Positions 1 through 64,000 of a stretch of DNA of 64,000 nucleotides are shown piece by piece; position 1 is the stretch's first letter; every line of letters starts with the position of its first letter. The position numbers and the translations under genes are program-made. This DNA is from Actinomycetota bacterium (GTDB taxonomy: Bacteria; Actinomycetota; Actinomycetes; Actinomycetales; Microbacteriaceae): contig JAIUPK010000006.1 of NCBI GenBank assembly GCA_020160915.1, positions 62,001 through 126,000 on the forward strand. Direction: 5' to 3'. The notes beneath the pieces were generated by a model. It saw only the letters and a list, made by a program, of their open reading frames with translations, ran no database searches and was not told where the DNA came from.

Positions 1-367
1 TCAGCAGAACGAAGGGGTTGGCCAGCACCCCGAGCGCCACGGCGGCACTACCCAGCCGCCGCCCGCGATCAAGGACGATCGCCACCACGCCACCCACCAC
101 GGCGACGACCGCCAGCCCGATGCTCAGGTAGCCGAGCACGGTTGCGGCGAAGTAGTCCCCACCCGTCGCCACGGCGATGGCCACGCCCTGCAGGACCCCC
201 GCGATGACGGCGGCCGCGAGGGCGGTGGCGCCCAGCAGTGCGGTCTTCCGGCGCGGGGCTGGGGGCGGGGCATCCGGTGTCTCGATGGGCTCGGCGACCA
301 CGGGCTCGTCGATGAAGATCGGCACGACCTTGAGCGGAACTCTCTGCACTTCTCCCGGCTCGGCCAC
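1..367 (-). CDS. Membrane protein, partial (3' end outside window)
   Basis: The reading frame is open from a GTG at 367 to the left edge of the window. The first 45 or so residues are polar and proline-rich, ending in a PPPAPRRK stretch. Two hydrophobic helices follow (alanine/valine-rich, roughly residues 47-67 and 76-100), so this is a small integral membrane protein with a cytoplasmic N-terminal tail. I do not recognise a family. The start was chosen because TAGGGT (375-380, minus strand) lies 7 nt before this GTG, the same leaderless spacing seen for many genes here. A GTG at 376 is the alternative. The gene is divergent from menC. Confidence 0.6.
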   Translation of the reverse strand, partial: MAEPGEVQRVPLKVVPIFIDEPVVAEPIETPDAPPPAPRRKTALLGATALAAAVIAGVLQGVAIAVATGGDYFAATVLGYLSIGLAVVAVVGGVVAIVLDRGRRLGSAAVALGVLANPFVLL

Positions 368-409
368 GAGAATCACCCTAACCGACCCGCACCTTGCCAG
401 ACTGGGGCA

Positions 410-1387
410 ATGCGCCCCACCGTGACCGACCTGCTTGCCACCGCCCACGTCGTGAGTCTGCCGCTGGTCTCGCGGTTCCGGGGAATCGACCGGCGCGAAG
501 CCATGCTCATCGAGGGCCCCGAGGGGTGGACCGAGTTCTCGCCGTTCACCGAGTACGGCGACGCCGAGGCATCCGCCTGGCTCGCCGCCGCCATCGACTT
601 CGGCTGGAACCCGACGCCTCCTGCGCTGCGCGACACGATCCGCGTGAACGCGACCATGCCCGCCGTGACCGCCGACGAGTTGCCGGCCGTGCTGGCCAGG
701 TTCCCCGGGTGTCGCACGGTGAAGATCAAGGTGGCCGAGCCGGGCCAGAGCCTCGCGGATGACACGGCGCGCGTCGCCGCAGTGCGGGCAGCGCTGGGTG
801 CCGAGGGTCGCATCCGCGTCGACGCGAACGGCGGCTGGAACATGGACGAGGCGGAGCACGCCATCCACGCCTTCGCTGAGTTCGACCTCGAATATGTCGA
901 GCAGCCGTGTGCGACGGTCGACGAACTCGCGCAGGTGCGGCGGCGGGTCAAGTACATGGGAATCCCGATCGCCGCCGACGAGAGCGTGCGCAAGGCGGAG
1001 GACCCGCTGGCGGTCGCGCGCGCCGGGGCCGCCGACATCCTGGTGGTCAAGGCCCAGCCGCTCGGCGGCATCTCTAAGGCGCTCGCGCTCATCGCCGAGG
1101 CCGGGCTGCCGGTCGTCGTCTCGAGCGCCCTCGACACGTCGGTGGGCATCTCGATGGGCCTGCACCTGGCGGCCGCCATCCCCGAGCTGGATTTCGACTG
1201 CGGGCTCGCCACCGCGGCCCTGCTGGCCGCCGACGTGACGGATGCCCCGCTCACCCCGCGCGAAGGCGAGCTGCCCGTGCGCCGCGTGGTGCCCACAGCC
1301 GAACTACTGGCCCGCCACGCCGCCACTCAGGATCGCACGCTGTGGTGGCGCGCGCGCCTCGAGCGCTGCTACCAGCTGGTTGAGTAG
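410..1387 (+). CDS. menC: o-Succinylbenzoate synthase
   Basis: This is an enolase-superfamily dehydratase that converts SHCHC to o-succinylbenzoate in cytoplasmic menaquinone synthesis. Visible marks are the KIK catalytic lysine motif near residue 105, the metal ligands in DANGGW, VEQP and ADES, and the KAQPLGG lysine region. At 325 residues it matches the short actinobacterial MenC form. CAGACT lies 6 nt before the ATG, so the mRNA is probably leaderless. The last residues and the stop (V-E-TAG) are written by the dispersed repeat that begins at 1378, so the C-terminus has been set by repeat insertion. menB lies 27 kb away in the same window. Confidence 0.93.
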   Translation: MRPTVTDLLATAHVVSLPLVSRFRGIDRREAMLIEGPEGWTEFSPFTEYGDAEASAWLAAAIDFGWNPTPPALRDTIRVNATMPAVTADELPAVLARFPGCRTVKIKVAEPGQSLADDTARVAAVRAALGAEGRIRVDANGGWNMDEAEHAIHAFAEFDLEYVEQPCATVDELAQVRRRVKYMGIPIAADESVRKAEDPLAVARAGAADILVVKAQPLGGISKALALIAEAGLPVVVSSALDTSVGISMGLHLAAAIPELDFDCGLATAALLAADVTDAPLTPREGELPVRRVVPTAELLARHAATQDRTLWWRARLERCYQLVE

Positions 1388-1497
1388 CGGCCACGCCGCG
1401 TATCGAAACCGCCCCCAGGCGGGTTAAGTAGCGGCCACGCCGCGTATCGAAACCGCCCCCAGCGGGTTGAGTAGCGGCTGCGCCGCGTATCGAAACC
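1378..1497. repeat. Three tandem copies of the GGTTGAGTA palindromic repeat
   Basis: Copies lie at 1378-1410, 1422-1454 and 1465-1497, all in the same orientation and separated by 10-11 nt GCCCCCAG-type spacers. Each is GGTTGAGTA (GGTTAAGTA in copy 2), a GCGGC / GCCGC stem with a 3-nt loop (CAC, CAC, TGC), then GTATCGAAACC. The first copy supplies the menC stop codon. The third abuts the GIY-YIG stop codon with no gap. Confidence 0.95.
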
Positions 1498-1782
1498 CTA
1501 CCGGCGGAAGTCCTTCCGACTCAGCTCCGGCAGTCGACCGTACGCCCCGGCGATCAGTGCCTCCCGCTTCTTGCGAGACCACCGTTGGATCTGTTTCTCC
1601 CGCTCGTACGCGTCGTCGATGCGCTCGAACTCCTGGGCGAAAACCAGCTCGATCGGCAGTCGCGTGCTGGTGTAGTTGCAACCCGCTCCAGTCGAGTGCT
1701 GCCACATCCGATTGTCTAGATCGCGGGTACTGCCCACGTAGTACGAGCCGTCGGAGCAGCGCAGCATGTAGACGTAGGGCAT
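1498..1782 (-). CDS. GIY-YIG family endonuclease, YhbQ/UPF0213-like
   Basis: This 94-residue protein is essentially a single GIY-YIG nuclease domain. The two-strand signature reads YVYM (residues 3-6) and YYVGST (14-19), followed by the helix arginine near residue 25 and the metal-binding glutamate in REKQIQRW (E62). The C-terminus is basic. No DNA-binding domain is attached, as usual for the small YhbQ-like group, whose role is not settled. CACACT sits 6 nt before the ATG, so the gene appears to carry its own leaderless promoter. Three dispersed repeats lie directly at its 3' end and two inverted copies lie upstream, between menC and ccsB. I infer that nuclease and repeats may form one mobile unit. 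Confidence 0.88.
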   Translation of the reverse strand: MPYVYMLRCSDGSYYVGSTRDLDNRMWQHSTGAGCNYTSTRLPIELVFAQEFERIDDAYEREKQIQRWSRKKREALIAGAYGRLPELSRKDFRR

Positions 1783-1843
1783 GCACGGAGTGTGCGCTAT
1801 GGCAGTCGTCGGTGGTTCGGCCCGGGGCGGAGTTGTGGATGCG

Positions 1844-1921
1844 GGTTTCGATACGTCCGCTGCGCGGACTACTCAACCAGCCGGAGGCGGTTTCGATACG
1901 CGCCTTTGGCGCTACTCAACC
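1844..1921. repeat. Two copies of the palindromic repeat, inverted relative to 1378-1497
   Basis: The copies lie at 1844-1878 and 1889-1921 and read GGTTTCGATAC-stem-loop-stem-TACTCAACC, the reverse complement of the first cluster. Their stems differ (GTCCGC with loop TGC and GCGGAC; GCGCC with loop TTT and GGCGC) but remain fully self-complementary. The second copy ends 8 nt before the ccsB stop codon. Confidence 0.95.
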
Positions 1922-1929
1922 AGCCGGGA

Positions 1930-2886
1930 CTACAGCCCGCTGTACGCGTGCAGCCCCTTGAAGAACAGGTTCACGATCGTGAAGTTGAAGAGCACGGCGC
2001 TGAAGCCGATGATCGCGAGCCAGGCGCTCCGCGAGCCGCGCCATCCTCGGGTCGCCCTCGCGTGGATGTAGCCGGCGAAGATCGTCCAGATGATGAAGGT
2101 CCAGACCTCCTTCGTGTCCCAGCCCCAGTAGCGGCCCCACGCGCGTGATGCCCAGATGGCGCCCGCGATGAGCGTGAAGGTCCAGAGCACGAACCCGACG
2201 ACGATGAGCCGGTAGGCCATGTTCTCGAGCTTCTCCGGCTCGGGCAGCGTGTCGAGGAACTTCGCCTTCGTCAGCTTGCCGACCGCGCGACGCTCCTTGA
2301 GCAGCTGCACGATCGAGAGCCCTGCGCCGAGAGCGAAGAACCCGGTTCCCAGGGTCGCAACGAACACGTGAATGACCAGCCACGCCGACTGCAGTGCCGG
2401 CGGAAGCGGCACGACGTCGACGTAGAAGTTGACTGTCGCAACTCCGAGGGCGATCAGCACGAAGCCGGAGATGAACGCGCCGAGGAACCGCAGGTCCTGC
2501 CAGAACTGCACAGCGAGGAACACCCCGACGATGATCGCGGTCGCCGTGAGCGTGAACTCGAACATGTTGGCCCACGGCACGCGGCCGGCGGCAAGTCCGC
2601 GCAGGATCGCGGCCGTGACGTGCAGAACCCAGGCGATGACGGTGAGCGCCATGGCCGCGCGCAGGTAGCGGGGGGTGCTGCGCCCGACGGATGCCGGGGC
2701 ATCCGTCTTCTCCAGGAGGGCGGTGGTTCCGGATGCCGCAACCGCCTTGCTCCCGACGGTCGCCGCCACGGGCGCGCCAGCCGACCGCCGCGCAAGATCG
2801 ACGGTGAAGAGGATGAAGGCCAGTGTGTAGACCGCCATGGCCGAGTACAGGGCCAGACGCATGTACATCACGAGAGTCTCGGTCAC
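1930..2886 (-). CDS. ccsB: Cytochrome c biogenesis protein CcsB (haem handling and ligation)
   Basis: This is the multi-spanning partner of ResB in system II cytochrome c maturation. Together they deliver haem across the membrane and attach it to apocytochrome CXXCH sites. The 318-residue protein is largely hydrophobic, and its C-terminal half carries the tryptophan-rich WWD-type segment around SRAWGRYWGWDTKEVW typical of the CcsA/CcsB (CytC_asm) family. It starts with GTG 9 nt after the resB stop and is the last gene of the minus-strand operon from 6490. The 3' end is followed by the repeat and GIY-YIG block. Confidence 0.93.
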   Translation of the reverse strand: MTETLVMYMRLALYSAMAVYTLAFILFTVDLARRSAGAPVAATVGSKAVAASGTTALLEKTDAPASVGRSTPRYLRAAMALTVIAWVLHVTAAILRGLAAGRVPWANMFEFTLTATAIIVGVFLAVQFWQDLRFLGAFISGFVLIALGVATVNFYVDVVPLPPALQSAWLVIHVFVATLGTGFFALGAGLSIVQLLKERRAVGKLTKAKFLDTLPEPEKLENMAYRLIVVGFVLWTFTLIAGAIWASRAWGRYWGWDTKEVWTFIIWTIFAGYIHARATRGWRGSRSAWLAIIGFSAVLFNFTIVNLFFKGLHAYSGL

Positions 2887-2895
2887 GGTTCCACC

Positions 2896-4554
2896 CTAAG
2901 CCTTGAGTTGTTCGATGTGCCGGTCGGCCAGGTCGGCCACCGCAGCGGTGAGTGTGGGGTCGTCGCCCCGGGCGAGTCCGGCGTACTCCAGCGTGACACC
3001 GTCTTTGGTGGTTACGGCCTTCACCCACATGCGACGACGCGGAATGAACAGGCTGGTGACCAGCCCCGCGACAACGAGCGCCGAGAAGATCAGCACCCAC
3101 AGCTGCGACGGGTCGTGGTGCACGTCGAGCGACACGAACCGCGGGATCGACTCGAGTTCGATGCTTCCTAGGTCCCCCGGGAGGTCGACCTTGTCTCCGG
3201 GGCTGAGTTCGATCGTGGGCGCGTCCGACTTGCGCCCGGCGATCTGGGTGAGCGAGTCAGTGTTGAGCGAGTAGGCGTTCACGCCCTGCCCGTTGTCGAG
3301 CCCCAGATCGCCCTGGTACACCTCGAGGGTGAGGATCGGGTTGAGCAGGTCGGGGTAGTTCGAGGTGAGCGCCCCCGATGGCAGTGCCACGGCGGTCGGG
3401 TAGAGGAAGCCCCGCATACCCAGCTGCTCGCTCAGGCCGTCGGGCACCTTGATGATGCCGAGGCTGGTCAGGTTGGCATCCTGGGGCAGGAAAGCGACGG
3501 GCTGCGAGAAGACGACGGCGCCTTCGGGGTCGCGCACCGTCACCACCGGCGCGTATCCATTGCCGAGGAGGTAGACCTGCGTGCCGCCGATCGAGAGGGG
3601 CTCGTTGACCTTGATGGTCGCCGGCGCCGGTTCCTGGCCGCGCAGGGTTGTCGTCACGTTGGCGGTGAAGTCGACGGCCTGCCCGAGGGCCTTGAGGTTC
3701 TGCTCCTCGTAGCTGACATCGAAGCTGTCGAGCACGATGGTGAACGGCTCCAGCTCGGATTCGCTGAAGAAGCGCCCCGGGTTGAACGAGTCGTAGCTGG
3801 CGAGGGAGTTGACGAAGGCCTGACCTTCCACCACGACCCGCTGGCCGGTGAACCCGAACCCACCGCCGATGCCGACGCTCACCAGCACCCCGATCAGCGC
3901 GGTGTGGAACACCAGGTTGCCGGTCTCGCGGAGGTATCCGCGCTCGGCACTGACCGAGGTGGCCGCCTGCCCTGGGCCTGCCGGGTACAGCTCGGTGCGG
4001 TAACCCTGCTTGCGCAGCACCGTCTCGGCGGCCGCTACGGCAGTCGCGGCATCCACAGTCGTCCCGCGTGTGGTGAAGCCCTCGAGGCGAGCGAGTCGGG
4101 CCGGCGTGGCCGGCGGCTTCGCGCGCAGCGCATTGAGGTGGTGCCTGGTGCGCGGGATGACGCAGCCGATGAGCGAGACGAACAGCAGCAGGTAGATCGC
4201 CGAGAACCACACCGAGGTGTACGTGTTGAAGATGCCCAGAGCGTCGAGCACCGGCGCGAGAGTCGGGTTCGCCGCCTTGTACTGGATCACGCCGTTGGGG
4301 TCTGAACTGACCTGCGGCACGAGCGAGCCCGGGATGGCGGCGATCGCGAGCAGCAGCAGCAGGAACAACGCCGTACGCATGCTCGTGAGCTGCCGCCAGA
4401 AGAAGCGCAGGTAGCCCATCACGCCGAGTCGCGGCTGCACGATGCCGTCACCGCCCGGTTCGACGGCCGGGGCATCCTGATCGATGTGGTCAGAGGGCCG
4501 CGCGGGGTCGTTCGACGCCGCACCGCTCGAATCAGAGGGCCGGGACGTAGCCAT
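2896..4554 (-). CDS. resB: Cytochrome c biogenesis protein ResB
   Basis: This is the second half of the system II haem-ligation machine. The 552-residue protein has a polar N-terminal tail of about 45 residues, membrane spans near residues 60-80 and 110-130, a further span near 215-235, a large extracytoplasmic domain and a final span near residues 490-510, which is the ResB layout. It overlaps the end of ccdA by 23 nt, which suggests translational coupling. Neighbours ccsB, ccdA and the ResA-like protein complete the pathway. Confidence 0.93.
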   Translation of the reverse strand: MATSRPSDSSGAASNDPARPSDHIDQDAPAVEPGGDGIVQPRLGVMGYLRFFWRQLTSMRTALFLLLLLAIAAIPGSLVPQVSSDPNGVIQYKAANPTLAPVLDALGIFNTYTSVWFSAIYLLLFVSLIGCVIPRTRHHLNALRAKPPATPARLARLEGFTTRGTTVDAATAVAAAETVLRKQGYRTELYPAGPGQAATSVSAERGYLRETGNLVFHTALIGVLVSVGIGGGFGFTGQRVVVEGQAFVNSLASYDSFNPGRFFSESELEPFTIVLDSFDVSYEEQNLKALGQAVDFTANVTTTLRGQEPAPATIKVNEPLSIGGTQVYLLGNGYAPVVTVRDPEGAVVFSQPVAFLPQDANLTSLGIIKVPDGLSEQLGMRGFLYPTAVALPSGALTSNYPDLLNPILTLEVYQGDLGLDNGQGVNAYSLNTDSLTQIAGRKSDAPTIELSPGDKVDLPGDLGSIELESIPRFVSLDVHHDPSQLWVLIFSALVVAGLVTSLFIPRRRMWVKAVTTKDGVTLEYAGLARGDDPTLTAAVADLADRHIEQLKA

Positions 4555-5272
4555 TGATCACCGATCCCAAGTTGGAGATGAAGACGCGCCAGAGGCCCGA
4601 GACCATGAGCAGTCCGATCGCGATGAGCAGCGAGCCGCCGATGATGTTGATCACCCGGATGTGCCGCTTGAGCCAGGCGACCGACCCCGTGACCCAGCCG
4701 AGACCCAGGGCCACCAGCAGGAACGGGATGCCCAAGCCGATGCAGTACGCCATCGCGAGCAGCGCACCCCGCCACGGATCGCCGCCGTCGAGCGCGATGG
4801 CGTAGACCGCGGTCAGGGTCGGACCGATGCAGGGCGCCCAGCCGAGCGCGAAGACGATGCCGAGCAGGGGGGCGCCGGCCAGCCCGGTCGCGACCTTCCA
4901 CTGCGGGCGGATGGTGCGCTGCAGGAACGTGACCTGGCCGATGAACACCAGGCCCATGATGATCACCAGCACGCCGGCTATCCGAAGGATCAGGTCGAGC
5001 CAAGGACGCAGCAGCAACCCGGCGGTGCCGAACAGCACTCCGAGGGTCACGAAGACGACGCTGAATCCGAGCACGAACAGGGCGACGCCGACGAGCAGCC
5101 GCCCGCGATCCTGCTTCTCGCCGTCGCCCGTGAACCCGCCCACGTAGGCGAGGTAGCTCGGCACCAGCGGCAGCACGCACGGCGAAGCGAACGACACGAG
5201 CCCGGCCAGCACCGCCACGGGCAGGGCGAGGGCGAGGCTGCCGCCGAAGACGAGTTGGCCGATCGGGTCCAC
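4532..5272 (-). CDS. ccdA: Cytochrome c biogenesis thiol-disulfide transporter CcdA
   Basis: CcdA carries reducing equivalents from cytoplasmic thioredoxin across the membrane to the extracytoplasmic ResA-like thioredoxin. This keeps apocytochrome cysteines reduced. The 246-residue, six-span protein has the family marks LVSFASPCVLPLVPSYL in the first span and GWAPCIGPTL in a later span, each holding one cysteine of the redox pair. It starts with GTG, 10 nt after the resA-like stop. Confidence 0.93.
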   Translation of the reverse strand: MDPIGQLVFGGSLALALPVAVLAGLVSFASPCVLPLVPSYLAYVGGFTGDGEKQDRGRLLVGVALFVLGFSVVFVTLGVLFGTAGLLLRPWLDLILRIAGVLVIIMGLVFIGQVTFLQRTIRPQWKVATGLAGAPLLGIVFALGWAPCIGPTLTAVYAIALDGGDPWRGALLAMAYCIGLGIPFLLVALGLGWVTGSVAWLKRHIRVINIIGGSLLIAIGLLMVSGLWRVFISNLGSVINGYVPAL

Positions 5273-5282
5273 GGGGGCGCCG

Positions 5283-5864
5283 CTACTGCTTCTCGGCGAC
5301 GACGGTGTCGATCATCGCGGCGAGGATGCTCTTGTCGCGGATGAGCCCGCTGATGCGTGCGGCGACCCGTCCCTCGCGGTCCACCACGAGGGTCGTGGGC
5401 ACGGCGTTGGGCGCCACGGCACCCGCGAAGGCGAGCTGCACGGTCGCGGTGTTGGCGTCGATGATCGAGGGGTAGCCGAGCCCGTTCTTGGTCGTGAAGG
5501 TGGCCGCGACATCCGGGGAGTCGGAGACGTTGACTCCGAGGAACGGCACGTCCGTGTACTGCTCGCTCAGCGCCTTGAGGTCGGGCGCTTCAGCTCGGCA
5601 GGGCCCGCAGGCGGCGTACCAGAAGTTGACGACGAAGACCGAGCCCGCGAAGTCGTCACTGGTGATGGTCGCACCGGACTCGTCGACTCCGGAGAACACG
5701 ATCGGCGCGTCCCGCTGGCCGGCGGGGATCTCGGTGATCGCTCCGTCCCCGGAGATGTAACCCTGCCCGGAACCGCTGGCGTACTGCTCGGCGAGCGGAT
5801 CGTTGGTGCACCCCGAGAGGACGAGCACGAGAGCTCCCGCCGCCGCAAGAAGTCGGAACCTCAC
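5283..5864 (-). CDS. ResA/TlpA-like thioredoxin lipoprotein
   Basis: This is a membrane-anchored thiol-disulfide oxidoreductase that reduces apocytochrome c. The first 18 residues form a lipoprotein signal ending in LVLSGC, so the mature protein is probably lipid-modified at that cysteine. A thioredoxin fold follows with the active site WYAACGPC and the cis-proline segment NAVPTTLVV. The length is 193 residues. The GTG start overlaps the stop of the upstream phosphatase gene (GTGA), which supports co-translation. Its position directly before ccdA supports the ResA role. Confidence 0.9.
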   Translation of the reverse strand: MRFRLLAAAGALVLVLSGCTNDPLAEQYASGSGQGYISGDGAITEIPAGQRDAPIVFSGVDESGATITSDDFAGSVFVVNFWYAACGPCRAEAPDLKALSEQYTDVPFLGVNVSDSPDVAATFTTKNGLGYPSIIDANTATVQLAFAGAVAPNAVPTTLVVDREGRVAARISGLIRDKSILAAMIDTVVAEKQ

Positions 5865-6490
5865 ACTGCTCCCAAGTCGATTGCTGCTTGCCCTAAGTCT
5901 TTCGCAGGTTCCTGATAGTTGACCTCGACGAAGGCATCGCCGCGACGCTCGAGCGTCGTGATGCTGGAGAGCGCGCAGCGCCGATCGCGCGGGTCGTGCG
6001 GCAGCCGCAGATCCTTGACCGAGCGGGCCACCATGACGATCGGCATCTGGTGGCTGACGAGCACGGCTTCCCCGCTGTCGGTGTCGCGCCACGCGTCGGT
6101 GACGACCGCGAGCATGCGGTCACGCACGCTGATGAACGGCTCGCCCCAACTCGGCTTCATGGGATTGCGCAGCTGGATCCAGCCGGAGGGGCGCTTCAAC
6201 GCCTCGCGCATCTTCTTGCCCTCGAACCAGTTGTGCGGCTCGATCAGGCGATCGTCGGTCGTGATCGGTAGCCCGAAGCGCTCCGACCAGGGGGCGGCAG
6301 ACTCCTGCGCACGCTGGAGTGGGCTGGCGTAGAGCCGGGTGACCGGATGCCCCGCCAGACTCGCCGCCGCGGCATCCGCCATGCGGTGGCCCAGTTCGCT
6401 CAGGTGGTAGCCCGGGATGCGACCGTAGAGAACGCCCTCGGGGTTGTGAACCTCACCGTGGCGCACGAGATGGATGAGGTCGGCGGGCAC
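5861..6490 (-). CDS. Histidine phosphatase family protein
   Basis: This is a phosphoglycerate mutase-like phosphatase of 209 residues. The phospho-acceptor motif LVRHGE lies at residues 8-13, and VSHQMPIVMV near residue 145 contains the second catalytic histidine. The substrate cannot be told from sequence. It is the first gene of the cytochrome c maturation operon, a common actinobacterial arrangement whose meaning is unclear. TAGAAT lies 6 nt before the GTG start, so the operon mRNA is probably leaderless. Confidence 0.85.
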   Translation of the reverse strand: MPADLIHLVRHGEVHNPEGVLYGRIPGYHLSELGHRMADAAAASLAGHPVTRLYASPLQRAQESAAPWSERFGLPITTDDRLIEPHNWFEGKKMREALKRPSGWIQLRNPMKPSWGEPFISVRDRMLAVVTDAWRDTDSGEAVLVSHQMPIVMVARSVKDLRLPHDPRDRRCALSSITTLERRGDAFVEVNYQEPAKDLGQAAIDLGAV

Positions 6491-6533
6491 CCCTCGATTC
6501 TACGGCTCGCCATCGAGCCCGCTGGCGCCGTAA

Positions 6534-6562
6534 TGTACATTCGACAACATCACATGTACATT
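6534..6562. promoter_or_regulatory. Toxin-antitoxin promoter with two TGTACA operator boxes
   Basis: TGTACA occurs at 6534-6539 (inside the palindrome AATGTACATT) and at 6555-6560 (inside ATGTACAT), exactly 21 bp apart, two helical turns on one face. The second box overlaps the presumed -10 TACATT (6557-6562), and the first sits 17 bp upstream at the -35 position. TGTACA is the core box known from yefM-yoeB operators, so autorepression by the antitoxin-toxin complex is the likely logic. Confidence 0.7.
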
Positions 6563-6568
6563 GGAGAA

Positions 6569-6817
6569 GTGTCGAAGATCAGCGTGACGGACGCCCGCGG
6601 CCGCCTCCCCGAATTGATCGATCGGGCGCGCACCGAGGCGGTCTTTCTTGAGCGCCGTGGAAAACTCGAGGCAGTGGTGCTGAGCCCCGAGCAGTATGAG
6701 CGCATGATGGACGCGCTGGAAGAAGTGGAAGACGTCGCCGCATTTGACGAGGCAATGGCGGAGGAAGGCGACAGCATTCCCTGGGCTCAGGTCAAGGCAG
6801 ACCTCGGCTGGACGTGA
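6569..6817 (+). CDS. Antitoxin, YefM/Phd family
   Basis: This is the 82-residue antitoxin of a type II pair. The N-terminal half (SKISVTDARGRLPELIDRA...VFLERRGKLEAVVLSPEQY) is the YefM/Phd DNA-binding dimer fold. The acidic C-terminal half should wrap the toxin. The GTG start at 6569 is preferred because TACATT lies 6 nt upstream. An in-frame ATG at 6554 would run through the operator. It overlaps the toxin start by 4 nt. Confidence 0.85.
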   Translation: MSKISVTDARGRLPELIDRARTEAVFLERRGKLEAVVLSPEQYERMMDALEEVEDVAAFDEAMAEEGDSIPWAQVKADLGWT

Positions 6818-7080
6818 GCGGCTACCGCATCGAGCTGCGTCCGGCGGCGATCAAGGCTCTGCGCGCCATCGAGCGCAAGGATCGCGCCAGAATCCAAGGG
6901 GCGATCGCCCTGCTGGGAGAGAACCCCCGTCCGCCCGGTGCACGAGCACTTCACGGCCGTGATGGCCTCCGCGTTCGGGTGGGCGACTATCGGATCATCT
7001 ACACGATCCGCGACGACGTACTGCTTGTTGTGGTGGTTACTCTCGGACATCGCAAAGATGTCTACTCGCCACGCAACTAA
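6814..7080 (+). CDS. Toxin, RelE/ParE family
   Basis: This is an 88-residue RelE/ParE-superfamily toxin. It has a basic N-terminal helical pair (ALRAIERKDRARIQGAIALL), the family RVRVGDYRIIYTI strand segment, and a C-terminal VVVTLGHRKDVY end, close to the RelE-type histidine/lysine/tyrosine pattern (HRKDVY). An mRNA interferase is therefore more likely than a gyrase poison, but this is inference. The GTG start overlaps the antitoxin stop (GTGA). The stop TAA is also the first half of the next gene's -10 hexamer. Confidence 0.87.
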   Translation: MSGYRIELRPAAIKALRAIERKDRARIQGAIALLGENPRPPGARALHGRDGLRVRVGDYRIIYTIRDDVLLVVVVTLGHRKDVYSPRN

Positions 7081-7089
7081 ACTCTGGGG

Positions 7090-8418
7090 GTGACCGAACG
7101 CACCCTGATCAAGAACCTGCTCGCCGCAACCGACGGACCCGTCTCCGTGTCGGGGTGGGTCGATACGGTGCGCGACCAGAAGAAGGTGCAGTTCGTCGTG
7201 CTCCGCGACGAGTCCGGTGCTGTGCAGTTGGTGAACCCTCGTGCATCCGACGCCGACGGCAACACCGTCGCCGACGAACTCAGTGACACCATCTCGGGTC
7301 TCGCCCAGGGCACCTTCCTCACCGCGACCGGTGAGCTCAAGCACGATGAGCGCGTGAAGCTCGGCGGGGTGGAGATCAAGCTCGAGGCACTCGAGATCGC
7401 CGCCGCAGCCAACCCCGAGACGCCCATCGCCGACGACACCGGCGTCGACAAGCGCATGGACTGGCGCTTCCTCGACCTGCGCCAGCCGAAGAACAACCTG
7501 ATCTTCCGCATCCAGACCACCCTCGAGCACGCCTGGCGCACCTACTGGGTCGAGCACGACTTCATCGAGCTGCACACCCCCAAGCTCATGGCCAGCGCGA
7601 GCGAATCCAAGGCCGAGCTGTTCGAGGTCGAGTACTTCGACACCAAGGCCTACCTGTCGCAGAGCCCGCAGTTCTTCAAGCAGATGGCCCAGCCGGCCGG
7701 CTTCGGCAAGATCTTCGAGGTCGGCCCCGCGTTCCGCGCCGACCCGAGCTTCACGAGCCGCCACGCCACTGAGTTCACCAGCGTCGACAGCGAGATCAGC
7801 TGGATCGACTCGCACGAAGACGTCATGAAGCTCCACGAGGAGCTGCTGGTGGCCGGCTTCGCGGCGGTCAAGGCGAAGCACGGCGACGAGATCGAAGCCC
7901 TGTTCGGGGTCGAGGTGACCGTACCCACGGTGCCGTTCCCGCGCATCCCGCTCGCCGAAGCGAAGCGCATCGTGGCCGAGCGCGGCTACGAGGTGCCCCG
8001 GCACGACGACGACATGGACCCGGAGGGCGAGCGCCAGATCGCCGCCTACGTGAAGGAGACCTTCGGCCACGAGTTCGTGTTCCTCACGGACTACGCCTCC
8101 AGCATCCGGCCGTTCTACCACATGAGGCACGCGGATGACGCGTCGCTGACCAACAGCTACGACCTCATCTTCAACGGAGTCGAGATCTCCACCGGAGCAC
8201 AGCGCGAGCACCGCATCGAGATCCTGGAGGCACAGGCTCGCGACAAGGGGCTCGACCCCGAGGAGCTCGCCTTCTACCTCGACTTCTTCCGCTACGGCGT
8301 TCCCCCGCACGGTGGCTTCGGCATGGGGCTCAGCCGAGTGCTGATGCTCATGCTGCACCTGCCGAACCTGCGCGAGACCACGTATCTGTTCCGTGGACCT
8401 ACCCGCCTGCTGCCGTAG
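7090..8418 (+). CDS. aspS: Aspartate--tRNA ligase, short archaeal-type
   Basis: The enzyme charges tRNA(Asp), and possibly tRNA(Asn), with aspartate. At 442 residues it is the short archaeal/eukaryotic-type AspRS. It has an N-terminal OB fold (residues about 1-105) and a class II core but lacks the large GAD insertion of the roughly 590-residue bacterial enzyme. Motif 2 shows as FRADPSFTSRHATEF and motif 3 as GFGMGLSRVLMLML. The leaderless start is GTG, with TAAACT (7078-7083) 6 nt upstream and overlapping the toxin stop. Whether the enzyme discriminates Asp from Asn tRNA cannot be read from sequence alone. Confidence 0.92.
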   Translation: MTERTLIKNLLAATDGPVSVSGWVDTVRDQKKVQFVVLRDESGAVQLVNPRASDADGNTVADELSDTISGLAQGTFLTATGELKHDERVKLGGVEIKLEALEIAAAANPETPIADDTGVDKRMDWRFLDLRQPKNNLIFRIQTTLEHAWRTYWVEHDFIELHTPKLMASASESKAELFEVEYFDTKAYLSQSPQFFKQMAQPAGFGKIFEVGPAFRADPSFTSRHATEFTSVDSEISWIDSHEDVMKLHEELLVAGFAAVKAKHGDEIEALFGVEVTVPTVPFPRIPLAEAKRIVAERGYEVPRHDDDMDPEGERQIAAYVKETFGHEFVFLTDYASSIRPFYHMRHADDASLTNSYDLIFNGVEISTGAQREHRIEILEAQARDKGLDPEELAFYLDFFRYGVPPHGGFGMGLSRVLMLMLHLPNLRETTYLFRGPTRLLP

Positions 8419-8466
8419 CGCCCTAGGCTGAGCCCCAAGCAACCGCAACTGCGAAAGGGGCCATCC

Positions 8467-8646
8467 ATGGCTGGAAAGTTCGTTATCTCCAAGGACAAGA
8501 AGGGCGAGTTCCGCTTCGTCCTCAAGGCTGGAAATGGGGAGATCATCGCGATGTCCGAGGGGTACGCAAGCAAGTCGGGCGCACAGAATGGAATCGAGTC
8601 GGTTCGCAAGAACGCCCCCGACGCCGCCGTCGTCGACGAGAGCTGA
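8467..8646 (+). CDS. YegP family protein (DUF1508)
   Basis: This is a 59-residue protein consisting of one DUF1508 repeat: KFVISKDKKGEFRFVLKAGN, then the turn GEIIAMSEGY and a helix SKSGAQNGIESVRKNA. E. coli YegP has two tandem copies; actinobacteria often carry a single one. The function is unknown. A good ribosome-binding site (AAAGGGG) lies 7 nt before the ATG. Confidence 0.9.
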   Translation: MAGKFVISKDKKGEFRFVLKAGNGEIIAMSEGYASKSGAQNGIESVRKNAPDAAVVDES

Positions 8647-8688
8647 CCTCACTTCCGGACGTTCATCTGGATGGGGCATGATGTCCCC

Positions 8689-8988
8689 ATGTCCAAGAAG
8701 ATCGATGCAGCACTCAAGGACCTGAAGAAGGCCCTGAACAAGCACGCCGAGGCCGTGGGCGGCCGCACTGTGTCACTGAAGAAATCGCAGCGCGCAAGCG
8801 CTCGGGTGGCCGCAGCTGCGACCGCCTACGCCGAGGCCGTTCACGCGAAGAGCGGTCTGGGCAACCCCTTCGCCGATGTGCTCGAGCCTGGCCTCGAAGC
8901 GACCACCCTCGCCTCGCTCAGCGCCGAGCGCGACAAGCTCGCCAAGAGCCTAACCGGTCCGATCGAGACCCAGAACGCCGCGGGCTAA
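8689..8988 (+). CDS. Conserved small helical protein of unknown function
   Basis: This 99-residue, lysine- and alanine-rich protein is predicted to be almost wholly helical (LKDLKKALNKHAEAV, VAAAATAYAEAV). I do not recognise a family. The ATG at 8689 is supported by CATGAT 6 nt upstream. An upstream in-frame ATG at 8671 would include the -10. The TAA stop interlocks with the stop of the convergent gene at 8985. Confidence 0.65.
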   Translation: MSKKIDAALKDLKKALNKHAEAVGGRTVSLKKSQRASARVAAAATAYAEAVHAKSGLGNPFADVLEPGLEATTLASLSAERDKLAKSLTGPIETQNAAG

Positions 8989-9284
8989 ACCTCGAAGTCC
9001 ACCGTCACGCGCGATGCCGCGTGCGACTTCGGCACGGCGGCCGCCTCGACGTGGGCGGGGTGCACCTGATACTGCTCGAGCGCCTCGACCGAGTCGAAGT
9101 CGCTGACGAGAATCGCGTCGTAGTTGGTCTCCAGGTAGGCGACGTTCGGCCGCACCATGAGGCTCTGCAGGCCGGGAACTACGCCTACCAGCGGCTCCAA
9201 CGCCCCGGCGATCTCCGCGACAGCGGCCGCCTTGGCGGCCGGTTCGGTCGCGCTGAGCTTCCACATCACCACGTGTCGGATCAT
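8985..9284 (-). CDS. Dabb (stress-responsive alpha/beta barrel) domain protein
   Basis: This 99-residue protein has the Dabb ferredoxin-like fold: it starts IRHVVMWKL and ends YQVHPAHVEAAAVPKSHAASRVTVDF, with the HPxHV histidine typical of the family. Such domains dimerise; the function is unassigned. The ATG overlaps the stop of the glutaredoxin gene (ATGA), so the two are co-translated. Confidence 0.87.
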   Translation of the reverse strand: MIRHVVMWKLSATEPAAKAAAVAEIAGALEPLVGVVPGLQSLMVRPNVAYLETNYDAILVSDFDSVEALEQYQVHPAHVEAAAVPKSHAASRVTVDFEV

Positions 9285-9547
9285 TGAATTGCCTCCTCGA
9301 GGGCTCGGGTCAGGCGCGTCGGGTCGACCCGCCAGATGGTGTGCACGCGCCCATTGACCAGCACCACGGGAATCTCGTCCCAGTAGCGCGAGTTGAGCTC
9401 CGGGTCATCGAGGATCGACAGCTCCTCGACGGTGACTGCGGATGCCGCTGCCCCGAGTTGCGCGATGACCTCGGTCACGGCATCCCGCGCCGTATCGCAC
9501 AGGTGACACCCCGGCTTGGACAGCAGGGTGAGGCGTACGTCGGGCAC
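9281..9547 (-). CDS. Glutaredoxin-like protein
   Basis: This 88-residue thioredoxin fold has the active site KPGCHLCD near its N-terminus and the cis-proline segment EIPVVLVNGRV. It probably reduces small disulfides in the cytoplasm. TAGTCT (9554-9559, minus strand) lies 6 nt before the GTG at 9547, so I take that start rather than the ATG two codons upstream, which directly abuts the hexamer. It is divergent from the HAD hydrolase, and the two -10 hexamers overlap by five bases. The order resembles the mycobacterial Rv0508/serB1 neighbourhood. Confidence 0.83.
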   Translation of the reverse strand: MPDVRLTLLSKPGCHLCDTARDAVTEVIAQLGAAASAVTVEELSILDDPELNSRYWDEIPVVLVNGRVHTIWRVDPTRLTRALEEAIQ

Positions 9548-9552
9548 GACCA

Positions 9553-9559
9553 TAGACTA
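9553..9559. promoter_or_regulatory. Overlapping divergent -10 hexamers
   Basis: TAGACT (9553-9558, plus) and TAGTCT (9554-9559, minus) overlap by five bases. They lie 7 nt and 6 nt before the starts of the HAD and glutaredoxin genes. RNA polymerase can use only one direction at a time. Confidence 0.6.
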
Positions 9560-9565
9560 ATCGCG

Positions 9566-10315
9566 ATGTCTGATGCAGCGCGGCGCACCCCGACCCCGGG
9601 GCCCATCGTGGCCTTCTTCGACGTCGACAACACGCTCATGCGTGGCGCGAGCGTCTTCTACGTGGGTCGCGAGGCGTGGCGGCGTCGGCTGATCTCGTTC
9701 CGTGACATCGCCGTGTTCGCCTGGCACCAGTTCCGATTCCTTGCCGTCGGCGAGAACCGGCAGCACCTGGCGCACGCCAAGGAGCGCGCGCTCGGCCTGG
9801 TCGGCGGTCACACCGAAGAGGCCCTCGTCATGCTCGCCAACGACATCTACGAGAAGGACATCCTGCCCAATCTCTGGCCGGAGACTGTCGCGCTCACCCG
9901 CGAGCACCTGGCCCAGGGCCACGAGGTGTGGCTGATCACGGCGACTCCCGAGATCGTCGCTCAGGTGATCGCAGAGCGGCTCGGCCTCACCGGCGCCCTG
10001 GGCACCAAGGTGCAGGCGCTCGAGGGCGTATTCACCGGCGAGCTCGACGGGCCGGTGCTGCACGGCGACGAGAAGGCCACCGTGGCGCGACTGTTTGCCG
10101 ACCAGAAGCGTGCCGATCTGGCTCAGTGCTGGGCGTACTCCGATTCGAGCAACGACATCCCGCTGCTGACGATGGTCGGCAACCGGGTCGTGGTGAACCC
10201 TGACGCGAAGTTGCTCGCCCACGCGAACACTCACGGCTGGCGAGTGCTGCCCCTGAAGCGGTCGAGCATCACGGATGCCCGCAAGCAGGTGAAGCGCGAA
10301 CGCAAGGCGGGTTGA
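9566..10315 (+). CDS. HAD-IB family phosphatase (SerB1-like)
   Basis: This haloacid dehalogenase-type hydrolase of 249 residues has motif I as FFDVDNTLMRG near residue 15, motif II as LITATPE, and motif IV as AYSDSSNDIPLL. The IB family includes phosphoserine phosphatases and lipid phosphatases; the substrate is not certain. It is syntenic with mycobacterial serB1 next to bS22, the BldC-like gene and proC. The start is leaderless (TAGACT, 7 nt). The stop TGA is provided by a partial copy of the dispersed repeat (GGTTGAGTAGC at 10310). Confidence 0.86.
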   Translation: MSDAARRTPTPGPIVAFFDVDNTLMRGASVFYVGREAWRRRLISFRDIAVFAWHQFRFLAVGENRQHLAHAKERALGLVGGHTEEALVMLANDIYEKDILPNLWPETVALTREHLAQGHEVWLITATPEIVAQVIAERLGLTGALGTKVQALEGVFTGELDGPVLHGDEKATVARLFADQKRADLAQCWAYSDSSNDIPLLTMVGNRVVVNPDAKLLAHANTHGWRVLPLKRSSITDARKQVKRERKAG

Positions 10316-10354
10316 GTAGCGGGTTGAGTAGCGACGAAGTCGCGTATCGAAACC
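10310..10354. repeat. Half copy plus full copy of the palindromic repeat
   Basis: An 11-nt half copy (10310-10320) that contains the HAD gene stop is followed by a complete copy at 10322-10354 with a GCGAC / GTCGC stem and loop GAA. Confidence 0.93.
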
Positions 10355-10369
10355 CTGTTAAGGAGGTGA

Positions 10370-10431
10370 GATCTCGATACGCCCTCCGGGCTACTCGATC
10401 AGCGCCCGACCCTTCGGGCTACTCGCTCAGC
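10370..10431. repeat. Diverged copies of the palindromic repeat
   Basis: A TCTCGATAC-GCCC-TCC-GGGC-TACTCGATC copy (10370-10400) and a degenerate CCC-TTC-GGG-CTACTCG half (10407-10431) lie just 3' of the bS22 gene, in inverted orientation to the copy at 10322. Confidence 0.8.
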
Positions 10432-10434
10432 TAG

Positions 10435-10533
10435 CTACTTCTTGTTGCGACGCTGGTGACGCGTCTTACGCAGCAGCTTGCGGTGCTTCTTCTTCGCCAT
10501 GCGCTTGCGACGCTTCTTGATGACTGAACCCAT
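10435..10533 (-). CDS. Small ribosomal subunit protein bS22 (AURKAIP1/COX24-type)
   Basis: This 32-residue, extremely basic protein starts MGSVIKKRRKRM and continues KKKHRKLLRKTRHQRRNKK. It matches the actinobacterial 30S protein bS22 found by structural work in mycobacteria. It is too short for most gene finders. A ribosome-binding site (AAAGG) lies before the ATG, and the leader is about 70-90 nt with a likely -10 TAAGAT (minus strand, near 10604). It sits between BldC and the HAD gene, as in mycobacteria. Confidence 0.93.
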   Translation of the reverse strand: MGSVIKKRRKRMAKKKHRKLLRKTRHQRRNKK

Positions 10534-10628
10534 GAGAACCTTTTCTGTTTCCGAATGGACCGACCCGGTCCGATTCAGAACCGCGGAAAGACATACCCCG
10601 CGATCTTACATCAGTGCGGAGTGAGGCC

Positions 10629-10817
10629 TCAGCCGACGTCGGCGATCGGGGTCTGGATGGCCGCGACGACCGCGGACTCAGGGATGCGGAACGAACGACC
10701 GAATCGCACGGCAGGCAGATCGCCGGAGTGCACGAGACGGTAGACGGTCATGTTCGAGACGCGCATCATCTCCGCCACCTCAGCGACGGTGAGGAATCGA
10801 ACGTCTGACAGTGACAT
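10629..10817 (-). CDS. BldC-like MerR/excisionase-type DNA-binding protein
   Basis: This 62-residue winged-helix protein reads VRFLTVAEVAEMMRVSNMTV, then a wing RFGRSFRIPESAV. This is the BldC family, a developmental regulator in Streptomyces that binds direct repeats cooperatively; the role in non-sporulating relatives is not defined. The ATG at 10817 is chosen by homology of the N-terminus. Upstream in-frame sequence is not protein-like. It lies between bS22 and the ArsR gene on the same strand. Confidence 0.9.
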   Translation of the reverse strand: MSLSDVRFLTVAEVAEMMRVSNMTVYRLVHSGDLPAVRFGRSFRIPESAVVAAIQTPIADVG

Positions 10818-10979
10818 CGGCTGCGGGCTCCCAGGATTGCGCACTCGAGGGAATGTGACTGGAGTGCTAATCGGTAACACTAGGGGCTGATGTGAGTCGG
10901 TGTCCAGCCCCTGAACTGGTCTCAGGTGTGGGCCTTGACGCGCTCGACCACCGAAGTCCACAGGTTCGACCCGCGGTGA

Positions 10980-11459
10980 CTAGGGGCGGTGCGGCCTGCG
11001 GCGGAATGACTTGGGCAGGCGCTTGGTGACCTGCTCCGCGGCATCCTGAATCACGACTCTTGCTTGGTGTGTTCCCTCGGCGACTCGACGACCGATCGTC
11101 TCGCCGACATCGGCGCCCGACCATGCTGCGAACGCGTTGGGGCCACCGTCGGCAGGCTCGAAGGTGTCGTCGAAGTCGGCGCTGAGGTAGGGCTGCAGCC
11201 AGTCCTCGAGCTCTTCCAGGGGCGTCGCCTCGAGGCGGTAGTAGCGATGCTGGCCGTCCTCCCGCACGCTCACGAGGCCGTGGTCGCGTAGCACGCGCAG
11301 GTGCTTCGACACCGTCGGCTGGCTGAGGCCCAGTCGTTCGACGAGGTCACCGACGCTGATCTCCCCCGTCTCGGAGTCGGCAGCGACATAGCGCTCCAGA
11401 AGCACCTGAAGCAGGTCTCGCCTCGTCGGGTCAGCGATCACGTCGAAGATGTCAGCCAT
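10980..11459 (-). CDS. ArsR/SmtB family transcriptional regulator
   Basis: This 159-residue repressor has a winged-helix domain at residues 1-90 (ADPTRRDLLQVLL, LGLSQPTVSKHLRVLRDHGL wing, YYRLEATPL) and a 65-residue extension ending in a basic tail. No cysteine metal-site pair is seen in the recognition helix, so the inducer is unlikely to be a metal bound at that site. The start is leaderless (TAGCCT, 6 nt). It is divergent from ktrB, which it may control. Confidence 0.87.
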   Translation of the reverse strand: MADIFDVIADPTRRDLLQVLLERYVAADSETGEISVGDLVERLGLSQPTVSKHLRVLRDHGLVSVREDGQHRYYRLEATPLEELEDWLQPYLSADFDDTFEPADGGPNAFAAWSGADVGETIGRRVAEGTHQARVVIQDAAEQVTKRLPKSFRRRPHRP

Positions 11460-11503
11460 GACTTCAGGCTACCGGCGCACACATGAGGCGCGATACTGGT
11501 CGG

Positions 11504-12928
11504 GTGAGCATGCGCGCCAGACCCATCTCGCGCAGAACGGTGTTCGGTCGTCTGCAAGACGTGGTGGATGCGTTCGTGGCCTCGAGCCCCGCGCGCTTCG
11601 CCATCGTGATCTTCGCTTCTCTCATCCTCGTCTTCACGGCGCTCTTCTCGCTGCCGATTGCCACGAGCTCGGGTAAGCAGGCGCCGCTGGTTGACGCCCT
11701 CTTCACCGCGGTCTCAGTCATCTGCGTCACCGGCCTGTCCACCGTGGACATGGCAACCTTCTGGTCGCCGTTCGGCCACGTGCTGGTGTTCCTCGGCGTC
11801 GAGATCGGTGGCGTCGGTGTGCTCACGGTCGCCTCGATCCTCGGCCTCGTGATCAGCAGGCGTCTGGGGCTGCGGCAGAAGCTGCTCGCGGCCGGCGACG
11901 CCAACCCGCTGCGCATCCGCAAGGGACCGATCGCGGAGGGTCAGGCGATCCGCCTCGGCGAGACCGGCAACCTGCTGCGCACGGTGGCCATCAGCGCTCT
12001 CGTGATCGAGGCCGGGGTCGCGATCCTGCTCTTCCCCCGCATGCTCATCCAGGGTGTGCCCGTGTGGGATGCCGCGTGGCAGTCCGTCTACATCTCCGCG
12101 ATGGCCTTCACCAACACCGGGTTCCTGCCCACCTCGACCGGCCTGGCACCGTACGCGGGCGACGTCTGGTTCCTCAGCGTCATCATGCTCGGCGTTGTGG
12201 CGGGGGCGATCGGCTTCCCCGTGATCTACGCCCTGTCGCGCAACCTCAGGAATCCGCGGCGCTGGTCGCTGCACGTCAAGCTCACCCTCATCACCTTCGC
12301 CCTGCTGCTCGTGATGGGGGCTCTGGCCTACTTCGTGCTCGAGTTCGACCATGCGTTCCGCGGGCTCGACGGCGGGCAGCGGGTGCTGCAGAGCTTCTTC
12401 CTGTCCTCGATGGCCCGATCCGGCGGATTCTCGACGATCGACATCTCCCAGCTCGACGGCTCGAGTCTTCTCGTCACCGACATGCTCATGTTCATCGGCG
12501 GCGGCTCCGCATCGACTGCGGGCGGCATCAAGGTCACGACTCTCGCGATCCTCTTCCTCGCCGCGTTCGCCGAGGCGCGCGGTCGCGATGACATGGAGGC
12601 GTACGAGCGGCGCATCCCACAGGACGTTCTCCGACTCGGCGTGAGCGTCGTACTGTGGGGCGCGACCACGGTGGCCGTCTCCTGCATCGTGATCATGATG
12701 ATGACGGATGCCGCGCTCGACCACGTGCTCTTCGACGTGATCAGCGCCTTCGCGACCTGCGGCCTGTCCACCGGCTTCACTGCCAACACCACGGATGCCG
12801 CGCAGTACGTACTGGCAGCGACCATGTTCTTCGGCCGCATCGGCACCGTCACGCTGGCGGCGGCGCTCGCCGCAAGCCAGCACCCCAAGCTGTTCAGACA
12901 ACCGGAAGAGAGGCCCATCGTTGGTTGA
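11504..12928 (+). CDS. ktrB: Potassium uptake protein, TrkH/KtrB family
   Basis: This is the membrane pore of a Ktr/Trk potassium channel-like transporter, 474 residues with the four-fold MPM repeat. Selectivity loops include AVSVICVTGLST, AMAFTNTGFLP, SMARSGGFSTIDIS and AFATCGLSTGF, each with the conserved filter glycine. GATACT 6 nt before the GTG at 11504 fixes the start; the ATG two codons later is the alternative. The end overlaps ktrA by 8 nt. Confidence 0.92.
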   Translation: MSMRARPISRRTVFGRLQDVVDAFVASSPARFAIVIFASLILVFTALFSLPIATSSGKQAPLVDALFTAVSVICVTGLSTVDMATFWSPFGHVLVFLGVEIGGVGVLTVASILGLVISRRLGLRQKLLAAGDANPLRIRKGPIAEGQAIRLGETGNLLRTVAISALVIEAGVAILLFPRMLIQGVPVWDAAWQSVYISAMAFTNTGFLPTSTGLAPYAGDVWFLSVIMLGVVAGAIGFPVIYALSRNLRNPRRWSLHVKLTLITFALLLVMGALAYFVLEFDHAFRGLDGGQRVLQSFFLSSMARSGGFSTIDISQLDGSSLLVTDMLMFIGGGSASTAGGIKVTTLAILFLAAFAEARGRDDMEAYERRIPQDVLRLGVSVVLWGATTVAVSCIVIMMMTDAALDHVLFDVISAFATCGLSTGFTANTTDAAQYVLAATMFFGRIGTVTLAAALAASQHPKLFRQPEERPIVG

Positions 12929-13592
12929 GAAGATTGCCCACGACGCCCCCGTGCTCGTGATCGGCCTCGGCCGGTTCGGAGCGGCCACGGCGGGCCAGCT
13001 GCAGCGACTCGATCGGGAGGTGCTCGCGATCGACGAGGATGCCGGCCTTGTGCAGAAGTGGTCGGAGCGAGTCACCCACGCCGTGCAGGCCGACGCCCGC
13101 AGTATCGATGCCCTGCGGCAGATCGGCGCGCAGGACTTCTCGATCGCGGTGGTCGCGGTCGGGTCATCCATCGAATCGAGCGTGCTGATCACGGCCAACC
13201 TGGTCGACCTCAAGATCCCGCAGATCTGGGCGAAGGCGATCAGCAAGTCGCACGGCACGATCCTGACCCGCATCGGCGCCAACCACGTGATCTACCCCGA
13301 GGCCGAGGCGGGCGAACGGGTCGCCCACCTCGTCTCCGGGCGCATGCTGGACTTCATCGAGTTCGATGACGACTTCGCGATCGTCAAGATGTACCCGCCC
13401 AAGCCGATCCGCGGCATCCCGCTGTCACAGTCGTTGGTGCGCAAGAAGTACGGCGTCACAGTCGTCGGGGTGAAGTCGCCGGGGGCCGACTTCACCTACG
13501 CGACGCCGGAGACGATCGTGTCTAATCACGACCTGATCATCGTGAGCGGCAACTCGACCGACATCGAGAAGTTCGCGGCCCTGTCGAGCTGA
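12921..13592 (+). CDS. ktrA: Potassium uptake regulator, TrkA/KtrA family
   Basis: This is the cytoplasmic gating ring subunit of the Ktr system, 223 residues. An RCK_N Rossmann domain (VLVIGLGRFGAATAGQL, acidic DEDAG end of strand 2) binds nucleotide. An RCK_C domain follows from about residue 140. I choose the TTG at 12921: it has a strong ribosome-binding site (GGAAGAGAGG) upstream and the frame upstream of it is the ktrB gene. Confidence 0.9.
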   Translation: MVEKIAHDAPVLVIGLGRFGAATAGQLQRLDREVLAIDEDAGLVQKWSERVTHAVQADARSIDALRQIGAQDFSIAVVAVGSSIESSVLITANLVDLKIPQIWAKAISKSHGTILTRIGANHVIYPEAEAGERVAHLVSGRMLDFIEFDDDFAIVKMYPPKPIRGIPLSQSLVRKKYGVTVVGVKSPGADFTYATPETIVSNHDLIIVSGNSTDIEKFAALSS

Positions 13593-13593
13593 C

Positions 13594-13627
13594 CCGACTC
13601 GACCTGACCCCGGCTAGTTCGAGTCGG
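13594..13627. terminator. Possible bidirectional hairpin between convergent genes
   Basis: CCGACTCGA (13594-13602) pairs perfectly with TCGAGTCGG (13619-13627) across a 16-nt loop that spans the stop of the convergent gene. There is no U-tract, so termination is plausible but unproven. Confidence 0.4.
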
Positions 13628-13958
13628 TGTCGCCGTCGTTCTGACCGGGCTGCACCGGTCCGTGCCCACCGCCGGGGAACGGGGGACGACCGTCGTTGTC
13701 GCCGTCACCCGGGCCGAATCCGGGCCCGACCTGGCTCTGTGTCATGCCCGACGGCAGGTGGCTGCCGACGAGCACTCCGCCACCGAACAGGGCGCCGGCG
13801 ACGACGAACGATCCGACGACGATTCCGGCGATGGCTCCGCCGCCGAGGCCGCGCCGACGGGTGACGGGCGGCTGTGCGGGGTCTGACTGAGCGAGCACGG
13901 GCTCGCTCGGGATGCTGGCAGAAGCGGCGGGTGCCGACTCTTCCTTCTTGGTTGCCAC
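13614..13958 (-). CDS. Single-span membrane protein with glycine/proline/aspartate-rich tail
   Basis: This protein is about 114 residues. It has a polar alanine/proline-rich N-terminus, one glycine-rich transmembrane helix (GGGAIAGIVVGSFVVAGALF), then an extracytoplasmic tail rich in G, P, D and N (PGFGPGDGDNDGRPP). The family is unknown. A GTG at 13958 is taken as start because an AAGGAGTCCTC ribosome-binding site precedes it. A more distal GTG at 14000 is possible. Confidence 0.6.
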   Translation of the reverse strand: MATKKEESAPAASASIPSEPVLAQSDPAQPPVTRRRGLGGGAIAGIVVGSFVVAGALFGGGVLVGSHLPSGMTQSQVGPGFGPGDGDNDGRPPFPGGGHGPVQPGQNDGDTDSN

Positions 13959-14050
13959 GAGGACTCCTTCGCATGTGAGGCGCTTGGACGCGCTGATCAC
14001 ACGGTGCCCGGACTTCCTATGGACCGGCTATGACCGGGCGGTGAATCCGC

Positions 14051-14878
14051 TTACCTGCCCTCGGCCATCTCCTTCGCCCGCGCCAGAGCGGATGCCGTGG
14101 CCCGGTCGAACAAGCCCGTCAGGTCGGCCTTCTCCAGCTCCGCGATCGCGCGCTGGGTCGTGCCGTTCGGGCTCGTCACCTGGCGACGAAGCTCCTCGGG
14201 CTCCTTCCCGGAGGCGACGAGCAGTTCCACCGAGCCGAGGAACGTGCCCGTGACGAGCTCGGCCGCCTGCGCCGGCGTGAAGCCGAGATTCACCGCGGTG
14301 CGGGTGAGCTGCTCGACGAGGTAGAACACATAGGCGGGTCCCGATCCCGAGATCGTGCTGAGGGCGTCGATCTGCGACTCCGGCACCTCGACGACCGTTC
14401 CGACGGTCTCGAAGACAGCGCGGCCGAGGGCGACCTGCTCCGCTGTGGCACGTGAACCGGCGGCGAGCCCCGTCACGCCCTTGCCGATCAGCGACGGGGT
14501 GTTGGGCATGGCGCGCAGAACCGGCTGGCTCACGATCGCCTCCATCGTCGCCGTGGTGACGCCGGCCGCGACGCTGATCACCAGCGCGTCCGGGGCAAGA
14601 TCCTCGGCGAGCGCCGCCAGCGTCTCGGGCACCATCGCGGGCTTCACCCCGATGATGACGACCGAGGCGCCGCGCACCGCGAGGGCGTTGCCGTCGGGCG
14701 CCGTCTCGAGGGCGACGGAATCCACACCCGGGCGCCGCACGAGCGCGGCCTTCGCCTCCGTGCGGTTGGTCACGCGGATATCGCCGTCGACGGTGACCCC
14801 CGGGGCGAGTAGCCCGCCGAGGATCGCCCCGCCCATAGCCCCTGCGCCGATGATCGCTATCGAACCGAGTGTGCTCAT
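14051..14878 (-). CDS. proC: Pyrroline-5-carboxylate reductase
   Basis: This enzyme catalyses the last step of proline synthesis, NAD(P)H-dependent reduction of pyrroline-5-carboxylate. The 275-residue protein has the Rossmann start IAIIGAGAMGGAILGGL and the C-terminal signature region SGSGPAYVFYLVEQLTRTAV. The start is leaderless (TAGGAT, 6 nt). It shares an overlapping -10 with the divergent transporter gene. Nearby bS22 and BldC genes match the mycobacterial Rv0500 locus. Confidence 0.95.
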   Translation of the reverse strand: MSTLGSIAIIGAGAMGGAILGGLLAPGVTVDGDIRVTNRTEAKAALVRRPGVDSVALETAPDGNALAVRGASVVIIGVKPAMVPETLAALAEDLAPDALVISVAAGVTTATMEAIVSQPVLRAMPNTPSLIGKGVTGLAAGSRATAEQVALGRAVFETVGTVVEVPESQIDALSTISGSGPAYVFYLVEQLTRTAVNLGFTPAQAAELVTGTFLGSVELLVASGKEPEELRRQVTSPNGTTQRAIAELEKADLTGLFDRATASALARAKEMAEGR

Positions 14879-14884
14879 GCGTTC

Positions 14885-14894
14885 ATCCTAGGAT
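14885..14894. promoter_or_regulatory. Bidirectional -10 palindrome ATCCTAGGAT
   Basis: This perfect 10-bp palindrome lies in a 23-nt gap. TAGGAT read rightwards is 7 nt from the CDF start; read leftwards it is 6 nt from the proC start. The two hexamers share the central TA. Confidence 0.65.
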
Positions 14895-14901
14895 TGGGCG
14901 C

Positions 14902-15864
14902 ATGAGCACAACGGGTGGAACCAGAGCGATCATTGCGGCACTGCTGGCCAATCTGGGCATCGCCATCACGAAGTTCATCGCGTTCCTGTTCTCCGGTTCG
15001 AGTTCGATGCTCGCGGAGAGCGTCCACTCGCTTGCCGATACCGGCAACCAGGGCCTGCTGCTGCTCGGCGGTCGCAAGTCTCGCAAGCGGGCCGATGCGG
15101 CGCATCCGTTCGGCTACGGGCGCGAGCGCTACGTGTACGCCTTCGTCGTGTCGATCATCCTGTTCTCTGTCGGTGGCGTGTTCTCGATCTACGAGGGCAT
15201 CGACAAGCTGCAGCACCCGCACGAGCTCGAGGTGCCCTGGCTGCCGATCCTCGTGCTGTCGGTCGCGATCGTGCTCGAGTCGTTCTCGCTGCGCACCGCG
15301 ATCAAGGAGTCGAACCACGTGCGCGGCAAGCAGGGCTGGGTGTCGTTCATCCGCCACGCCAAGGCGCCCGAGCTTCCCGTCGTGCTGCTCGAAGACGTCG
15401 CAGCCCTCACCGGTCTGGTCTTCGCCATGTTCGGCGTGGGGCTCACTATCCTCACCGGCAACAGCGCCTGGGATGCGATCGGTACCCTCGCGATCGGTGT
15501 CCTGCTCATCGTGGTGGCCGTCGTCCTCGGAATCGAGACCAAGAGCCTACTCGTCGGCGAAGGGGCGGGCTCGCGCGACGCGGACAAGATCCGCGACGTG
15601 ATCAACGCCAACACCGACGTCGAGGCCCTCATCCACATCAAGACGCTCTACCTCGGACCCGACGAACTGCTCGTCGCCGCCAAGGTCGCGTTCGCCGCCA
15701 AGTCCCGACTCTCGGATGTCGCGACCAGCATCAATACGCTTGAGGCCGCCATCCGGGCCGCCGTGCCCGTCGCGCGGGTGATCTACATCGAGCCTGACGT
15801 GTATCAGGCGCCCGGAGCATCCAACCCGACCACCGATTCGATTGTCATCAAGGGCGCCGACTAG
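14902..15864 (+). CDS. Cation diffusion facilitator family transporter
   Basis: This proton-coupled divalent metal efflux protein (Zn, Fe, Mn or Co class) has 320 residues. Six spans are expected; span 2 carries SMLAESVHSLADTGNQ with the HxxxD metal pair, and span 5 carries LLEDVAALTGLVFA. A cytoplasmic C-terminal domain follows from about residue 215. The metal specificity is not readable from sequence. The ATG at 14902 follows the leaderless TAGGAT by 7 nt. Confidence 0.92.
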   Translation: MSTTGGTRAIIAALLANLGIAITKFIAFLFSGSSSMLAESVHSLADTGNQGLLLLGGRKSRKRADAAHPFGYGRERYVYAFVVSIILFSVGGVFSIYEGIDKLQHPHELEVPWLPILVLSVAIVLESFSLRTAIKESNHVRGKQGWVSFIRHAKAPELPVVLLEDVAALTGLVFAMFGVGLTILTGNSAWDAIGTLAIGVLLIVVAVVLGIETKSLLVGEGAGSRDADKIRDVINANTDVEALIHIKTLYLGPDELLVAAKVAFAAKSRLSDVATSINTLEAAIRAAVPVARVIYIEPDVYQAPGASNPTTDSIVIKGAD

Positions 15865-15885
15865 GCGCGAAAAGGAGACTGACCC

Positions 15886-16239
15886 ATGGAGATCCTCAAG
15901 CTCGTTCTCGTTGCAGCGCACTTTCTCGGGATGGCGGCCATCGTCGGCTCCTTCTTCGTGCAGATGCGGCGCAAGAGCGATTTCGTACTGACGCCGCTGC
16001 TGGTCGGCGCGATCACTCAGGTCGTGACTGGGCTCGCCCTCGTCGGACTCGCCGAAGCGACCGGCGACGACCTCATCTACGCGAAGATCGGCGTGAAGCT
16101 GACCATTGCCGTGGTTGTGCTCGTCGCCGCGATCCTCGCTGTCGTCACGCAGCGCAAGGGTGGACGTGTGCAGCCGTGGTTCCATGCCGCGGGCGGCCTC
16201 GCGGTGATCAACGTGCTCGTGGCGGTGTTCTGGGGCTGA
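15886..16239 (+). CDS. Small integral membrane protein
   Basis: This 117-residue protein has four hydrophobic segments (residues about 4-24, 34-56, 68-90 and 98-116) separated by short basic loops (QMRRKSD, TQRKGGR). It resembles four-span proteins of unknown function common in actinobacteria. A ribosome-binding site (AAAGGAGA) lies before the ATG. It follows the CDF gene by 21 nt and is probably co-transcribed. Confidence 0.75.
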   Translation: MEILKLVLVAAHFLGMAAIVGSFFVQMRRKSDFVLTPLLVGAITQVVTGLALVGLAEATGDDLIYAKIGVKLTIAVVVLVAAILAVVTQRKGGRVQPWFHAAGGLAVINVLVAVFWG

Positions 16240-16283
16240 TCTCGACAGGCTCGATCACCGGTGTGAGTCGATCACCGGTGGGC
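16240..16283. repeat. Second dispersed-type repeat (CTCGACAGG... class) with tandem TCGATCACCGGTG
   Basis: CTCGACAGGC is followed by two direct copies of TCGATCACCGGTG (16251-16263 and 16268-16280), each ending in the palindrome CACCGGTG. A degenerate relative lies at 16847-16870, immediately before a GGTTTCGATAC copy. CTCGACAGGCTCG-type words recur in actinobacterial intergenic regions from memory; I have not counted them here. Confidence 0.6.
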
Positions 16284-16287
16284 ATGA

Positions 16288-16833
16288 TCAGCCTGCGAGC
16301 AACTCCTCGGCGGTGACCACCGTCGCGAAGTTCTCGCCCAGCGCCGCGAGGAAGGCGGCGTGAACCTGGGCTGCGGGAACGATCGCGCCACCGAACTCGA
16401 GGTCGGGTTCCGCACACGCATCCCCCACAACCGTGACGTCAAAGCCGAGGTCGGCCGCCGCGCGCACCGACGAGTCGATGCAGACGCAGGTCATCATGCC
16501 CACGACGACGACCTCGTCGGCGCCGAGCGCACGCAGGTCAGCCTCGAGGCTCGTGTCGAGGAAGGCATTGGCGTTGCTCTTCTGCACGACGCGCTCACCG
16601 GCCAGCGGCGCGACGGCGGGGTGGATCGCGACTCCGGGCGTGCCCGGGCGGAAGAAGGTCGCCTCCGGATCGTCCCAGATCTCGAAGACGTGGATGACCG
16701 GCTCGCCGTCCGCCCGGAACTGCTCCAGCACGGCCGCGGCACTGGCGACTGCGGCATCCGGGCCGACGAGCGGATGGGCTCCACCTTCGAAGTAGTCGAG
16801 CTGGAGGTCGATGAGCACGAGAGCGCGGGTCAT
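16288..16833 (-). CDS. Isochorismatase-family cysteine hydrolase
   Basis: This 181-residue protein has the isochorismatase/nicotinamidase alpha/beta fold. The triad candidates are the aspartate in LVLIDLQLDYFEGG, the lysine in VQKSNANAF, and the cysteine in GMMTCVCIDSSVRAA. The substrate is unknown. The start is leaderless (TAGGCT, 6 nt). Confidence 0.88.
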   Translation of the reverse strand: MTRALVLIDLQLDYFEGGAHPLVGPDAAVASAAAVLEQFRADGEPVIHVFEIWDDPEATFFRPGTPGVAIHPAVAPLAGERVVQKSNANAFLDTSLEADLRALGADEVVVVGMMTCVCIDSSVRAAADLGFDVTVVGDACAEPDLEFGGAIVPAAQVHAAFLAALGENFATVVTAEELLAG

Positions 16834-16869
16834 GTGGTCAGCCTAGATCTCGACGAACTCGATCAGCCC

Positions 16870-16933
16870 GGTTTCGATACGCGCTTCGCGCAACTCAACC
16901 CGCCTTTCGATACGCGCTTCGCGCTACTCAACC
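16870..16933. repeat. Two copies of the palindromic repeat overlapping the tadA 3' end
   Basis: The copies lie at 16870-16900 (right arm CAACTCAACC, one change) and 16903-16933. Both have GCGC / GCGC stems with loop TTC. The second reads through the last codons and stop of tadA. Confidence 0.93.
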
Positions 16934-17397
16934 CGCCTGTCGGCGAAGAAGTCGCGCAGCAGGGTCGCACACTCAGCCTCGCGAATTCCTGCAATGACCT
17001 CGACCCGGTGCGGCAGGCGTCGATCGCGCAACACATCGTGCACGCTGCCGACCGCCCCGGCCTTCTCGTCCCATGCGCCGAACACGACCCGGGGAATGCG
17101 CGCCTGAAGAATCGCCCCCGCGCACATCGTGCATGGCTCGAGAGTGACCACCAAGGTCGTGTTCTCCAGGTGCCATGAGCCGGTCGCCTTCGCCGCTGCG
17201 CGGATGGCGACGATCTCAGCATGGGCGGTGGGGTCGCCGGTGAGCTCGCGTTCGTTGTGTCCGACTCCGATCGGGATGCCTGACGCGTCGAGGACGAGCG
17301 CCGCGACGGGAACGTCACCACTGGCCAGCGCGAGCCGGGCCTCGACGAGGGCGGCGCGCATCCACTCGTCTGTCGTGCTCATCGGCAGGGCGTCCAC
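16924..17397 (-). CDS. tadA: tRNA adenosine(34) deaminase
   Basis: This enzyme converts wobble adenosine to inosine in tRNA(Arg). The deaminase zinc motifs are HAEIVA and PCTMCAGAI, with the catalytic glutamate in HAE. The length is 157 residues from the GTG at 17397; the ATG at 17382 (MSTTDEW) is equally plausible. The final V-E and stop come from the repeat at 16903, the same ending as MenC. It is divergent from upp. Confidence 0.93.
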   Translation of the reverse strand: MDALPMSTTDEWMRAALVEARLALASGDVPVAALVLDASGIPIGVGHNERELTGDPTAHAEIVAIRAAAKATGSWHLENTTLVVTLEPCTMCAGAILQARIPRVVFGAWDEKAGAVGSVHDVLRDRRLPHRVEVIAGIREAECATLLRDFFADRRVE

Positions 17398-17411
17398 AGT
17401 AGATTGAGCCT

Positions 17412-18044
17412 ATGCGAGTACACGTTGCCGATCACCCGCTCATCACCCACAAGCTCACCGTGCTGCGCGACAAGACCACCCCGTCGCCCACGTTCCGCGC
17501 CCTCGCGGAGGAGCTCGTGACCCTGCTCGCCTACGAGGCGACGCGCAACGTGCGCACCCACGCCGTGACCATCACGACACCCGTGGCCGAGACGCAGGGG
17601 CTCGCGATCAGCGACCCCAAGCCGCTCGTCGTGCCGATCCTGCGTGCGGGACTCGGGATGCTCGAGGGCATGGTGAAACTCGTGCCCACCGCCGAGGTCG
17701 GCTTCCTCGGAATGGTGCGCAACGAGGAGACCCTCCAGCCCGACATCTACGCCGAGCGCCTGCCCGACGACCTCTCCAACCGGCAGTGCTTCGTGCTCGA
17801 CCCGATGCTGGCGACCGGCGGGTCGCTGATCGCCGCGATCGAGTACCTGTTCGCCCGCGGCGCCGTGGATGTCACGGCCGTCTGCCTGCTCGGAGCCCCC
17901 GAGGGTCTGGCTGCCGTCGAGAAGGCCACCGAAGGTCGCGACGTCACGATCGTGCTCGGCGCTCTCGACGAGAAGCTCAACGAGGTCGGCTACATCGTCC
18001 CCGGCCTCGGTGACGCCGGCGATCGGCTCTACGGCACCGTGTAG
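17412..18044 (+). CDS. upp: Uracil phosphoribosyltransferase
   Basis: This pyrimidine salvage enzyme makes UMP from uracil and PRPP. The 210-residue protein includes the PRPP-binding region [19 protein letters not shown] and the uracil-binding C-terminal [16 protein letters not shown]. The start is leaderless (TAGATT at 17400-17405, 6 nt). A dispersed repeat copy follows the stop by 5 nt. Confidence 0.96.
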
Positions 18045-18049
18045 AAGCC

Positions 18050-18080
18050 GGTCGAGTAGGCCGAAGGCCGTATCGAGACC
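18050..18080. repeat. Palindromic repeat copy with GGCC stem
   Basis: It reads GGTCGAGTA-GGCC-GAA-GGCC-GTATCGAGACC. The outer arms have changed together (GGTC/GACC in place of GGTT/AACC) and the inner stem differs from all other copies, so both parts keep their pairing. Confidence 0.93.
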
Positions 18081-18088
18081 AACTGCAG

Positions 18089-18117
18089 TTGCAATCCGCG
18101 GGCAATTGCCCGATAGT
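18089..18117 (+). promoter_or_regulatory. Promoter with palindromic operator in the spacer
   Basis: TTGCAA (18089-18094), a 17-bp spacer and GATAGT (18112-18117) form a good promoter. The spacer ends in the perfect 12-bp palindrome GGGCAATTGCCC (18100-18111). A second palindrome, AACTGCAGTT (18081-18090), overlaps the -35. A repressor is therefore expected. Confidence 0.65.
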
Positions 18118-18124
18118 TGCATGC

Positions 18125-18205
18125 ATGACTGTTCGCGCGTACTCCCTGACCACCCTTGAGGTGATGGGTTCTCGCGCGTCCATGTGTTGTCGAATGTGTG
18201 CCTAA
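18125..18205 (+). CDS. Leaderless cysteine-containing leader peptide (26 aa)
   Basis: An ATG 7 nt after the -10 GATAGT opens a 26-codon frame that begins MTVRAYSLTTLE and ends in SRASMCCRMCA, with adjacent cysteine codons and a third cysteine close to the stop. Leaderless short ORFs with cysteine runs are known in mycobacteria as cysteine-responsive attenuators. The frame lies on a long interrupted hairpin (18134-18178: CGCGCG, CCC and CACC pair with GGTG, GGG and CGCGCG). It precedes the winged-helix gene by 149 nt. That it is translated and regulatory is inference. Confidence 0.5.
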   Translation: MTVRAYSLTTLEVMGSRASMCCRMCA

Positions 18206-18354
18206 TCGGCTTTCCTCGCCGAGTCACCATCGACCGTGACTCCCGGATCATCGCCCTCATAACGGCCTGATCCGCACGCACCACCCGCAGTACTCCGAAG
18301 GATCACACCCTCATCATCAGAGGCCCTTCACCCCAGTCAAGGAACACAGGACAC
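18206..18354 (+). other. Long leader between the leader ORF and the winged-helix gene
   Basis: These 149 nt hold no gene I can support. The region begins with a short hairpin (TCGGC tttcctc GCCGA, 18206-18222) and ends with an AAGGA ribosome-binding site before 18355. With the leader ORF, the 5' untranslated region is about 230 nt, unusually long beside the many leaderless genes here. Confidence 0.5.
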
Positions 18355-19044
18355 ATGTCTCTCGCAACCATCGATCGCGCACCCCTTTCCGCTCCCGTCC
18401 CTGCGGCGGCTCCCGCTGCGCCGCGCCGGCTGCACGCCGTGCCTCAGGGCACGGAGGCGCGCGGCTTCGCCCTGTACGTCGGCCTCGACGAGTTCAGTGC
18501 CATCGAAGCCGGCACCGACCTCAGCTACGTCGTCGATCAGCTCAAGAAGCGTCTGGCCGAGCTCGTGCCGAGCGCCGAGACCTACGCGTCGGTCGCACTA
18601 GCCCCGGTCGGCTCCGGTGGCCGTGACGTGGATGTCGTTCGTCTCGCCCTGCAGGACCCGGCCGCTCTCGCCAAGCACCGCCAGGTGGAGGAGCCCGCCC
18701 CCAAGCCGCGCGGTGGCGTCATCATCGACATCTCACGCAAGCGCGTTCAGCTGGATGGTGACACGGCGCCTCTCACTTACAAGGAGTTCGAGCTGCTGCA
18801 GTACCTCGTGCTGCGCGAGGGACGCACGGTTGGTCGTGACGAACTCATCGCATCACTGTGGAGCGCCGGCGACGACGAGATCCCGAACGAGCGCACCATC
18901 GACGTGCACGTGCGGCGCCTGCGCGCCAAGCTCGGCGACTATGAGGACATCGTGCGCACGGTCCGCGGAGTCGGCTACCGTTTCGACCGTCACGCCGACG
19001 TCTCGATCCGCCAGGCCTCGACACCCAGCCCCGACTTCTTCTGA
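18355..19044 (+). CDS. Winged-helix transcriptional regulator (OmpR/PhoB-type DNA-binding domain)
   Basis: This 229-residue protein has an alanine/proline-rich N-terminus (residues 1-35), an alpha/beta domain of unknown type (about 36-110) with no receiver aspartate pattern, and a C-terminal OmpR-type winged helix (about 118-218: LTYKEFELLQYLVLREGRTV, RTIDVHVRRLRAKL, RTVRGVGYRF). It is therefore an orphan regulator rather than a phospho-relay response regulator. The leader ORF and palindromic promoter upstream suggest layered control of its own expression. Confidence 0.83.
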   Translation: MSLATIDRAPLSAPVPAAAPAAPRRLHAVPQGTEARGFALYVGLDEFSAIEAGTDLSYVVDQLKKRLAELVPSAETYASVALAPVGSGGRDVDVVRLALQDPAALAKHRQVEEPAPKPRGGVIIDISRKRVQLDGDTAPLTYKEFELLQYLVLREGRTVGRDELIASLWSAGDDEIPNERTIDVHVRRLRAKLGDYEDIVRTVRGVGYRFDRHADVSIRQASTPSPDFF

Positions 19045-19050
19045 ATTGTT

Positions 19051-19079
19051 GGGTGCGTCGCCGCCCCTGCGGCGCGCCC
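19051..19079. terminator. GC-rich hairpin between convergent genes
   Basis: The stem CGCCGC / GCGGCG with loop ccct is extended by GCG/CGC and GGG/CCC pairs on the outside. It lies directly between the winged-helix stop and the stop of the MmcQ/YjbR gene. Confidence 0.5.
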
Positions 19080-19417
19080 TACTTCGGGCGCTTGTCGCGC
19101 GGAAGGGTAGCGACGACCAGTTCGTACGAGTCTCGGATGAGCTCGTCGAGGGGCGCTCCGGCCGACGGCAGGTCGATGCTCACCCAGTGCTTCTTGTTCA
19201 TGTGGTAGCCGGGAGTTACCTCGGGGAACGTGGCGACGAGCGCACGGGCATCCTCGGGGTCGGCCTTGATAGTGATGCGGGCGCGCCCGGCCTCGTCGCC
19301 CAGGATCGCGAAGACCTTGCCCACGACCTTGTAGACGTGCACACCCTCGCCGAACGGGTAGCCGAGTTCGGTCGCGGGATGCCCGGCGCAGGCGTCCATG
19401 GCCTCGTCGAAGTTCAT
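19079..19417 (-). CDS. MmcQ/YjbR family protein
   Basis: This 112-residue protein has the CyaY-like YjbR fold seen in MmcQ. Marks are the GYPFGEGVHVYKVVGKVFAIL segment, KADPEDARAL, and YHMNKKHWVSIDL near the C-terminus. The family is often called DNA-binding, but the function is not established. The start is leaderless (TAGGCT, 7 nt). A second, divergent family member lies at 42997. Confidence 0.88.
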   Translation of the reverse strand: MNFDEAMDACAGHPATELGYPFGEGVHVYKVVGKVFAILGDEAGRARITIKADPEDARALVATFPEVTPGYHMNKKHWVSIDLPSAGAPLDELIRDSYELVVATLPRDKRPK

Positions 19418-19424
19418 GGCACGC

Positions 19425-19434
19425 AGCCTACGAT
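19425..19434. promoter_or_regulatory. Bidirectional -10 element AGCCTACGAT
   Basis: TACGAT on the plus strand (6 nt from the DUF952 start) and TAGGCT on the minus strand (7 nt from the MmcQ/YjbR start) share the central TA. The start-to-start gap is 23 nt. Confidence 0.65.
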
Positions 19435-19440
19435 CAACCC

Positions 19441-19764
19441 ATGACGATCTTCCACATCGCGCACGCCGTCGACTGGCACGATGCCGAACGCACCGGCGAG
19501 TACCGCGTCTCGACCCGGGGGCGCACGCTCGACGAGGTGGGCTTCATCCACGCGTCATCCGAAGCGCAGGTGGTGGGGGTGGCAAATGCGTTCTACTCGG
19601 ATGATCCGCTCACGCTCATCGTGCTCGAACTCGACGAGGCGCGAATCGAGGCGGCGGGCATCCGGGTGCTCTGGGAGGATGTGGCCGGCGAGCTGTTCCC
19701 CCACGTCTACGGGCCCATCCGACCGGAATTCGTCGTGTCGGTGACCCCGCTCGCGCTCGGCTAG
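19441..19764 (+). CDS. DUF952 family protein
   Basis: This 107-residue protein shows the DUF952 pattern: IFHIAHAVDWHDAERTGEYR, then LDEVGFIHASSEAQV with the FIHAS motif, LIVLELDEARI, and a C-terminal FPHVYGPI. It resembles glutathione transferase-associated or ADP-ribosylation-like folds by family description, but the activity is unknown. The TAG stop is shared on opposite strands with the galactosidase gene (CTAG, 19761-19764). Confidence 0.9.
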   Translation: MTIFHIAHAVDWHDAERTGEYRVSTRGRTLDEVGFIHASSEAQVVGVANAFYSDDPLTLIVLELDEARIEAAGIRVLWEDVAGELFPHVYGPIRPEFVVSVTPLALG

Positions 19765-21764
19765 GTGGTCGTACGAACGATCGCGACAGCACCGGCGGCA
19801 AGGGGCGTACCCCGGGTCACCTCGCTCTGGCCGACGAGGTCGAACCCCGAGACGGGCACGGATGCGACGGTGTCGCCATGGTTGATCACGGTCACGTAAT
19901 CGTGGGTCTCGCCGCGCCTGCGCACCACCTCCAGTCCGGCCGGCAGGTCGGCTGCGGTGATGCCCGCGTCGGCGTACACCGCCGCCATCACCCTGGTCAG
20001 CCCGGCTGCGTCGAGCCGCGTGCTGACGTACCAGCCGACTCCGTCCCCGTGCCGATTACGGGTGATCGCGGGCATCCCCGCGCCGGGGCCGTCGAGGTAG
20101 GTGCCCATCACCTCGGCGCCCGCGAGCGCCAGATGCTCCTGCCAGACGTCGGCCGCCAGTGTGGATCCGTCGAAGGCGACGGAGGCCGTGGCGTTCTCGC
20201 GCAGCGGCAGGAACTCCTCGACGGTCACCCCCAGGGCGTCGCGCAGGGGCGCCAGGTATCCGCCCTCGTGTACGGTGTCGAACTCGTCGACGATGGCTGA
20301 GAAGAACGACACGAGCAGAGTGCCGCCGTGCTCGACGTAGTGGGCGAGGTTCGCGGCATCCGCCGTCGTGAGAAGGTACTGCGCGGGCACGATGACCAGA
20401 CTGTAACGGGACAGGTCGTGGCCCGGCAGCGCGAAGTCGATGGTGATTCCGGCCCGCCAGCACTGCTCGTAGAAGGCGCGGATGCGCTCGGCGTGACTGA
20501 CGTCGACCGAGGGGCGCCACTCCAGATCCTGGGCCCAGAACGACTCGAAGTCCCACAGGATGGCGACGTCTGCCTGCACGCGAGAACCTCGTACCTCGGC
20601 CAGGCGGCCGAGAGTCGCGCCAAGCTCCACGACCTCGCGCCACACCCGCGACTGGGTGCCGGCGTGCGGAATCATCGCCGAGTGGAACTTCTCGGCCCCC
20701 GACCGCGACGCGCGCCACTGGAAGAACAGGATCGCGTCGGCCCCGCGGCCGAGGTGGGAGAGCGAGTTGCGAGCCATCTCCCCCGGGCGCTTCGCGACGT
20801 TGCGCGGCTGCCAGTTGACGGCCGAGGTGGAGTGCTCCATGAGGATCCACGGCTTGCCGCCAGCGACCGAACGCGACAGGTCGGCGGCGATCGCCAGACC
20901 GATCTCCCCCTCGGGGTCCGCCGCCCACAGGTAGTGGTCATCCGAGACGATGTCGACCTCGCGGCCCCACGCCCACAGGTCGGTGACCCAGCTCGAGTTC
21001 GCCATGAAGTTGGTGGTGATCGGCTGCGCGGCGTGAGCCCGGATCGCGTCGCGCTCGGCGATGTAGCACTGGCGCAACTGGTGATCAGTGAAGCGCGCGA
21101 AGTCCAGGCGCTGCGCCGGGTTCACCACCGACAGCGCGGCGGCGGGCACACTCACCTCGTGCCAGTCGGAGTACCGCTGCCCCCAGAACGCCGTGCCCCA
21201 GACGCGGTTGAGCTCGGCGATCGTGCCGTAGCGCGCCTCCAACCACTGGCGGAACGCGAGCACCGCATGGGCCGAGTAGTCCTCCCCCACGGGCTGTCCG
21301 TACTCGTTGTGCACGTGCCACATGACGACCGCCGGATGCCCGCCGTAGCGTTCGGCGAGGCGCCCCGCAATGCGCACCGACGCCTCGCGGTACTCGGGTG
21401 ACGACGGCGACGCCATGCCACGAGCGCCGAAGCCCATGGGTACTCCGTCGCGGCTGACGGGACGGGCATCCGGATGCTTCGCAAAGAACCAAGCCGGCGG
21501 CGAGGCGGTCGGCGTGCCGAGGTCGACGGCGATGCCATTGTCGTGCAGCAGCTCGATCAGGTCGTCAAGCCAGTCGAAGTCGAAGACGCCTTCGCTGGTT
21601 TCGAGGAGCGCCCACGAGAAGATGCCGATGCTGACCATGGATACGCCGGCCTCGCGCATGAGCGCAACATCCTCGTGCCAGGTCTCTCGGGGCCACTGCT
21701 CGGGGCTGTAGTCGCCGCCGTAGGCGATGCCCTGAACCGCTGGCCAGACTCCATCGACTGTCAT
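19761..21764 (-). CDS. Beta-galactosidase, glycoside hydrolase family 42
   Basis: This cytoplasmic GH42 enzyme hydrolyses beta-galactosides, often plant galacto-oligosaccharides rather than lactose. The 667 residues have a TIM barrel starting GIAYGGDYSPEQWP, the acid/base glutamate in WHVHNEYG (E154) and the nucleophile in ILMEHS (E310). A trimerisation domain (about 390-600) and a small C-terminal beta domain follow. There is no signal peptide from the ATG at 21764. GAGACT lies 7 nt upstream. A large palindromic operator lies about 80 nt upstream, but no sugar-type regulator gene is adjacent. Confidence 0.93.
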   Translation of the reverse strand: MTVDGVWPAVQGIAYGGDYSPEQWPRETWHEDVALMREAGVSMVSIGIFSWALLETSEGVFDFDWLDDLIELLHDNGIAVDLGTPTASPPAWFFAKHPDARPVSRDGVPMGFGARGMASPSSPEYREASVRIAGRLAERYGGHPAVVMWHVHNEYGQPVGEDYSAHAVLAFRQWLEARYGTIAELNRVWGTAFWGQRYSDWHEVSVPAAALSVVNPAQRLDFARFTDHQLRQCYIAERDAIRAHAAQPITTNFMANSSWVTDLWAWGREVDIVSDDHYLWAADPEGEIGLAIAADLSRSVAGGKPWILMEHSTSAVNWQPRNVAKRPGEMARNSLSHLGRGADAILFFQWRASRSGAEKFHSAMIPHAGTQSRVWREVVELGATLGRLAEVRGSRVQADVAILWDFESFWAQDLEWRPSVDVSHAERIRAFYEQCWRAGITIDFALPGHDLSRYSLVIVPAQYLLTTADAANLAHYVEHGGTLLVSFFSAIVDEFDTVHEGGYLAPLRDALGVTVEEFLPLRENATASVAFDGSTLAADVWQEHLALAGAEVMGTYLDGPGAGMPAITRNRHGDGVGWYVSTRLDAAGLTRVMAAVYADAGITAADLPAGLEVVRRRGETHDYVTVINHGDTVASVPVSGFDLVGQSEVTRGTPLAAGAVAIVRTTT

Positions 21765-21841
21765 GACGTCCAGTCTCGCAGCTTGGTCGGCGCGCCCGTA
21801 CGCGGCGGCTATTCGGGCTCCAAGGAAACTCGCAGAAAAAA

Positions 21842-21885
21842 TAACGGTTAGGTAACTAGACAGCGTTACCGTTCCGTTATACATT
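21842..21885. promoter_or_regulatory. Large palindromic operator overlapping a rightward promoter
   Basis: TAACGGTTAGGTAAC (21842-21856) and GTTACCGTTCCGTTA (21865-21879) are inverted repeats matching at 12 of 15 positions across an 8-nt spacer. A rightward promoter TAGACA (21857-21862), 17 nt, TACATT (21880-21885) sits inside and beside it. The site could control both the galactosidase and the candidate RNA to the right. Confidence 0.65.
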
Positions 21886-21891
21886 CATAGA

Positions 21892-22000
21892 GCAGAAGTT
21901 GTTTGCTGTGGCAGCTGATGCGGAATGTGATTGCAGGACACTCTTGGTGCAAGGGAGAGGGTCGGTTCCTAGCCTCTGGAACCGACCCTCAATCCTGTTT
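21892..22000 (+). ncRNA. Candidate small RNA with terminator
   Basis: From the predicted start near 21892 to the hairpin at 21958-21990 there is no convincing protein frame. The stretch has a promoter with an operator at one end and a strong hairpin followed by a T-containing tail at the other, so a transcript of about 110 nt is predicted. I recognise no known RNA family. This explains most of the 340-nt gap between 21765 and 22104; repeats fill the rest. Confidence 0.4.
21958..21990. terminator. Strong 13-bp hairpin
   Basis: GAGGGTCGGTTCC and GGAACCGACCCTC pair perfectly over a 7-nt loop, followed by AATCCTGTTT. It is the best intrinsic-terminator-like structure in this gap. Confidence 0.65.
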
Positions 22001-22012
22001 AACGGGGGTCTC

Positions 22013-22087
22013 GGTTTCGATACGCGCTTCGCGCTACTCAACCGGCCCAGCGGCTTGGTCTCGATACGCGCTTCGCGCTACTCAACC
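22013..22087. repeat. Two copies of the palindromic repeat
   Basis: The copies lie at 22013-22043 and 22057-22087, same orientation, both with GCGC / GCGC stems and loop TTC. The second has GGTCTCGATAC in place of GGTTTCGATAC. They end 5 nt before the -10 (TAGTTT, 22093-22098) of the MarR gene, so the repeat occupies its -35 region. Confidence 0.95.
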
Positions 22088-22104
22088 GGCGGTAGTTTTA
22101 CTAG

Positions 22105-22542
22105 GTGAGCGATCGAGCGGCAGCGGTCAACGCCTGGGAGGCACTGTTCCGCGCGCAGGTCACCGTGCTGAGGGCGCTTCAGGCCGAATTCCCCACCGAT
22201 GAGATCTCGCTCAACGAGTACGACGTGCTGTTCAACCTGTCCCGACAGCCCGAACACCAGCTGCGCATCCGCGACCTCAACAAGCACCTGCTGCTCACCC
22301 AGCCGAGCGTGAGCCGCCTCGTCGATCGCCTGGCCGCGCGCGGCCTGTTGCGCAAGGAGGCCGACCCGGGTGACGGGCGCGGCACAATCGTGTGCCTCAC
22401 CGAGGCCGGTTACGAGCTGTTCCGCGCGGTGGCCGTGCCGCACTCGACCTCGATCGCGAAGGAGATGGCCGCGCTCGCTCCCGACGAGCTGGCCGCCCTG
22501 ACCGCACTCACCGACAAGCTGCGGCGCAGCATCGAGGGTTGA
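22105..22542 (+). CDS. MarR family transcriptional regulator
   Basis: This 145-residue winged-helix regulator shows EYDVLFNLSRQPEHQLRIRD, a recognition helix LTQPSVSRLVDRLAARGLL and a wing EADPGDGRGTIVCLTEAG. The GTG start follows TAGTTT by 6 nt. The stop overlaps the photolyase ATG by one base, so the two form an operon. The ligand and target are unknown; control of the photolyase or of the galactosidase region are both possible. Confidence 0.88.
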   Translation: MSDRAAAVNAWEALFRAQVTVLRALQAEFPTDEISLNEYDVLFNLSRQPEHQLRIRDLNKHLLLTQPSVSRLVDRLAARGLLRKEADPGDGRGTIVCLTEAGYELFRAVAVPHSTSIAKEMAALAPDELAALTALTDKLRRSIEG

Positions 22543-23897
22543 TGTCGGGCACCACGATTGTCTGGCTGCGCGACGACCTGCGTCTGGCCGACAACCCCGC
22601 GCTGACGGCGGCGGCGGAGCGCGGCGAGCCGGTCGTGCTCGTGTACCTGCTCGATGAGGTGAGTCCGGGCATCCGGCCGCTGGGGGCGGCGAGCCGCTGG
22701 TGGCTGCACCACTCGCTGGCCGCACTCTCGGCCTCGGTCGGCGGCCGGCTCGTACTGAGACGCGGTGCTGCCGAGCAGGTCATCCCCGCGCTGGTCGCCG
22801 AGACGGATGCCGCGGCCGTGCACTGGAACCGCCGGTACTCGGCCTCCCGCGACATCGATGCGCGGCTCAAGGTATCGCTGCGGGAGTCGGGCATCGACGC
22901 GCAGAGCCACCAGGCGAACCTGCTGCACGAGCCGTGGACGGTCACCACCGGCGACGGCAACCCGTACCGCGTGTTCACGCCGTTCTGGCGCGCGAGCCTC
23001 GAGCTGCCGGTGCGTTCGCCGCTGCCCGTGTCCGAAGTGACCTACGCGGATGCCACGTCAGACAGCCTCGACGACTGGAACCTGCTGCCCACCCGCCCCG
23101 ACTGGGCCGGCGGTCTGCGCGAGGCGTGGACACCGGGCGAGGCGGGAGCTCACGCCCGACTCGATGCCTTCGTCACTGAGGGTCTGCCGCTGTACCACCG
23201 GCGCGACGAACCGGCCGTCGCCGCGACCAGCCGCCTGAGCCCGCACCTGCGGTTCGGTGAGGTCAGCCCGTTCCAGCTGTGGGAGGCCGCGCACGGGCGC
23301 GACAAGAACTCGGCGAAGTTCCTGAGCGAGGTCGGGTGGCGCGAGTTCAGCTGGAATATCCTGTTCCACTCGCCGAGGCTTGCGACGGAGAACTTCAGGC
23401 CCGCGTTCGACGGCTTTCCCTGGGGGCAGGCCGACCCCGCCGAGCTTGCGGCGTGGCGCGAGGGGCGCACGGGCATCCCGCTGGTGGATGCCGGCATGCG
23501 CGAGCTCTGGCACACCGGCTACATGCACAACCGGGTGCGGATGGTCGTGGCGAGCTTTCTCGTGAAGAACCTGCTCGTCGACTGGCGGGTGGGCGAGCAG
23601 TGGTTCTGGGACACCCTCGTCGACGCCGACGAGGCCAACAACCCGGCGAGCTGGCAGTGGGTCGCAGGCAGCGGGGCGGATGCCGCGCCCTACTTCCGCG
23701 TGTTCAACCCCGAACTGCAGGCGGCCAAGTTCGATCCCGACGCCGAGTACATCCGGCACTGGGTGCCCGAGTACGGCACGCCCGCCTACCCCGACCCGAT
23801 CGTGGACCTGGGCGAGACCCGGCGCCAGGCGCTCGAGGCCTATGAGGCGGTCAAGGCAAGTGCTGGCGGCTCGGGTCGCGAGTCGGCTGGCGATTGA
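22542..23897 (+). CDS. phr: Deoxyribodipyrimidine photo-lyase
   Basis: This blue-light DNA repair enzyme splits cyclobutane pyrimidine dimers using FADH-. The 451 residues have an N-terminal alpha/beta antenna domain (IVWLRDDLRLADNPAL) and a helical FAD domain with LSPHLRFGEVSPFQLW, GWREFSWNILFHSP, the signature TGYMHNRVRMVVASFLVKNL and WQWVAGSGADAAPYFRVFNP. The start overlaps the MarR stop. The cofactor is FAD plus an uncertain antenna. Confidence 0.95.
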   Translation: MSGTTIVWLRDDLRLADNPALTAAAERGEPVVLVYLLDEVSPGIRPLGAASRWWLHHSLAALSASVGGRLVLRRGAAEQVIPALVAETDAAAVHWNRRYSASRDIDARLKVSLRESGIDAQSHQANLLHEPWTVTTGDGNPYRVFTPFWRASLELPVRSPLPVSEVTYADATSDSLDDWNLLPTRPDWAGGLREAWTPGEAGAHARLDAFVTEGLPLYHRRDEPAVAATSRLSPHLRFGEVSPFQLWEAAHGRDKNSAKFLSEVGWREFSWNILFHSPRLATENFRPAFDGFPWGQADPAELAAWREGRTGIPLVDAGMRELWHTGYMHNRVRMVVASFLVKNLLVDWRVGEQWFWDTLVDADEANNPASWQWVAGSGADAAPYFRVFNPELQAAKFDPDAEYIRHWVPEYGTPAYPDPIVDLGETRRQALEAYEAVKASAGGSGRESAGD

Positions 23898-23930
23898 CGG
23901 CGAACTGACGGTGCCATCCGCCAACTACTC

Positions 23931-24070
23931 CTGTTATGCAGGAAACGCGGGCAATCGTCGACACTCGCACCTCCTGCGGCTCTGGGAAGGTGCGCAATCG
24001 CCCCCTGGGTGCACGACTTCTGTTGTGCAGGAAAGCCGACGGATCGTCCCATCTCCTGCATAACAGAAGT
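23931..24070. repeat. Second palindromic repeat family (CTGTTATGCAGGAA)
   Basis: Two 29-nt direct copies share their first 14 nt (one change) and last 6 nt: CTGTTATGCAGGAA-9 nt-ATCGTC (23931-23959) and CTGTTGTGCAGGAA-9 nt-ATCGTC (24020-24048). The second is followed by an inverted arm, so ACTTCTGTTGTGCAGGA (24016-24032) pairs with TCCTGCATAACAGAAGT (24054-24070) at 16 of 17 positions. It lies between convergent phr and psuK, in a 286-nt gap without genes. Confidence 0.75.
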
Positions 24071-24183
24071 GCACAGCAGAAGTGACCGCAGTTCGCGCGA
24101 AGAGCAGCACGAGACCGGTCGCGGCCGCCGGTCGGGCCAGCCTGATCACGCCCGGCAGGCGGCCCGCCGAAAGCCCAACCGAC

Positions 24184-25062
24184 CTACGGCCGCCCGCCGA
24201 TAGTCTCGACGGCTCGCGCGCCGACGAGCACCCCGCACATGGCGGAGGCGATCGGGTCGTTCGTGCGCACCCACTCCGCGAGGAAGCCGGCTGCGAACGC
24301 GTCGCCCGCACCCGTCGGGTCGACGACCTCGGCGTGCGAGGCGACAACGTGTTCGACGGTGTCGCCGAAGGCCATGATGACCCCGTCCATGCCCATCGTG
24401 AGCGCGACGACGTCGAACGTCTCCGCGAGCGCCGCCGCTATCGCCTCGGGGGCGGCGAGCCCGGTCAGCAGGCTGCCCTCCTCCAGGCTCGGCAGCAGAA
24501 TCGATGCCCCGGCGAAGGCTTCGAGAAACGCCTCCACCCCGTAGTCGGCGATGAACCCCGCGGAGCCCGGGTCGACACTCACGGTGACCCCTGCGGCCGT
24601 CGCGCGGGCGATGAGCTGCCCGATTCCTGCGGAACCGACGTCGTTCAGGAGCACGTGGCCCGTGAGGTGCAGTACTGCGGCGTCCGCGAGCAGGGCGTCC
24701 GTGACATCCGCGGGATCGAGCGTTCGGTTCGCGCCGCGCTGGGTCAGCATCGTGCGACTTTGACCCTGCACGACCACGACGATGGTGCCGGTCGGTTCGG
24801 AGGCGTGGCCGCGCAGGTGCGCTCGCACGCCCGGCAGCGAAGCCTCGTGGCGGGCGACATCAGCCGAGCCCACGATCCCGACGAAGTCGACGTCGGCGCC
24901 GAGCGAACCCAGCCACGCGGCGGTGTTGGCCGCCGAGCCGCCGGGCAGGATGCGGATGGATGCCTCGGTGTCGGTGTCATCCCGGATCGGCCCCTGGGGC
25001 ACCGCGACCACATCGTCGATGAGGTCACCGAAGCAGACGATGCGCTGGCCGGCCTCAGGCAT
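24184..25062 (-). CDS. psuK: PfkB-family kinase, probable pseudouridine kinase
   Basis: This ribokinase-fold sugar/nucleoside kinase has 292 residues. The N-terminal GDLIDDVVA and LPGGSAANTAAWLGSLG bind the sugar moiety, and the C-terminal signature DPTGAGDAFAAGFLAEW carries the catalytic aspartate. It overlaps the upstream pseudouridine-5'-phosphate glycosidase gene by 8 nt, so it probably phosphorylates pseudouridine. The specificity is inferred from this context. Confidence 0.85.
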   Translation of the reverse strand: MPEAGQRIVCFGDLIDDVVAVPQGPIRDDTDTEASIRILPGGSAANTAAWLGSLGADVDFVGIVGSADVARHEASLPGVRAHLRGHASEPTGTIVVVVQGQSRTMLTQRGANRTLDPADVTDALLADAAVLHLTGHVLLNDVGSAGIGQLIARATAAGVTVSVDPGSAGFIADYGVEAFLEAFAGASILLPSLEEGSLLTGLAAPEAIAAALAETFDVVALTMGMDGVIMAFGDTVEHVVASHAEVVDPTGAGDAFAAGFLAEWVRTNDPIASAMCGVLVGARAVETIGGRP

Positions 25063-25969
25063 TCAGCGCACACCACGCGGTGGCGATCTCGCCTGCGACG
25101 CGCACGTTGTTGCGGGCGAGATCGAGGTTGACCTCGAGGCTGCGGCCGCCGGAGAGCTCGACGATCTTGAGCAGCAGGAACGGCGTCACCGCCTTGCCGG
25201 TCACGCCCGCCTCGTCGGCCAGCGCGAGTGCCTCGGTCAGCACGCGGTCGTGTTCGGTAGGGTCCCACTGCTGCTCGAGCGGGATCGGGTTGGCCACCAC
25301 GATGCCCTGCCCGTGGCCCAGCTGATCCTGCGAGCGCATGATCGCCGCCACCTCGGCGGCGGTGTCGACCGACCAGTCGAGCGTGAAGGCCGACTCGCGA
25401 AGCCAGAAGCTCGGGAAGATGCGGGTGCCGTAGCCGACGACGGGAACGCTCAGCGTCTCGAGCCGCTCGAGCGTCGCCGCGATGTCGAGCACCGACTTCA
25501 CGCCCGCGCTGACCACGGTGATCGGGGTCACGGCGAGTGTCGACAGGTCGGCCGACTCGTCGAAGGTGTCGCTGGCTCCGCGATGCACGCCGCCGAGACC
25601 GCCCGTCGCGAACACCCGCACCCCGGCGAGCGCCGCCAGGTGCGAGGTCGCCGCCACGGTGGTTGCCGCGCTGGCGCCGGTGGCCGCGATGATGGGGATG
25701 TCGCGCACGCTCGCCTTGGCGAGCTCCTCCTCCGCGATCCGCCGCACGCCCTCCGCGTCGAGACCGATCTGGGGCACGCCGTCGAGGATGGCGATCGTCG
25801 CGGGGGTGACGCCGGCATCCCGCAGGATCGTCTCGAACTCGATCGCCGCCTCGTGGTTGCGAGGCCGCGGCAGGCCGTGGGAGATGATCGTGGACTCGAG
25901 GGCGACGACCGGTCGGTTGGCGGCGAGCGCGTCGGCGACTTCGGCGGAGACAGTGAATGGAACGGGCAT
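25055..25969 (-). CDS. psuG: Pseudouridine-5'-phosphate glycosidase
   Basis: This enzyme breaks the C-C glycosidic bond of pseudouridine 5'-phosphate to uracil and ribose 5-phosphate. The 304 residues include the family segments ALESTIISHGLPRPRN, FATGGLGGVHRG and VSAGVKSVLDI, with the catalytic lysine in the last. Together with psuK it recycles modified nucleoside; the uracil could be salvaged by upp (17412). It starts 9 nt after the stop of the upstream hydrolase gene. Confidence 0.95.
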   Translation of the reverse strand: MPVPFTVSAEVADALAANRPVVALESTIISHGLPRPRNHEAAIEFETILRDAGVTPATIAILDGVPQIGLDAEGVRRIAEEELAKASVRDIPIIAATGASAATTVAATSHLAALAGVRVFATGGLGGVHRGASDTFDESADLSTLAVTPITVVSAGVKSVLDIAATLERLETLSVPVVGYGTRIFPSFWLRESAFTLDWSVDTAAEVAAIMRSQDQLGHGQGIVVANPIPLEQQWDPTEHDRVLTEALALADEAGVTGKAVTPFLLLKIVELSGGRSLEVNLDLARNNVRVAGEIATAWCALNA

Positions 25970-25978
25970 CCGTCTAAC

Positions 25979-27034
25979 TTACGCTGGTCGCGTCGCCAGC
26001 CCGAGTTCGCGCTCGCCGAGCGGCTCGAAGTAGCTCAGCACGGCGGCGTGGTCGACCTGCTCCAGGGTGGGCGGTCGCCAGTGCGGGGTGCGATCCTTGT
26101 CGATCACCTGCGCGCGGATGCCTTCGCGCATGTCGGCGCCCGCGAGCATCCGCAGCCCCACCCGGTACTCCTGGTCGAGCACCTGCTCGAGGGTTGCGAG
26201 CCCGGCGGACCGGCGCAGGGCCTCGAGCGCCACGGCCACGCTCGTCGGCGACTTGCCGCGAATCACGGATGCCGCGGCGCGAGCCTCGGCTACCGGCGAC
26301 GACTCCAGCCGCTCCACGATCACCACCGACTCGTCGCCCGCGTACGCCTCGTCCACCCACGCGCGCTGCGTGAGCAGGTCGGAGGCGGGCACCGCTGACG
26401 CGTGCCGGGCGATCGCGTCGGCGGCGGGCATCCGCTCGAGGTCATCGAGCAGGGTGGGCAGCGCGACCGACGGCACATACCAGTCGGCGAAGCCGAGCGC
26501 GATCGCGTCGGCGCCCGTCATGGTGCCGCCGGTGAGCGCTAGGTGCGTGCCGAGCTCGCCCGGCGCGCGGGCGAGAAGGCGGGTGCCGCCGACGTCGGGC
26601 ACGAAGCCGATCGTGACCTCGGGCATCCCGAGCGTGGTCGTCTCGGTGACGACGCGGTGCGAGCCGTGGGCGGAGACGCCGACCCCGCCGCCGAGCACGA
26701 CGCCGGTCATGAGGGCGACGTAGGGCTTGGGGTAGTGCGCGATGGTGGAGTTGAGGGCGTACTCGTCGGCCCAGAAGGCGGCGGCCGCGACGCCGGCATC
26801 AGCACCCTCAGCGATCGCCGAACGGTACATCGCGGTGACGTCGCCGCCCGCGCACAGGCCGCGTTCGCCAGCCCCGGAGATGGCGACCGTCTCGACCGAG
26901 TCGTCGGTCGCCCAGGCGTCGAGCGCCGCGGCGATCTCGACCACCATCTGGTGGGTGAGCGCGTTGATCGCCTGCGGGCGGTTCAGCAGCACGTGCCCGA
27001 GGCGGCCCCGCTGGGTGATCACAACGTCGGACAC
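25979..27034 (-). CDS. 3-Hydroxyisobutyryl-CoA hydrolase / enoyl-CoA hydratase family
   Basis: This 351-residue crotonase-superfamily protein carries the long hydrolase-type pattern GGGVGVSAHGSHRVVTETTT, then MPEVTIGFVPDVGGTRLLAR. This fits 3-hydroxyisobutyryl-CoA hydrolase of valine degradation better than a simple hydratase. The usual C-terminal helical extension is present. The GTG start is supported by TAGTGT 7 nt upstream. It heads the psuG-psuK strand but is likely functionally separate. Confidence 0.82.
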   Translation of the reverse strand: MSDVVITQRGRLGHVLLNRPQAINALTHQMVVEIAAALDAWATDDSVETVAISGAGERGLCAGGDVTAMYRSAIAEGADAGVAAAAFWADEYALNSTIAHYPKPYVALMTGVVLGGGVGVSAHGSHRVVTETTTLGMPEVTIGFVPDVGGTRLLARAPGELGTHLALTGGTMTGADAIALGFADWYVPSVALPTLLDDLERMPAADAIARHASAVPASDLLTQRAWVDEAYAGDESVVIVERLESSPVAEARAAASVIRGKSPTSVAVALEALRRSAGLATLEQVLDQEYRVGLRMLAGADMREGIRAQVIDKDRTPHWRPPTLEQVDHAAVLSYFEPLGERELGLATRPA

Positions 27035-27041
27035 AGCCGCA

Positions 27042-27051
27042 ACACTAGGCT
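27042..27051. promoter_or_regulatory. Bidirectional -10 element ACACTAGGCT
   Basis: TAGGCT on the plus strand (6 nt from the cytochrome b gene) and TAGTGT on the minus strand (7 nt from the hydrolase gene) share the central TA. The start-to-start gap is again 23 nt. Confidence 0.65.
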
Positions 27052-27057
27052 GGTTTC

Positions 27058-27987
27058 GTGACCACGTCGACCCGCTGGGAGCGAGCCCGGGCAAGCCGTT
27101 GGTTCGCACTGGTGTGGGTGGTTCCGGCGCTGCTGGTGCTCGCCCTGGTCGTGGTTCTCGGCGCGAAGGCCCTGCGCGATCTGCCGGGCGTGCAGGCGTG
27201 GCTGGTCGAATTTCCGGGCACGGTGCCGCTACCGGATGACGCGCCCGTCGGTTTCCCCGCCTGGCTGAACTGGCAGCACTTCCTCAACGCCTTCTTCCTG
27301 CTGTTCATCTTCCGCACCGGATGGCAGCTGCACCAGGCCAAGCGGCCCGCCGCCTTCTGGACCCGCACGACCGGCCCGTTCCTGCGCCGCAATCCGCCGG
27401 TGCGCATCGGCATCCCGCTGTGGTTCCACCTCAGCCTCGACGCGGTCTGGGTGCTCAACGGCGTGGTCTACATCGTGTTGCTGTTCGCGACCGGCCAGTG
27501 GGTGCGGCTCGTGCCGCGCACCTGGGACATCGTGCCCAACGCGATCTCGGCGGGTCTGCAGTACGCGTCCCTGAACTGGCCGACCGAGAACGGCTGGGTC
27601 AACTACAACGCGCTGCAGCTGCTGGCGTACTTCGCCACGGTGTTCATCGCGGCGCCGCTGGCTCTGGCCACGGGCATCCGGTTGGCGCCGGGTTTGGCAG
27701 CACGGCTGCGGCCCCTCGACCGCGTCGTGCCGCTGAAGGTGACGCGGCTCGTGCACTACCTCGTGCTGCTCTACTTCGTGGCGTTCACGATCGTGCACGT
27801 GACTCTTGTGCTCGCGACCGGTGTACTGCGCAACCTCAACCACATGTACGCGGGTCGAGACGACGAGACCTGGTGGGGGTTCGGCATCTTCGCGGCGTCG
27901 CTCGTGGTGATGGCCGTCGGCTGGATGCTCGCCCGCCCCACACTCCTCGCCCGGGTCGCTGAGCTCACGGGGACAGTGCGGCGGTAG
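27058..27987 (+). CDS. Cytochrome b/b6 domain membrane protein
   Basis: This 309-residue membrane protein of the cytochrome b561/Ni-hydrogenase b type has five or so spans. Candidate haem ligands are histidines in NWQHFLNAFFLLFIF, GIPLWFHLSLDAVW, KVTRLVHYLVLLYF and FTIVHVTLVL. It may pass electrons between the quinone pool and a periplasmic partner; no molybdopterin enzyme gene is adjacent. The leaderless GTG start follows TAGGCT. Confidence 0.82.
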   Translation: MTTSTRWERARASRWFALVWVVPALLVLALVVVLGAKALRDLPGVQAWLVEFPGTVPLPDDAPVGFPAWLNWQHFLNAFFLLFIFRTGWQLHQAKRPAAFWTRTTGPFLRRNPPVRIGIPLWFHLSLDAVWVLNGVVYIVLLFATGQWVRLVPRTWDIVPNAISAGLQYASLNWPTENGWVNYNALQLLAYFATVFIAAPLALATGIRLAPGLAARLRPLDRVVPLKVTRLVHYLVLLYFVAFTIVHVTLVLATGVLRNLNHMYAGRDDETWWGFGIFAASLVVMAVGWMLARPTLLARVAELTGTVRR

Positions 27988-28049
27988 CTAAGGAACCGGA
28001 TCCGCGCCTGGAGTTCATGGCTCGAGCACGTGTTGGTCGAGCCTGCTCG

Positions 28050-28631
28050 CTAGAGGCGCACTGCTGAGGCTCGTAGGGCAGTCAAGTCCTTGGCGAGGGA
28101 TCGAAGGCGTGGCGGTGAAAGTTCTTCGTCGCCATCCCATAGGCGTGCGCAAATCACCTTGGTCCCCAGAACAAGTGCTAGCACTTCCCTACGATTCATC
28201 GGCATTCCTACCCGGCGAACGTCAACTCCGCTCACCTCGTGCCAGTCGATATTTCGCACACCTTCGCGGTCGCCTATTCGGATGCTCACACCCCCGGATT
28301 CCACTCGCATGTCGCCCAAGCCGAGGAGACCCTTAGAAAGCGATCGTGGCGCGTTCGCGTAGAAGACCGCACCGTAGGCCCCAGGGCGACGCGAAGCTCG
28401 CTCGCGGCGCGCCAACCCCGGGAACATCATTCTGGCGACCAACGATGGCCCCAATAGGAAAGCTCCCAATAGAACAAGGAGGGAGAAGGCGGCTACCGCG
28501 GCATCTAGATTGATGCGCCCGAGAGCGGTGAGGATCGCAGTGAGGACTGCCAGGACTACGAGAGCAATCCCGATACCCCAAACCATGGACCGCATGACCG
28601 CAGCCAAGATCCCCGATTGGTGATTCGCCAC
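28050..28631 (-). CDS. Two-span membrane protein of unknown function
   Basis: This 193-residue protein has hydrophobic helices near residues 13-38 and 46-68, followed by a cytoplasmic PH-like beta-rich region (SGGVSIRIGDREGVRNIDWHEVSGVDV). I do not recognise a family beyond the general layout. The GTG start has a strong ribosome-binding site (AAGGAGG). Its slightly lower GC content than its neighbours is by eye only. Confidence 0.65.
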   Translation of the reverse strand: MANHQSGILAAVMRSMVWGIGIALVVLAVLTAILTALGRINLDAAVAAFSLLVLLGAFLLGPSLVARMMFPGLARRERASRRPGAYGAVFYANAPRSLSKGLLGLGDMRVESGGVSIRIGDREGVRNIDWHEVSGVDVRRVGMPMNRREVLALVLGTKVICARLWDGDEELSPPRLRSLAKDLTALRASAVRL

Positions 28632-28687
28632 GATCGTCCTCCTTCACGCGCGTAGAGCCACAGTATCGAGGCGGCCGCTCCATGCGA

Positions 28688-28720
28688 GGTTTCGATACGC
28701 GGCTGCGCCGCTACTCAACC
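28688..28720. repeat. Palindromic repeat copy between divergent genes
   Basis: It reads GGTTTCGATAC-GCGGC-TGC-GCCGC-TACTCAACC. This copy lies upstream of two divergent genes, so the repeat family is not confined to gene 3' ends. Confidence 0.95.
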
Positions 28721-28756
28721 GGCGAGCAGGAACGGCCACGTCATTAGGCTGAGCAC

Positions 28757-29662
28757 ATGGCATTCATCTCCGACCTGTTCGACGCGGACGCCTGGCGTGA
28801 GGTGCACGGCTTCGAGTCGTTCGACGACATCACGTACCACCACGACGTCACCGGCCGGATCGCCCGCATCGCCTTCAACCGGCCCGAGGTTCGTAACGCC
28901 TTCCGCCCGCGCACGGTCGACCAGCTGTACAGCGCCCTCGACGACGCCCGGCAGAACACCAAGATCGGCGTCGTGCTCCTCACAGGCAACGGACCCAGCC
29001 CCAAAGACGGCAGGTGGGCCTTCTGCTCGGGGGGCGACCAGCGCATCCGGGGTCGTGAAGGCTACGAGTACCACGAGGGCGAGAGCAAGGGCCTGAACCG
29101 AGCGGGGGCGGCACGGCTGCACATCCTGGAGGTGCAACGGCTCATCCGCATCATGCCCAAGGTCGTCATCGCGGTCGTACCCGGCTGGGCGGCCGGCGGC
29201 GGGCACTCGCTGCACGTGGTGTGCGACCTCACGATCGCCAGCGCCGAGCACGGCAAGTTCAAGCAGACGGATGCCGACGTCGGCTCCTTCGACGGCGGCT
29301 ACGGCAGCGCCTACCTCGCCCGCCAGGTCGGCCAGAAGGTCGCCCGCGAGATCTTCTTCCTCGCGGAGGAGTACTCGGCGCAGCGGGCGTATGAGATGGG
29401 AGCCATCAACGCCGTGGTTCCCCACGCGGAGCTCGAGAAGACCGCCCTCGAGTGGGCGCACACAATCCTCCGCAAGTCGCCCACGTCGATCCGCATGCTC
29501 AAGTTCTCGTTCAACGCGATCGACGACGGGCTCTCCGGTCAGCAGGTGCTCATGGGTGAGGCGACCCGCCTGGCCTACGGAACCGACGAGGCCGTCGAGG
29601 GGCGCGATTCGTTCCTCGAGAAGCGCGAACCCGACTGGTCGCCCTACCCGTGGCAGTACTGA
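28757..29662 (+). CDS. menB: 1,4-Dihydroxy-2-naphthoyl-CoA synthase
   Basis: MenB closes the second ring in menaquinone synthesis. It is a 301-residue crotonase-fold protein with FCSGGDQRIRGREGYEY (CoA/oxyanion region), VPGWAAGGGHSLHVVCD and the MenB-specific FDGGYGSAYLARQVGQKKAR-like segment (here QVGQKVAR). It ends in WSPYPWQY, typical of the family. The start is leaderless (TAGGCT, 6 nt). The respiratory quinone context fits the cytochrome c genes at the left end. Confidence 0.95.
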   Translation: MAFISDLFDADAWREVHGFESFDDITYHHDVTGRIARIAFNRPEVRNAFRPRTVDQLYSALDDARQNTKIGVVLLTGNGPSPKDGRWAFCSGGDQRIRGREGYEYHEGESKGLNRAGAARLHILEVQRLIRIMPKVVIAVVPGWAAGGGHSLHVVCDLTIASAEHGKFKQTDADVGSFDGGYGSAYLARQVGQKVAREIFFLAEEYSAQRAYEMGAINAVVPHAELEKTALEWAHTILRKSPTSIRMLKFSFNAIDDGLSGQQVLMGEATRLAYGTDEAVEGRDSFLEKREPDWSPYPWQY

Positions 29663-29687
29663 CGGTCGTCGACCCGATACTGGAGCC

Positions 29688-30095
29688 ATGACCCGCTTCG
29701 GCATCGACGCCCTGACCGCGATCCGCATCGCCCGCGAGCGCCTGCCGGTGCCCGCGTCGCACAAGCTGGTCGCGCCGAACCGCCTGCCGTCCGACGCGAT
29801 GTCCGTGCTCTACCGCGCGGTGCGGGAGGGGAACGAGACCGCGGCAGAGGCTCGACGCATCCTCGACGGGATCACGACCATGGGCATCCGTCTGCTCGGC
29901 GACCGGGTTTCGCGCGCGACGGCCTGGCACGTTGCCGAGAAGCTGGGGTGGGCTGATACGACCCGCGCCGAGTACGTCGCCGTCACGCAGCTGCAGGCCG
30001 ACGCACTTGTGACTCTCGATCCCGAGCTGGCGGCGGCTGCCGACGGGGTCGTGCCGCTGGCCGACTTCGAAGCGCTCTCGCAGTCCGCGCCCTAG
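29688..30095 (+). CDS. PIN-like domain protein
   Basis: This 135-residue protein resembles VapC-type PIN ribonucleases in its C-terminal half (a helix, then TRAEYVAVTQLQADALVTLD with conserved acidic positions). Its N-terminal acidic motif is weak, and no antitoxin gene is adjacent. It may be a solitary or chromosomal PIN protein. GATACT lies 6 nt before the ATG. The stop interlocks with the convergent epimerase gene (CTAG). Confidence 0.6.
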   Translation: MTRFGIDALTAIRIARERLPVPASHKLVAPNRLPSDAMSVLYRAVREGNETAAEARRILDGITTMGIRLLGDRVSRATAWHVAEKLGWADTTRAEYVAVTQLQADALVTLDPELAAAADGVVPLADFEALSQSAP

Positions 30096-31018
30096 CTCGC
30101 CCGGTAGTGCTCGACCGTCGCCGCGATCGCGACATCGTTGGGCGTTGGCGCCGCACCGAAGGTCGACTCGAACCGTGACGAGTCGACGACGAACGGCTTC
30201 TCGTACTGGTAGCTCATCTCCGCGAACTCCCGCACGACGGGCACCACCAGACCGACCAACCGAATCGCGCCCTCGCCGGTGACGCGCACCTTCGGCCGAC
30301 CGGAGTTGCCCGCGGCCGACCACACGCGCTCGGCGAGCTCCTGCTGCGTGACCGCGGGCTGCACCGGTGGGATCCAGACCGAGCCCCACCCGGCCTCGGT
30401 CGTGCCGAGCGCGGCCATTGCCGCTGCGGCATCGGGCAGGTAGCTCAGCGTGTGCGGCGCGTCCATACGCCCGAAGAACTGCATGGCTCGGCCGCGCGCG
30501 GCGTTGCCGAAGATCGCCTTACTCGACTGGTCATGCCCCGGCCCGAAGTAGTCGGCGGGACGCGAGATCGCCACGCGCAGTTGACCCTCGCGGTGGGCTT
30601 GCACCGCGGCATCCGCCATCGCCTTGCGCACCCGGCCCTTCTTGGTGGCCGGGTTCTCGGGCGACGCCTCTCTGATCGCGGCGCCGTTCGGGTCGCCGTA
30701 CATGTACAGGTTGTCGGCGATGACGAGGTCGGCGCCGGCCCGCACGGCCGCGTCGAGGATGCCGGTCTGCAACTGCGGAAACTCCTGCGCCCACCGCGTG
30801 TAGGCCGGCTGCGCGCACTGATAGACGACGGATGCCCCGGCAAGCGCCACATCGAGGTCGGACGGGTTCGTGGCATCCGCCCCAACCGACTCCGCTCCCG
30901 TAACTCGCGCATCTCCTGTTCGGCTCACCAGCCGCACCCGCTCACCACCCGAGACAAGGTGTTCAGCCACAGAACGGCCGAGGCCGCCCGCACCGATGAC
31001 GACATGCAATCCACTCAC
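30092..31018 (-). CDS. NAD(P)-dependent epimerase/reductase family protein
   Basis: This Rossmann-fold SDR/NmrA-like protein starts HVVIGAGGLGRSVAEHLV with a GxGGxG dinucleotide motif and continues with the NLYMYGDPNGAAIREASP region near residue 105, typical of extended/atypical SDR epimerases. The substrate is unknown. The GTG at 31018 is chosen, with TTG at 31030 an alternative. It is divergent from the TetR gene with a shared operator, which suggests it is the TetR target. Confidence 0.8.
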   Translation of the reverse strand: MSGLHVVIGAGGLGRSVAEHLVSGGERVRLVSRTGDARVTGAESVGADATNPSDLDVALAGASVVYQCAQPAYTRWAQEFPQLQTGILDAAVRAGADLVIADNLYMYGDPNGAAIREASPENPATKKGRVRKAMADAAVQAHREGQLRVAISRPADYFGPGHDQSSKAIFGNAARGRAMQFFGRMDAPHTLSYLPDAAAAMAALGTTEAGWGSVWIPPVQPAVTQQELAERVWSAAGNSGRPKVRVTGEGAIRLVGLVVPVVREFAEMSYQYEKPFVVDSSRFESTFGAAPTPNDVAIAATVEHYRAS

Positions 31019-31031
31019 GACAACACTCAAC

Positions 31032-31059
31032 TTTCCACTGGAAACATTATGACCAGTGG
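31032..31059. promoter_or_regulatory. Probable TetR operator
   Basis: The perfect palindrome TTTCCACTGGAAA (31032-31044) is followed by CCAGTGG (31053-31059), which repeats the CCACTGG core inverted. It lies between divergent epimerase and TetR genes, so autorepression is expected. Confidence 0.6.
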
Positions 31060-31082
31060 CAATTTATGGGAGAATGTAACCA

Positions 31083-31688
31083 ATGTCAACTTCCACTTCG
31101 CGCACGGGCTACCACCACGGCGACCTGCGCAATGCGCTGCTCGCCGCAGGTAGCGAGGTCGCACGCGAAGTCGGGTCGGAAGAGCTGTCGCTGCGCGAGG
31201 TAGCGCGGCGCGCGGGTGTCAGCCACACCGCCGCGTACAACCACTTCGCCGACAAGAAGGACCTGCTGCGCGGGCTCGCGATCGTGGCGTTCGAGCAGCT
31301 CGCTGTCGAGCTTCGAGAGGCGGCCGAACGCGACGACGGCCTGGAGGAGTTGGCGGTCGCCTACCTCCGGTTCGCCATGGCTCACCCGGCGGAGTTCGGG
31401 TTCATGTTCCAGCGCAGTCTCTGCATGCCCGACGGGGTGCCCGACCCGCTCGAGGAGGCCTCGCGAGGGTCCCAGGCGGTGCTCGCGGAACGGGTCATCC
31501 AGCTCCAGGCGGCCGGCGTGCTGCGTGCCGAGAACCCGGAGATCATCGGCCTGGCGCTGTGGAGCCAGATCCACGGAATCACCACCATCGTGCTCGACAC
31601 ACCCGTGTTCAAGTCGATTCCTGCCGAGCAGGCGGAAGGGCTGGCGCGGGCGTGCGTCGAGGCCATCATCGTGGGCCTGCGCGCCTAG
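31083..31688 (+). CDS. TetR/AcrR family transcriptional regulator
   Basis: This 201-residue repressor has a HTH at about residues 30-55 (LSLREVARRAGVSHTAAYNHFADKKDLL). The ligand-binding domain fits the WHG type (TetR_C_13-like) common in actinobacteria. GAGAAT lies 7 nt before the ATG. It is likely to repress the divergent epimerase gene via the CCACTGG sites. Confidence 0.88.
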   Translation: MSTSTSRTGYHHGDLRNALLAAGSEVAREVGSEELSLREVARRAGVSHTAAYNHFADKKDLLRGLAIVAFEQLAVELREAAERDDGLEELAVAYLRFAMAHPAEFGFMFQRSLCMPDGVPDPLEEASRGSQAVLAERVIQLQAAGVLRAENPEIIGLALWSQIHGITTIVLDTPVFKSIPAEQAEGLARACVEAIIVGLRA

Positions 31689-31700
31689 CCGCGACAACGA

Positions 31701-31734
31701 AGAACGGGGCGACCCCGAAGGGCCGCCCCGTTCT
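31701..31734. terminator. Intrinsic-type hairpin between convergent genes
   Basis: AGAACGGGGCG (31701-31711) pairs perfectly with CGCCCCGTTCT (31724-31734) over a 12-nt loop, serving both the TetR and the YeaQ-like gene. Confidence 0.75.
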
Positions 31735-31745
31735 CGTGGGTGGAA

Positions 31746-32012
31746 CTACGCGCGACGCGAGCCCCGCGTGGCGAGGCCGTAGATCAGCAGCACGACGATG
31801 GCGCCACCAATAGCCAGCAGCCAGGTCTGGATGGAGAAGAACCCCTCCAGGCCGATGCCGAACACGGCACTGCCGATGAAGCCACCGAGGAGCGCGCCGA
31901 CGACGCCGAGCAGCAGCGTGATGAGCCAGCCGCCTCCCTGGTTGCCAGGAAGGATCGCCTTCGCGATAGCGCCGGCCGCCAAGCCCAGAATGATCCAGCC
32001 GATGATGCCCAT
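31746..32012 (-). CDS. GlsB/YeaQ/YmgE family stress membrane protein
   Basis: This 88-residue, three-span protein starts MGIIGWIILGLAAGAIAKAI and has a glycine-rich central helix (LLLGVVGALLGGFIGSAVF). It belongs to the transglycosylase-associated (YeaQ/GlsB) family, induced by stress; no enzymatic activity is shown. A ribosome-binding site GGAG precedes the ATG. Confidence 0.92.
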   Translation of the reverse strand: MGIIGWIILGLAAGAIAKAILPGNQGGGWLITLLLGVVGALLGGFIGSAVFGIGLEGFFSIQTWLLAIGGAIVVLLIYGLATRGSRRA

Positions 32013-32241
32013 GACGTATCTCCAGTCGTTTGGTTGGCCCCGGGTATCGAGGCGCCTCACACTCAATCACAGCGCGACGGATGCGGCTCTACCCCTTGTA
32101 CTGCGCGACTCCGGCATGGTATTGACCGTCTGTCGCCATTACAGACCCCTGCCCTAGCTTGTCGCCGCGGCACAATCAAGCCCCATCTGCGACCTTCGGA
32201 GCCTGCATAGGATTGCGGGGTTTCACATATTGGAGGCACTC

Positions 32242-32493
32242 GTGAACGTACCCGCAGTCTCAGAACGAGACATCCGCCTCGACCTCATCTCCAGCACGGA
32301 GTGGCGCGTCTGCGATCGGCGCTTTGCCGAGAACGATCATCGAGCAGTGTTGGGAGTGATCGCACGCAACAGCGAGGGATACGAGGCGGTACCCCTCGAC
32401 AACCCCCGCGACACCCGCGTGCATGTCTCATTGGCTGCCGCGACCGCGTCCTTCTGGGATCCTCAGTTCTTCGGACCTACCGATGGAAGCTGA
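32242..32493 (+). CDS. Small hypothetical protein
   Basis: This 83-residue soluble protein has no recognised family. A strong ribosome-binding site (GGAGG, 32232-32236) lies before the GTG. A possible -10 TAGGAT is near 32212. It contains RLDLISSTEWRVCDRRFAEN and a C-terminal ATASFWDPQFFG segment. It overlaps the next gene by 11 nt. Sequence between 32013 and 32229 holds no other supported feature. Confidence 0.65.
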   Translation: MNVPAVSERDIRLDLISSTEWRVCDRRFAENDHRAVLGVIARNSEGYEAVPLDNPRDTRVHVSLAAATASFWDPQFFGPTDGS

Positions 32494-32770
32494 GTTCGAC
32501 GCTGACGAGCTCCCCGTTCCCGCTCAGGTCGAACGCGGAGGGCTCGTCTGGAACCTGATCAGCCGGGGAGACGGAGTGTGGGGCATCCAGCAGGGCCTTT
32601 CGCACCAGGGTGTTCTCGAGCAGACGATGAATCCCGAAGACGTGTCGTGGCGTGTGACTACATCGACAATCTCCTACACGGCGCCGGATGACGGCTTCAG
32701 CACCTGGTCGGAGGCAATGAGCGACTTCCTCGCGAAGGCGGGTTCGGACGCGGTGGACCGTGACGATTAG
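32483..32770 (+). CDS. Small hypothetical protein
   Basis: This 95-residue acidic protein begins MEAEFDADELPVPAQ and includes WSEAMSDFLAKAG near its end. There is no family I recognise. Its start overlaps the end of the previous gene, so the two are probably co-translated. Confidence 0.6.
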   Translation: MEAEFDADELPVPAQVERGGLVWNLISRGDGVWGIQQGLSHQGVLEQTMNPEDVSWRVTTSTISYTAPDDGFSTWSEAMSDFLAKAGSDAVDRDD

Positions 32771-32809
32771 GCTCAGGGGGTATCCGGTAGTCCAGTCTGG
32801 GAGAACATT

Positions 32810-33130
32810 GTGGGAAAGCTGATCTACGGGTCGCAGGACGCCGAGTTCGAGTTCGAGGACCGCCTGCTCGCCCACCTTCGCGTCGTCATCGTCACCAAGC
32901 TGCGTCGAGGCGAGAACTTCACATTCACGTGGGACTACCCCACCTCGAACGGCAGCGGTCGCATGTCGCTGTGGATGGATCCGGCGATCCCCCTGCAGTT
33001 CCGCTTCTACGGCGGTCGCGAGCCTTCACTTAACCGCGCATGGATCGAGGCGCTCTCGGGTGTAGCGGCGAGCACCATGGGCTTGGTGCCCCTGCCCGAA
33101 CCGCAGGGCGGCGACGCGCCCCAGACCTAG
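32810..33130 (+). CDS. DUF7882 family protein
   Basis: This 106-residue protein starts MGKLIYGSQDAEFEFEDRLL and has VVIVTKLRRGENFTFTWDYP. This is the DUF7882 family, widespread in Microbacteriaceae and often mislabelled ATP-dependent DNA ligase. It has no ligase motif. A GGGAGAA ribosome-binding site precedes the GTG. The stop is shared with the convergent GGDEF gene (CTAG). Confidence 0.87.
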   Translation: MGKLIYGSQDAEFEFEDRLLAHLRVVIVTKLRRGENFTFTWDYPTSNGSGRMSLWMDPAIPLQFRFYGGREPSLNRAWIEALSGVAASTMGLVPLPEPQGGDAPQT

Positions 33131-34131
33131 TCCGCGGCGACGCGGACGGTGTTGCGGCCCGAGGCCTTTGCGTCGTACAACTGGCGATCTGCGCGACTCA
33201 TCAGCTCTTCGAGGTGCAACTCAGCACCCGACGACTGAAGCGCGCCTCCCACGCTTGTAGTGATTCGGGGCTCGACAGCGAGATCTTCGACGGCGGCCCG
33301 GAGGCGGTCGGCGACGAGTGTGAGCTCCTTGATGTTTCTCACGACGGTGAACACGGCGAACTCCTCACCGCCCATCCGCACGAAGAGATCGCCCTGACGC
33401 GCGACCTCCTGAATGCGACGCGCCACCGCGACCAGCACTGTGTCCCCCGCCTCGTGTCCGAAGTTGTCGTTGACGGCCTTGAAGTGGTCCAGGTCGAGAA
33501 TCAGGCAGCCCAGTCTCTGGCCGGTACGATCCGCGAGGGCACCGAGAAGGGATGTGCCCAGCGCCAAACCGCGCCGGTTCGTGATTCCCGTGAGCGGGTC
33601 CTTGAGCGAGTCAGCGATTGCCTCCGCCGTCGCGCTGGCGGCCACTCGCCTGAATCCGAAGACCGCAAAGAGCGATGCTGCCGCCACGGCGACGAACACT
33701 CCGAGCGCCGGCGCGGGCACAGTGGATCGCAGGGCGATCGAGACGATGCCGAAGCCGACGGAGACCAGCGACATCACGATCGCAGCGCCGAGTTTCTCGT
33801 ACGACGCAATGCCGACCGCGATACCCAGGAAGACGAAGCCGCTGAGCGTTCCGAGTGGTGCCGGCTGGATGGTCAAACCCAGCAAGAACACCGTCGCCAT
33901 GATCACCGAGAGGAAAGACCGCACCACGAGATCGCGCCGCCCGTGGAACCACGTCAGAGCCGCCGTGAACAGAACACAGATCACCGCCGCGGCAATCGCC
34001 ACCGAACGGAGCCACATCGACTCGAATTCTCCCCAGATGCCCGCAAGCGCGAAGCCGATCGCGAGTCCGCCCGAGATCAGTCGGAGGACCGCGAGCTGGA
34101 ATTCGCTCTGCTGGGCGGTCGGAGAGGGCAC
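33127..34131 (-). CDS. Diguanylate cyclase, membrane-bound GGDEF protein
   Basis: This protein makes cyclic di-GMP from two GTP. The 334 residues have about six N-terminal membrane helices (residues 15-150) and a C-terminal GGDEF domain from about 170. The active-site motif reads MGGEEF (GGEEF variant), and DPLTGITNRRGL and LDLDHFKAVND are present. No RxxD inhibitory site is seen at the usual place before GGEEF (there is VARQGDLFVRMGGEEF). It lies directly downstream of the EAL gene. Confidence 0.92.
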   Translation of the reverse strand: MPSPTAQQSEFQLAVLRLISGGLAIGFALAGIWGEFESMWLRSVAIAAAVICVLFTAALTWFHGRRDLVVRSFLSVIMATVFLLGLTIQPAPLGTLSGFVFLGIAVGIASYEKLGAAIVMSLVSVGFGIVSIALRSTVPAPALGVFVAVAAASLFAVFGFRRVAASATAEAIADSLKDPLTGITNRRGLALGTSLLGALADRTGQRLGCLILDLDHFKAVNDNFGHEAGDTVLVAVARRIQEVARQGDLFVRMGGEEFAVFTVVRNIKELTLVADRLRAAVEDLAVEPRITTSVGGALQSSGAELHLEELMSRADRQLYDAKASGRNTVRVAAD

Positions 34132-34221
34132 GTCATACTCCTGGTCGTCGGGTCCGGGACGAAGGTAGGGCTCTATTGTCGCTGACGGGCACGTACCCCG
34201 TCCGGGGGCTTGACGGGCAGA

Positions 34222-34992
34222 TCACCTGTCGAGAATGGAGGGCACACTGGACGCCGGTACAGGGCGAGAGAACAGGTAGCCCTGCCCGTAGGTGCACCCT
34301 GCCGCAAGGAGCACCTCGAGTTGTGACGTGCGCTCGATGCCCTCGGCCACGACCTCCAACCCGGCGAGCCTGGCGGCTGAAGCGACCGCGGAGATGATCT
34401 CGGCCCGCTCCGGCGCCGTCTCGATGTCAGCAATCAGGCTGCGGTCGAGCTTGAGGGCGTCGGCATCCACTTCGATGAACCGCTCCACAGTCGAGGCACC
34501 GGTGCCGAAGTCGTCGATGACAACCTTGATCTGCTCGCGACGCAGGGTGGCGAGGTTTGCTTTGACGTCGTCGCCGCCCAGATCGAACTCGCTCTCGATC
34601 ACCTCCACGCGCAGATCCTGACAGCGGTGCTGGAAGTCGTCGCACATGGTGACGAGTGAGACGCTGTAGGCGAGTTGCTGCAGCTCGTACCCCGAGACGT
34701 TGACACTCAAGTAGAGGTCGCGGCCGCGCTCGCGTGCCGCGCGATGCCACTCTGCCGCCTCAGCCATCGCGCGCTTGGTGACCCACACCCCCAGGTCTTC
34801 GATGGCTCCGCTGCGCTCGAAGTCCTGGATGAAGTTCACCGGGCCGACCTCGCCCAACTCCGGATGAGCCCATCTCACGAGTGCCTCGAGCCCCACCGTT
34901 TTACCCGACGACAGTTCGACGATCGGTTGGTACACCAGTCGGAACTCGTCACGGTGAAGTGCCGCCGCGACGGCCTCACGGGTGGTCAGCAT
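34222..34992 (-). CDS. EAL domain cyclic di-GMP phosphodiesterase
   Basis: This 256-residue protein is a stand-alone EAL domain. Visible motifs are YQPIVELSSGKTVGLEALVRW (EAL), DFGTG in VVIDDFGTGAS (loop 6), and a C-terminal GYLFSRPVP. The metal ligands expected in EAL enzymes (E, N, E/D, K, E) appear present, so it is probably active. It has a ribosome-binding site (GGAAGGTGA). With the GGDEF gene it forms an opposed make-and-break pair in one operon. Confidence 0.9.
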   Translation of the reverse strand: MLTTREAVAAALHRDEFRLVYQPIVELSSGKTVGLEALVRWAHPELGEVGPVNFIQDFERSGAIEDLGVWVTKRAMAEAAEWHRAARERGRDLYLSVNVSGYELQQLAYSVSLVTMCDDFQHRCQDLRVEVIESEFDLGGDDVKANLATLRREQIKVVIDDFGTGASTVERFIEVDADALKLDRSLIADIETAPERAEIISAVASAARLAGLEVVAEGIERTSQLEVLLAAGCTYGQGYLFSRPVPASSVPSILDR

Positions 34993-35129
34993 CGTTTCAC
35001 CTTCCGCGGGATGGACATGAGCGACGGGGATAGTTTCAGGGATGCCCACCCAGCGCAAGCCCCCCCGGAGGACTCACCCCGCGCGCCTACTGTGGGAAGC
35101 GTACGACGAAATGTGTCTGAGGTGATGAA

Positions 35130-35402
35130 ATGCAACGCATCCACTACTCGGGGGTCAGCCTTCTGACGGGGGACGAGATCGCGCGAGGAGTCGTTCAGTA
35201 CGCGCAAGCGCTCGCGCATGCGGGCGGGTCTGCAGAGATCAAGCTGCCGGTGCGACTCGGCGATGGTGGCACGGCGAGCGCCACACTGCTCATCGGCCCG
35301 TCAAGTCAGCTCGTGACGGTAGACGAGGCCAGCCCGTTCGACGAGCTCACTGCCCCGGAGGTCATTGAGCAGTGGCACACGGCGATGTCGCACATCGCCT
35401 GA
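35130..35402 (+). CDS. Small hypothetical protein
   Basis: This 90-residue protein begins MQRIHYSGVSLLTGDEIARG and ends EQWHTAMSHIA. It is soluble and has no known family. A good ribosome-binding site (GAGGTGA) lies before the ATG. It is convergent with the next gene with no gap. Confidence 0.65.
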   Translation: MQRIHYSGVSLLTGDEIARGVVQYAQALAHAGGSAEIKLPVRLGDGGTASATLLIGPSSQLVTVDEASPFDELTAPEVIEQWHTAMSHIA

Positions 35403-35663
35403 TCAGCGCCGGTAGGCATCCACGACCATCGACACGGTCGCATCGAACGAGAGCGACTCGCAGATGTCCATCGTGTGCAGAATGTCGTCTCCGAGCAAGC
35501 CTACGAACACGTTGCCGCGCTTCTGCACGAAACCGATCGTACTGTTCGGAGCCAGGAGGCAGTAGGTGTCCGGCGCGATGAGCGAGATGTCGAGCGAGTC
35601 GGTGACAAAGCGCGACGGCAGCAGTCTCGTGGTGGCGTCGGCGGTTCGGTTCAGTGTCATCAT
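35403..35663 (-). CDS. Small hypothetical protein
   Basis: This 86-residue protein begins MMTLNRTADATTRLLPSRFV and has a hydrophobic core NSTIGFVQKRGNVFVGLLG. There is no recognised family. AGGAG lies before the double ATG. The upstream 200 nt (35664-35866) hold nothing else I can support. Confidence 0.62.
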   Translation of the reverse strand: MMTLNRTADATTRLLPSRFVTDSLDISLIAPDTYCLLAPNSTIGFVQKRGNVFVGLLGDDILHTMDICESLSFDATVSMVVDAYRR

Positions 35664-35866
35664 GCACTCCTGTCTGTTCTGCAATCCAATCCCGATGGCA
35701 CAGGATGCCGCCCCCCATTGACACGGGCGCTGCGCGTGTGGCAGTGCAGGCACCCGCGGTCTCTGAGATCGCAGGCGGCCTCGGATGTCAACCCCCAGGC
35801 AGTCTCGGCGCGGAGGTGACAGCGTTGAAGAAGCACAGCCACCCTGTGCGGAAATGGAGTCACATC

Positions 35867-36049
35867 ATGGGTATGGACGACAAGATCAAGAACGCCGCTG
35901 ATGAGGCCGTGGGCCGCGTCAAGGAGGGCGTCGGTGCCGCGACGGACAACCGCGACCTCGAGAACGAGGGCAAGGTCGAGCGCGCCAAGGCCGACCTCCA
36001 CCAGGCCGGCGAGAAGGTCAAGGACACCGTGCGGGACGCCACAAACTGA
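35867..36049 (+). CDS. CsbD family stress protein
   Basis: This 60-residue hydrophilic helical protein reads MGMDDKIKNAADEAVGRVKE, then GKVERAKADLHQAGEKVKD. This is the CsbD-like family, induced by sigmaB-type stress in Bacillus; the biochemical role is unknown. A ribosome-binding site TGGAG lies upstream. A perfect terminator follows. Confidence 0.92.
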   Translation: MGMDDKIKNAADEAVGRVKEGVGAATDNRDLENEGKVERAKADLHQAGEKVKDTVRDATN

Positions 36050-36064
36050 TCCCACGGACGTAGC

Positions 36065-36097
36065 GAAGGGGCGGAGCCATCACGGCTCCGCCCCTTC
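36065..36097. terminator. Perfect 14-bp intrinsic terminator hairpin
   Basis: GAAGGGGCGGAGCC and GGCTCCGCCCCTTC pair perfectly over a 5-nt loop (atcac), followed by a T-rich CGTCTCTCTG. It terminates the CsbD gene and may serve the convergent msrA. Confidence 0.88.
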
Positions 36098-36127
36098 CGT
36101 CTCTCTGTGGCCAGTCGCCACGCAGCG

Positions 36128-36646
36128 CTAACTGGTCAGCTGCTCCTCGCGGTGCGGGAGCTTCCAGCCCGGGCGCACGAAGTGGCAGGTGTAGCCGTTG
36201 GGGTACTTCTCCAGGTAGTCCTGGTGCTCGTCCTCGGCCTCCCAGAAGTCACCGGCCGGCTCGACCTCGGTGACAACCTTGCCCGGCCAGAGGCCCGAGG
36301 CATCCACGTCGGCGATCGTGTCGAGGGCGACCCGCTTCTGCTCGTCGGTGGTGAAGTAGATCGCCGAACGGTAGCTGCGACCGATGTCGTTGCCCTGACG
36401 GTTCTTCGTCGACGGGTCGTGGATCTGGAAGAAGAACTCCAGAAGGTCACGGTAGGAGATCAGAGACGGGTCGAAGACGATCTCGACCGCCTCGGCGTGG
36501 TCACCGTGGTTGCGGTAGGTCGCGTTGGGCGTGTCCCCGCCGGAGTAGCCGACGCGGGTGGAGATCACTCCCGGGCGACGCCGCAGAAGCTGCTGGGCGC
36601 CCCAGAAACATCCACCGGCAAGAATCGCGGTCTCGGTGTTGGCCAT
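36128..36646 (-). CDS. msrA: Peptide methionine (S)-sulfoxide reductase
   Basis: This enzyme repairs oxidised methionine (S form). It is a 172-residue MsrA with the active site [14 protein letters not shown], the [19 protein letters not shown] strand and the C-terminal [11 protein letters not shown] end. It starts 2 nt after msrB ends and has a GGGAG ribosome-binding site, so both are in one operon. Confidence 0.96.
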
Positions 36647-36648
36647 GG

Positions 36649-37107
36649 TCAGGCTCCCTTCGTGGTGGTGAACAGGCTGCGGTAGTCACCGTAGCCCGCG
36701 GCTTCGAGCTGGTCCACCGGGATGAACCTCAGCGCGGCCGAGTTGATGCAGTAGCGCATGCCGCCCTCGGCGATCGGCCCGTCGTCGAACAGGTGACCCA
36801 GGTGGCTGTCACCGTTGGTCGAGCGCACCTCGGTGCGAAGCATGCCCCAGCTCTTGTCGTCGTGGCGCACGATGTAGGCGGAGTTGATCGGCCTGGTGAA
36901 ACTCGGCCAACCCGATCCGCTGTCGAACTTGTCGGTCGACGAGAACAGCGGCTCGCCCGAGACGATGTCGACGTAGATGCCGTCGGCGTGGTTGTCCCAG
37001 AACTCGTTGCGGAAGGCTGGCTCCGTGGCGTTCTTCTGAGTGACCGCGAACTGCTCAGCGTTCAACTGAGCGACGGCGGTCGGGTCCTTGCGGTACACGG
37101 TGGTCAT
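36649..37107 (-). CDS. msrB: Peptide methionine (R)-sulfoxide reductase
   Basis: This is the R-form partner of msrA, 152 residues. It shows [31 protein letters not shown] and the catalytic [11 protein letters not shown]. Neither CxxC pair of the zinc-binding MsrB type is present, so this is the zinc-free form. The start has an AAGGAG ribosome-binding site. Confidence 0.95.
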
Positions 37108-37186
37108 GTGGATCTGCTCCTTGTCGGGTCGCTGGCTGCGGCCCTCACCTAGTGGAACAGCGGGAGCACCGATAAAGTTCCCGCAG

Positions 37187-37843
37187 TCAGCGGCGCGTGA
37201 AGATCTGGTGCACGACCCCGGATGGCGATGCCGCGCTCTCGATGGAGAATCGCTCCTCGAGACCCTCCAGCCCGTCCCACAGTCGCACCCCGCGGCCGAG
37301 GACTACCGGCACCACGACGATGTGCAGGTGGTCCACCAGGTCTGCCGCGAGAAACTCGCGCACGACGGTCGGCCCCCCGCCGAGTCGCACGTCGAGACCC
37401 CCGGCTAGCTCGGAGGCGAGATCGAGCGCGGCCTGCGGTGAGGCATCCCGGAACAGGAAGGTGGTCTCGCCGAGGGTGAGGTCCGGGCGAGCGTGATGGG
37501 TCAGCACGACGACGGGAGTGTGGAAGGGAGGCTCGTCGCCCCACCAGCCCTGCCAGTCGTCTTCCTGCCACGGCCCCTGCTGCGGACCGAACTTGCGGCG
37601 GCCCATGATCTCAGCGCCGATGCCGACCCAGCCGGCCGCGGCGAAGGCGTCATCGACGCCCGTCGTTCCCTGCCCGATCGCCTCGGCGTCGTGGCCGGTC
37701 ATGCTCACGAAGGTGCGCGTGGGAAAGAACCAGCTCATCAGGCGGCTGCCCGCATGTCCGAACGGGGCGTCGAACGCCTGCCCCTCGCCGGTCGCGAACC
37801 CGTCGAGTGAGACGGCGAGGCTGTGCACCCTGAGTTTCGTCAC
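37187..37843 (-). CDS. Dihydrofolate reductase/RibD C-terminal family protein
   Basis: This 218-residue protein has the DHFR-like fold: [20 protein letters not shown] at the start, [22 protein letters not shown], and a C-terminal [19 protein letters not shown]. The family includes riboflavin-type reductases, and the substrate is unknown. A GTG at 37843 is used; TACCGT lies 7 nt upstream. Confidence 0.87.
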
Positions 37844-37972
37844 GACGTCGACGGTAGCAGCGTCGCCGCCGGATCGGCAGCCCCGGCGAACCCGCCCTGT
37901 GGACGGGTGATTGACCATGTCATCTGCATCGGCTTGACTCACTGAAGTACATTCAGCGAAGGAGAGACCCCC

Positions 37973-39370
37973 GTGAGCAGGAGCCCCCGCCGTGCACGCT
38001 GGCGTCGATCCACCGCGGCAATCGCAGCTCTGGCCTTCGTCGCGCTCTCCGCGAGCGCGGTTGCACCTGCTGTCGCCGCTCCCGCGGCACCCATCGTGGT
38101 CGAGATGACGCCCGCGCTGAAGGCAAAGATCCAGGCGTTGATCGACGATTTCCGCACGAGCCATTCCATCTCCGGCATCTCGGCCGCGGTCGTCACGCCC
38201 GACCCTCACGGGCCCAACCCCGTGATCACCACCTTCGCCTCCGGCGAGCCGTCGTTCGGTTCGGGAACCCAGGTCGACGCGTCGACCCAGTTCGAACTCG
38301 GATCGGAGACGAAGGCCTTCACCGCCGACCTGCTCGCCTACCTCGTCGCCTCCAATGTGGTGTCTCTCGATGACCCGGTGCAGATGTATGCGCCGGTTGG
38401 GATAACGGTGCCGGAGTGGATCGACCCCGACTCGGGCGTTCACACCCCGATCACCCTGCGCGACCTCGCGACCCACCAGGCTGGGCTGCCCGACCCGCCG
38501 TGGAACTTCAACGAGGGCTGCGGGGGACCTCCAAGCTGCGAGAACCCGCGCCCCGGCTACACGCAGACAATGCTGTGGAGTGGGCTCGAGAGTCAGCTTC
38601 TGCTGTGGCAGCCGGGCACCCGATGGCTCTACTCGAACTGGGGCTTCGGCCTGCTCAGCACGATCCTGTCGAATGTTGTCAATTCCGTGCCGATCACGGA
38701 TCCTCCCGCGTACCAACTGACCATCGAACAGGCCTTCCTCGACGACCTCGGCATGTCGTCGACGGAGCTCGAACCGCCGAGCCCGCCCATCGCCACCCCT
38801 TACTACTCCACTGGAGCGCCGGCGTTCTACTGGGACAACACCAACGCCATCAGCGGGGCCGGCGGCCTCATCTCCAACGCGAACGACATGGGCACGTGGG
38901 TAGCCGCACACCTCGGCTACAACACGGCTGGCGCGTCCCTCGGCGTGCGGTCGATGGCGAACACCCTTCTTCCGGTCAGCACCATCACCACCGAGTGCTC
39001 CTCGGATTCGCAGTGTGGGCCCGCCGACTTCCAGATGGGGCTCGCCTGGCAGCTCTACTCCGCGACGCACGCTGACATGGGCGCGCCCTGGGCGTTCAAG
39101 AACGGCGGCACCGCCGGTTCCAGCACCGACACGGTCATGGCGTCGAGCCTGGGGCTCGGTGTGACGACGATGTTCAACCAGGAGCGGAAGGACAACGATG
39201 AGGTCGCGGCGGTCATCCTGAGATTGCTCATCGCTCAGACGAAGCTTGCTGACACCGGGTCTGCGACCTCTGGGCTGGGCGCCACGGCGCTCGGCGCTGC
39301 GGCGCTTCTGGCGCTCGGCATCGCGCTCGCGACCGATCGGCGAAGGCGCATCGGGCGCACTGGCCGCTAG
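37973..39370 (+). CDS. Secreted, sortase-anchored serine hydrolase (beta-lactamase family, class C-like)
   Basis: This 465-residue extracellular protein has a signal peptide (residues 1-36, ending AVAA-like). The penicillin-binding/beta-lactamase fold shows SETK (SxxK) in FELGSETKAFTADLLAY and YSN in RWLYSNWGFGLL. The C-terminus has LADTG, a hydrophobic helix and RRRRIGRTGR, the layout of a class E sortase cell-wall signal (LAxTG). It is likely a D-Ala-D-Ala-type peptidase or esterase rather than a resistance enzyme. The GTG start has an AAGGAGAG site. Confidence 0.87.
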   Translation: MSRSPRRARWRRSTAAIAALAFVALSASAVAPAVAAPAAPIVVEMTPALKAKIQALIDDFRTSHSISGISAAVVTPDPHGPNPVITTFASGEPSFGSGTQVDASTQFELGSETKAFTADLLAYLVASNVVSLDDPVQMYAPVGITVPEWIDPDSGVHTPITLRDLATHQAGLPDPPWNFNEGCGGPPSCENPRPGYTQTMLWSGLESQLLLWQPGTRWLYSNWGFGLLSTILSNVVNSVPITDPPAYQLTIEQAFLDDLGMSSTELEPPSPPIATPYYSTGAPAFYWDNTNAISGAGGLISNANDMGTWVAAHLGYNTAGASLGVRSMANTLLPVSTITTECSSDSQCGPADFQMGLAWQLYSATHADMGAPWAFKNGGTAGSSTDTVMASSLGLGVTTMFNQERKDNDEVAAVILRLLIAQTKLADTGSATSGLGATALGAAALLALGIALATDRRRRIGRTGR

Positions 39371-39374
39371 GACG

Positions 39375-40016
39375 TCAGGCAGCCAAGTGGAACGTGTTCG
39401 CGAAACGCGCGAGCAACTCGCCACGCCCGTGCAGCACCTCGACCACGCCTGACGAGATCGCACGGTCCGGGGCGAGTTCACCCGAGATCAGGCGCCGGAT
39501 GTCCGGCCCGGCGGCAAAGGCCAGGTCGGCCGGCCCGTCGCCTCGGGTCACGTCGAGGGCTGCGCCATCCACGTGAATGAGCAGTTCGGCGGCCCCCACC
39601 CTCGCCGCGTACGCCGTCGCGGGAAGGGTCGCCGCGACGTTCTGCCGGAACGCCGTGCGCAGCGTCATCGTCATCGAGTCCGGCGTGACGATCTGCTCGT
39701 CGCGAGGATCGTCCAGTGTCTTGAACCCCCAGGCGCCGAGGCCCAGCACGACCGGCTCGAGTTCACGGCCGTAGGGCGTCAGCTCGTACACGACCACGCG
39801 GGAGTGCGGTGCGCGGCGCAGCACTCCCGCCTCCTGGAGCTCCTTGAGGCGTGCGGCCAGGATGTTGCTCGGGATGCGCGGCAGCCCGGCCGCGAGCTCG
39901 CTGTATCTGCGGGGTCCGACCAGCAGGTCGCGCACGATGAGCAGCGCCCAACGCTCGCCGATGAGCTCGAGCGCGCGGGTGATGCCGTCGTGCTGTCCGT
40001 ACTCGCGTGCCGCCAT
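39375..40016 (-). CDS. HxlR-type regulator with C-terminal SCP2-like domain
   Basis: This 213-residue protein has a HxlR winged helix at residues 8-100 (LIGERWALLIVRDLLVGPRR, SNILAARLKELQEAGVLRR, YELTPYGRELEPV). The C-terminal half (about 115-213) has an SCP2/sterol-carrier-like look, probably a ligand-binding domain. It follows the VOC gene by 5 nt on the same strand, so it is probably co-transcribed. The target and ligand are unknown. Confidence 0.85.
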   Translation of the reverse strand: MAAREYGQHDGITRALELIGERWALLIVRDLLVGPRRYSELAAGLPRIPSNILAARLKELQEAGVLRRAPHSRVVVYELTPYGRELEPVVLGLGAWGFKTLDDPRDEQIVTPDSMTMTLRTAFRQNVAATLPATAYAARVGAAELLIHVDGAALDVTRGDGPADLAFAAGPDIRRLISGELAPDRAISSGVVEVLHGRGELLARFANTFHLAA

Positions 40017-40021
40017 CGACC

Positions 40022-40456
40022 TCAGGCCTGCTGTTCCGCGGCAGCCTCGGGCTCTGCGGTCGCGGCGGTCGGGTCCATCCACCCGAACTCGAGGTGGTTG
40101 CCGTCGGGGTCGGTGATCGGGCGCTGGTACATGAATCCGTAGTCCTCGACGGGGCCGGGCTCGGCTCCCCCGGCGGCGAGACCCGCAGCGATGGTGCGGT
40201 CCACGGCCTCGCGGCTGTCGAGGAAGATGATGGTCGCCGACACCGGGCTGACCTTGGGGTCGCCGAGCGGCAGGTCGGTGAGGGTCTGGAAGAACTCCCG
40301 CGTCATGATCATGAAGTAGCTGTGGTCCTCCTCGACCACGAAGCATGCCCCGTTGTGATCGGACATCGCGGGGTTGAAGGTGAAGCCGACCGCCGTGTAG
40401 AAGGCTTTCGCGCGATCCAGGTCGGTGACCGGCAGGCTGACGAACATCGAGGTCAT
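40022..40456 (-). CDS. VOC (glyoxalase/bleomycin resistance) family protein
   Basis: This 144-residue protein has one VOC domain: FVSLPVTDLDRAKAFYTAVG, then FQTLTDLPLGDPKVSPVSAT and a metal-type PDGNHLEFGWMDP end. The alanine/glutamate tail is dispensable. The substrate is unknown. It precedes HxlR in one unit. Confidence 0.9.
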   Translation of the reverse strand: MTSMFVSLPVTDLDRAKAFYTAVGFTFNPAMSDHNGACFVVEEDHSYFMIMTREFFQTLTDLPLGDPKVSPVSATIIFLDSREAVDRTIAAGLAAGGAEPGPVEDYGFMYQRPITDPDGNHLEFGWMDPTAATAEPEAAAEQQA

Positions 40457-40526
40457 GGGGTTTTCTCCTCAGCTGTGGTGGATGGCGTTAACACTTGCAA
40501 AAAACAAGTGCGGCGTCAAGAGGTCC

Positions 40527-41546
40527 CTAGCTCGCGACGTCGATGAGCACCTTGCCGACGGCTCCACCCTCGACGGCATCGTGCGCGGCCGCGGTGTCGG
40601 CGAGCGGGAACCGCGTCAACGGCAGGCCGTGCTCCTCGCCCACCTCGAGTGCGCCCGCGGCGGCGGCCGCGGTGACGTCGGCCGCCGCTGAAGCGAGCGC
40701 CGCGTGCCCCACGGTGTACAAGAGCACGTACTGCAGCCGGGCGTTGAGGCCCATGAATGCGCGCATGGGGATGGTGGCGGCATGCCCGCTGTTGGCGTAG
40801 ATCGCGACCGAGCCCCGCGTCGCGAGCACCGCACCCACCAGCTCGACGTTGCGGATGATGTCGACGTCGACCACGATGTCCACGCCGCCGGGAGCCAGGC
40901 TCCGGATGCCCGCCGCCGGGTCACCCGTCGTGTAGTCGATCACGTGGTCGGCGCCGGCGGCTCTCGCCAGTGCGGCCTTGCCCTCGCTCGACACCGTCGT
41001 GATCACGGTCGCGCCCGCCCACTTCGCGAGCTGGATCGCAGCGTGGCCCACGGCACCGGCGCCGCCGGTGACGAGCACGGTGCGCCCGGCGAGGGCGCCA
41101 GGCGCCAGGCGGGTCGGGCCATCCTCGTGCACGGTCAGCGCTCGGTGGGCCGTCATCGCGGGAACCCCGAGGCTCGCGCCGACGTCGAAGCTCACCGAGT
41201 CGGGCAGCCTCACGGCCTTATCGGCGACGACGACCGTGAACTCCTGCGCTGTGCCCTCGGGCGATTCGTGCTGGGCGAGGTAGATCCACACCCGGTCGCC
41301 GACCGCGAGCCCGGTGACCCCGCCTCCGAGTGCATCGACGACTCCCGCGCCGTCCTGGTCGGGTACGACGTCGCCAGCCAGTTCGCTCGGCCCGGTCTGC
41401 GCCGCGCGTCGCTTCCAGTCCGTCGGGTTGACGCCGCTGACGAGCATTCGCACCCGAACCTGGCCGGGCCCCGGCTCAGGGATGGCGCGGTCGACCAGCC
41501 TGAGCACGTCGGAGGTTCCGGTGCTGCTGTAGACGATCGATCTCAT
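40527..41546 (-). CDS. Zinc-type alcohol dehydrogenase / NADPH:quinone reductase
   Basis: This 339-residue MDR-family oxidoreductase has a GroES-like domain (residues 1-120, VSGVNPTDWKRRAAQ) and a Rossmann domain with LVTGGAGAVGHAAIQLAKWAG. No catalytic zinc cysteines are seen, so the quinone reductase/zeta-crystallin subgroup is likely. TACCAT lies 7 nt before the ATG. Confidence 0.9.
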   Translation of the reverse strand: MRSIVYSSTGTSDVLRLVDRAIPEPGPGQVRVRMLVSGVNPTDWKRRAAQTGPSELAGDVVPDQDGAGVVDALGGGVTGLAVGDRVWIYLAQHESPEGTAQEFTVVVADKAVRLPDSVSFDVGASLGVPAMTAHRALTVHEDGPTRLAPGALAGRTVLVTGGAGAVGHAAIQLAKWAGATVITTVSSEGKAALARAAGADHVIDYTTGDPAAGIRSLAPGGVDIVVDVDIIRNVELVGAVLATRGSVAIYANSGHAATIPMRAFMGLNARLQYVLLYTVGHAALASAAADVTAAAAAGALEVGEEHGLPLTRFPLADTAAAHDAVEGGAVGKVLIDVAS

Positions 41547-41627
41547 GAGTCCGATGGTACGACTCACGCAGCGAGACGGCGGCGGCCCGCCCGCGCTGCG
41601 CAACCGGTCTTGCGCTCTCCCGATCGA

Positions 41628-41644
41628 GGTTGTAACGTACAACC
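41628..41644. promoter_or_regulatory. Probable ArsR operator and promoter
   Basis: GGTTGTAACGTACAACC (41628-41644) has 7-bp inverted arms. A further half site, GGTTGTA, lies across the start codon. The promoter TTGCGC (41610), 17 nt, TAACGT (41633-41638) lies under the first palindrome, which suits autorepression. Confidence 0.65.
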
Positions 41645-41646
41645 AA

Positions 41647-41985
41647 ATGGTTGTAGATGAACTCACCGATGACGACGTGAACCGGATCTTCCGGGCTCTC
41701 GCCGACACCACACGACGCGACATCGTGCGCCGAACGCTCGTCGAGGAGATCTCGGTGTCGCAACTGGCAGACCTGTACGCGATGTCATTCGCGGCCGTTC
41801 AGAAGCACGTCGCAGTACTGGAGGAGGCGAGGCTGGTGACAAAGCACCCACGCGGTCGCGAGCGCCTGGTGCGCGGTAACCCGGAGCGCATCAACCAGGC
41901 TCAGCGCCTGCTCGACCAGTTCGAACAACTCTGGCGTTCGAGGATCGACCGCCTTGACATCCTGCTCGAAGAAGAATCCCACTAG
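41647..41985 (+). CDS. ArsR family transcriptional regulator
   Basis: This 112-residue winged helix shows RIFRALADTTRRDIVRRTL, a recognition helix MSFAAVQKHVAVLEEARLV and a wing KHPRGRERLVRGN. No metal cysteines are seen; regulators of this subgroup are usually paired with an SRPBCC gene, as here. The next gene starts 12 nt after its stop. Confidence 0.9.
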   Translation: MVVDELTDDDVNRIFRALADTTRRDIVRRTLVEEISVSQLADLYAMSFAAVQKHVAVLEEARLVTKHPRGRERLVRGNPERINQAQRLLDQFEQLWRSRIDRLDILLEEESH

Positions 41986-41997
41986 GAAGGGCGCACC

Positions 41998-42981
41998 ATG
42001 CCGATCACCTCAGTCGAGAAGAACCTCGACGACCTCACCATCACGATCGTCGCGGACTTCGCGGCGCCGCTCCGCCGACTCTGGGATGCCTACGCCGACC
42101 CCCGCCAGATCGAGCGCTTCTGGGGTCCGCCGACCTATCCCGCGACGTTCCTGCGGCACGACGTCGCGGTCGGTGGGCGCAGCGTCTACCGCATGACCGG
42201 CCCCACCGGCGACGAGCACTACGGCTGCTGGGAGTGGACGGGTGTCAACGCCCCGCACTCCTTCGAAGTCGTCGACTGGTTCGCGGATGCCACGGGCGCA
42301 CCGAACACCGACCTGCCCGGCACCCACGTGACCTTCGCCTTCGAGCCCACCGACAGCGGATCCCGCCTCACCACGACATCGCGCTTCGACTCGCTGGAGC
42401 AGCTCGAGCAGCTGCTCGCCATGCAGATGCTCGAGGGCACGAAGGAGGCCATGTCGCAGATCGATGCCGTGCTCGCCGACCTCGCCGCGTTCGCGAGCGA
42501 TCAGGCGGTGGAGGCCCAGATCCTCAGCGACACGCAGGTGCGGGTGGCCCGCGTCATCCGCGGCTCGGTCGATCAGGTCTGGCGCGCACACAACGATGCC
42601 GACCTCATGAAGCAGTGGCTGCTCGGCCCCGACGGCTGGACGATGCCGGTGTGCGAGATCGCCGCGAACGTCGGCGACAGCTACCGCTACGTCTGGGAGC
42701 CGGTCGGCGGCGGCGAGGGTTTCGGGTTCACCGGCGAGCTGCTCGAGAGCGAGCCGCCGTATCGCGCGGTCACCACCGAGGCGATGATCGGACTCGATGC
42801 ACCGGCGACGCTCAACGAGCTCACGCTGACCGCTGTTGAGGGCGGCACGCTGCTGTCGCTGATGATCACCTACGCGAACGCCGAGCAACGCGACGCGATC
42901 CTCGCCACCGGCATGACCGGCGGTATGGAGACGAGCTACGCCCGACTCGAGGGTCTGCTGGGGGCTGGCGTTCGGGCCTGA
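41998..42981 (+). CDS. Two-domain SRPBCC (AHSA1-like) protein
   Basis: This 327-residue protein has two consecutive AHSA1/START-like domains. Domain 1 (about 8-160) has DFAAPLRRLWDAYADPRQIERFWGP; domain 2 (about 170-320) has RVIRGSVDQVWRAHNDADLMKQWLLGPDG. Single-domain proteins are more common, so this is a fusion or duplication. It is likely a hydrophobic ligand binder partnered with the ArsR regulator. The length and content show no truncation. Confidence 0.9.
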   Translation: MPITSVEKNLDDLTITIVADFAAPLRRLWDAYADPRQIERFWGPPTYPATFLRHDVAVGGRSVYRMTGPTGDEHYGCWEWTGVNAPHSFEVVDWFADATGAPNTDLPGTHVTFAFEPTDSGSRLTTTSRFDSLEQLEQLLAMQMLEGTKEAMSQIDAVLADLAAFASDQAVEAQILSDTQVRVARVIRGSVDQVWRAHNDADLMKQWLLGPDGWTMPVCEIAANVGDSYRYVWEPVGGGEGFGFTGELLESEPPYRAVTTEAMIGLDAPATLNELTLTAVEGGTLLSLMITYANAEQRDAILATGMTGGMETSYARLEGLLGAGVRA

Positions 42982-42996
42982 ATGGCCTGCTGACCG

Positions 42997-43377
42997 TCAG
43001 CCGTCGAACTCGCGCCTCAGGTACCGTGGCGCCCGGCTGTACCAGCCGTCGGTGATCAACTCGACGAGCAGGTCGGGCGCCACGGCCGCGAGACGGAAGG
43101 CAACCTTCGGCTCGCTCCATCCCGTGGTCTGGCGAAGGAACACGTCCGGCCAGCCCTCCCGGTAGGCCAGCTTGTCCTCCTCGGAGGCGACCTTGACCAC
43201 GAACACCGGCTCCCGCTCGATGATCGCTCGGATATCCGCGGGCACGCTCGGCCACGGATGGGCCTCCCACGCGTACAGCCTGTTGCGCACGAACCAGGCC
43301 GCCCCACCCGTCGTCGCGCGCTCCTCGCTGCCGGGCAGCGTCGCGGCGATGGCACGGACATCCTCAAGCGACGGCAC
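42997..43377 (-). CDS. MmcQ/YjbR family protein
   Basis: This 126-residue protein resembles the MmcQ/YjbR family: EDVRAIAATLPGSEERATTG, VFVVKVASEEDKLAYREGWP, then DLLVELITDGWYSRAPRYL. The GTG is preceded by TACCGT at 6 nt. It is a diverged relative of the gene at 19079. Confidence 0.82.
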   Translation of the reverse strand: MPSLEDVRAIAATLPGSEERATTGGAAWFVRNRLYAWEAHPWPSVPADIRAIIEREPVFVVKVASEEDKLAYREGWPDVFLRQTTGWSEPKVAFRLAAVAPDLLVELITDGWYSRAPRYLRREFDG

Positions 43378-43413
43378 GCCTCCACGGTACCGTCTGGCTG
43401 TGACAGGGCCAGC

Positions 43414-45153
43414 TCAGACGGCGGCGTCGCCCGCCCGCCGCGCCTCCGCCTCGCCGGCGAGCAGCAGGTAGCTGCTGGCCGTCCACGAGTAGGCCCGGTC
43501 GCGCAGACCCGCGCCGGTGACCGCGTCGAAGTTCTCGGCGAACCCGGACTTCTCGCACAGCGCCCGGAATCGCGCACTCACGATGTCCGCGAGGTCGGCG
43601 AACCCGCTGGCGCGCAGCCCCGCCTCGATGAGCACGGTCGACGGCGCCCAGATGGGGCCGCGCCAGTAGCCGTCCGCCTCGTAGTGGGCGCTGCCCGGAA
43701 TCTCGGTGGCCGGGCCGAACTCGGTGAGGTGCCGCTCGATGCCGGCCGCGAGCTTCTGGCGCACATCCATCGGCAGACGCTCGCCGGCCACGACCGGCAG
43801 CAGGTTGAGCAGGCTCGTCGCCGTGCTCGTGCGACCGGATGTCGCGCCCACAGCCACGAAGTTCTCGCCGTCCCACAGCTGGCTCAACAGCGCCTCCCGG
43901 ATGCGCGCGGACTCGGCCGCCCACCGCGGCTCCGCGAGCCCCAGCTCCGTGGCGAGCCCGTCCAGCACATCGAGCTGTACCACCAGGAATGCGGCCAGAT
44001 CGGGCGACTCGATCACCCGATCCAGGTCGAAGGTGGTCGAGTTGTCCCAGCCCGAGTCGTTGCCGTGCTGGTAGTAGGGCAGGTCTCGACCGGACACGCG
44101 ACGGTAGTCGAGCCAGAACAGGCTCCAGCTGCTCAGCCGGTCATAGACCTCGCGTAATTCGGCCGGGTCGAAGTCGCGCTCCAGTCGCTCCCGCAGCTTC
44201 AGCAGAGCCCAACCGTGAATCGGCGGCTTCACGTAGTTGTACAGGATCTCCGAGTGGGTGATCGAGTCGGGTGGCGCCCCCGCGGCATCCTGGTGGTCGA
44301 AGGGCGCGAGGAACTGATCGAGTGCGCTGTCCGGCAGCCCGGGTGCCAGCGCGAGGGCGTTGAAGGCGTGATCCCAACTCCACACCTTGTCCATCCAGTG
44401 CTTCGACATCAGGATCGACTCCCGGCCGAGGTACCCGAGGGGGCGCACGGTGGCCGACCACAGCACGTAGGCCGCGAGAGCCGCGCCAGGGGTGCGCTCG
44501 CTGCGCCAGGGCGCGACCGCGGCCAGGTACTCCTCGAAGTCGCGAGCATTGCGTTCGACCAGTTCATCGAACGGGGCGGATGCCCGGTACGGGCCCACCG
44601 CGGCGGTGAACTCCTCGACGGCCACCTCCCACGCCGAGCCGTCGCCACCGGCAAGCACGGACCGCGCGGCGACACCGAGCGCGCCATCGCCCTCGACCAG
44701 CAGGGTTCCGGCGAGCGGCGTGATGCGGTACCGGCGCCCGGTCTCATACGACGTGAAGACGACGCTTGAGGTGCCGGGCTCGGTGAAGAGGTACGTGCCG
44801 GTGAACGGAGTGAGGCCGGCCGCGGCATCCGTGAATCGCATGCCGACGCCGGTTCCGCGCAGGCGCACCGTCTCGGTGCCATCGAAGGTCGCTTCGGCGC
44901 GCGCGGCACCGTCGACCCACGACAGCACCGACGGGCTCGCCTCGATCCGCGTGCTCACTCGTGCACCTTCGCGTTCGGGCAGGAGCCCGAGCACGGCGTG
45001 CATGCCGTTCTGATGCGAGACGAGGTGAAGGTCGTCCCGCCTGGTGTGGAGGGCGACCACCGGCGAGATGTCGAGCCACGATCCGCGCACCGAGAAGGGG
45101 ATCTCGGTGACATCGAACTGGTGGGCGCTGTGTCCGCGCGGTCGGTGGGTCAC
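43414..45153 (-). CDS. MGH1/GH63-like glycoside hydrolase
   Basis: This 579-residue protein has an N-terminal beta-sandwich (about 1-200) and an (alpha/alpha)6 toroid with WMDKVWSWDHAFNALAL, YYQHGNDSGWDNSTTF, ADGYWRGPIWAPSTVLIEAGL and AYSWTASSYLLL. Such proteins hydrolyse trehalose, glucosylglycerate or mannosylglycerate-like compatible solutes. The acid D/E residues in WDHAFN and in NDSGWDNST are probably catalytic. Its GTG directly follows the CitE-like stop, so it sits at the end of the leucine operon for no obvious pathway reason. Confidence 0.85.
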   Translation of the reverse strand: MTHRPRGHSAHQFDVTEIPFSVRGSWLDISPVVALHTRRDDLHLVSHQNGMHAVLGLLPEREGARVSTRIEASPSVLSWVDGAARAEATFDGTETVRLRGTGVGMRFTDAAAGLTPFTGTYLFTEPGTSSVVFTSYETGRRYRITPLAGTLLVEGDGALGVAARSVLAGGDGSAWEVAVEEFTAAVGPYRASAPFDELVERNARDFEEYLAAVAPWRSERTPGAALAAYVLWSATVRPLGYLGRESILMSKHWMDKVWSWDHAFNALALAPGLPDSALDQFLAPFDHQDAAGAPPDSITHSEILYNYVKPPIHGWALLKLRERLERDFDPAELREVYDRLSSWSLFWLDYRRVSGRDLPYYQHGNDSGWDNSTTFDLDRVIESPDLAAFLVVQLDVLDGLATELGLAEPRWAAESARIREALLSQLWDGENFVAVGATSGRTSTATSLLNLLPVVAGERLPMDVRQKLAAGIERHLTEFGPATEIPGSAHYEADGYWRGPIWAPSTVLIEAGLRASGFADLADIVSARFRALCEKSGFAENFDAVTGAGLRDRAYSWTASSYLLLAGEAEARRAGDAAV

Positions 45154-45951
45154 CTAGCCCCGCCGTTCAAGGATGCGTCGCGCCTGCTTGAGCACGGGTT
45201 CGTCAACCATGCGTCCCTCGAACGCGAACACGCCAGCGGAGATCTCCGCCGCCGCGAGCACCCGCTCAGCCCAGGCGACGGCCTCGACGGACGAGCGGTA
45301 AGCCTCCCGCACGGTCTCGACCTGGGAGGGGTGGATGCACGCCGTTCCGATGAAACCCGACGCGGCGCCGTCCTCCGCTTCGTCTCGTAACCCGGCCAGG
45401 TCGGCGATGTCGAGGTGGACTGCGTCGTACGCCTGTTTACCGGCAGCGGCAGCGGCGACGAGCACCCGCGCCCTGGCGTAGCGGGCGACATCGCGATACC
45501 GTCCGTCGAGTGTTCGGCTCGAACGACCCCCGAGTGCGGCGACGAGGTCTTCAGCCCCCCACATGAGAGCAATCACGGGTGTCTGCTCGGCGAGCGCAAA
45601 CGCGTTCTCGACGCCGATCGGTGTTTCGCAGATGGGAATGACGCTGTATTCCGCGAGGGCCTCAAGGTCGGCAACGCGCTCTGCCTTCGCGAGCATGATC
45701 GTACGGAACCCGCTCGACGCGACTGCCTCGAGATCGCGCGCGAACTCCTCGGTGCTCGCCGCATTCACACGCACGACCGTGCGGTCCGGGTCGAGATCGG
45801 ATGCCGCGACCGCCACCCGCGCAGCCTGCTTGTCGCTCGGCGCAACACCATCCTCGAGGTCGAGGATCACGGCATCCGCGGCCATCGCGGCCTTGCCGAA
45901 CCGATCCGGGCGGTCCCCTGGGCAGAAGAGGATGGCGGGCCCGAGCACCAC
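45154..45951 (-). CDS. CitE-like / HpcH-type CoA-ester lyase
   Basis: This 265-residue TIM-barrel lyase of the CitE/HpcH family has ILFCPGDRPDRFGKAAMAAD, ILDLEDGV (metal site), RVNAAST, and TPIGVENAFALAEQ. Beside a carboxylase pair and MaoC it parallels mycobacterial Rv2498c, reported as a beta-hydroxyacyl-CoA lyase acting on (R)-HMG-CoA and citramalyl-CoA in leucine and itaconate breakdown. That role here is inferred from context. It has a GTG start next to the MaoC stop. Confidence 0.87.
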   Translation of the reverse strand: MVLGPAILFCPGDRPDRFGKAAMAADAVILDLEDGVAPSDKQAARVAVAASDLDPDRTVVRVNAASTEEFARDLEAVASSGFRTIMLAKAERVADLEALAEYSVIPICETPIGVENAFALAEQTPVIALMWGAEDLVAALGGRSSRTLDGRYRDVARYARARVLVAAAAAGKQAYDAVHLDIADLAGLRDEAEDGAASGFIGTACIHPSQVETVREAYRSSVEAVAWAERVLAAAEISAGVFAFEGRMVDEPVLKQARRILERRG

Positions 45952-45952
45952 C

Positions 45953-46432
45953 TCAGCGCTCCTCGGGCGCGCAGAGCATCAAGACGTTCCTGGTCGCCAC
46001 GGCGACGACCTCGCCATTCTGATTGCGAGCGGTGTGCTCGAGGGTCACAATTCCCTGGCCGGGCCGACTCTCCGACAGCCGCTTGGCGATCACCACCGAC
46101 TCGGAAGTCATCGTGTCCCCGTGCCGCATCGGGTGAGGGAACCGCGCGTTGTCGATGCCGAGGTTTGCCACGATCGTGCCCTGCGTCAACTGAGCCACGG
46201 ACGTCCCGACGAGAGTCGATAGAGTGAACATGCTGTTGACGAGCCGCTCCCCGAACTCAGTTGTGCGTGCCCATTCTGCGTCGAGATGCAGCGACTGCGT
46301 GTTCATCGTCAGGGTGGTGAACAGCACGTTGTCGGCTTCGGTCACGGTGCGCGACGGGCTGTGCACGTAGGTGACGCCGAGCTCGAACTCCTCGTAGTAC
46401 AGGCCGCGCTGCACGATTCGTTTCTCCGTCAT
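45953..46432 (-). CDS. MaoC-like enoyl-CoA hydratase
   Basis: This 159-residue hot-dog fold protein shows [24 protein letters not shown], then [20 protein letters not shown], the MaoC hydratase pattern with the aspartate and histidine in a DxxxxNxxH-like arrangement ([17 protein letters not shown]). In the mycobacterial leucine locus a MaoC protein (Rv2499c) plays methylglutaconyl-CoA hydratase. The ATG overlaps the upstream carboxylase stop by 4 nt. Confidence 0.88.
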
Positions 46433-48441
46433 GGCCTCTCCTCCGGCAGCACCCGCGCTTCTTCCACCGGCACGATCGTTGCCACAATCTGGTCGCCGGC
46501 GACCTGCGAGCCGAGCGCAACCCGCAGGGATACGCTACCGGCGACCGGCGCGCGCAACACGTGCTCCATCTTCATCGCCTCGACGATCGCGATCGGTGCG
46601 CCTGCGTCGACCACCTGCCCATCCGCAACGGAGATCGCCACCACGGCGCCCGGCAGTGGCGACCGCAGCTCTGGATCGGCGTCACCATCATTCGACTCCC
46701 CTCGCGCGCCGCGAGTCTCGAGAAGGGTCCAGCTCACCCCCTGAGACGAGAGACAGAGCTCATCAGCGCCCGACTCCGCGAAGACCCAGGTGGCGGATGC
46801 CTCGCCAATCGTCACGCGCGCCCGGCACCCGCGCAGCACAACAGAGCCGTCCCGCAGGTCCCCGTCGTCGACGCGCACCCGCAGGTGCGACGGCGATCCC
46901 CACACGCGAACCGTCGCGGACACCTCGCCCGGCACCGAACGCATCCGGTAGACACTGGGTGCGGCTGCGCCCATCCGCCACCCGTTGGGCGTCGTCCACA
47001 GCCCGGTCTCGCTGGCCCGCCATCCGTCAGCGTGGCGAATCATGGCCGCGGTCGCCAACACATCCGGGCCCGGCTCGGCGAAGGCCATATCGGGCAGGAT
47101 GCGGCCGATCAGCTCGGTATCGAGGTCGCCGCTCTCGACCGCGGGTGCGCTCAACAGCAGCCCGAGAAACTCGACGTTCGTACCGACGCCGAGCACTACC
47201 GTGTCGCGCAGGGCAGCCCGCAGTCTCTGAAGAGCGGATGCCCGGTCCGGCGCCCACGCGATGACCTTCGCCAGCATCGGGTCGTAGTCGGACGAGACCA
47301 CAAGCCCGGGCACGAGAGCGCTGTCGACCCGGATGCCCGCGGCAGTCGGCTCCTGCAGCTCGAGCACCGTGCCGCCCGTGGGGAGGAACCCTCGCGCCGG
47401 GTCCTCCGCGTAGACGCGGGCCTCAACCGCGTGGCCGGTCAACTCGACGTCGCGCTGCGCGAAGTCGAGCGGCTCGCCGGCGGCAATGCGCAGTTGCCAC
47501 TCCACGAGGTCGATCCCCGTCACCAACTCGGTCACAGGGTGCTCGACCTGCAGGCGCGTATTCATCTCGATGAAGAAGAACTCATCGGGAGCGTCGGCCG
47601 AGACGATGAATTCCACGGTGCCCGCACCCAGGTAGCCCACGCTGCGCGCGCTCTCGCACGCGGCCTCCCCGATTCGTTCTCGCGTTGTCTCGTCGATCAG
47701 CGGCGACGGGGCTTCCTCGATGACCTTCTGGTGCCGTCGCTGCAGCGAGCACTCACGCTCGCCCAGATGCACGACGTTGCCGTGGCCATCGGCGAGAACC
47801 TGCACCTCGATGTGCCGCGGTCGGGCGAGGAAGCGCTCGATGAAGAGGGTGTCGTCGCCGAACGACGACTGTGCCTCGCGGCGGGCGGCGGCGAGCGCAT
47901 CCTCGAGTTCCTCGGGGGCCCACACGACATGCATGCCCTTGCCGCCACCACCGGCTGACGGCTTGATGAGCGCGGGGAATCCGATCTCTAACGCGGCCTG
48001 CTTGAGCTCGCTATCGGTGAGGCCAGCACGCGCGATTCCTGGAACGACCGGCACACCGCGCGCGGTCACCTGGGTCTTGGCGCGGATCTTGTCGCCCATG
48101 ATCTCGAGGGCGTCGATGCCAGGGCCGATGAAGACGATCCCCGCGGCCGCACAGGCGGCCGCGAACTGCGCGTTTTCGGCGAGGAACCCGTAGCCGGGAT
48201 GGATTGCTTGTGCCCCGCTCTCAACAGCTGCTCGAACGATCCGGTCGATGTTGAGGTAACTGTCGGCCGCGCTCGCGCGACCGATGCGCACGGCTACGTC
48301 GGCCAGCGAGACGTGGCGAGCCGCGGCATCCGCGTCACTGTAGACGGCGACGGAACGAATGCCGAGAGTGCGAAGGGTCGCGATGATGCGACACGCGATC
48401 TCGCCGCGGTTGGCAATCAGTACGGTGTCGAACACGGTCAC
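46429..48441 (-). CDS. Acyl-CoA carboxylase alpha subunit (methylcrotonyl-CoA type)
   Basis: This biotin-dependent carboxylase has 670 residues. A biotin carboxylase domain (about 1-450: [42 protein letters not shown]) is followed by a middle domain and a C-terminal biotinyl domain with EAMKMEH. The GTG at 48441 overlaps the stop of the beta subunit gene (GTGA). It corresponds to AccA1, with AccD1 upstream, of the leucine locus. Confidence 0.93.
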
Positions 48442-50045
48442 ATCCTGAAGACGCCGTAGGAGATGTCGGCCAGCGGGGCTCGCGAGCAGACCTCTAGCGA
48501 CAGCCCGAGAACGGTGCGGGTGTCGACAGGGTCGATGATGCCGTCGTCCCAGAGTCGGGCGGTCGAGTAGTAGGGGTTGCCCTGGCGCTCGTACTGCTCG
48601 CGCAGGGTTTGAGTGAAGGTCGCCTCGTCTTCGGCGCTCCACGTCTCACCCTTGGCGTCGAGCTGATCGCGGCGGATCGTCGACAGCACGGCCGCAGCCT
48701 GAGGGCCACCCATGACCGAGATTCGGCTGGCGGGCCACATCCACAAGAAGCGTGGCGAGTACGACCGACCGCTCATCGAGTAGTTGCCGGCACCGAACGA
48801 GCCGCCGATGACGACCGTGAGTTTGGGCACGCGCGCCGACGCGACAGCATTGACCATCTTCGCGCCGTGCTTCGCGATTCCGCCCGCTTCGTACTCGCGA
48901 CCGACCATGAAGCCGGTGATGTTCTGCAGGAAGACCAGGGGTGTCTTGCGCTGATCGCACAGCTCGATGAAGTGCGCGCCCTTGAGGGCGGACTCGCTGA
49001 AGAGCACGCCATTGTTCGCGATGATCCCGACTGGATGCCCGTGGATGCGCGCGAACCCCGTGACGAGGGTCTGGCCGTATTCGGCCTTGAACTCGTGGAA
49101 CTCGCTTCCGTCAACGATGCGCGCGATCACCTCGCGCACGTCGTAGGCGACGTGGAGCTCGGGAGGGACAACTCCGTACAGCTCGGCAGGATTGACCGTC
49201 GGCTCGGTCACCGGGCTGAGCTCGTAGGGCCTCGGCGCGGGCGGCGGCAGCTGCGCGATGATGTCTCGCACGATGTCGAGAGCGTGCTCGTCATTCTCGG
49301 CAAGATGGTCGGTGACGCCAGACAGTCGCGAGTGAGTGACGCCGCCACCGAGGTCCTCGGCGGACACGACCTCACCGGTTGCCGCCTTCACCAGCGGAGG
49401 GCCGCCAAGGAAGATCGTTCCCTGATTGCGAACGATCACGGTCTCGTCACTCATTGCGGGCATGTAGGCGCCGCCGGCCGTGCTCGACCCGAGGACCGCC
49501 GAGATCTGCGCGATGCCGCGGGCCGACATCCGTGATTGGTTGTAGAAGATGCGGCCGAAGTGCTCCCGATCCGGAAATACGTCGTCCTGAAGCGGCAAGT
49601 ACGCGCCGCCGGAGTCGACGAGGTAGATGCACGGCAGCAGGTTCTCGCTGGCGATCTCCTGCGCACGCAGGTGCTTCTTGACGGTCATCGGGTAGTACGA
49701 GCCGCCCTTCACAGTGGCGTCGTTGCACACGATCATGCAGAGCCGACCGCTCACGAGCCCGATGCCCGTGATGATGCCCGCGCCGGGGCTCTCGTCGTCG
49801 TACATCCCGTACGCCGCGAGCGCACCCACCTCGAGAAACGGGCTGCCGCGGTCGAGGAGGTAGTCAATCCGGTCACGGGGAAGGAGCTTTCCCCGCGCGC
49901 TGTGCCGGTTGCGGGATGCTTCGGAGCCCCCGCGTCCGACGCGCTCAAGGCGCTCCCGGAGCTCACTGACCAGGGCACGTTGAGAGGCATCGTTCGCGAC
50001 GAAATCGTCGCTGTGCGGGCGGGCCCCCGTCGCAAGCGTCTCCAT
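48438..50045 (-). CDS. Acyl-CoA carboxylase beta subunit (methylcrotonyl-CoA type)
   Basis: This carboxyltransferase subunit has 535 residues. It includes [40 protein letters not shown] and [20 protein letters not shown], as in MccB/AccD1. With the alpha subunit it carboxylates 3-methylcrotonyl-CoA in leucine degradation (family assignment; substrate inferred from the operon). The start has an AGATGAGG ribosome-binding site. The upstream sequence holds the TetR operators. Confidence 0.92.
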
Positions 50046-50060
50046 CGCGCCTCATCTCAG

Positions 50061-50099
50061 TTAGTGTGCGCTAATCCAGTTTAGGTTAGCGAGCGTTAA
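50061..50099. promoter_or_regulatory. Two TetR-type operators between divergent genes
   Basis: TTAGTGTGCGCTAA (50061-50074) and TTAGCGAGCGTTAA (50086-50099) fit TTAGYGNNCRYTAA and lie 25 bp apart. A minus-strand -10 TAAACT lies between them (50078-50083). On the plus strand the -35 TTAACT (50096) overlaps the second site, and TACCAT lies 6 nt before the TetR ATG. Confidence 0.75.
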
Positions 50100-50130
50100 C
50101 TGAATTGTCCAGAATCGGTACCATGGGGTC

Positions 50131-50748
50131 ATGGCAGAGACGTGGCGGGCGACGGCCAAGGCGCACCGTCGCCAACAGCTGCTCGATGCTGCGGCCCATC
50201 TGTTCGCCGAGCGAGGATTCAACGGGGTCTCGATCGAAGACCTCGGGGCAGCGGTCGGCGTGAGCGGCCCCGCGTTGTACCGCCACTTCCCGAGCAAGGA
50301 GGCGATGCTCGGCGAGCTCCTGATCGGCGCGAGCCGGCGCCTCCTGGAAGGGTGCACACGCATCATCGCCGAAGATGCCGAAAGCCAGCAGGCGTTGCGA
50401 GACCTTGTCGACTTCCACGTGGATTTTGCGCTGAGCGAGCGTGACATCATCCGCATCCAGGATCGCGAACTCGCGAGCCTCCCGCTCGAAGTGAACCGGG
50501 AGGTACGGATGCTCCAGCGCCGCTACGTGCAGGAATGGGTCGCCCTGGTCGCCCGGCTCAGCCCGACCACCCCCACCGCCGAAATCGAAGTGCGAGTGCA
50601 CGCGATCTTCGGGCTGCTGAATTCAACGCCTCACAACGCGCGGCTCGTCGACGTGGACGATGCGCGCGGAGTGCTCGCCGAGATGGCGATCACCGGGATG
50701 CTCGGCGCGCGCACGGCGGTCGACACTGCTTCGCTCGACACCACCTAG
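50131..50748 (+). CDS. TetR/AcrR family regulator of the leucine operon
   Basis: This 205-residue regulator has AHRRQQLLDAAAHLFAERGF and the HTH IEDLGAAVGVSGPALYRHFPS. The C-terminal domain is of the fatty-acid/CoA-ester type by context. It is divergent from the carboxylase operon with shared operators, so it likely represses both and responds to an acyl-CoA intermediate (inference). The stop interlocks with the Lrp gene (CTAG). Confidence 0.9.
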   Translation: MAETWRATAKAHRRQQLLDAAAHLFAERGFNGVSIEDLGAAVGVSGPALYRHFPSKEAMLGELLIGASRRLLEGCTRIIAEDAESQQALRDLVDFHVDFALSERDIIRIQDRELASLPLEVNREVRMLQRRYVQEWVALVARLSPTTPTAEIEVRVHAIFGLLNSTPHNARLVDVDDARGVLAEMAITGMLGARTAVDTASLDTT

Positions 50749-51212
50749 CTCGGTGCCCGCTCGAGCAGCGGTCGCAGCCGGAACGGGATGAGTTCCCCCA
50801 TCGACAGGGATGTCTCGGTGCGTTCGACGCCCTCGATCGACAGGATCGAGTCGTCCACCCGGAACAGGTCGGCTGTGTCGCGGCACACCACGCTCACAAA
50901 GAGATCGACCGGGCCGCTGAGCCCGTGGGCCTGCACGACCTCGGGAATCTTGGCGAGCTCGTGAACCACGCTTGCGAGAATCTTCTGCTGCAGGTGCACC
51001 GCGATGAAGGCGTGGATCGGGTATCCCAGAGGCACGGGGTTGATGGTGCGCTCGAATGACAGGAACGCTGCGTCGCGCTCGAGCCGTGTCATCCGCGCCT
51101 GAACGGTGTTGCGAGCGAGCCCCAACCGGTCGGCGAGGGCGACAACAGTTGCACGAGGATCGTCGGCGAGCGCGAGGAGAAGGTTGTGATCGATCTGGTC
51201 GTAGCCTGCCAT
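50745..51212 (-). CDS. Lrp/AsnC family regulator
   Basis: This 155-residue protein has a winged helix (DQIDHNLLLALADDPRATV, LGLARNTVQARMTRLERD) and an RAM effector domain (PLGYPIHAFIAVHLQQKI...). It is divergent from the branched-chain dehydrogenase operon, the classic BkdR arrangement. It likely senses branched-chain amino acids. The ATG at 51212 is taken by alignment; in-frame starts further upstream lie inside the presumed binding sites. Confidence 0.88.
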   Translation of the reverse strand: MAGYDQIDHNLLLALADDPRATVVALADRLGLARNTVQARMTRLERDAAFLSFERTINPVPLGYPIHAFIAVHLQQKILASVVHELAKIPEVVQAHGLSGPVDLFVSVVCRDTADLFRVDDSILSIEGVERTETSLSMGELIPFRLRPLLERAPS

Positions 51213-51231
51213 AGTGCGCAATAGTAGCACC

Positions 51232-51307
51232 GAGTGTCTGCTCAGAGTAAGCACAATGCTCAGTATGAGCGAGCACTCTTGAGCTTAGTGTCGACGCAAC
51301 CTAGTGT
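51232..51307 (+). promoter_or_regulatory. Lrp-type boxes and bkd promoter
   Basis: GAGTGTCTGCTCA (51232-51244) and TGAGCGAGCACTC (51266-51278) are inverted copies matching at 11 of 13. A third box, GCGAGCACTC, is at 51309-51318. The promoter TTGAGC (51279-51284), 17 nt, TAGTGT (51302-51307) follows directly, so a multi-box regulator is well placed to act on it. Confidence 0.7.
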
Positions 51308-51340
51308 TGCGAGCACTCGACCAATGACGGGGGGCGCGGT

Positions 51341-52429
51341 GTGAACACATCTGACGAGCCCGATCCCGTGCAACTCCTCACTCCCGCCGGTGAGCGCGTC
51401 GCCTCGCCGGAGTACGACCCCTGGGTCGGCGATGTCGACGACGCTCAGCTGCGCGACCTCTACCGAGACATGGTCGTCGTGCGCCGCATCGACACCGAGG
51501 CCACCGCACTGCAGCGGCAGGGCGAACTCGCTCTCTGGCCCCCGCTGCTCGGCCAGGAGGCGGCACAGGTCGCCTCCGCACGTGCGCTGCGCAGCGACGA
51601 CTTCGTGTTCACGAGCTACCGCGAGAACGCCGTTGCCTACTGCCGGGGTGCGGCGCCCGTCGAGCTCGTGAGCGTGTGGCGCGCGGTCACGGCGACGGGG
51701 TGGAACCCGTACTCGATCAACATGGCGACACCTCAGGTGGTCATCGGAGCCCAGACCCTACATGCCACCGGTTACGCCCTGGGTATCCAGGCAGACGGTG
51801 CCGACGCGGTGGCGGTCGCCTACTTCGGAGACGGCGCGACGAGCGAAGGCGATGTCAGCGAAGCGCTCGTCTTCGCGGCCGCATACAGCGCGCCCGTCGT
51901 CTTCTTCTGCCAGAACAACCACTGGGCCATCTCCGAGCCGGTCACGCTTCAGACCCGGGGAAGCCTCGCCGCCCGCGGTAGCGGGTTCGGCATCCCCTCG
52001 ATGCGAGTTGACGGCAACGACGTGCTCGCGGTCACCGCCGCGACGCGGATCGCCCTGGATCGCGCGCGATCGGGGGGCGGGCCGACCTTCATCGAGGCCG
52101 TCACCTACCGGATGGGCCCGCACACGACCGCCGATGACCCCACGCGATACCGACCGCCCGCGGAGCTGGATGAGTGGCGCAAGCGGGATCCGATCGTCAG
52201 GCTTGAGGCCTACTTGACGAGCCGCAATGAACTGCCCGACGACTTCCGCGCCGAGGTGCAGGCCGTGGCCGACAGCACGGCGGCGGAGCTGCGGGCCGGA
52301 TGCATCGCCCTCCCCGACCCCGATCCACTGAGCATCTTCGACCACGTCTACGCCGATCCTCACCCCGCGCTGGAACAGCGCCGTGAGTGGTACGCACACT
52401 ATCTCGACGGATTCGAGGCCGCGCCGTGA
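51341..52429 (+). CDS. bkdA: Branched-chain 2-oxoacid dehydrogenase E1 alpha
   Basis: This is the TPP-dependent E1 alpha subunit, 362 residues. The thiamine-binding motif reads GDGATSEGDVSEALVFAAAY...CQNNHWAIS; the phosphorylation-loop-like region YRMGPHTTADDPTRY is typical. By sequence alone it could be pyruvate or branched-chain E1. The neighbours (isovaleryl-CoA dehydrogenase, Lrp) favour the branched-chain enzyme. The start is GTG; the next gene overlaps by 4 nt. Confidence 0.88.
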   Translation: MNTSDEPDPVQLLTPAGERVASPEYDPWVGDVDDAQLRDLYRDMVVVRRIDTEATALQRQGELALWPPLLGQEAAQVASARALRSDDFVFTSYRENAVAYCRGAAPVELVSVWRAVTATGWNPYSINMATPQVVIGAQTLHATGYALGIQADGADAVAVAYFGDGATSEGDVSEALVFAAAYSAPVVFFCQNNHWAISEPVTLQTRGSLAARGSGFGIPSMRVDGNDVLAVTAATRIALDRARSGGGPTFIEAVTYRMGPHTTADDPTRYRPPAELDEWRKRDPIVRLEAYLTSRNELPDDFRAEVQAVADSTAAELRAGCIALPDPDPLSIFDHVYADPHPALEQRREWYAHYLDGFEAAP

Positions 52430-53439
52430 GCACGCTGACCCTGAGCAAGGCCATCGGAGCTGGGCTTCGACGCGCAATGGAGACCGATCCCAAGGTGGTT
52501 CTGCTCGGCGAGGACATCGGCAAGCTCGGCGGCGTGTACCGCATCACCGATGGCCTGCAGGCCGACTTTGGTGAGCGTCGGGTTCTGGACACCCCGCTGG
52601 CCGAGTCAGCGATCATCGGCGCGGCGGTGGGGCTCGCCTATCGCGGGTATCGACCGGTGTGCGAAATCCAGTTCGATGGATTCATCTACCCGGCCTTCGA
52701 CCAGATCGTCAGTCAGGTCTCGCGCATGCACTACCGCACCAAGGGCGCGGTGCGCATGCCGATCACCATCCGGGTGCCCTGGGGCGGCGGCATCGGCGCG
52801 GCCGAGCACCACTCCGACTCGCCCGAGGCGTACTTCACCCACACCGCCGGCCTGCGAGTGGTGGCGTGCTCTAACCCCCAGAACGCGTACACGATGATTC
52901 GCGAGGCCATCGCATCGGATGACCCTGTGCTCTACTTCGAGCCGAAGCGCCGCTACCACCTCAAGGGCGAGGTCGACCTGGAGGCACCGTTGTCCGGCCA
53001 GTCAGCGGGCCGTTCGCAGGTGCTCGTGGCCGGAACCGACGTCACTGTCGTCGCGTACGGGGCGTTGGTGCAGACCGCTCTGGATGCCGCTGCCGCCGCC
53101 GAGCGAGAGGGCATCTCGATCGAAGTCATCGACCTGCTCTCACTCTCGCCGATCGACTACGCGCCGATCGCGCAGTCGGTTCGGCGCACCGGACGACTGG
53201 TTGTCGCACACGAGGCCGCGCTCACCGGCGGAGTCGGCGCCGAGGTCTGCGCGAGCATCACCGAGCGCTGTTTCGAGTACCTCGAGGCTGCGCCCGTGCG
53301 GGTCACCGGCCACGACATCCCCTATCCGCCGGCCAAGGCCGAGGGGCACCATATCCCCGACCTCGACCGACTCCTCGACGGCATCGACTGCGCGCTGGGC
53401 CGGCCGAACTCGCGCAGTGGCATGGGTGCCGGGTCATGA
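52426..53439 (+). CDS. bkdB: Branched-chain 2-oxoacid dehydrogenase E1 beta
   Basis: This is the E1 beta subunit, 337 residues. It shows ALGEDIG-like VLLGEDIGKLGGVYRITDGL, DTPLAESAIIGAAVGLAYRG and EIQFDGFIYPAFDQIVSQ. The GTG overlaps the E1 alpha stop (GTGA), and the end overlaps the E2 start (ATGA), so all three subunits are made in a coupled way. Confidence 0.92.
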   Translation: MSTLTLSKAIGAGLRRAMETDPKVVLLGEDIGKLGGVYRITDGLQADFGERRVLDTPLAESAIIGAAVGLAYRGYRPVCEIQFDGFIYPAFDQIVSQVSRMHYRTKGAVRMPITIRVPWGGGIGAAEHHSDSPEAYFTHTAGLRVVACSNPQNAYTMIREAIASDDPVLYFEPKRRYHLKGEVDLEAPLSGQSAGRSQVLVAGTDVTVVAYGALVQTALDAAAAAEREGISIEVIDLLSLSPIDYAPIAQSVRRTGRLVVAHEAALTGGVGAEVCASITERCFEYLEAAPVRVTGHDIPYPPAKAEGHHIPDLDRLLDGIDCALGRPNSRSGMGAGS

Positions 53440-54710
53440 GGACGATCTTCAGCCTGCCCGACCTGGGCGAGGGACTCACCGAATCCGAGGTCGTCGGATG
53501 GCGCGTGTCAGTCGGCGACAACGTTGAACTCAACCAGATCATCGCCGACGTCGAGACTGCCAAGGCCGCCGTCGAACTGCCGTCGCCCGTCGCGGGCGTC
53601 GTCGCGGCGTTGCATGCCGAGGCAGGCCAGACCGTCGCGGTGGGTGCGCCGCTCGTCACCTTCGAGACGACGGCGGATGACGCGGCCGCCTCCCCGGGTG
53701 ATGACCCTGACACCGCCCGCGCCGACAGCCCCGAAGCCCACCTCGTGGGGTACGGCGCCCGCGCCGAGACCGCCGTCCCGCGCCGCCGCGCCGCTGGGGC
53801 AGCATCCCAGGCGCCCACGCCTGCTCCGCCCGCGCTGGCTCCGGATGCACGCCCCGACGGTCCACGTTCGACCCCTCCGGTGCGCACGCTTGCCGCTTCG
53901 CTCGGGGTGGACCTGCGCACGGTCACGGGCACCGGTGACCGCGGGCTCATCACCCGCGCAGACATTGAGCTCGCGGCATCCCGAGCGGAGTCGGGCAGGG
54001 CGTCCAGGGCCAGAGAGACGAGAACCGCCATTCGGGGCGTGCGGAAACACACCGCGGAGGCGATGGTCGCGAGCGCCTTCACTGCTCCACAGGTGACCGT
54101 GTTTCTCACAGTCGACGTCTCGGCCACGACTGAGTTGCTCGCTCGACTACGAACAGACCCGCGCTTCGACGGTCGTCGCCTCACGATTCTCACCGTGGTG
54201 GCCAAGGCTGTATGTCTCGCCCTCGCGCGCCACGAGACGCTCAACAGCCGATGGGATGGCGCGGCCCAAGAGATCATCACGTTCGGCTACGTCAACCTCG
54301 GCATCGCCACCGCGACCGATCGCGGCCTGATGGTGCCGAACATCAAGGACGCTGAGACGCTGAGCCTGCTCGAACTCGCCGACGCGATCGGCGCGTTGGT
54401 CGACACCGCACGAGCCGGACACACGGCGCCCGCGGACTTCGCGCACGGAACGATCACCGTCACGAACATCGGGGTGTTCGGCGTCGACGCCGGAACGCCG
54501 ATACTCAACCCGGGCGAGGCAGCGATACTCGGGATCGGGGCGGTTCGGCACACTCCGTGGGGGTACCGCGGTGAGGTCGTCCTTCGCGACGTGCTCACCC
54601 TCAGCCTGTCGTTCGACCATCGCCTCGTCGACGGCGAGCAGGGTGCGCGGTTCCTCACTGACGTTGCGGCAATCCTCCACAACCCTCTGCCGCTACTGAC
54701 CCTTCTCTGA
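53436..54710 (+). CDS. bkdC: Branched-chain 2-oxoacid dehydrogenase E2 (dihydrolipoamide acyltransferase)
   Basis: This 424-residue protein has one lipoyl domain ([16 protein letters not shown], lysine in [11 protein letters not shown]), a proline/alanine linker with a subunit-binding domain ([20 protein letters not shown]) and a catalytic domain ending [18 protein letters not shown] with the acyltransferase histidine. No E3 gene follows, so E3 must be supplied from elsewhere. Confidence 0.93.
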
Positions 54711-54742
54711 TTGCCGCCCGCCCGCCACCCATTGGAGCCCAC

Positions 54743-55906
54743 ATGAGCACGATCCCAGCAGGACTCGACTTCGCTCTCGGCGAGGCCGCCGACACCATCC
54801 GAGAAGTCGCCTCCGGGTTCGCCACCCGGCGCATTGCGCCACTCGCGGCACAGATCGACGAGACGAACACCTTTCCGCGCGAACTGTGGACCGAGTTCGG
54901 CGACCTGGGGCTCCACGGCGTGACCGTCGAGGAGGAGTGGGGTGGCCTCGGCCTCGGCTATCTCGAGCAGGTCGTCGTGATGGAGGAGATCTCACGGGCA
55001 TCCGCTTCTGTTGGCCTCTCGTACGGTGCGCACTCCAACCTGTGTGTCAATCAGATACGTCGCTGGGGCACTGACGAGCAGAAGCGCACGTATCTGCCGA
55101 AGCTCATCTCCGGGGAGCACGTGGGGTCACTGGCAATGTCCGAGGCGGAGGCCGGATCCGATGTCGTCTCCATGAAGCTCAAGGCGCAACCGTCCGCCGG
55201 CGGGTATGTGCTCACGGGCACCAAGTTCTGGATCACCAATGCGCCCCAGGCCGACACTCTGGTGGTCTACGCGAAGACCGAGCCGACAGCCGGCGCTCGA
55301 GGGATCACCGCCTTCATAGTCGAGAAGGGGATGCCCGGCTTCACGGTCGGCGCGAAGCTCAACAAGATGGGCATGCGCGGTTCCGACACCGCAGAACTCG
55401 TCTTCGACCACTGCGAGATACCGGCCGAGAATGTGCTCGGAACCGTCAATGACGGCGCCGCGGTGCTCATGTCGGGCCTGGACTACGAGCGAGCAGTGCT
55501 CGCCGCGGGGCCGCTCGGCATCATGCAGGCGGCGCTGGATGTCGTGCTGCCGTACGTGCGGCAACGCGAACAGTTCGGCGCGGCTATCGGCTCATTCCAG
55601 TTGATGCAGGCCAAAGTTGCCGACATGTACGTGGCGCTGAGCACCTCACGCGCCTACGTTTACGCGGTGGCGCGAGCGTGCGACGCCGATCTGACGTCGC
55701 GGGCGGATGCTGCGGGCGCGATCCTGTACGCATCCGAGAGTGCCGTGAAGACCTCGCTCGACGCGATCCAAGCTCTCGGCGGGGCCGGCTACACCAAGGA
55801 GTGGCCGGTGGAACGGTTGCTGCGCGACGCCAAGCTCTACGACATCGGTGCGGGGACGAACGAAATCCGCCGGTACCTGATCGGGCGGGAACTCATCGGG
55901 CTCTAG
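54743..55906 (+). CDS. Acyl-CoA dehydrogenase, isovaleryl-CoA dehydrogenase type
   Basis: This 387-residue FAD enzyme oxidises isovaleryl-CoA to 3-methylcrotonyl-CoA in leucine degradation. The pattern [19 protein letters not shown], with glutamate as the base, and [13 protein letters not shown] strongly match isovaleryl-CoA dehydrogenases. It ends [21 protein letters not shown]. Its product is the substrate of the carboxylase pair on the other side of the regulators. Confidence 0.92.
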
Positions 55907-55925
55907 CGAGTAGTTTGGTGTTCTT

Positions 55926-57122
55926 ATGGCTCTCCCACCTGAGGCACTGCCCCTCACCGGGATCGTGGTCGCCGACTTCTCGCGGGTGCTTGCCGGTCCG
56001 CTAGCGACGATGACGCTTGCCGATCTCGGTGCTCGCGTCATCAAGATCGAGCGACCCGGTGAAGGTGACGACACGCGTCACTGGGGTCCTCCGTTCTCCC
56101 CGACCGGCTCCACCTATTTCGAGAGCGTCAATCGCAACAAGGAGTCGATCGAGCTCGATCTCACCACTGACGCCGATCGTGCGGTCGCCATTGCGATCGC
56201 GAGCAACGCAGACATCCTCGTCGAGAATTTCAAGCCCGGGGGCGCGACCTCGCTCGGCCTGGGATACGACGAGCTCAGCGTGCTGAACCCGGGCCTCATC
56301 TACGCGTCCATCTCCGGCTTCGGCAGCGGCAGAGGTGCGGAGCTACCGGGATACGACTTCATCGTGCAGGCCGTCGGTGGACTCATGAGCATTACCGGCG
56401 ACCCCGAGGGACCGCCCATGAAGGTAGGCGTTGCCGTCGTGGACATCCTCACCGCGAAGGATGCGACTATCGGAATCCTGGCGGCGTTGCAGGCGAGAAA
56501 CGAAACAGGCCTGGGTCGTCGTCTCGAGGTCAATCTGTTGTCGAGCCTGCAAGGAGCTCTGGCCAATCAGGGCCAGTCGCACCTCGGTGCCGGGCGCACG
56601 CCTCGTCAGATGGGCAACGCACATCCGTCGATCGCTCCTTACGAGTTGCTGCATTGCCGAGACAAACCTCTGGCCCTCGCATGCGGCAACGACCGGCAAT
56701 TCGTGGCGACACTTCGAGTGCTCGGCCTCGAGTCACTGCTGAGCGATGAACGGTTTCTCACCAACAGTGCCCGGGTCGAACACCGAGCGGAGTTGGTCAC
56801 CGCCCTGGAGGGCCGACTCGCCACCCGAACCGCTTCGTACTGGCAGACCGCCCTCACTGCGGTGGGTGTGCCAGCGGGCCAAGTGGGGTCAATCGCCGAC
56901 GGCCTCGAGCTCGCCCGCGCGCTCGACCTCGCCCCCACCATCGAGGTAAAGGATGCCTCGGGTAACCCTTCGGGCGCGCAGTTCCGCAGCCCGATCAGTT
57001 GGACGCCCGCGGTCACCCCCCGCACGGCTGCCCCGCCAGACCTCGGTGAGCACAATGACTCTGTGCGTCGCTGGCTCGCCTCGCTACCGGGAGGCGTCAC
57101 ACCAAAAATCTCGAGCGATTGA
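55926..57122 (+). CDS. CaiB/BaiF family (family III) CoA transferase
   Basis: This 398-residue CoA transferase has VVADFSRVLAGPLATMTLADLGARVIKIE at the N-terminus and VNRNKESIELDL. The catalytic aspartate in this family is in the PMKVGVAVVDILTAKDAT segment. It may activate or recycle an organic acid (for example itaconate, acetoacetate or a branched acid); the substrate cannot be named. It starts 19 nt after the dehydrogenase. Confidence 0.88.
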   Translation: MALPPEALPLTGIVVADFSRVLAGPLATMTLADLGARVIKIERPGEGDDTRHWGPPFSPTGSTYFESVNRNKESIELDLTTDADRAVAIAIASNADILVENFKPGGATSLGLGYDELSVLNPGLIYASISGFGSGRGAELPGYDFIVQAVGGLMSITGDPEGPPMKVGVAVVDILTAKDATIGILAALQARNETGLGRRLEVNLLSSLQGALANQGQSHLGAGRTPRQMGNAHPSIAPYELLHCRDKPLALACGNDRQFVATLRVLGLESLLSDERFLTNSARVEHRAELVTALEGRLATRTASYWQTALTAVGVPAGQVGSIADGLELARALDLAPTIEVKDASGNPSGAQFRSPISWTPAVTPRTAAPPDLGEHNDSVRRWLASLPGGVTPKISSD

Positions 57123-57141
57123 GCACCCATGAATGAACCGA

Positions 57142-57171
57142 TGAGGTGCACACTCTACTTATCGCACCTCA
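57142..57171. terminator. Weak hairpin after the CoA transferase
   Basis: TGAGGTGC (57142-57149) pairs with GCACCTCA (57164-57171), 8 bp with a 14-nt loop, in a 95-nt gap before the aldehyde dehydrogenase. Termination or processing is possible. Confidence 0.4.
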
Positions 57172-57217
57172 CCTGACCGGCGCCCCCGCCTTTCGCTGAA
57201 CCCTCTTAGGAGCATCC

Positions 57218-58588
57218 ATGAGCGACTACATCGTGACCAACCCCGCGACGGGAGAGACCGGCTTCAACCCGGCCCCGACTACCGACGCTGAAGCCAGCGC
57301 ATCCCTCGCAAGCGCAGACAGCGCGTACCGCACCTGGTCTCGCTCGACCTCCGTCGCCGAACGCGCTGCTCTGATGCAGCGGGTCGCCGAGTTGCACACT
57401 GAGCGCCGTGAACTGCTGGCCGACATCATCGTGCGCGAGATGGGCAAGCCCGTCGAGCAGGCCCTCGGCGAGGTCGATTTCAGCGCCGCGATCTACTCCT
57501 ACTACGCCGAGAACGGCGAGACGTTTCTCGCTGACGAGCCGATTGAGCTGCTCGATGGCGAGGGCTCGGCGTTCATCCGTCGATCATCCCTCGGCGTGCT
57601 TCTCGGCATCATGCCTTGGAATTTTCCCTACTACCAGGTCGCCCGGTTTGCCGGCCCCAACCTCGTGCTCGGCAACACGATTCTGCTCAAGCACGCGAGC
57701 CAGTGCCCCGAGTCAGCCGCAGCCATCGAGACGATCTTCCGCGACGCGGGCTTTCCTGACGGCGCTTACCGCAACCTCTTCATCACGAGCGAACAGGTCG
57801 CCGACCTCATCGCCGACCCCCGCGTCGTCGGGGTATCACTCACGGGCTCGGAGCGCGCGGGTGCCGCGGTGGCCGAGGTCGCCGGGCGCAACCTCAAGAA
57901 GGTCGTGCTCGAGCTGGGTGGGTCCGATCCGTTCATCCTTCTCAGCACGGATGACATGGATGCCACTGTTGCAGCGGCGGTCGCGGGTCGACTCGACAAC
58001 AGCGGTCAGTCCTGCAACGCGGCCAAGCGCTTCATCGTTGCCGACGCGCTCTACGAGGAGTTCCTTGCCAAGTTCACCGACGCGATGGTCGGAACTGTGG
58101 CTGGCGACCCGACCCAGTCGGCGACAGAACTAGGGCCGCTTTCGTCGGCTCTCGCTGCCGAGCGCCTGTCAGAGCAGCTCTCGCGTGCCGTTGCGAGCGG
58201 GGCCAAGGCTGCTGGCTCGGGAGCTCAAGACGGGGCGTGGTTCTCGCCCGCCGTGCTCACCGAGGTGACCCCGGACAATCCCGCCCACTCGGAGGAGTTC
58301 TTCGGTCCGGTCGCGATCGTGTATCGCGCCGCGGATGAAGCACACGCCCTTGAGCTGGCCAACGACACCCCGTTCGGACTCGGCTCCTACGTCTTCACGA
58401 CCGATCCCGAGCAGGCCCTGCGGGTTGCCGACCAGATCGAGGCAGGCATGGTCTTCGTCAATGGCGTCGGCCTCGACAGCCCGGAACTGCCTTTCGGCGG
58501 AATCAAGAGGTCTGGATTCGGTCGAGAGCTCGGCCGGTACGGCATCGAAGAGTTCGTGAACCGCAAGATGATCCGCGTGCTGCGTTAG
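57218..58588 (+). CDS. NAD(P)-dependent aldehyde dehydrogenase (succinate-semialdehyde dehydrogenase-like)
   Basis: This 456-residue ALDH shows PWNFPYYQVARFAGPNLVLGN, VVLELGGSDPF with the general base, and NSGQSCNAAKRF with the catalytic cysteine. It is closest to the succinate-semialdehyde dehydrogenase group by motif; here it may oxidise branched or amine-derived aldehydes. The ribosome-binding site is TTAGGAG. It follows the dehydrogenase block and precedes an amino acid permease. Confidence 0.9.
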   Translation: MSDYIVTNPATGETGFNPAPTTDAEASASLASADSAYRTWSRSTSVAERAALMQRVAELHTERRELLADIIVREMGKPVEQALGEVDFSAAIYSYYAENGETFLADEPIELLDGEGSAFIRRSSLGVLLGIMPWNFPYYQVARFAGPNLVLGNTILLKHASQCPESAAAIETIFRDAGFPDGAYRNLFITSEQVADLIADPRVVGVSLTGSERAGAAVAEVAGRNLKKVVLELGGSDPFILLSTDDMDATVAAAVAGRLDNSGQSCNAAKRFIVADALYEEFLAKFTDAMVGTVAGDPTQSATELGPLSSALAAERLSEQLSRAVASGAKAAGSGAQDGAWFSPAVLTEVTPDNPAHSEEFFGPVAIVYRAADEAHALELANDTPFGLGSYVFTTDPEQALRVADQIEAGMVFVNGVGLDSPELPFGGIKRSGFGRELGRYGIEEFVNRKMIRVLR

Positions 58589-58615
58589 AGATCCCAACAG
58601 AAAGGCAACACCCGG

Positions 58616-58639
58616 GGTGCACACAAGGATGTGTGCGCC
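58616..58639 (+). terminator. Hairpin between aldehyde dehydrogenase and permease
   Basis: GGTGCACAC and GTGTGCGCC pair over the 6-nt loop AAGGAT (one G-U). It may weaken read-through or stabilise the upstream mRNA. The permease still has its own ribosome-binding site (AGAAGG). Confidence 0.45.
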
Positions 58640-58663
58640 TGTCTAACCCACAGAAGGGCTGAA

Positions 58664-60172
58664 ATGTCTACACCATCCCGCAACTCAGAAGATCTGACCG
58701 ATCAAGAGCACCTGAAGGTGCTCGGGTATGACGACTCCTTCCGGCGTTCGATGTCGCTCTGGTCGAACTTCGCGCTCGGCTTCACCTACCTCTCGCCCCT
58801 TGTCGGCGTGTATTCGCTTTTCGCGGTGGTGCTCACCATCGGCGGTCCTCCGTCCATCTGGTGGATCGTCATCGTCGGAGCCGGCCAGTTGCTCGTTGCA
58901 TTCGTGTTCGGCGAGGTCGTGTCGCAGTATCCGATTCACGGTGGCATCTATCCATGGACGCGACGGCTGTGGGGTCGCCGATACGCGTGGCTGGCAGCGT
59001 GGGTGTACATCTGGGCGATGATCGTCACGATCACGGCCGTTGCTGAATACGGATCCGGATTCGCCGCGAGCCTGTTCGGAATCGAACTGAACAGCACGTC
59101 CGGCTTCCTCATCACTCTGGCATTCCTTCTGGTTGCACTCGTGATCAACTTCACGGGCACGAAGTCTCTGGCTCGGGTAGCACGCATCGGCCTTGCCGCG
59201 GAATTGATCGGCGTCATCGGGGTCGGGCTCTATCTGCTGATCTTCCAGCGCCAGCAGGGTTTCGACGTGTTCTTCAACTCGATGGGCACCGAGGGTGACG
59301 GCACCTACGGCATGGCCTTCCTCGGCGCGGCGCTCGCCGGCCTGTTCCTCTTCTACGGCTTCGAGGCCTGCGGAGATGTCGCCGAAGAGGTTGAGAGTCC
59401 CGCACGTCGCATCCCGCTGGCGATGATCATGACGATTCTGGTCGGCGGGGTATCTGCGCTCTTCGCGTTCGCGGGGTACGTGCTGGCAGCTCCCAACCTG
59501 GCGGCGATCGTGTCTGGCGAGGACGCCGACCCCATCCCCGGCATCCTGAACGCGACCCTCGGTGAGGTTGGCGGGAAGATATTCCTCGTCGTAGCGATTA
59601 CGGCGTTCCTGTCGTGCGTGCTGAGTCTCCAGGCGGCTGCGAGCCGCTTGCTGTTCTCCTTCGGACGCGATCAGATGCTGCCGGGCCACCGTTGGCTGGC
59701 AAAGGTGTCGCCCAGAACCAAGGTCCCGACCAACGCGCTCATCGTGGCGAGCACCGTGCCGGCGCTCATCGCGTTCGTGGTCTTCCTGAACAGCACCCTG
59801 CTCGTTCCCATCACCGCGTTCGCAATCATCGGCATCTACATCGCATTCCAGATGGTCGTGCTCGCCGCGCTGCGCCAGCGCATCAAGGGGTGGCGACCTG
59901 CCGGTCCGTTCAGCTTGGGGACCCTGGGGTACGTCATCAATGTCGCAGCGCTCGCATGGGGGATCTTCGCGATCATCCTGCTCGCGGTGCCGGGCTCGTC
60001 GGGAAACTTCGCCACCGACTGGGTCGTACTACTGGGGCTCGGGGTCGTTCTCATCACCGGACTTCTCTACCTGCTGATCGCGCGTCCCGACCGCAAGTCG
60101 GATGCGCCGGCCGGTGATGCTATCGAGGTAGCAGAGAAATTGCGGTCGGGCAGCGCGGCCTCGTCCGAGTAG
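58664..60172 (+). CDS. APC family amino acid permease
   Basis: This 502-residue, 12-span amino acid/polyamine/organocation transporter shows SLWSNFALGFTYLSPLVGVY at span 1, QYPIHGGIYPWTRRLWGRRY and FYGFEACGDVAEEVESPAR. The closest groups carry amino acids or amines (for example GABA or BCAA). Its place next to aldehyde dehydrogenase suggests import of a nitrogen source. It ends in a perfect terminator. Confidence 0.9.
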   Translation: MSTPSRNSEDLTDQEHLKVLGYDDSFRRSMSLWSNFALGFTYLSPLVGVYSLFAVVLTIGGPPSIWWIVIVGAGQLLVAFVFGEVVSQYPIHGGIYPWTRRLWGRRYAWLAAWVYIWAMIVTITAVAEYGSGFAASLFGIELNSTSGFLITLAFLLVALVINFTGTKSLARVARIGLAAELIGVIGVGLYLLIFQRQQGFDVFFNSMGTEGDGTYGMAFLGAALAGLFLFYGFEACGDVAEEVESPARRIPLAMIMTILVGGVSALFAFAGYVLAAPNLAAIVSGEDADPIPGILNATLGEVGGKIFLVVAITAFLSCVLSLQAAASRLLFSFGRDQMLPGHRWLAKVSPRTKVPTNALIVASTVPALIAFVVFLNSTLLVPITAFAIIGIYIAFQMVVLAALRQRIKGWRPAGPFSLGTLGYVINVAALAWGIFAIILLAVPGSSGNFATDWVVLLGLGVVLITGLLYLLIARPDRKSDAPAGDAIEVAEKLRSGSAASSE

Positions 60173-60198
60173 TCGACCGTCGTTGTAGCCACATCGGA

Positions 60199-60232
60199 CA
60201 GGGCGTCACGAAGTCCTCTGCGTGACGCCCTG
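60199..60232. terminator. Perfect 12-bp bidirectional terminator
   Basis: CAGGGCGTCACG and CGTGACGCCCTG pair perfectly over a 10-nt loop (60211-60220), between convergent permease and phosphotransferase genes. Confidence 0.85.
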
Positions 60233-60247
60233 CCCCACCCAACCACC

Positions 60248-60937
60248 TCAAGCCTCGTGTGCTCGACGGGTGCTGACTGTCGTGACGAAGGCGGCGAGCC
60301 GCGCGCGCTCCACGGCAGTGGTCGCCGGATCTGCGAGACGAGCCCTACCAGCCGTAGGGAGTACGGGTCGGACTCTGGCTTCGTCGATGCCGTCGAGGAA
60401 CCCTTCCAGCAGGCGTGCGCGCATCGTCGTGTTACCCGTGGCCCCTGCTTCATCCACCCCCATGCAGGCGAGGATCAGCCACGTCGTTGCAACGTCAAGC
60501 TCCCGCGGACCGGGTGCTGCATTGGTCCAATCGAACAGCACCGGGCCAGACGGCGTCATCATGACGTTGCCGGGATGCAGATCCAAATGCAGTAGGTGAT
60601 GATGTGCATCCGCAGGTTTCATGGCGGGCACGCGGTCGAGCACACCGTGCAGGTCGGCGAGCGTGCGACCGTGTTGCTCGGCGTGTTCCGGATGGTGAGC
60701 GAGGTCCTGCAGCATGGTCACCCCGCGCAGACGCTCCATACGCATGTCTGTACCGTCGGCGGCGAATACGCGAGGAGTGGGCACTCCATGCGCGTGCGCG
60801 TGTTCCATGACCTCCGCCTCATACGCCACGTCAGCACCGGCATCAAGACACCGTCGCAGAACGGTGCCATCACCGAGGTCGTAGACAACTGACGCGCGTC
60901 CTCGCGCGATTTCGGTTCGACCGTCCGGCACCATCAC
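60248..60937 (-). CDS. Aminoglycoside phosphotransferase-like (APH family) kinase
   Basis: This 229-residue protein kinase-like fold shows the catalytic loop LLHLDLHPGNVMM and the metal-binding DWTNA. It is shorter than classical APH resistance enzymes, so a house-keeping small-molecule kinase is likely. It follows the TMEM175-like gene by 27 nt on the same strand. Confidence 0.85.
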   Translation of the reverse strand: MMVPDGRTEIARGRASVVYDLGDGTVLRRCLDAGADVAYEAEVMEHAHAHGVPTPRVFAADGTDMRMERLRGVTMLQDLAHHPEHAEQHGRTLADLHGVLDRVPAMKPADAHHHLLHLDLHPGNVMMTPSGPVLFDWTNAAPGPRELDVATTWLILACMGVDEAGATGNTTMRARLLEGFLDGIDEARVRPVLPTAGRARLADPATTAVERARLAAFVTTVSTRRAHEA

Positions 60938-60964
60938 CCGCTCTCCAGAGGCGCGATCACGTAC

Positions 60965-61642
60965 TCACACCGCACTATCGGGCTCAGCCTCACCAGCGCG
61001 CATCCGGGAACGTGCTCGATAGACGCGAGTGATGATGTAGGAGATCGGGACCGCGGCCGCCCAAGTGAACTCCGCGGCTGTCGCGCCGGCGAACGCAGCG
61101 ACCGGAATCGACAACAGGAAGATGCCAGGGATCGGGAAGGACTGCACGAGAACATACCGAAAGACGTCAACTGACACGTGCTGATCGATGAGCTTCGCAT
61201 GCCAGGCGTACATCCACATTGCGGTCAGCAGGAGCCCGATCAGGCAGATGGATGCCGCATAGATGTACACGCTGAGTGGCACGTCGCCGTAGCGGCCGAG
61301 CACTGCGGTCGAAAACGGTACGGATGCGACGACCAGCAACATGACCAGGTTGATCCGTAGGAGTGGCTGTGTGTACTTGATGATCGCCCGGAACTTCCTA
61401 TGATGCGACATCCACACCGCACCGATGACGGCGAAGCTCAAGACGAACGAGAGGTACTCGGGCGCGAGTTCTGCCAGTGCCGGACCCAGGTCGTCGGCTG
61501 CGACGGTCGGCACGTGGAGTTCAACTACGAGCAAGGTCATCGCGATCGCGAACACGGCGTCACTGAAGAACACGAGACGTTCGATCGCGGAACCCTCGGC
61601 GATCGAACGGAGGTATCGCTGATAGGTGGTCACACACATCAT
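60965..61642 (-). CDS. TMEM175-like (DUF1211) potassium channel protein
   Basis: This 225-residue membrane protein has six spans. The first contains the signature ERLVFFSDAVFAIAMTLLV, the FSD motif of bacterial TMEM175-type potassium-selective channels. The ATG at 61642 is chosen, with GTG a few codons later also possible. The promoter region contains the palindrome at 61692. It is the likely target of the adjacent two-component system. Confidence 0.87.
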   Translation of the reverse strand: MMCVTTYQRYLRSIAEGSAIERLVFFSDAVFAIAMTLLVVELHVPTVAADDLGPALAELAPEYLSFVLSFAVIGAVWMSHHRKFRAIIKYTQPLLRINLVMLLVVASVPFSTAVLGRYGDVPLSVYIYAASICLIGLLLTAMWMYAWHAKLIDQHVSVDVFRYVLVQSFPIPGIFLLSIPVAAFAGATAAEFTWAAAVPISYIITRVYRARSRMRAGEAEPDSAV

Positions 61643-61691
61643 GCTGCCGAAGCAGCGCCTGTCGTTCGTCGGCGCTCGGGTGGAATCTCCC

Positions 61692-61709
61692 CTCCACCCG
61701 CGGGTGGAG
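61692..61709. promoter_or_regulatory. Palindromic response-regulator box A
   Basis: CTCCACCCGCGGGTGGAG is a perfect 18-bp palindrome. It lies 50 nt upstream of the TMEM175-like gene and touches the response regulator stop. It matches boxes at 62450 and 63644. Confidence 0.65.
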
Positions 61710-62363
61710 TCAGGGCTGTGCGAGTCCGTGGCGGAAGGCGTAGGCGACAAGCTGCGCCCGGTCGCGCGCCGCGGTCTTGGCCAGAATGTGGTTCACGTGC
61801 GTCTTGACCGTCGCATCCGAGACATAGAGCTCGTTGGCGATCTCCGAGTTGGACCTACCAGCCGCGATCAACTGAAGTACGCCCACCTCGCGCGGGGTCA
61901 AGTTGTCCGGAATTGATGCCGGCAGTGCGGAGACCCCGCCGTGGCTGAGTGCCTCGAGCAGTCGTCGCTGCACTGTCGGGTCGAGCTGGGCGTCACCCCG
62001 GGCCACCGTGGTCAGGGCCGTCCGGATCTCTTCGGCGCTGGCATCCTTGGTCAGAAATCCCCGAGCCCCGGCCCTCAGCGCCGCGAAGACCCAGTCGTCA
62101 TCGGAGTAGGTGGTGAGCACGACGACGCGACAACGCGCACCCGCCGCAGCGAGCTGCTCAGTGGCTTCCACCCCCGAGCAATTGGGCATGTGGAGGTCCA
62201 TCAGCACAACGTCGGGGTCGAGCTGGAGGGCCTGCCGTACGGCATCGTCACCATCGACTGCGGTGCCCACGACAGTGATGCCATCCAGAAGGCCAAGGAG
62301 CGTCGCGAGCCCGTCGCGCACGACCTTCTGGTCGTCGGCAATCAGCACCCGCACCTCAGACAC
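61710..62363 (-). CDS. LuxR-type (NarL family) response regulator
   Basis: This 217-residue protein has a receiver domain (VRVLIADDQKVVRDGLATLL, phosphorylated D56 in DVVLMDLHMP) and a C-terminal LuxR HTH (LTPREVGVLQLIAAGRSNSEIANELYV). The GTG at 62363 has a GAGGG ribosome-binding site. It is divergent from its histidine kinase gene. Confidence 0.93.
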   Translation of the reverse strand: MSEVRVLIADDQKVVRDGLATLLGLLDGITVVGTAVDGDDAVRQALQLDPDVVLMDLHMPNCSGVEATEQLAAAGARCRVVVLTTYSDDDWVFAALRAGARGFLTKDASAEEIRTALTTVARGDAQLDPTVQRRLLEALSHGGVSALPASIPDNLTPREVGVLQLIAAGRSNSEIANELYVSDATVKTHVNHILAKTAARDRAQLVAYAFRHGLAQP

Positions 62364-62449
62364 AGTGCCCTCCCTCGCGTTGTGATTCAAGGGTGCCATG
62401 TACGGCGGCCGCAATCGTCATCCCCGGCGGTGATTGTCGGTGGTGCCTC

Positions 62450-62501
62450 ATCCACCCCAGGGTTGACTCGCGTTGAACCCGTGAGGCGGCCGTGGCACAG
62501 T
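62450..62501 (+). promoter_or_regulatory. Response-regulator box B and histidine kinase promoter
   Basis: ATCCACCCCAGGGTTGAC (62450-62467) is an imperfect version of box A. It lies just upstream of TTGAAC (62473-62478), 17 nt, CACAGT (62496-62501), and the kinase ATG follows after 6 nt. This is the normal position for an activator. Confidence 0.65.
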
Positions 62502-62507
62502 GTTCGC

Positions 62508-63635
62508 ATGGAGCGTGTTCGGGGACAGTTCGTGGCGCTCGGCCTGGGGATGATTGTGCTCGTCGTGATCGCGACGCTGATCAATCGAGGGCCGATCGTC
62601 CTCCCCATGCTGGTCGTCTTCACCGCAGCCGGGGCAGCACTCCTTCTCTGGGCACGGATGCCCCGTGCGATCGTCGTTGTCGACTTCGCGATCATGGCGG
62701 CTTCGGTTGTACTGCTCTACTGGCTCGTGTCCGCTACTCCGCTCGCTCTGTTCCTGCTGGCCGCCTTCGCGACCGCGCGCGAGCCGCGGCGCTGGCTGGC
62801 TGTGGTGCTCGCCCTGGCCACGGGTGCTCACGTGGCCGTACAACTCGCGCTTGGCCAGGACACGATCGTGACCGCCCTCGCGACCATTGCCGGAGTCGCA
62901 TTCCTCTTCGCGGTCAGTCGTCTCCTCGTCTCCGAGCGCACCCAGCGGGTGCAGATCGCAGAGCTGCTCGCGGAGGTGGAGGAACGCCGCCAGCAGGAGA
63001 AGGCCTCCGACATGCTGGCCGAGCGCGGCCGAATGGCACGCGAGTTGCACGACGTGCTGGCTCACACGCTGTCGGGTCTCGCGATTCAGTTGGAGGGTGC
63101 GCGGATACTGTCAACACAGCACGCAGTACCAGCGGCCCTGCGCGACTCGGTGGAACGTGCGCACCAGCTCTCCCGGGCGGGCATCCTTGAGGCGAAACGT
63201 GCGGTCGCCGCACTGCGCGGCGACCAGCTCCCGGGCCCTGAGCTGCTTCAGGAACTCGTCGACGAACACCGACTCGCTGCCGGCAGCCCGACCCGATTGA
63301 TCATCACTGGTGAACCCGTTCCATTGGATGCGGACGCAAGCCTGGCGATCTACCGAACCGCGCAGGAGGCGCTGTCGAACGTGCGCAAGCACGCGCCCGG
63401 CGCTGCTGTCGAGATCATGCTCAGCTGGACGCCTTCGGCGGTGATCCTCGAGGTGATCGATCATGGTGGGCAGATCAGCGGGGACCCGATTGCCGGCCAC
63501 GGCTCCGGCTACGGGCTGACAGGCATGGCGGAGCGCGCGGAGTTGCTCGGAGCCTCGATCGAAACCGGCCCGCTTGACGATGGGTTCCGCGTACGTCTGA
63601 CGGTCCCCATCGATGCTGTCGGCCCCGCCTCGTAG
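62508..63635 (+). CDS. Histidine kinase, HisKA_3 type
   Basis: This 375-residue kinase has four or so N-terminal spans (residues 8-140), no large sensor loop, a HisKA_3 dimerisation domain with RMARELHDVLAH (H181), and an ATPase domain (YRTAQEALSNVRKHA, then GSGYGLTGMAERAELLGA). It is partnered with the LuxR-type regulator. The signal may be membrane stress. Confidence 0.93.
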   Translation: MERVRGQFVALGLGMIVLVVIATLINRGPIVLPMLVVFTAAGAALLLWARMPRAIVVVDFAIMAASVVLLYWLVSATPLALFLLAAFATAREPRRWLAVVLALATGAHVAVQLALGQDTIVTALATIAGVAFLFAVSRLLVSERTQRVQIAELLAEVEERRQQEKASDMLAERGRMARELHDVLAHTLSGLAIQLEGARILSTQHAVPAALRDSVERAHQLSRAGILEAKRAVAALRGDQLPGPELLQELVDEHRLAAGSPTRLIITGEPVPLDADASLAIYRTAQEALSNVRKHAPGAAVEIMLSWTPSAVILEVIDHGGQISGDPIAGHGSGYGLTGMAERAELLGASIETGPLDDGFRVRLTVPIDAVGPAS

Positions 63636-63643
63636 CCCACGGT

Positions 63644-63661
63644 CTCAATCCCAGGGTGGAT
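63644..63661. promoter_or_regulatory. Response-regulator box C
   Basis: CTCAATCCCAGGGTGGAT fits the same pattern as boxes A and B (NTCMAYCC, 2 nt, GGGTKGAN). It lies 104 nt upstream of the membrane gene at 63766, which is then a candidate target. Confidence 0.6.
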
Positions 63662-63765
63662 GAACGGTCTCCATCTGTGCGCTGACGATTCGCGGCGGCG
63701 CGAACGCCAACATCGATGGTGCGCGGACCGCCGTGGGCCGCCATCCGAGATTGGAGACCCTCTCA

Positions 63766-64000
63766 ATGTCACGTACCACCCTCGATGCTCGCCTCTCGCC
63801 CGCCTGGCGCGCGGTGCTCCTTGCTTCAGCAACGAGCGCCGCAACCGTAATTGCGGCCGTCGTGCTCAGTTCGGCGGCCCCACAGCTGGACACCCTGACG
63901 GCCCGACTGATCGTGGTGATTGCCCTGGCAGTGGCTGCGGTGATCGTCGTTGCGACGTCGAGACACCGCGACCTGCTCTGGTCTGGCGGTGTCTCGGTTC
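63766..64000 (+). CDS. Membrane protein, partial (3' end outside window)
   Basis: The ATG at 63766 has a GGAG site 10 nt upstream. The 78 visible residues read MSRTTLDARLSPAWRAVLLA and continue with two hydrophobic helices (about 17-38 and 50-66). It is the first gene after box C. The family cannot be assigned. Confidence 0.6.
   Translation, partial: MSRTTLDARLSPAWRAVLLASATSAATVIAAVVLSSAAPQLDTLTARLIVVIALAVAAVIVVATSRHRDLLWSGGVSV

Follow-up and report, generated by a model that had tools for sequence, protein, structure and literature searches.

A GIY-YIG nuclease gene enclosed by inverted palindromic repeats as a candidate REP-like mobile unit

REPs are common repeats in bacterial chromosomes. 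The locus described here raises the question of whether a small nuclease gene that stands between clusters of one such palindrome is the enzyme that serves the repeat, a cargo that the repeat carries, or an ordinary neighbour. The locus lies in a window of 64,000 nucleotides, the whole stretch of DNA that was analysed, from an actinobacterium of the family Microbacteriaceae. A first account made from the letters of the window (the sequence-only reading) had likened the locus to an autonomous element accompanied by short non-autonomous copies, as with REP sequences and RAYT transposases, with a different nuclease fold.

The window cassette and its nuclease

The sequence-only reading described a 94-aa GIY-YIG gene between inverted repeat clusters, with three copies downstream that touch the stop codon and two upstream. 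This is borne out by the ORF, by its PF01541 match and by the coordinates of the repeat, here called R1 (Table 1). Also confirmed is the occurrence of the repeat elsewhere in the window without the gene, at three places and as one further variant. The layout of R1 is GGTT-TCGA-TAC-[stem-loop-stem]-TA-CTC-AACC. A pattern search of the window returned eight matches at seven distinct places where the chance expectation was 0 (100 shuffles), and the 2.93-Mb genome contains 125 exact copies compared with 0 for the reversed control pattern. At 22013-22087, an R1 copy lies in tandem with the GGTC/AACC copy, and the latter is a hybrid between two repeat families.

The nuclease gene had also been credited with its own promoter. 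This part of the description did not hold, as a scan covering the sigma-70 type found no sigma-70-like site in 1350-1960. Rfam produced no match at the gathering score (best RF02954, E = 0.17), and NCBIfam produced none at a curated cut-off. In Pfam, the window protein matched GIY-YIG and T5orf172, the latter just above its cut-off.

Table 1. Coordinates of the cassette, its host genes and the dispersed repeat copies in the window.
Feature	Position	Strand	Remark
GIY-YIG nuclease ORF, 94 aa	1498..1782	-	GIY-YIG is the sole domain; PF01541, E = 4.5e-18
R1 palindrome, distal downstream copy	1378..1410	-	its GGTTGAGTAG end provides the final codons of menC and its TAG stop
R1 palindrome, middle downstream copy, one mismatch	1422..1454	-	
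R1 palindrome, proximal downstream copy	1465..1497	-	abuts the nuclease stop codon, which begins at 1498
R1 palindrome, proximal upstream copy	1844..1878	+	orientation opposite to the downstream copies
R1 palindrome, distal upstream copy	1889..1921	+	orientation opposite to the downstream copies
Dispersed R1 copy without gene	10322..10354	-	
Dispersed R1 copy without gene	22013..22043	+	
R1-like copy, GGTC left and AACC right end	22057..22087	+	tandem with the R1 copy at 22013..22043
Dispersed R1 copy without gene	28688..28720	+	
menC-like enolase-superfamily gene, junction host gene	410..1387	+	name menC from the earlier reading of the sequence
ccsB-like cytochrome c assembly gene, junction host gene	1930..2886	-	name ccsB from the earlier reading

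Slx1 is a nuclease of branched DNA, and it is among the structural neighbours of the window protein. The predicted structure is a GIY-YIG fold (pLDDT = 88.8) for which UPF0213 is the first neighbour (PDB: 1zg2, 1ywl), followed by Slx1. Residues Y5, Y15, R25, H29 and E62 are invariant in a 28-row alignment, and the choice of which tyrosines of the window protein are catalytic is presumptive. Of ten close pairs, nine were kept for dN/dS, which ranged from 0 to 0.18; the pair L031-L042 was dropped because its two ORFs are out of register. Since the expected catalytic residues are invariant and dN/dS lies in this range, proteins of the nuclease family are probably active. A GIY-YIG motif with an arginine and a glutamate is described in the part of the GIY-YIG superfamily survey that was available (PMC1564403), and that part does not mention such repeats.

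In domain, expected catalytic Y, R and E, and matching predicted fold, the window protein agrees with the UPF0213/COG2827 proteins (YazA, BH0048) and Slx1. The settings of the genes differ. While yazA of B. subtilis lies between trmNF and rsmI without inverted flanks, the REP-flanked genes are patchy in occurrence and found at varied loci. GIY-YIG homing endonucleases such as I-TevI are also small GIY-YIG nucleases tied to mobility; however, the window gene is free-standing, intergenic and bounded by dispersed hairpins, and neither Pfam nor the locus revealed an intron, an intein, a NUMOD or another DNA-binding domain for the 94-aa ORF.

Inverted repeats beside the nuclease family

The family set consisted of 118 homologues from one actinobacterial family, 38 of them with flanks of up to 1.5 kb and 80 in regions of 10–19 kb. 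The 17 weakest or fragmentary search rows were left out, and so was a second match in L069, which duplicates the gene of L063. A flank score was obtained by aligning the 400 bp upstream of a gene to the reverse complement of the 400 bp downstream, with a threshold of at least 16, and simple ORF calls of at least 90 aa from the same regions served as controls. In this comparison of the nuclease with other genes, which the sequence-only reading had suggested, 86/118 nuclease genes reached the threshold as opposed to 6/803 other ORFs and 17/2747 random positions. Inverted flanking at both ends is about 100 times commoner at the nuclease than at other ORFs of the same regions, although these counts and the associated Fisher P overstate independence because the nuclease genes are related by descent. 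The nuclease was the best-scoring gene of its region in 65 of the 80 regions, and 32/118 family genes scored below 16. By genus, at least one flanked gene was present in 29 of 33 genera, with the majority of genes flanked in 26. In the wider phylum, a relative was found in 32/296 genomes, and 9 of 29 loci were flanked (one of these, L275, is the already counted L098), some loci presenting TTCG..CTC repeats with ATTC/GAAT- or ATTGC-like outer stems. With only 9/29 of these loci flanked, the association belongs to some clades and not to the whole protein family.

The flanking repeats vary between nuclease clades, and many share a grammar: an outer 4-bp stem, TCGA, 3–30 nt (the inner hairpin in R1), CTC and the complementary outer stem. 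As this grammar was derived from the very loci that were later counted, the weight rests on the control counts and not on the fit; the grammar was present at both ends of 78/118 nuclease genes, 11/895 control ORFs and 0/590 shuffled flank pairs. Many different outer stems recur (GGTC, GGTT, CCCT, GATC, GATT, GGCT), therefore it is the pairing that is conserved rather than the letters. The TCGA side is turned towards the gene in 63 of 86 nearest downstream copies and 72 of 91 nearest upstream copies. Between repeat and gene there is a median gap of 79.5 bp on the upstream side and of 22 bp on the downstream side, where 24 of 78 repeats begin no more than 10 bp from the stop codon. When five individual R1 copies were folded as single-stranded DNA, their stability was unremarkable (z from -0.4 to -1.6). 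The structural evidence rests instead on covariation, since 12/385 variable inner pairs were broken in the first 100 listed copies of R1 from the window's own genome, compared with 31% when partners were shuffled.

A tree of the 118 proteins, built from few columns and with many weak forks, was used to follow repeat type. The outer-stem label (93 labelled proteins) changed 21 times on this tree, while shuffled labels changed 47.5 times on average and never fewer than 40 times in 300 shuffles. For the inner tag (86 labelled proteins) there were 16 changes versus 32 shuffled. Nucleases of one clade tend to be accompanied by one repeat family. Fourteen genomes have at least two labelled nuclease genes, and in ten of these all labels differ. 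The own genome provides an example, as its second nuclease gene (G000:C1:431074-431343, L040) stands between inverted clusters of a different repeat, GTCTCGACGGGCTCGACC, which occurs there in 10 exact copies, five at its gene, and in 67 copies at up to two mismatches, with none for the control. The repeat that is expanded in a genome is often the type beside its nuclease. The own genome has 125 copies of R1 and 0 of a variant (GAGACG..CTCCTC), whereas G034 and G139 have 0 copies of R1 and, respectively, 166 and 126 of the variant. Exceptions are G113, in which the variant has 0 exact copies, and G067, in which it has 1, though their genes are labelled with it.

Gene presence, copy number and junction states

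The nuclease was found in 93/398 genomes, and 64 of the same 398 contain at least one R1 copy. Five or more R1 copies are present in 29/93 genomes with the gene compared with 10/305 without it (odds ratio 13, kinship not corrected for), so that in the examined genomes repeat number is related to the presence of the gene. R1 copies total 883 in gene-carrying genomes and 235 in gene-less ones.

The ten repeat-rich genomes without the gene are the main counter-evidence and limit the claim. A 28-sequence profile at E ≤ 1 found no GIY-YIG relative of this kind in them. In G362 (L303-L332), where the nuclease was not found, there are 93 R1 copies as singles and close pairs, with 54/423 inner pairs unpaired versus the 12/385 of the own genome. 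The R1 copies of the ten genomes are read here as likely relics left after gene loss; a second enzyme may also have been at work. REPtron gene loss that leaves repeats behind is reported for E. coli strains in the available part of PMC3733652. Stem decay as a general rule in gene-less genomes was considered and rejected; although the copies of G362 are decayed, ten listed copies of G086 are mostly well paired by eye.

The menC-ccsB junction was compared between 27 genomes of the genus, all of which have ccsB. The nuclease lies beside ccsB in two, the own genome and G007. Fourteen of the junctions were read in detail; in the other 13, menC lies outside the fetched locus (three) or about 0.6–1 kb away (ten), and none of these 13 loci has a nuclease match. 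In G012, G023, G014, G002 and G021, the menC and ccsB matches end 0–20 bp apart and the junction is free of repeats. At the junction of G004, an exact and a degenerate copy of R1 form an inverted pair and the gene is lacking; the G004 nuclease sits elsewhere. Other junctions that were read contain 32–368 bp of other sequence. Three states therefore alternate at one junction: empty, a repeat pair alone, and the full cassette, the latter in both orientations. The gene at this locus without flanking repeats was not the usual state among the relatives examined. By eye, no target-site duplication was seen in the junctions read, for which the relatives are too diverged. In the G007 junction (L248), the nuclease lies between R1 copies in the opposite orientation to the window, and the cassette either flipped between its inverted repeats or arrived twice. 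The junction of G013 (L252), which in other genomes is empty or contains R1, is filled by a long hairpin of another kind (TTTTCAGGCTGTAGGC..GCCTACAGCCTGAAAA).

Within the own genome, R1 is found singly, in tandem and in inverted pairs. Its first 100 listed copies include 25 close neighbours, 15 tandem and 10 inverted, and in all ten inverted pairs the TCGA sides point towards each other across a spacer of 8–18 bp, which is also their orientation in the cassette. In their sequence arrangement, these pairs look like cassettes without the gene. At G000:C1:511379-511921 (L013 1501-2043), an R1 pair in cassette orientation, its copies 477 bp apart, encloses an interrupted ORF that we take to be a GNAT-like acetyltransferase. 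Here a repeat pair may have captured a different gene.

We favor, with good confidence, the interpretation of the cassette as a REP-like mobile unit in which a free-standing GIY-YIG nuclease of UPF0213/Slx1-like fold is the dedicated enzyme in place of a RAYT. The best surviving alternative is that the nuclease is a passenger or homing gene, either inserting into repeat clusters spread by other machinery or becoming trapped in them, the repeats being landing pads. REPs are indeed reported as landing sites of some insertion sequences (PMC1525189, in the part available). The persistence of R1 in the ten gene-less genomes and the R1 pair around the interrupted GNAT-like ORF also fit this alternative. 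A passenger is nevertheless unlikely given that empty menC-ccsB junctions have no repeat to land on, that repeat type tracks nuclease clade, and that two nucleases in one genome mostly have different repeats. In addition, only 6/803 other ORFs of the same regions are similarly enclosed, and a RAYT as the other machinery was not found in 37 same-family genomes.

Still less probable is a host-serving role, in which a domesticated structure-specific enzyme trims or resolves REP hairpins, or has its expression tuned by them, and stays close to this substrate but does not spread it. The proximity of the fold to UPF0213 and Slx1 and the purifying selection (dN/dS 0–0.18) would suit such an enzyme. 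In Caulobacter crescentus, three COG2827 copies, one with an SOS box, were proposed as possible repair genes (PMC1839093, in the part available). A host function is harder to reconcile with a presence as patchy as 93/398 genomes, with different loci within one genus and multiple paralogues, and with a matched-repeat copy number that rises with the gene.

RAYT systems, CGTC-REPs and a proposed mechanism

A search for RAYTs matters because the other strand of R1, GGTTGA-GTAG-stem-loop-stem, carries GTAG before the stem as GTAG-REPs do, albeit beside the variable stem and not terminal. With RAYT/REP as the known precedent, a RAYT elsewhere in the genome could move R1 and the nuclease gene would be irrelevant. 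However, PF01797 was absent from all 37 same-family genomes, the own genome included, among 60 searched. Matches were limited to 2/60 genomes, both of other families, while 5/14 control genomes matched. Furthermore, the GAGACG/CTCC variant and the second own-genome repeat are without GTAG. A RAYT as the driver of R1 was thus rejected for the sampled genomes and is considered very improbable.

With the REP-like unit and its GIY-YIG enzyme as the preferred reading, a comparison may be made to REP/RAYT (TnpA-REP) systems and REPINs. The enzyme gene is bracketed by inverted short palindromes, and there are many free copies and inverted pairs (125 exact copies; 10 pairs among the first 100 listed). 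Repeat type is matched to enzyme type, with G113, G067 and G738 as exceptions, copies can supply TAG stops, and stems are compensated. The differences lie in the enzyme, which is GIY-YIG rather than a Y1 HUH transposase, PF01797 not being found in the genome, and in the shared constant motif, which is TCGA/CTC here, with GTAG beside the stem in R1 and absent from the sister repeats. The proposal of an autonomous element with non-autonomous copies, similar to REP/RAYT but with another fold, is strongly supported by flanking in 29/33 genera, by repeats that follow the clade, by the link of copy number to the gene, by the empty and gene-less states at one junction, and by the RAYT result. As a whole, the sequence-only reading is partly supported; it stands with respect to the REP/RAYT-like layout and is limited by the ten R1-rich genomes in which the gene is not detectable.

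A set of alphaproteobacterial-type nuclease loci provides a second group. The best 80 of 330 loci were taken, nearly all from Rhizobiales (L241 and L243 are MAGs not named Rhizobiales). A flank score of at least 16 was observed for 51/79 genes (L175 was unscorable) compared with 4/725 ORFs and 10/2647 random positions; the remaining 28/79 scored below 16. Of the two tagged REP superfamilies of Di Nocera 2013 (PMC3733652), the available part gives an associated enzyme for the GTAG class only, reports no association of CGTC repeats with transposase genes, and names no GIY-YIG association. A descriptor based on the criteria of that paper required a CGTC, TGTC or CCTC tag, an 8-9 bp stem starting with A (one mismatch), a 4-5 nt loop and a CCA tail. 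By this descriptor, a CGTC-REP is located within 400 bp of 78/80 nuclease genes on at least one side. The repeats on both sides of the gene fit the class at 51/80 loci versus 4/811 control ORFs, and 47 of the 51 loci with a high flank score have CGTC-REPs on both sides. R1 differs in that it has no CGTC tag and ends in GGTT..AACC.

A CCGG-type pattern (3 mismatches) was present in 19–54 copies in eight genomes whose fetched gene has CCGG-type flanks. Four genomes with another flank type had 2, 1, 0 and 75 copies. The 75 copies of this CGTC type, which belong to G738, count against strict matching; such genomes may hold further genes. An ordinary gene with chance or ordinary 3'-end REPs has next to no probability, for although gene ends are frequent REP sites (PMC3733652, in the part available), it is contradicted by inverted flanking at both ends (86/118 versus 6/803), by the recurrence of the pattern in another phylum, and by the grammar and CGTC-REP counts.

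With somewhat less confidence than is placed in the window cassette itself, it is probable that there is a second REP class, large and ancient, that has free-standing GIY-YIG nucleases as its dedicated enzymes and comprises the actinobacterial TCGA/CTC palindromes and the orphan alphaproteobacterial CGTC-REPs. Hairpin dispersal would then have arisen independently of RAYTs and may be as widespread. In the proposed mechanism, the nuclease would recognise the repeat hairpin when it is single-stranded or extruded. In Actinobacteria, the feature recognised would be the constant, unpaired TCGA/CTC internal loop flanked on either side by a base-paired stem; in Alphaproteobacteria, it would be the CGTC tag together with the stem and the CCA tail. 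On the simplest model, the nuclease would cleave the hairpin by a structure-specific nick at a paired repeat. By repair or re-joining, either the repeat alone or the whole repeat-gene-repeat unit would then be copied to another intergenic position, and the free copies would be non-autonomous derivatives on which the nuclease acts in trans.

No report joining GIY-YIG genes with REPs was found in the titles and abstract openings of open-licence PubMed Central, from which subscription papers and preprints could differ, and the available part of the REP paper PMC12306157 holds nothing on GIY-YIG. The proposal provides a concrete small candidate enzyme with a matched substrate for CGTC-REPs and for the palindromes of one actinobacterial family, and the question is thereby reduced to a cleavage assay. 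If true, the spread of hairpins has drawn on a second nuclease fold that is not homologous to the first, and short genes that carry the label "excinuclease ABC subunit C" or "GIY-YIG nuclease family protein" would gain a different biological meaning.

A further 12 loci, part of 47 plasmid records with a match, were counted without control ORFs. Four are not flanked: B. subtilis yazA, Cupriavidus, Acidiphilium and S. paeninsulae. The S. parapaucimobilis locus (L150) is flanked by eye only. Seven of the 12 are flanked by inverted palindromes according to the score, all of them alphaproteobacterial homologues on plasmids, from Novosphingobium, Sphingobium (two), Shinella, Sinorhizobium and Methylobacterium (two). 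In Sinorhizobium psoraleae (L167, approximately 8000-8291), the nuclease lies within a very long inverted repeat with an alignment score of 185, longer than a REP pair. Three viral contigs (L161-L163) encode short partial matches to the Sinorhizobium nuclease.
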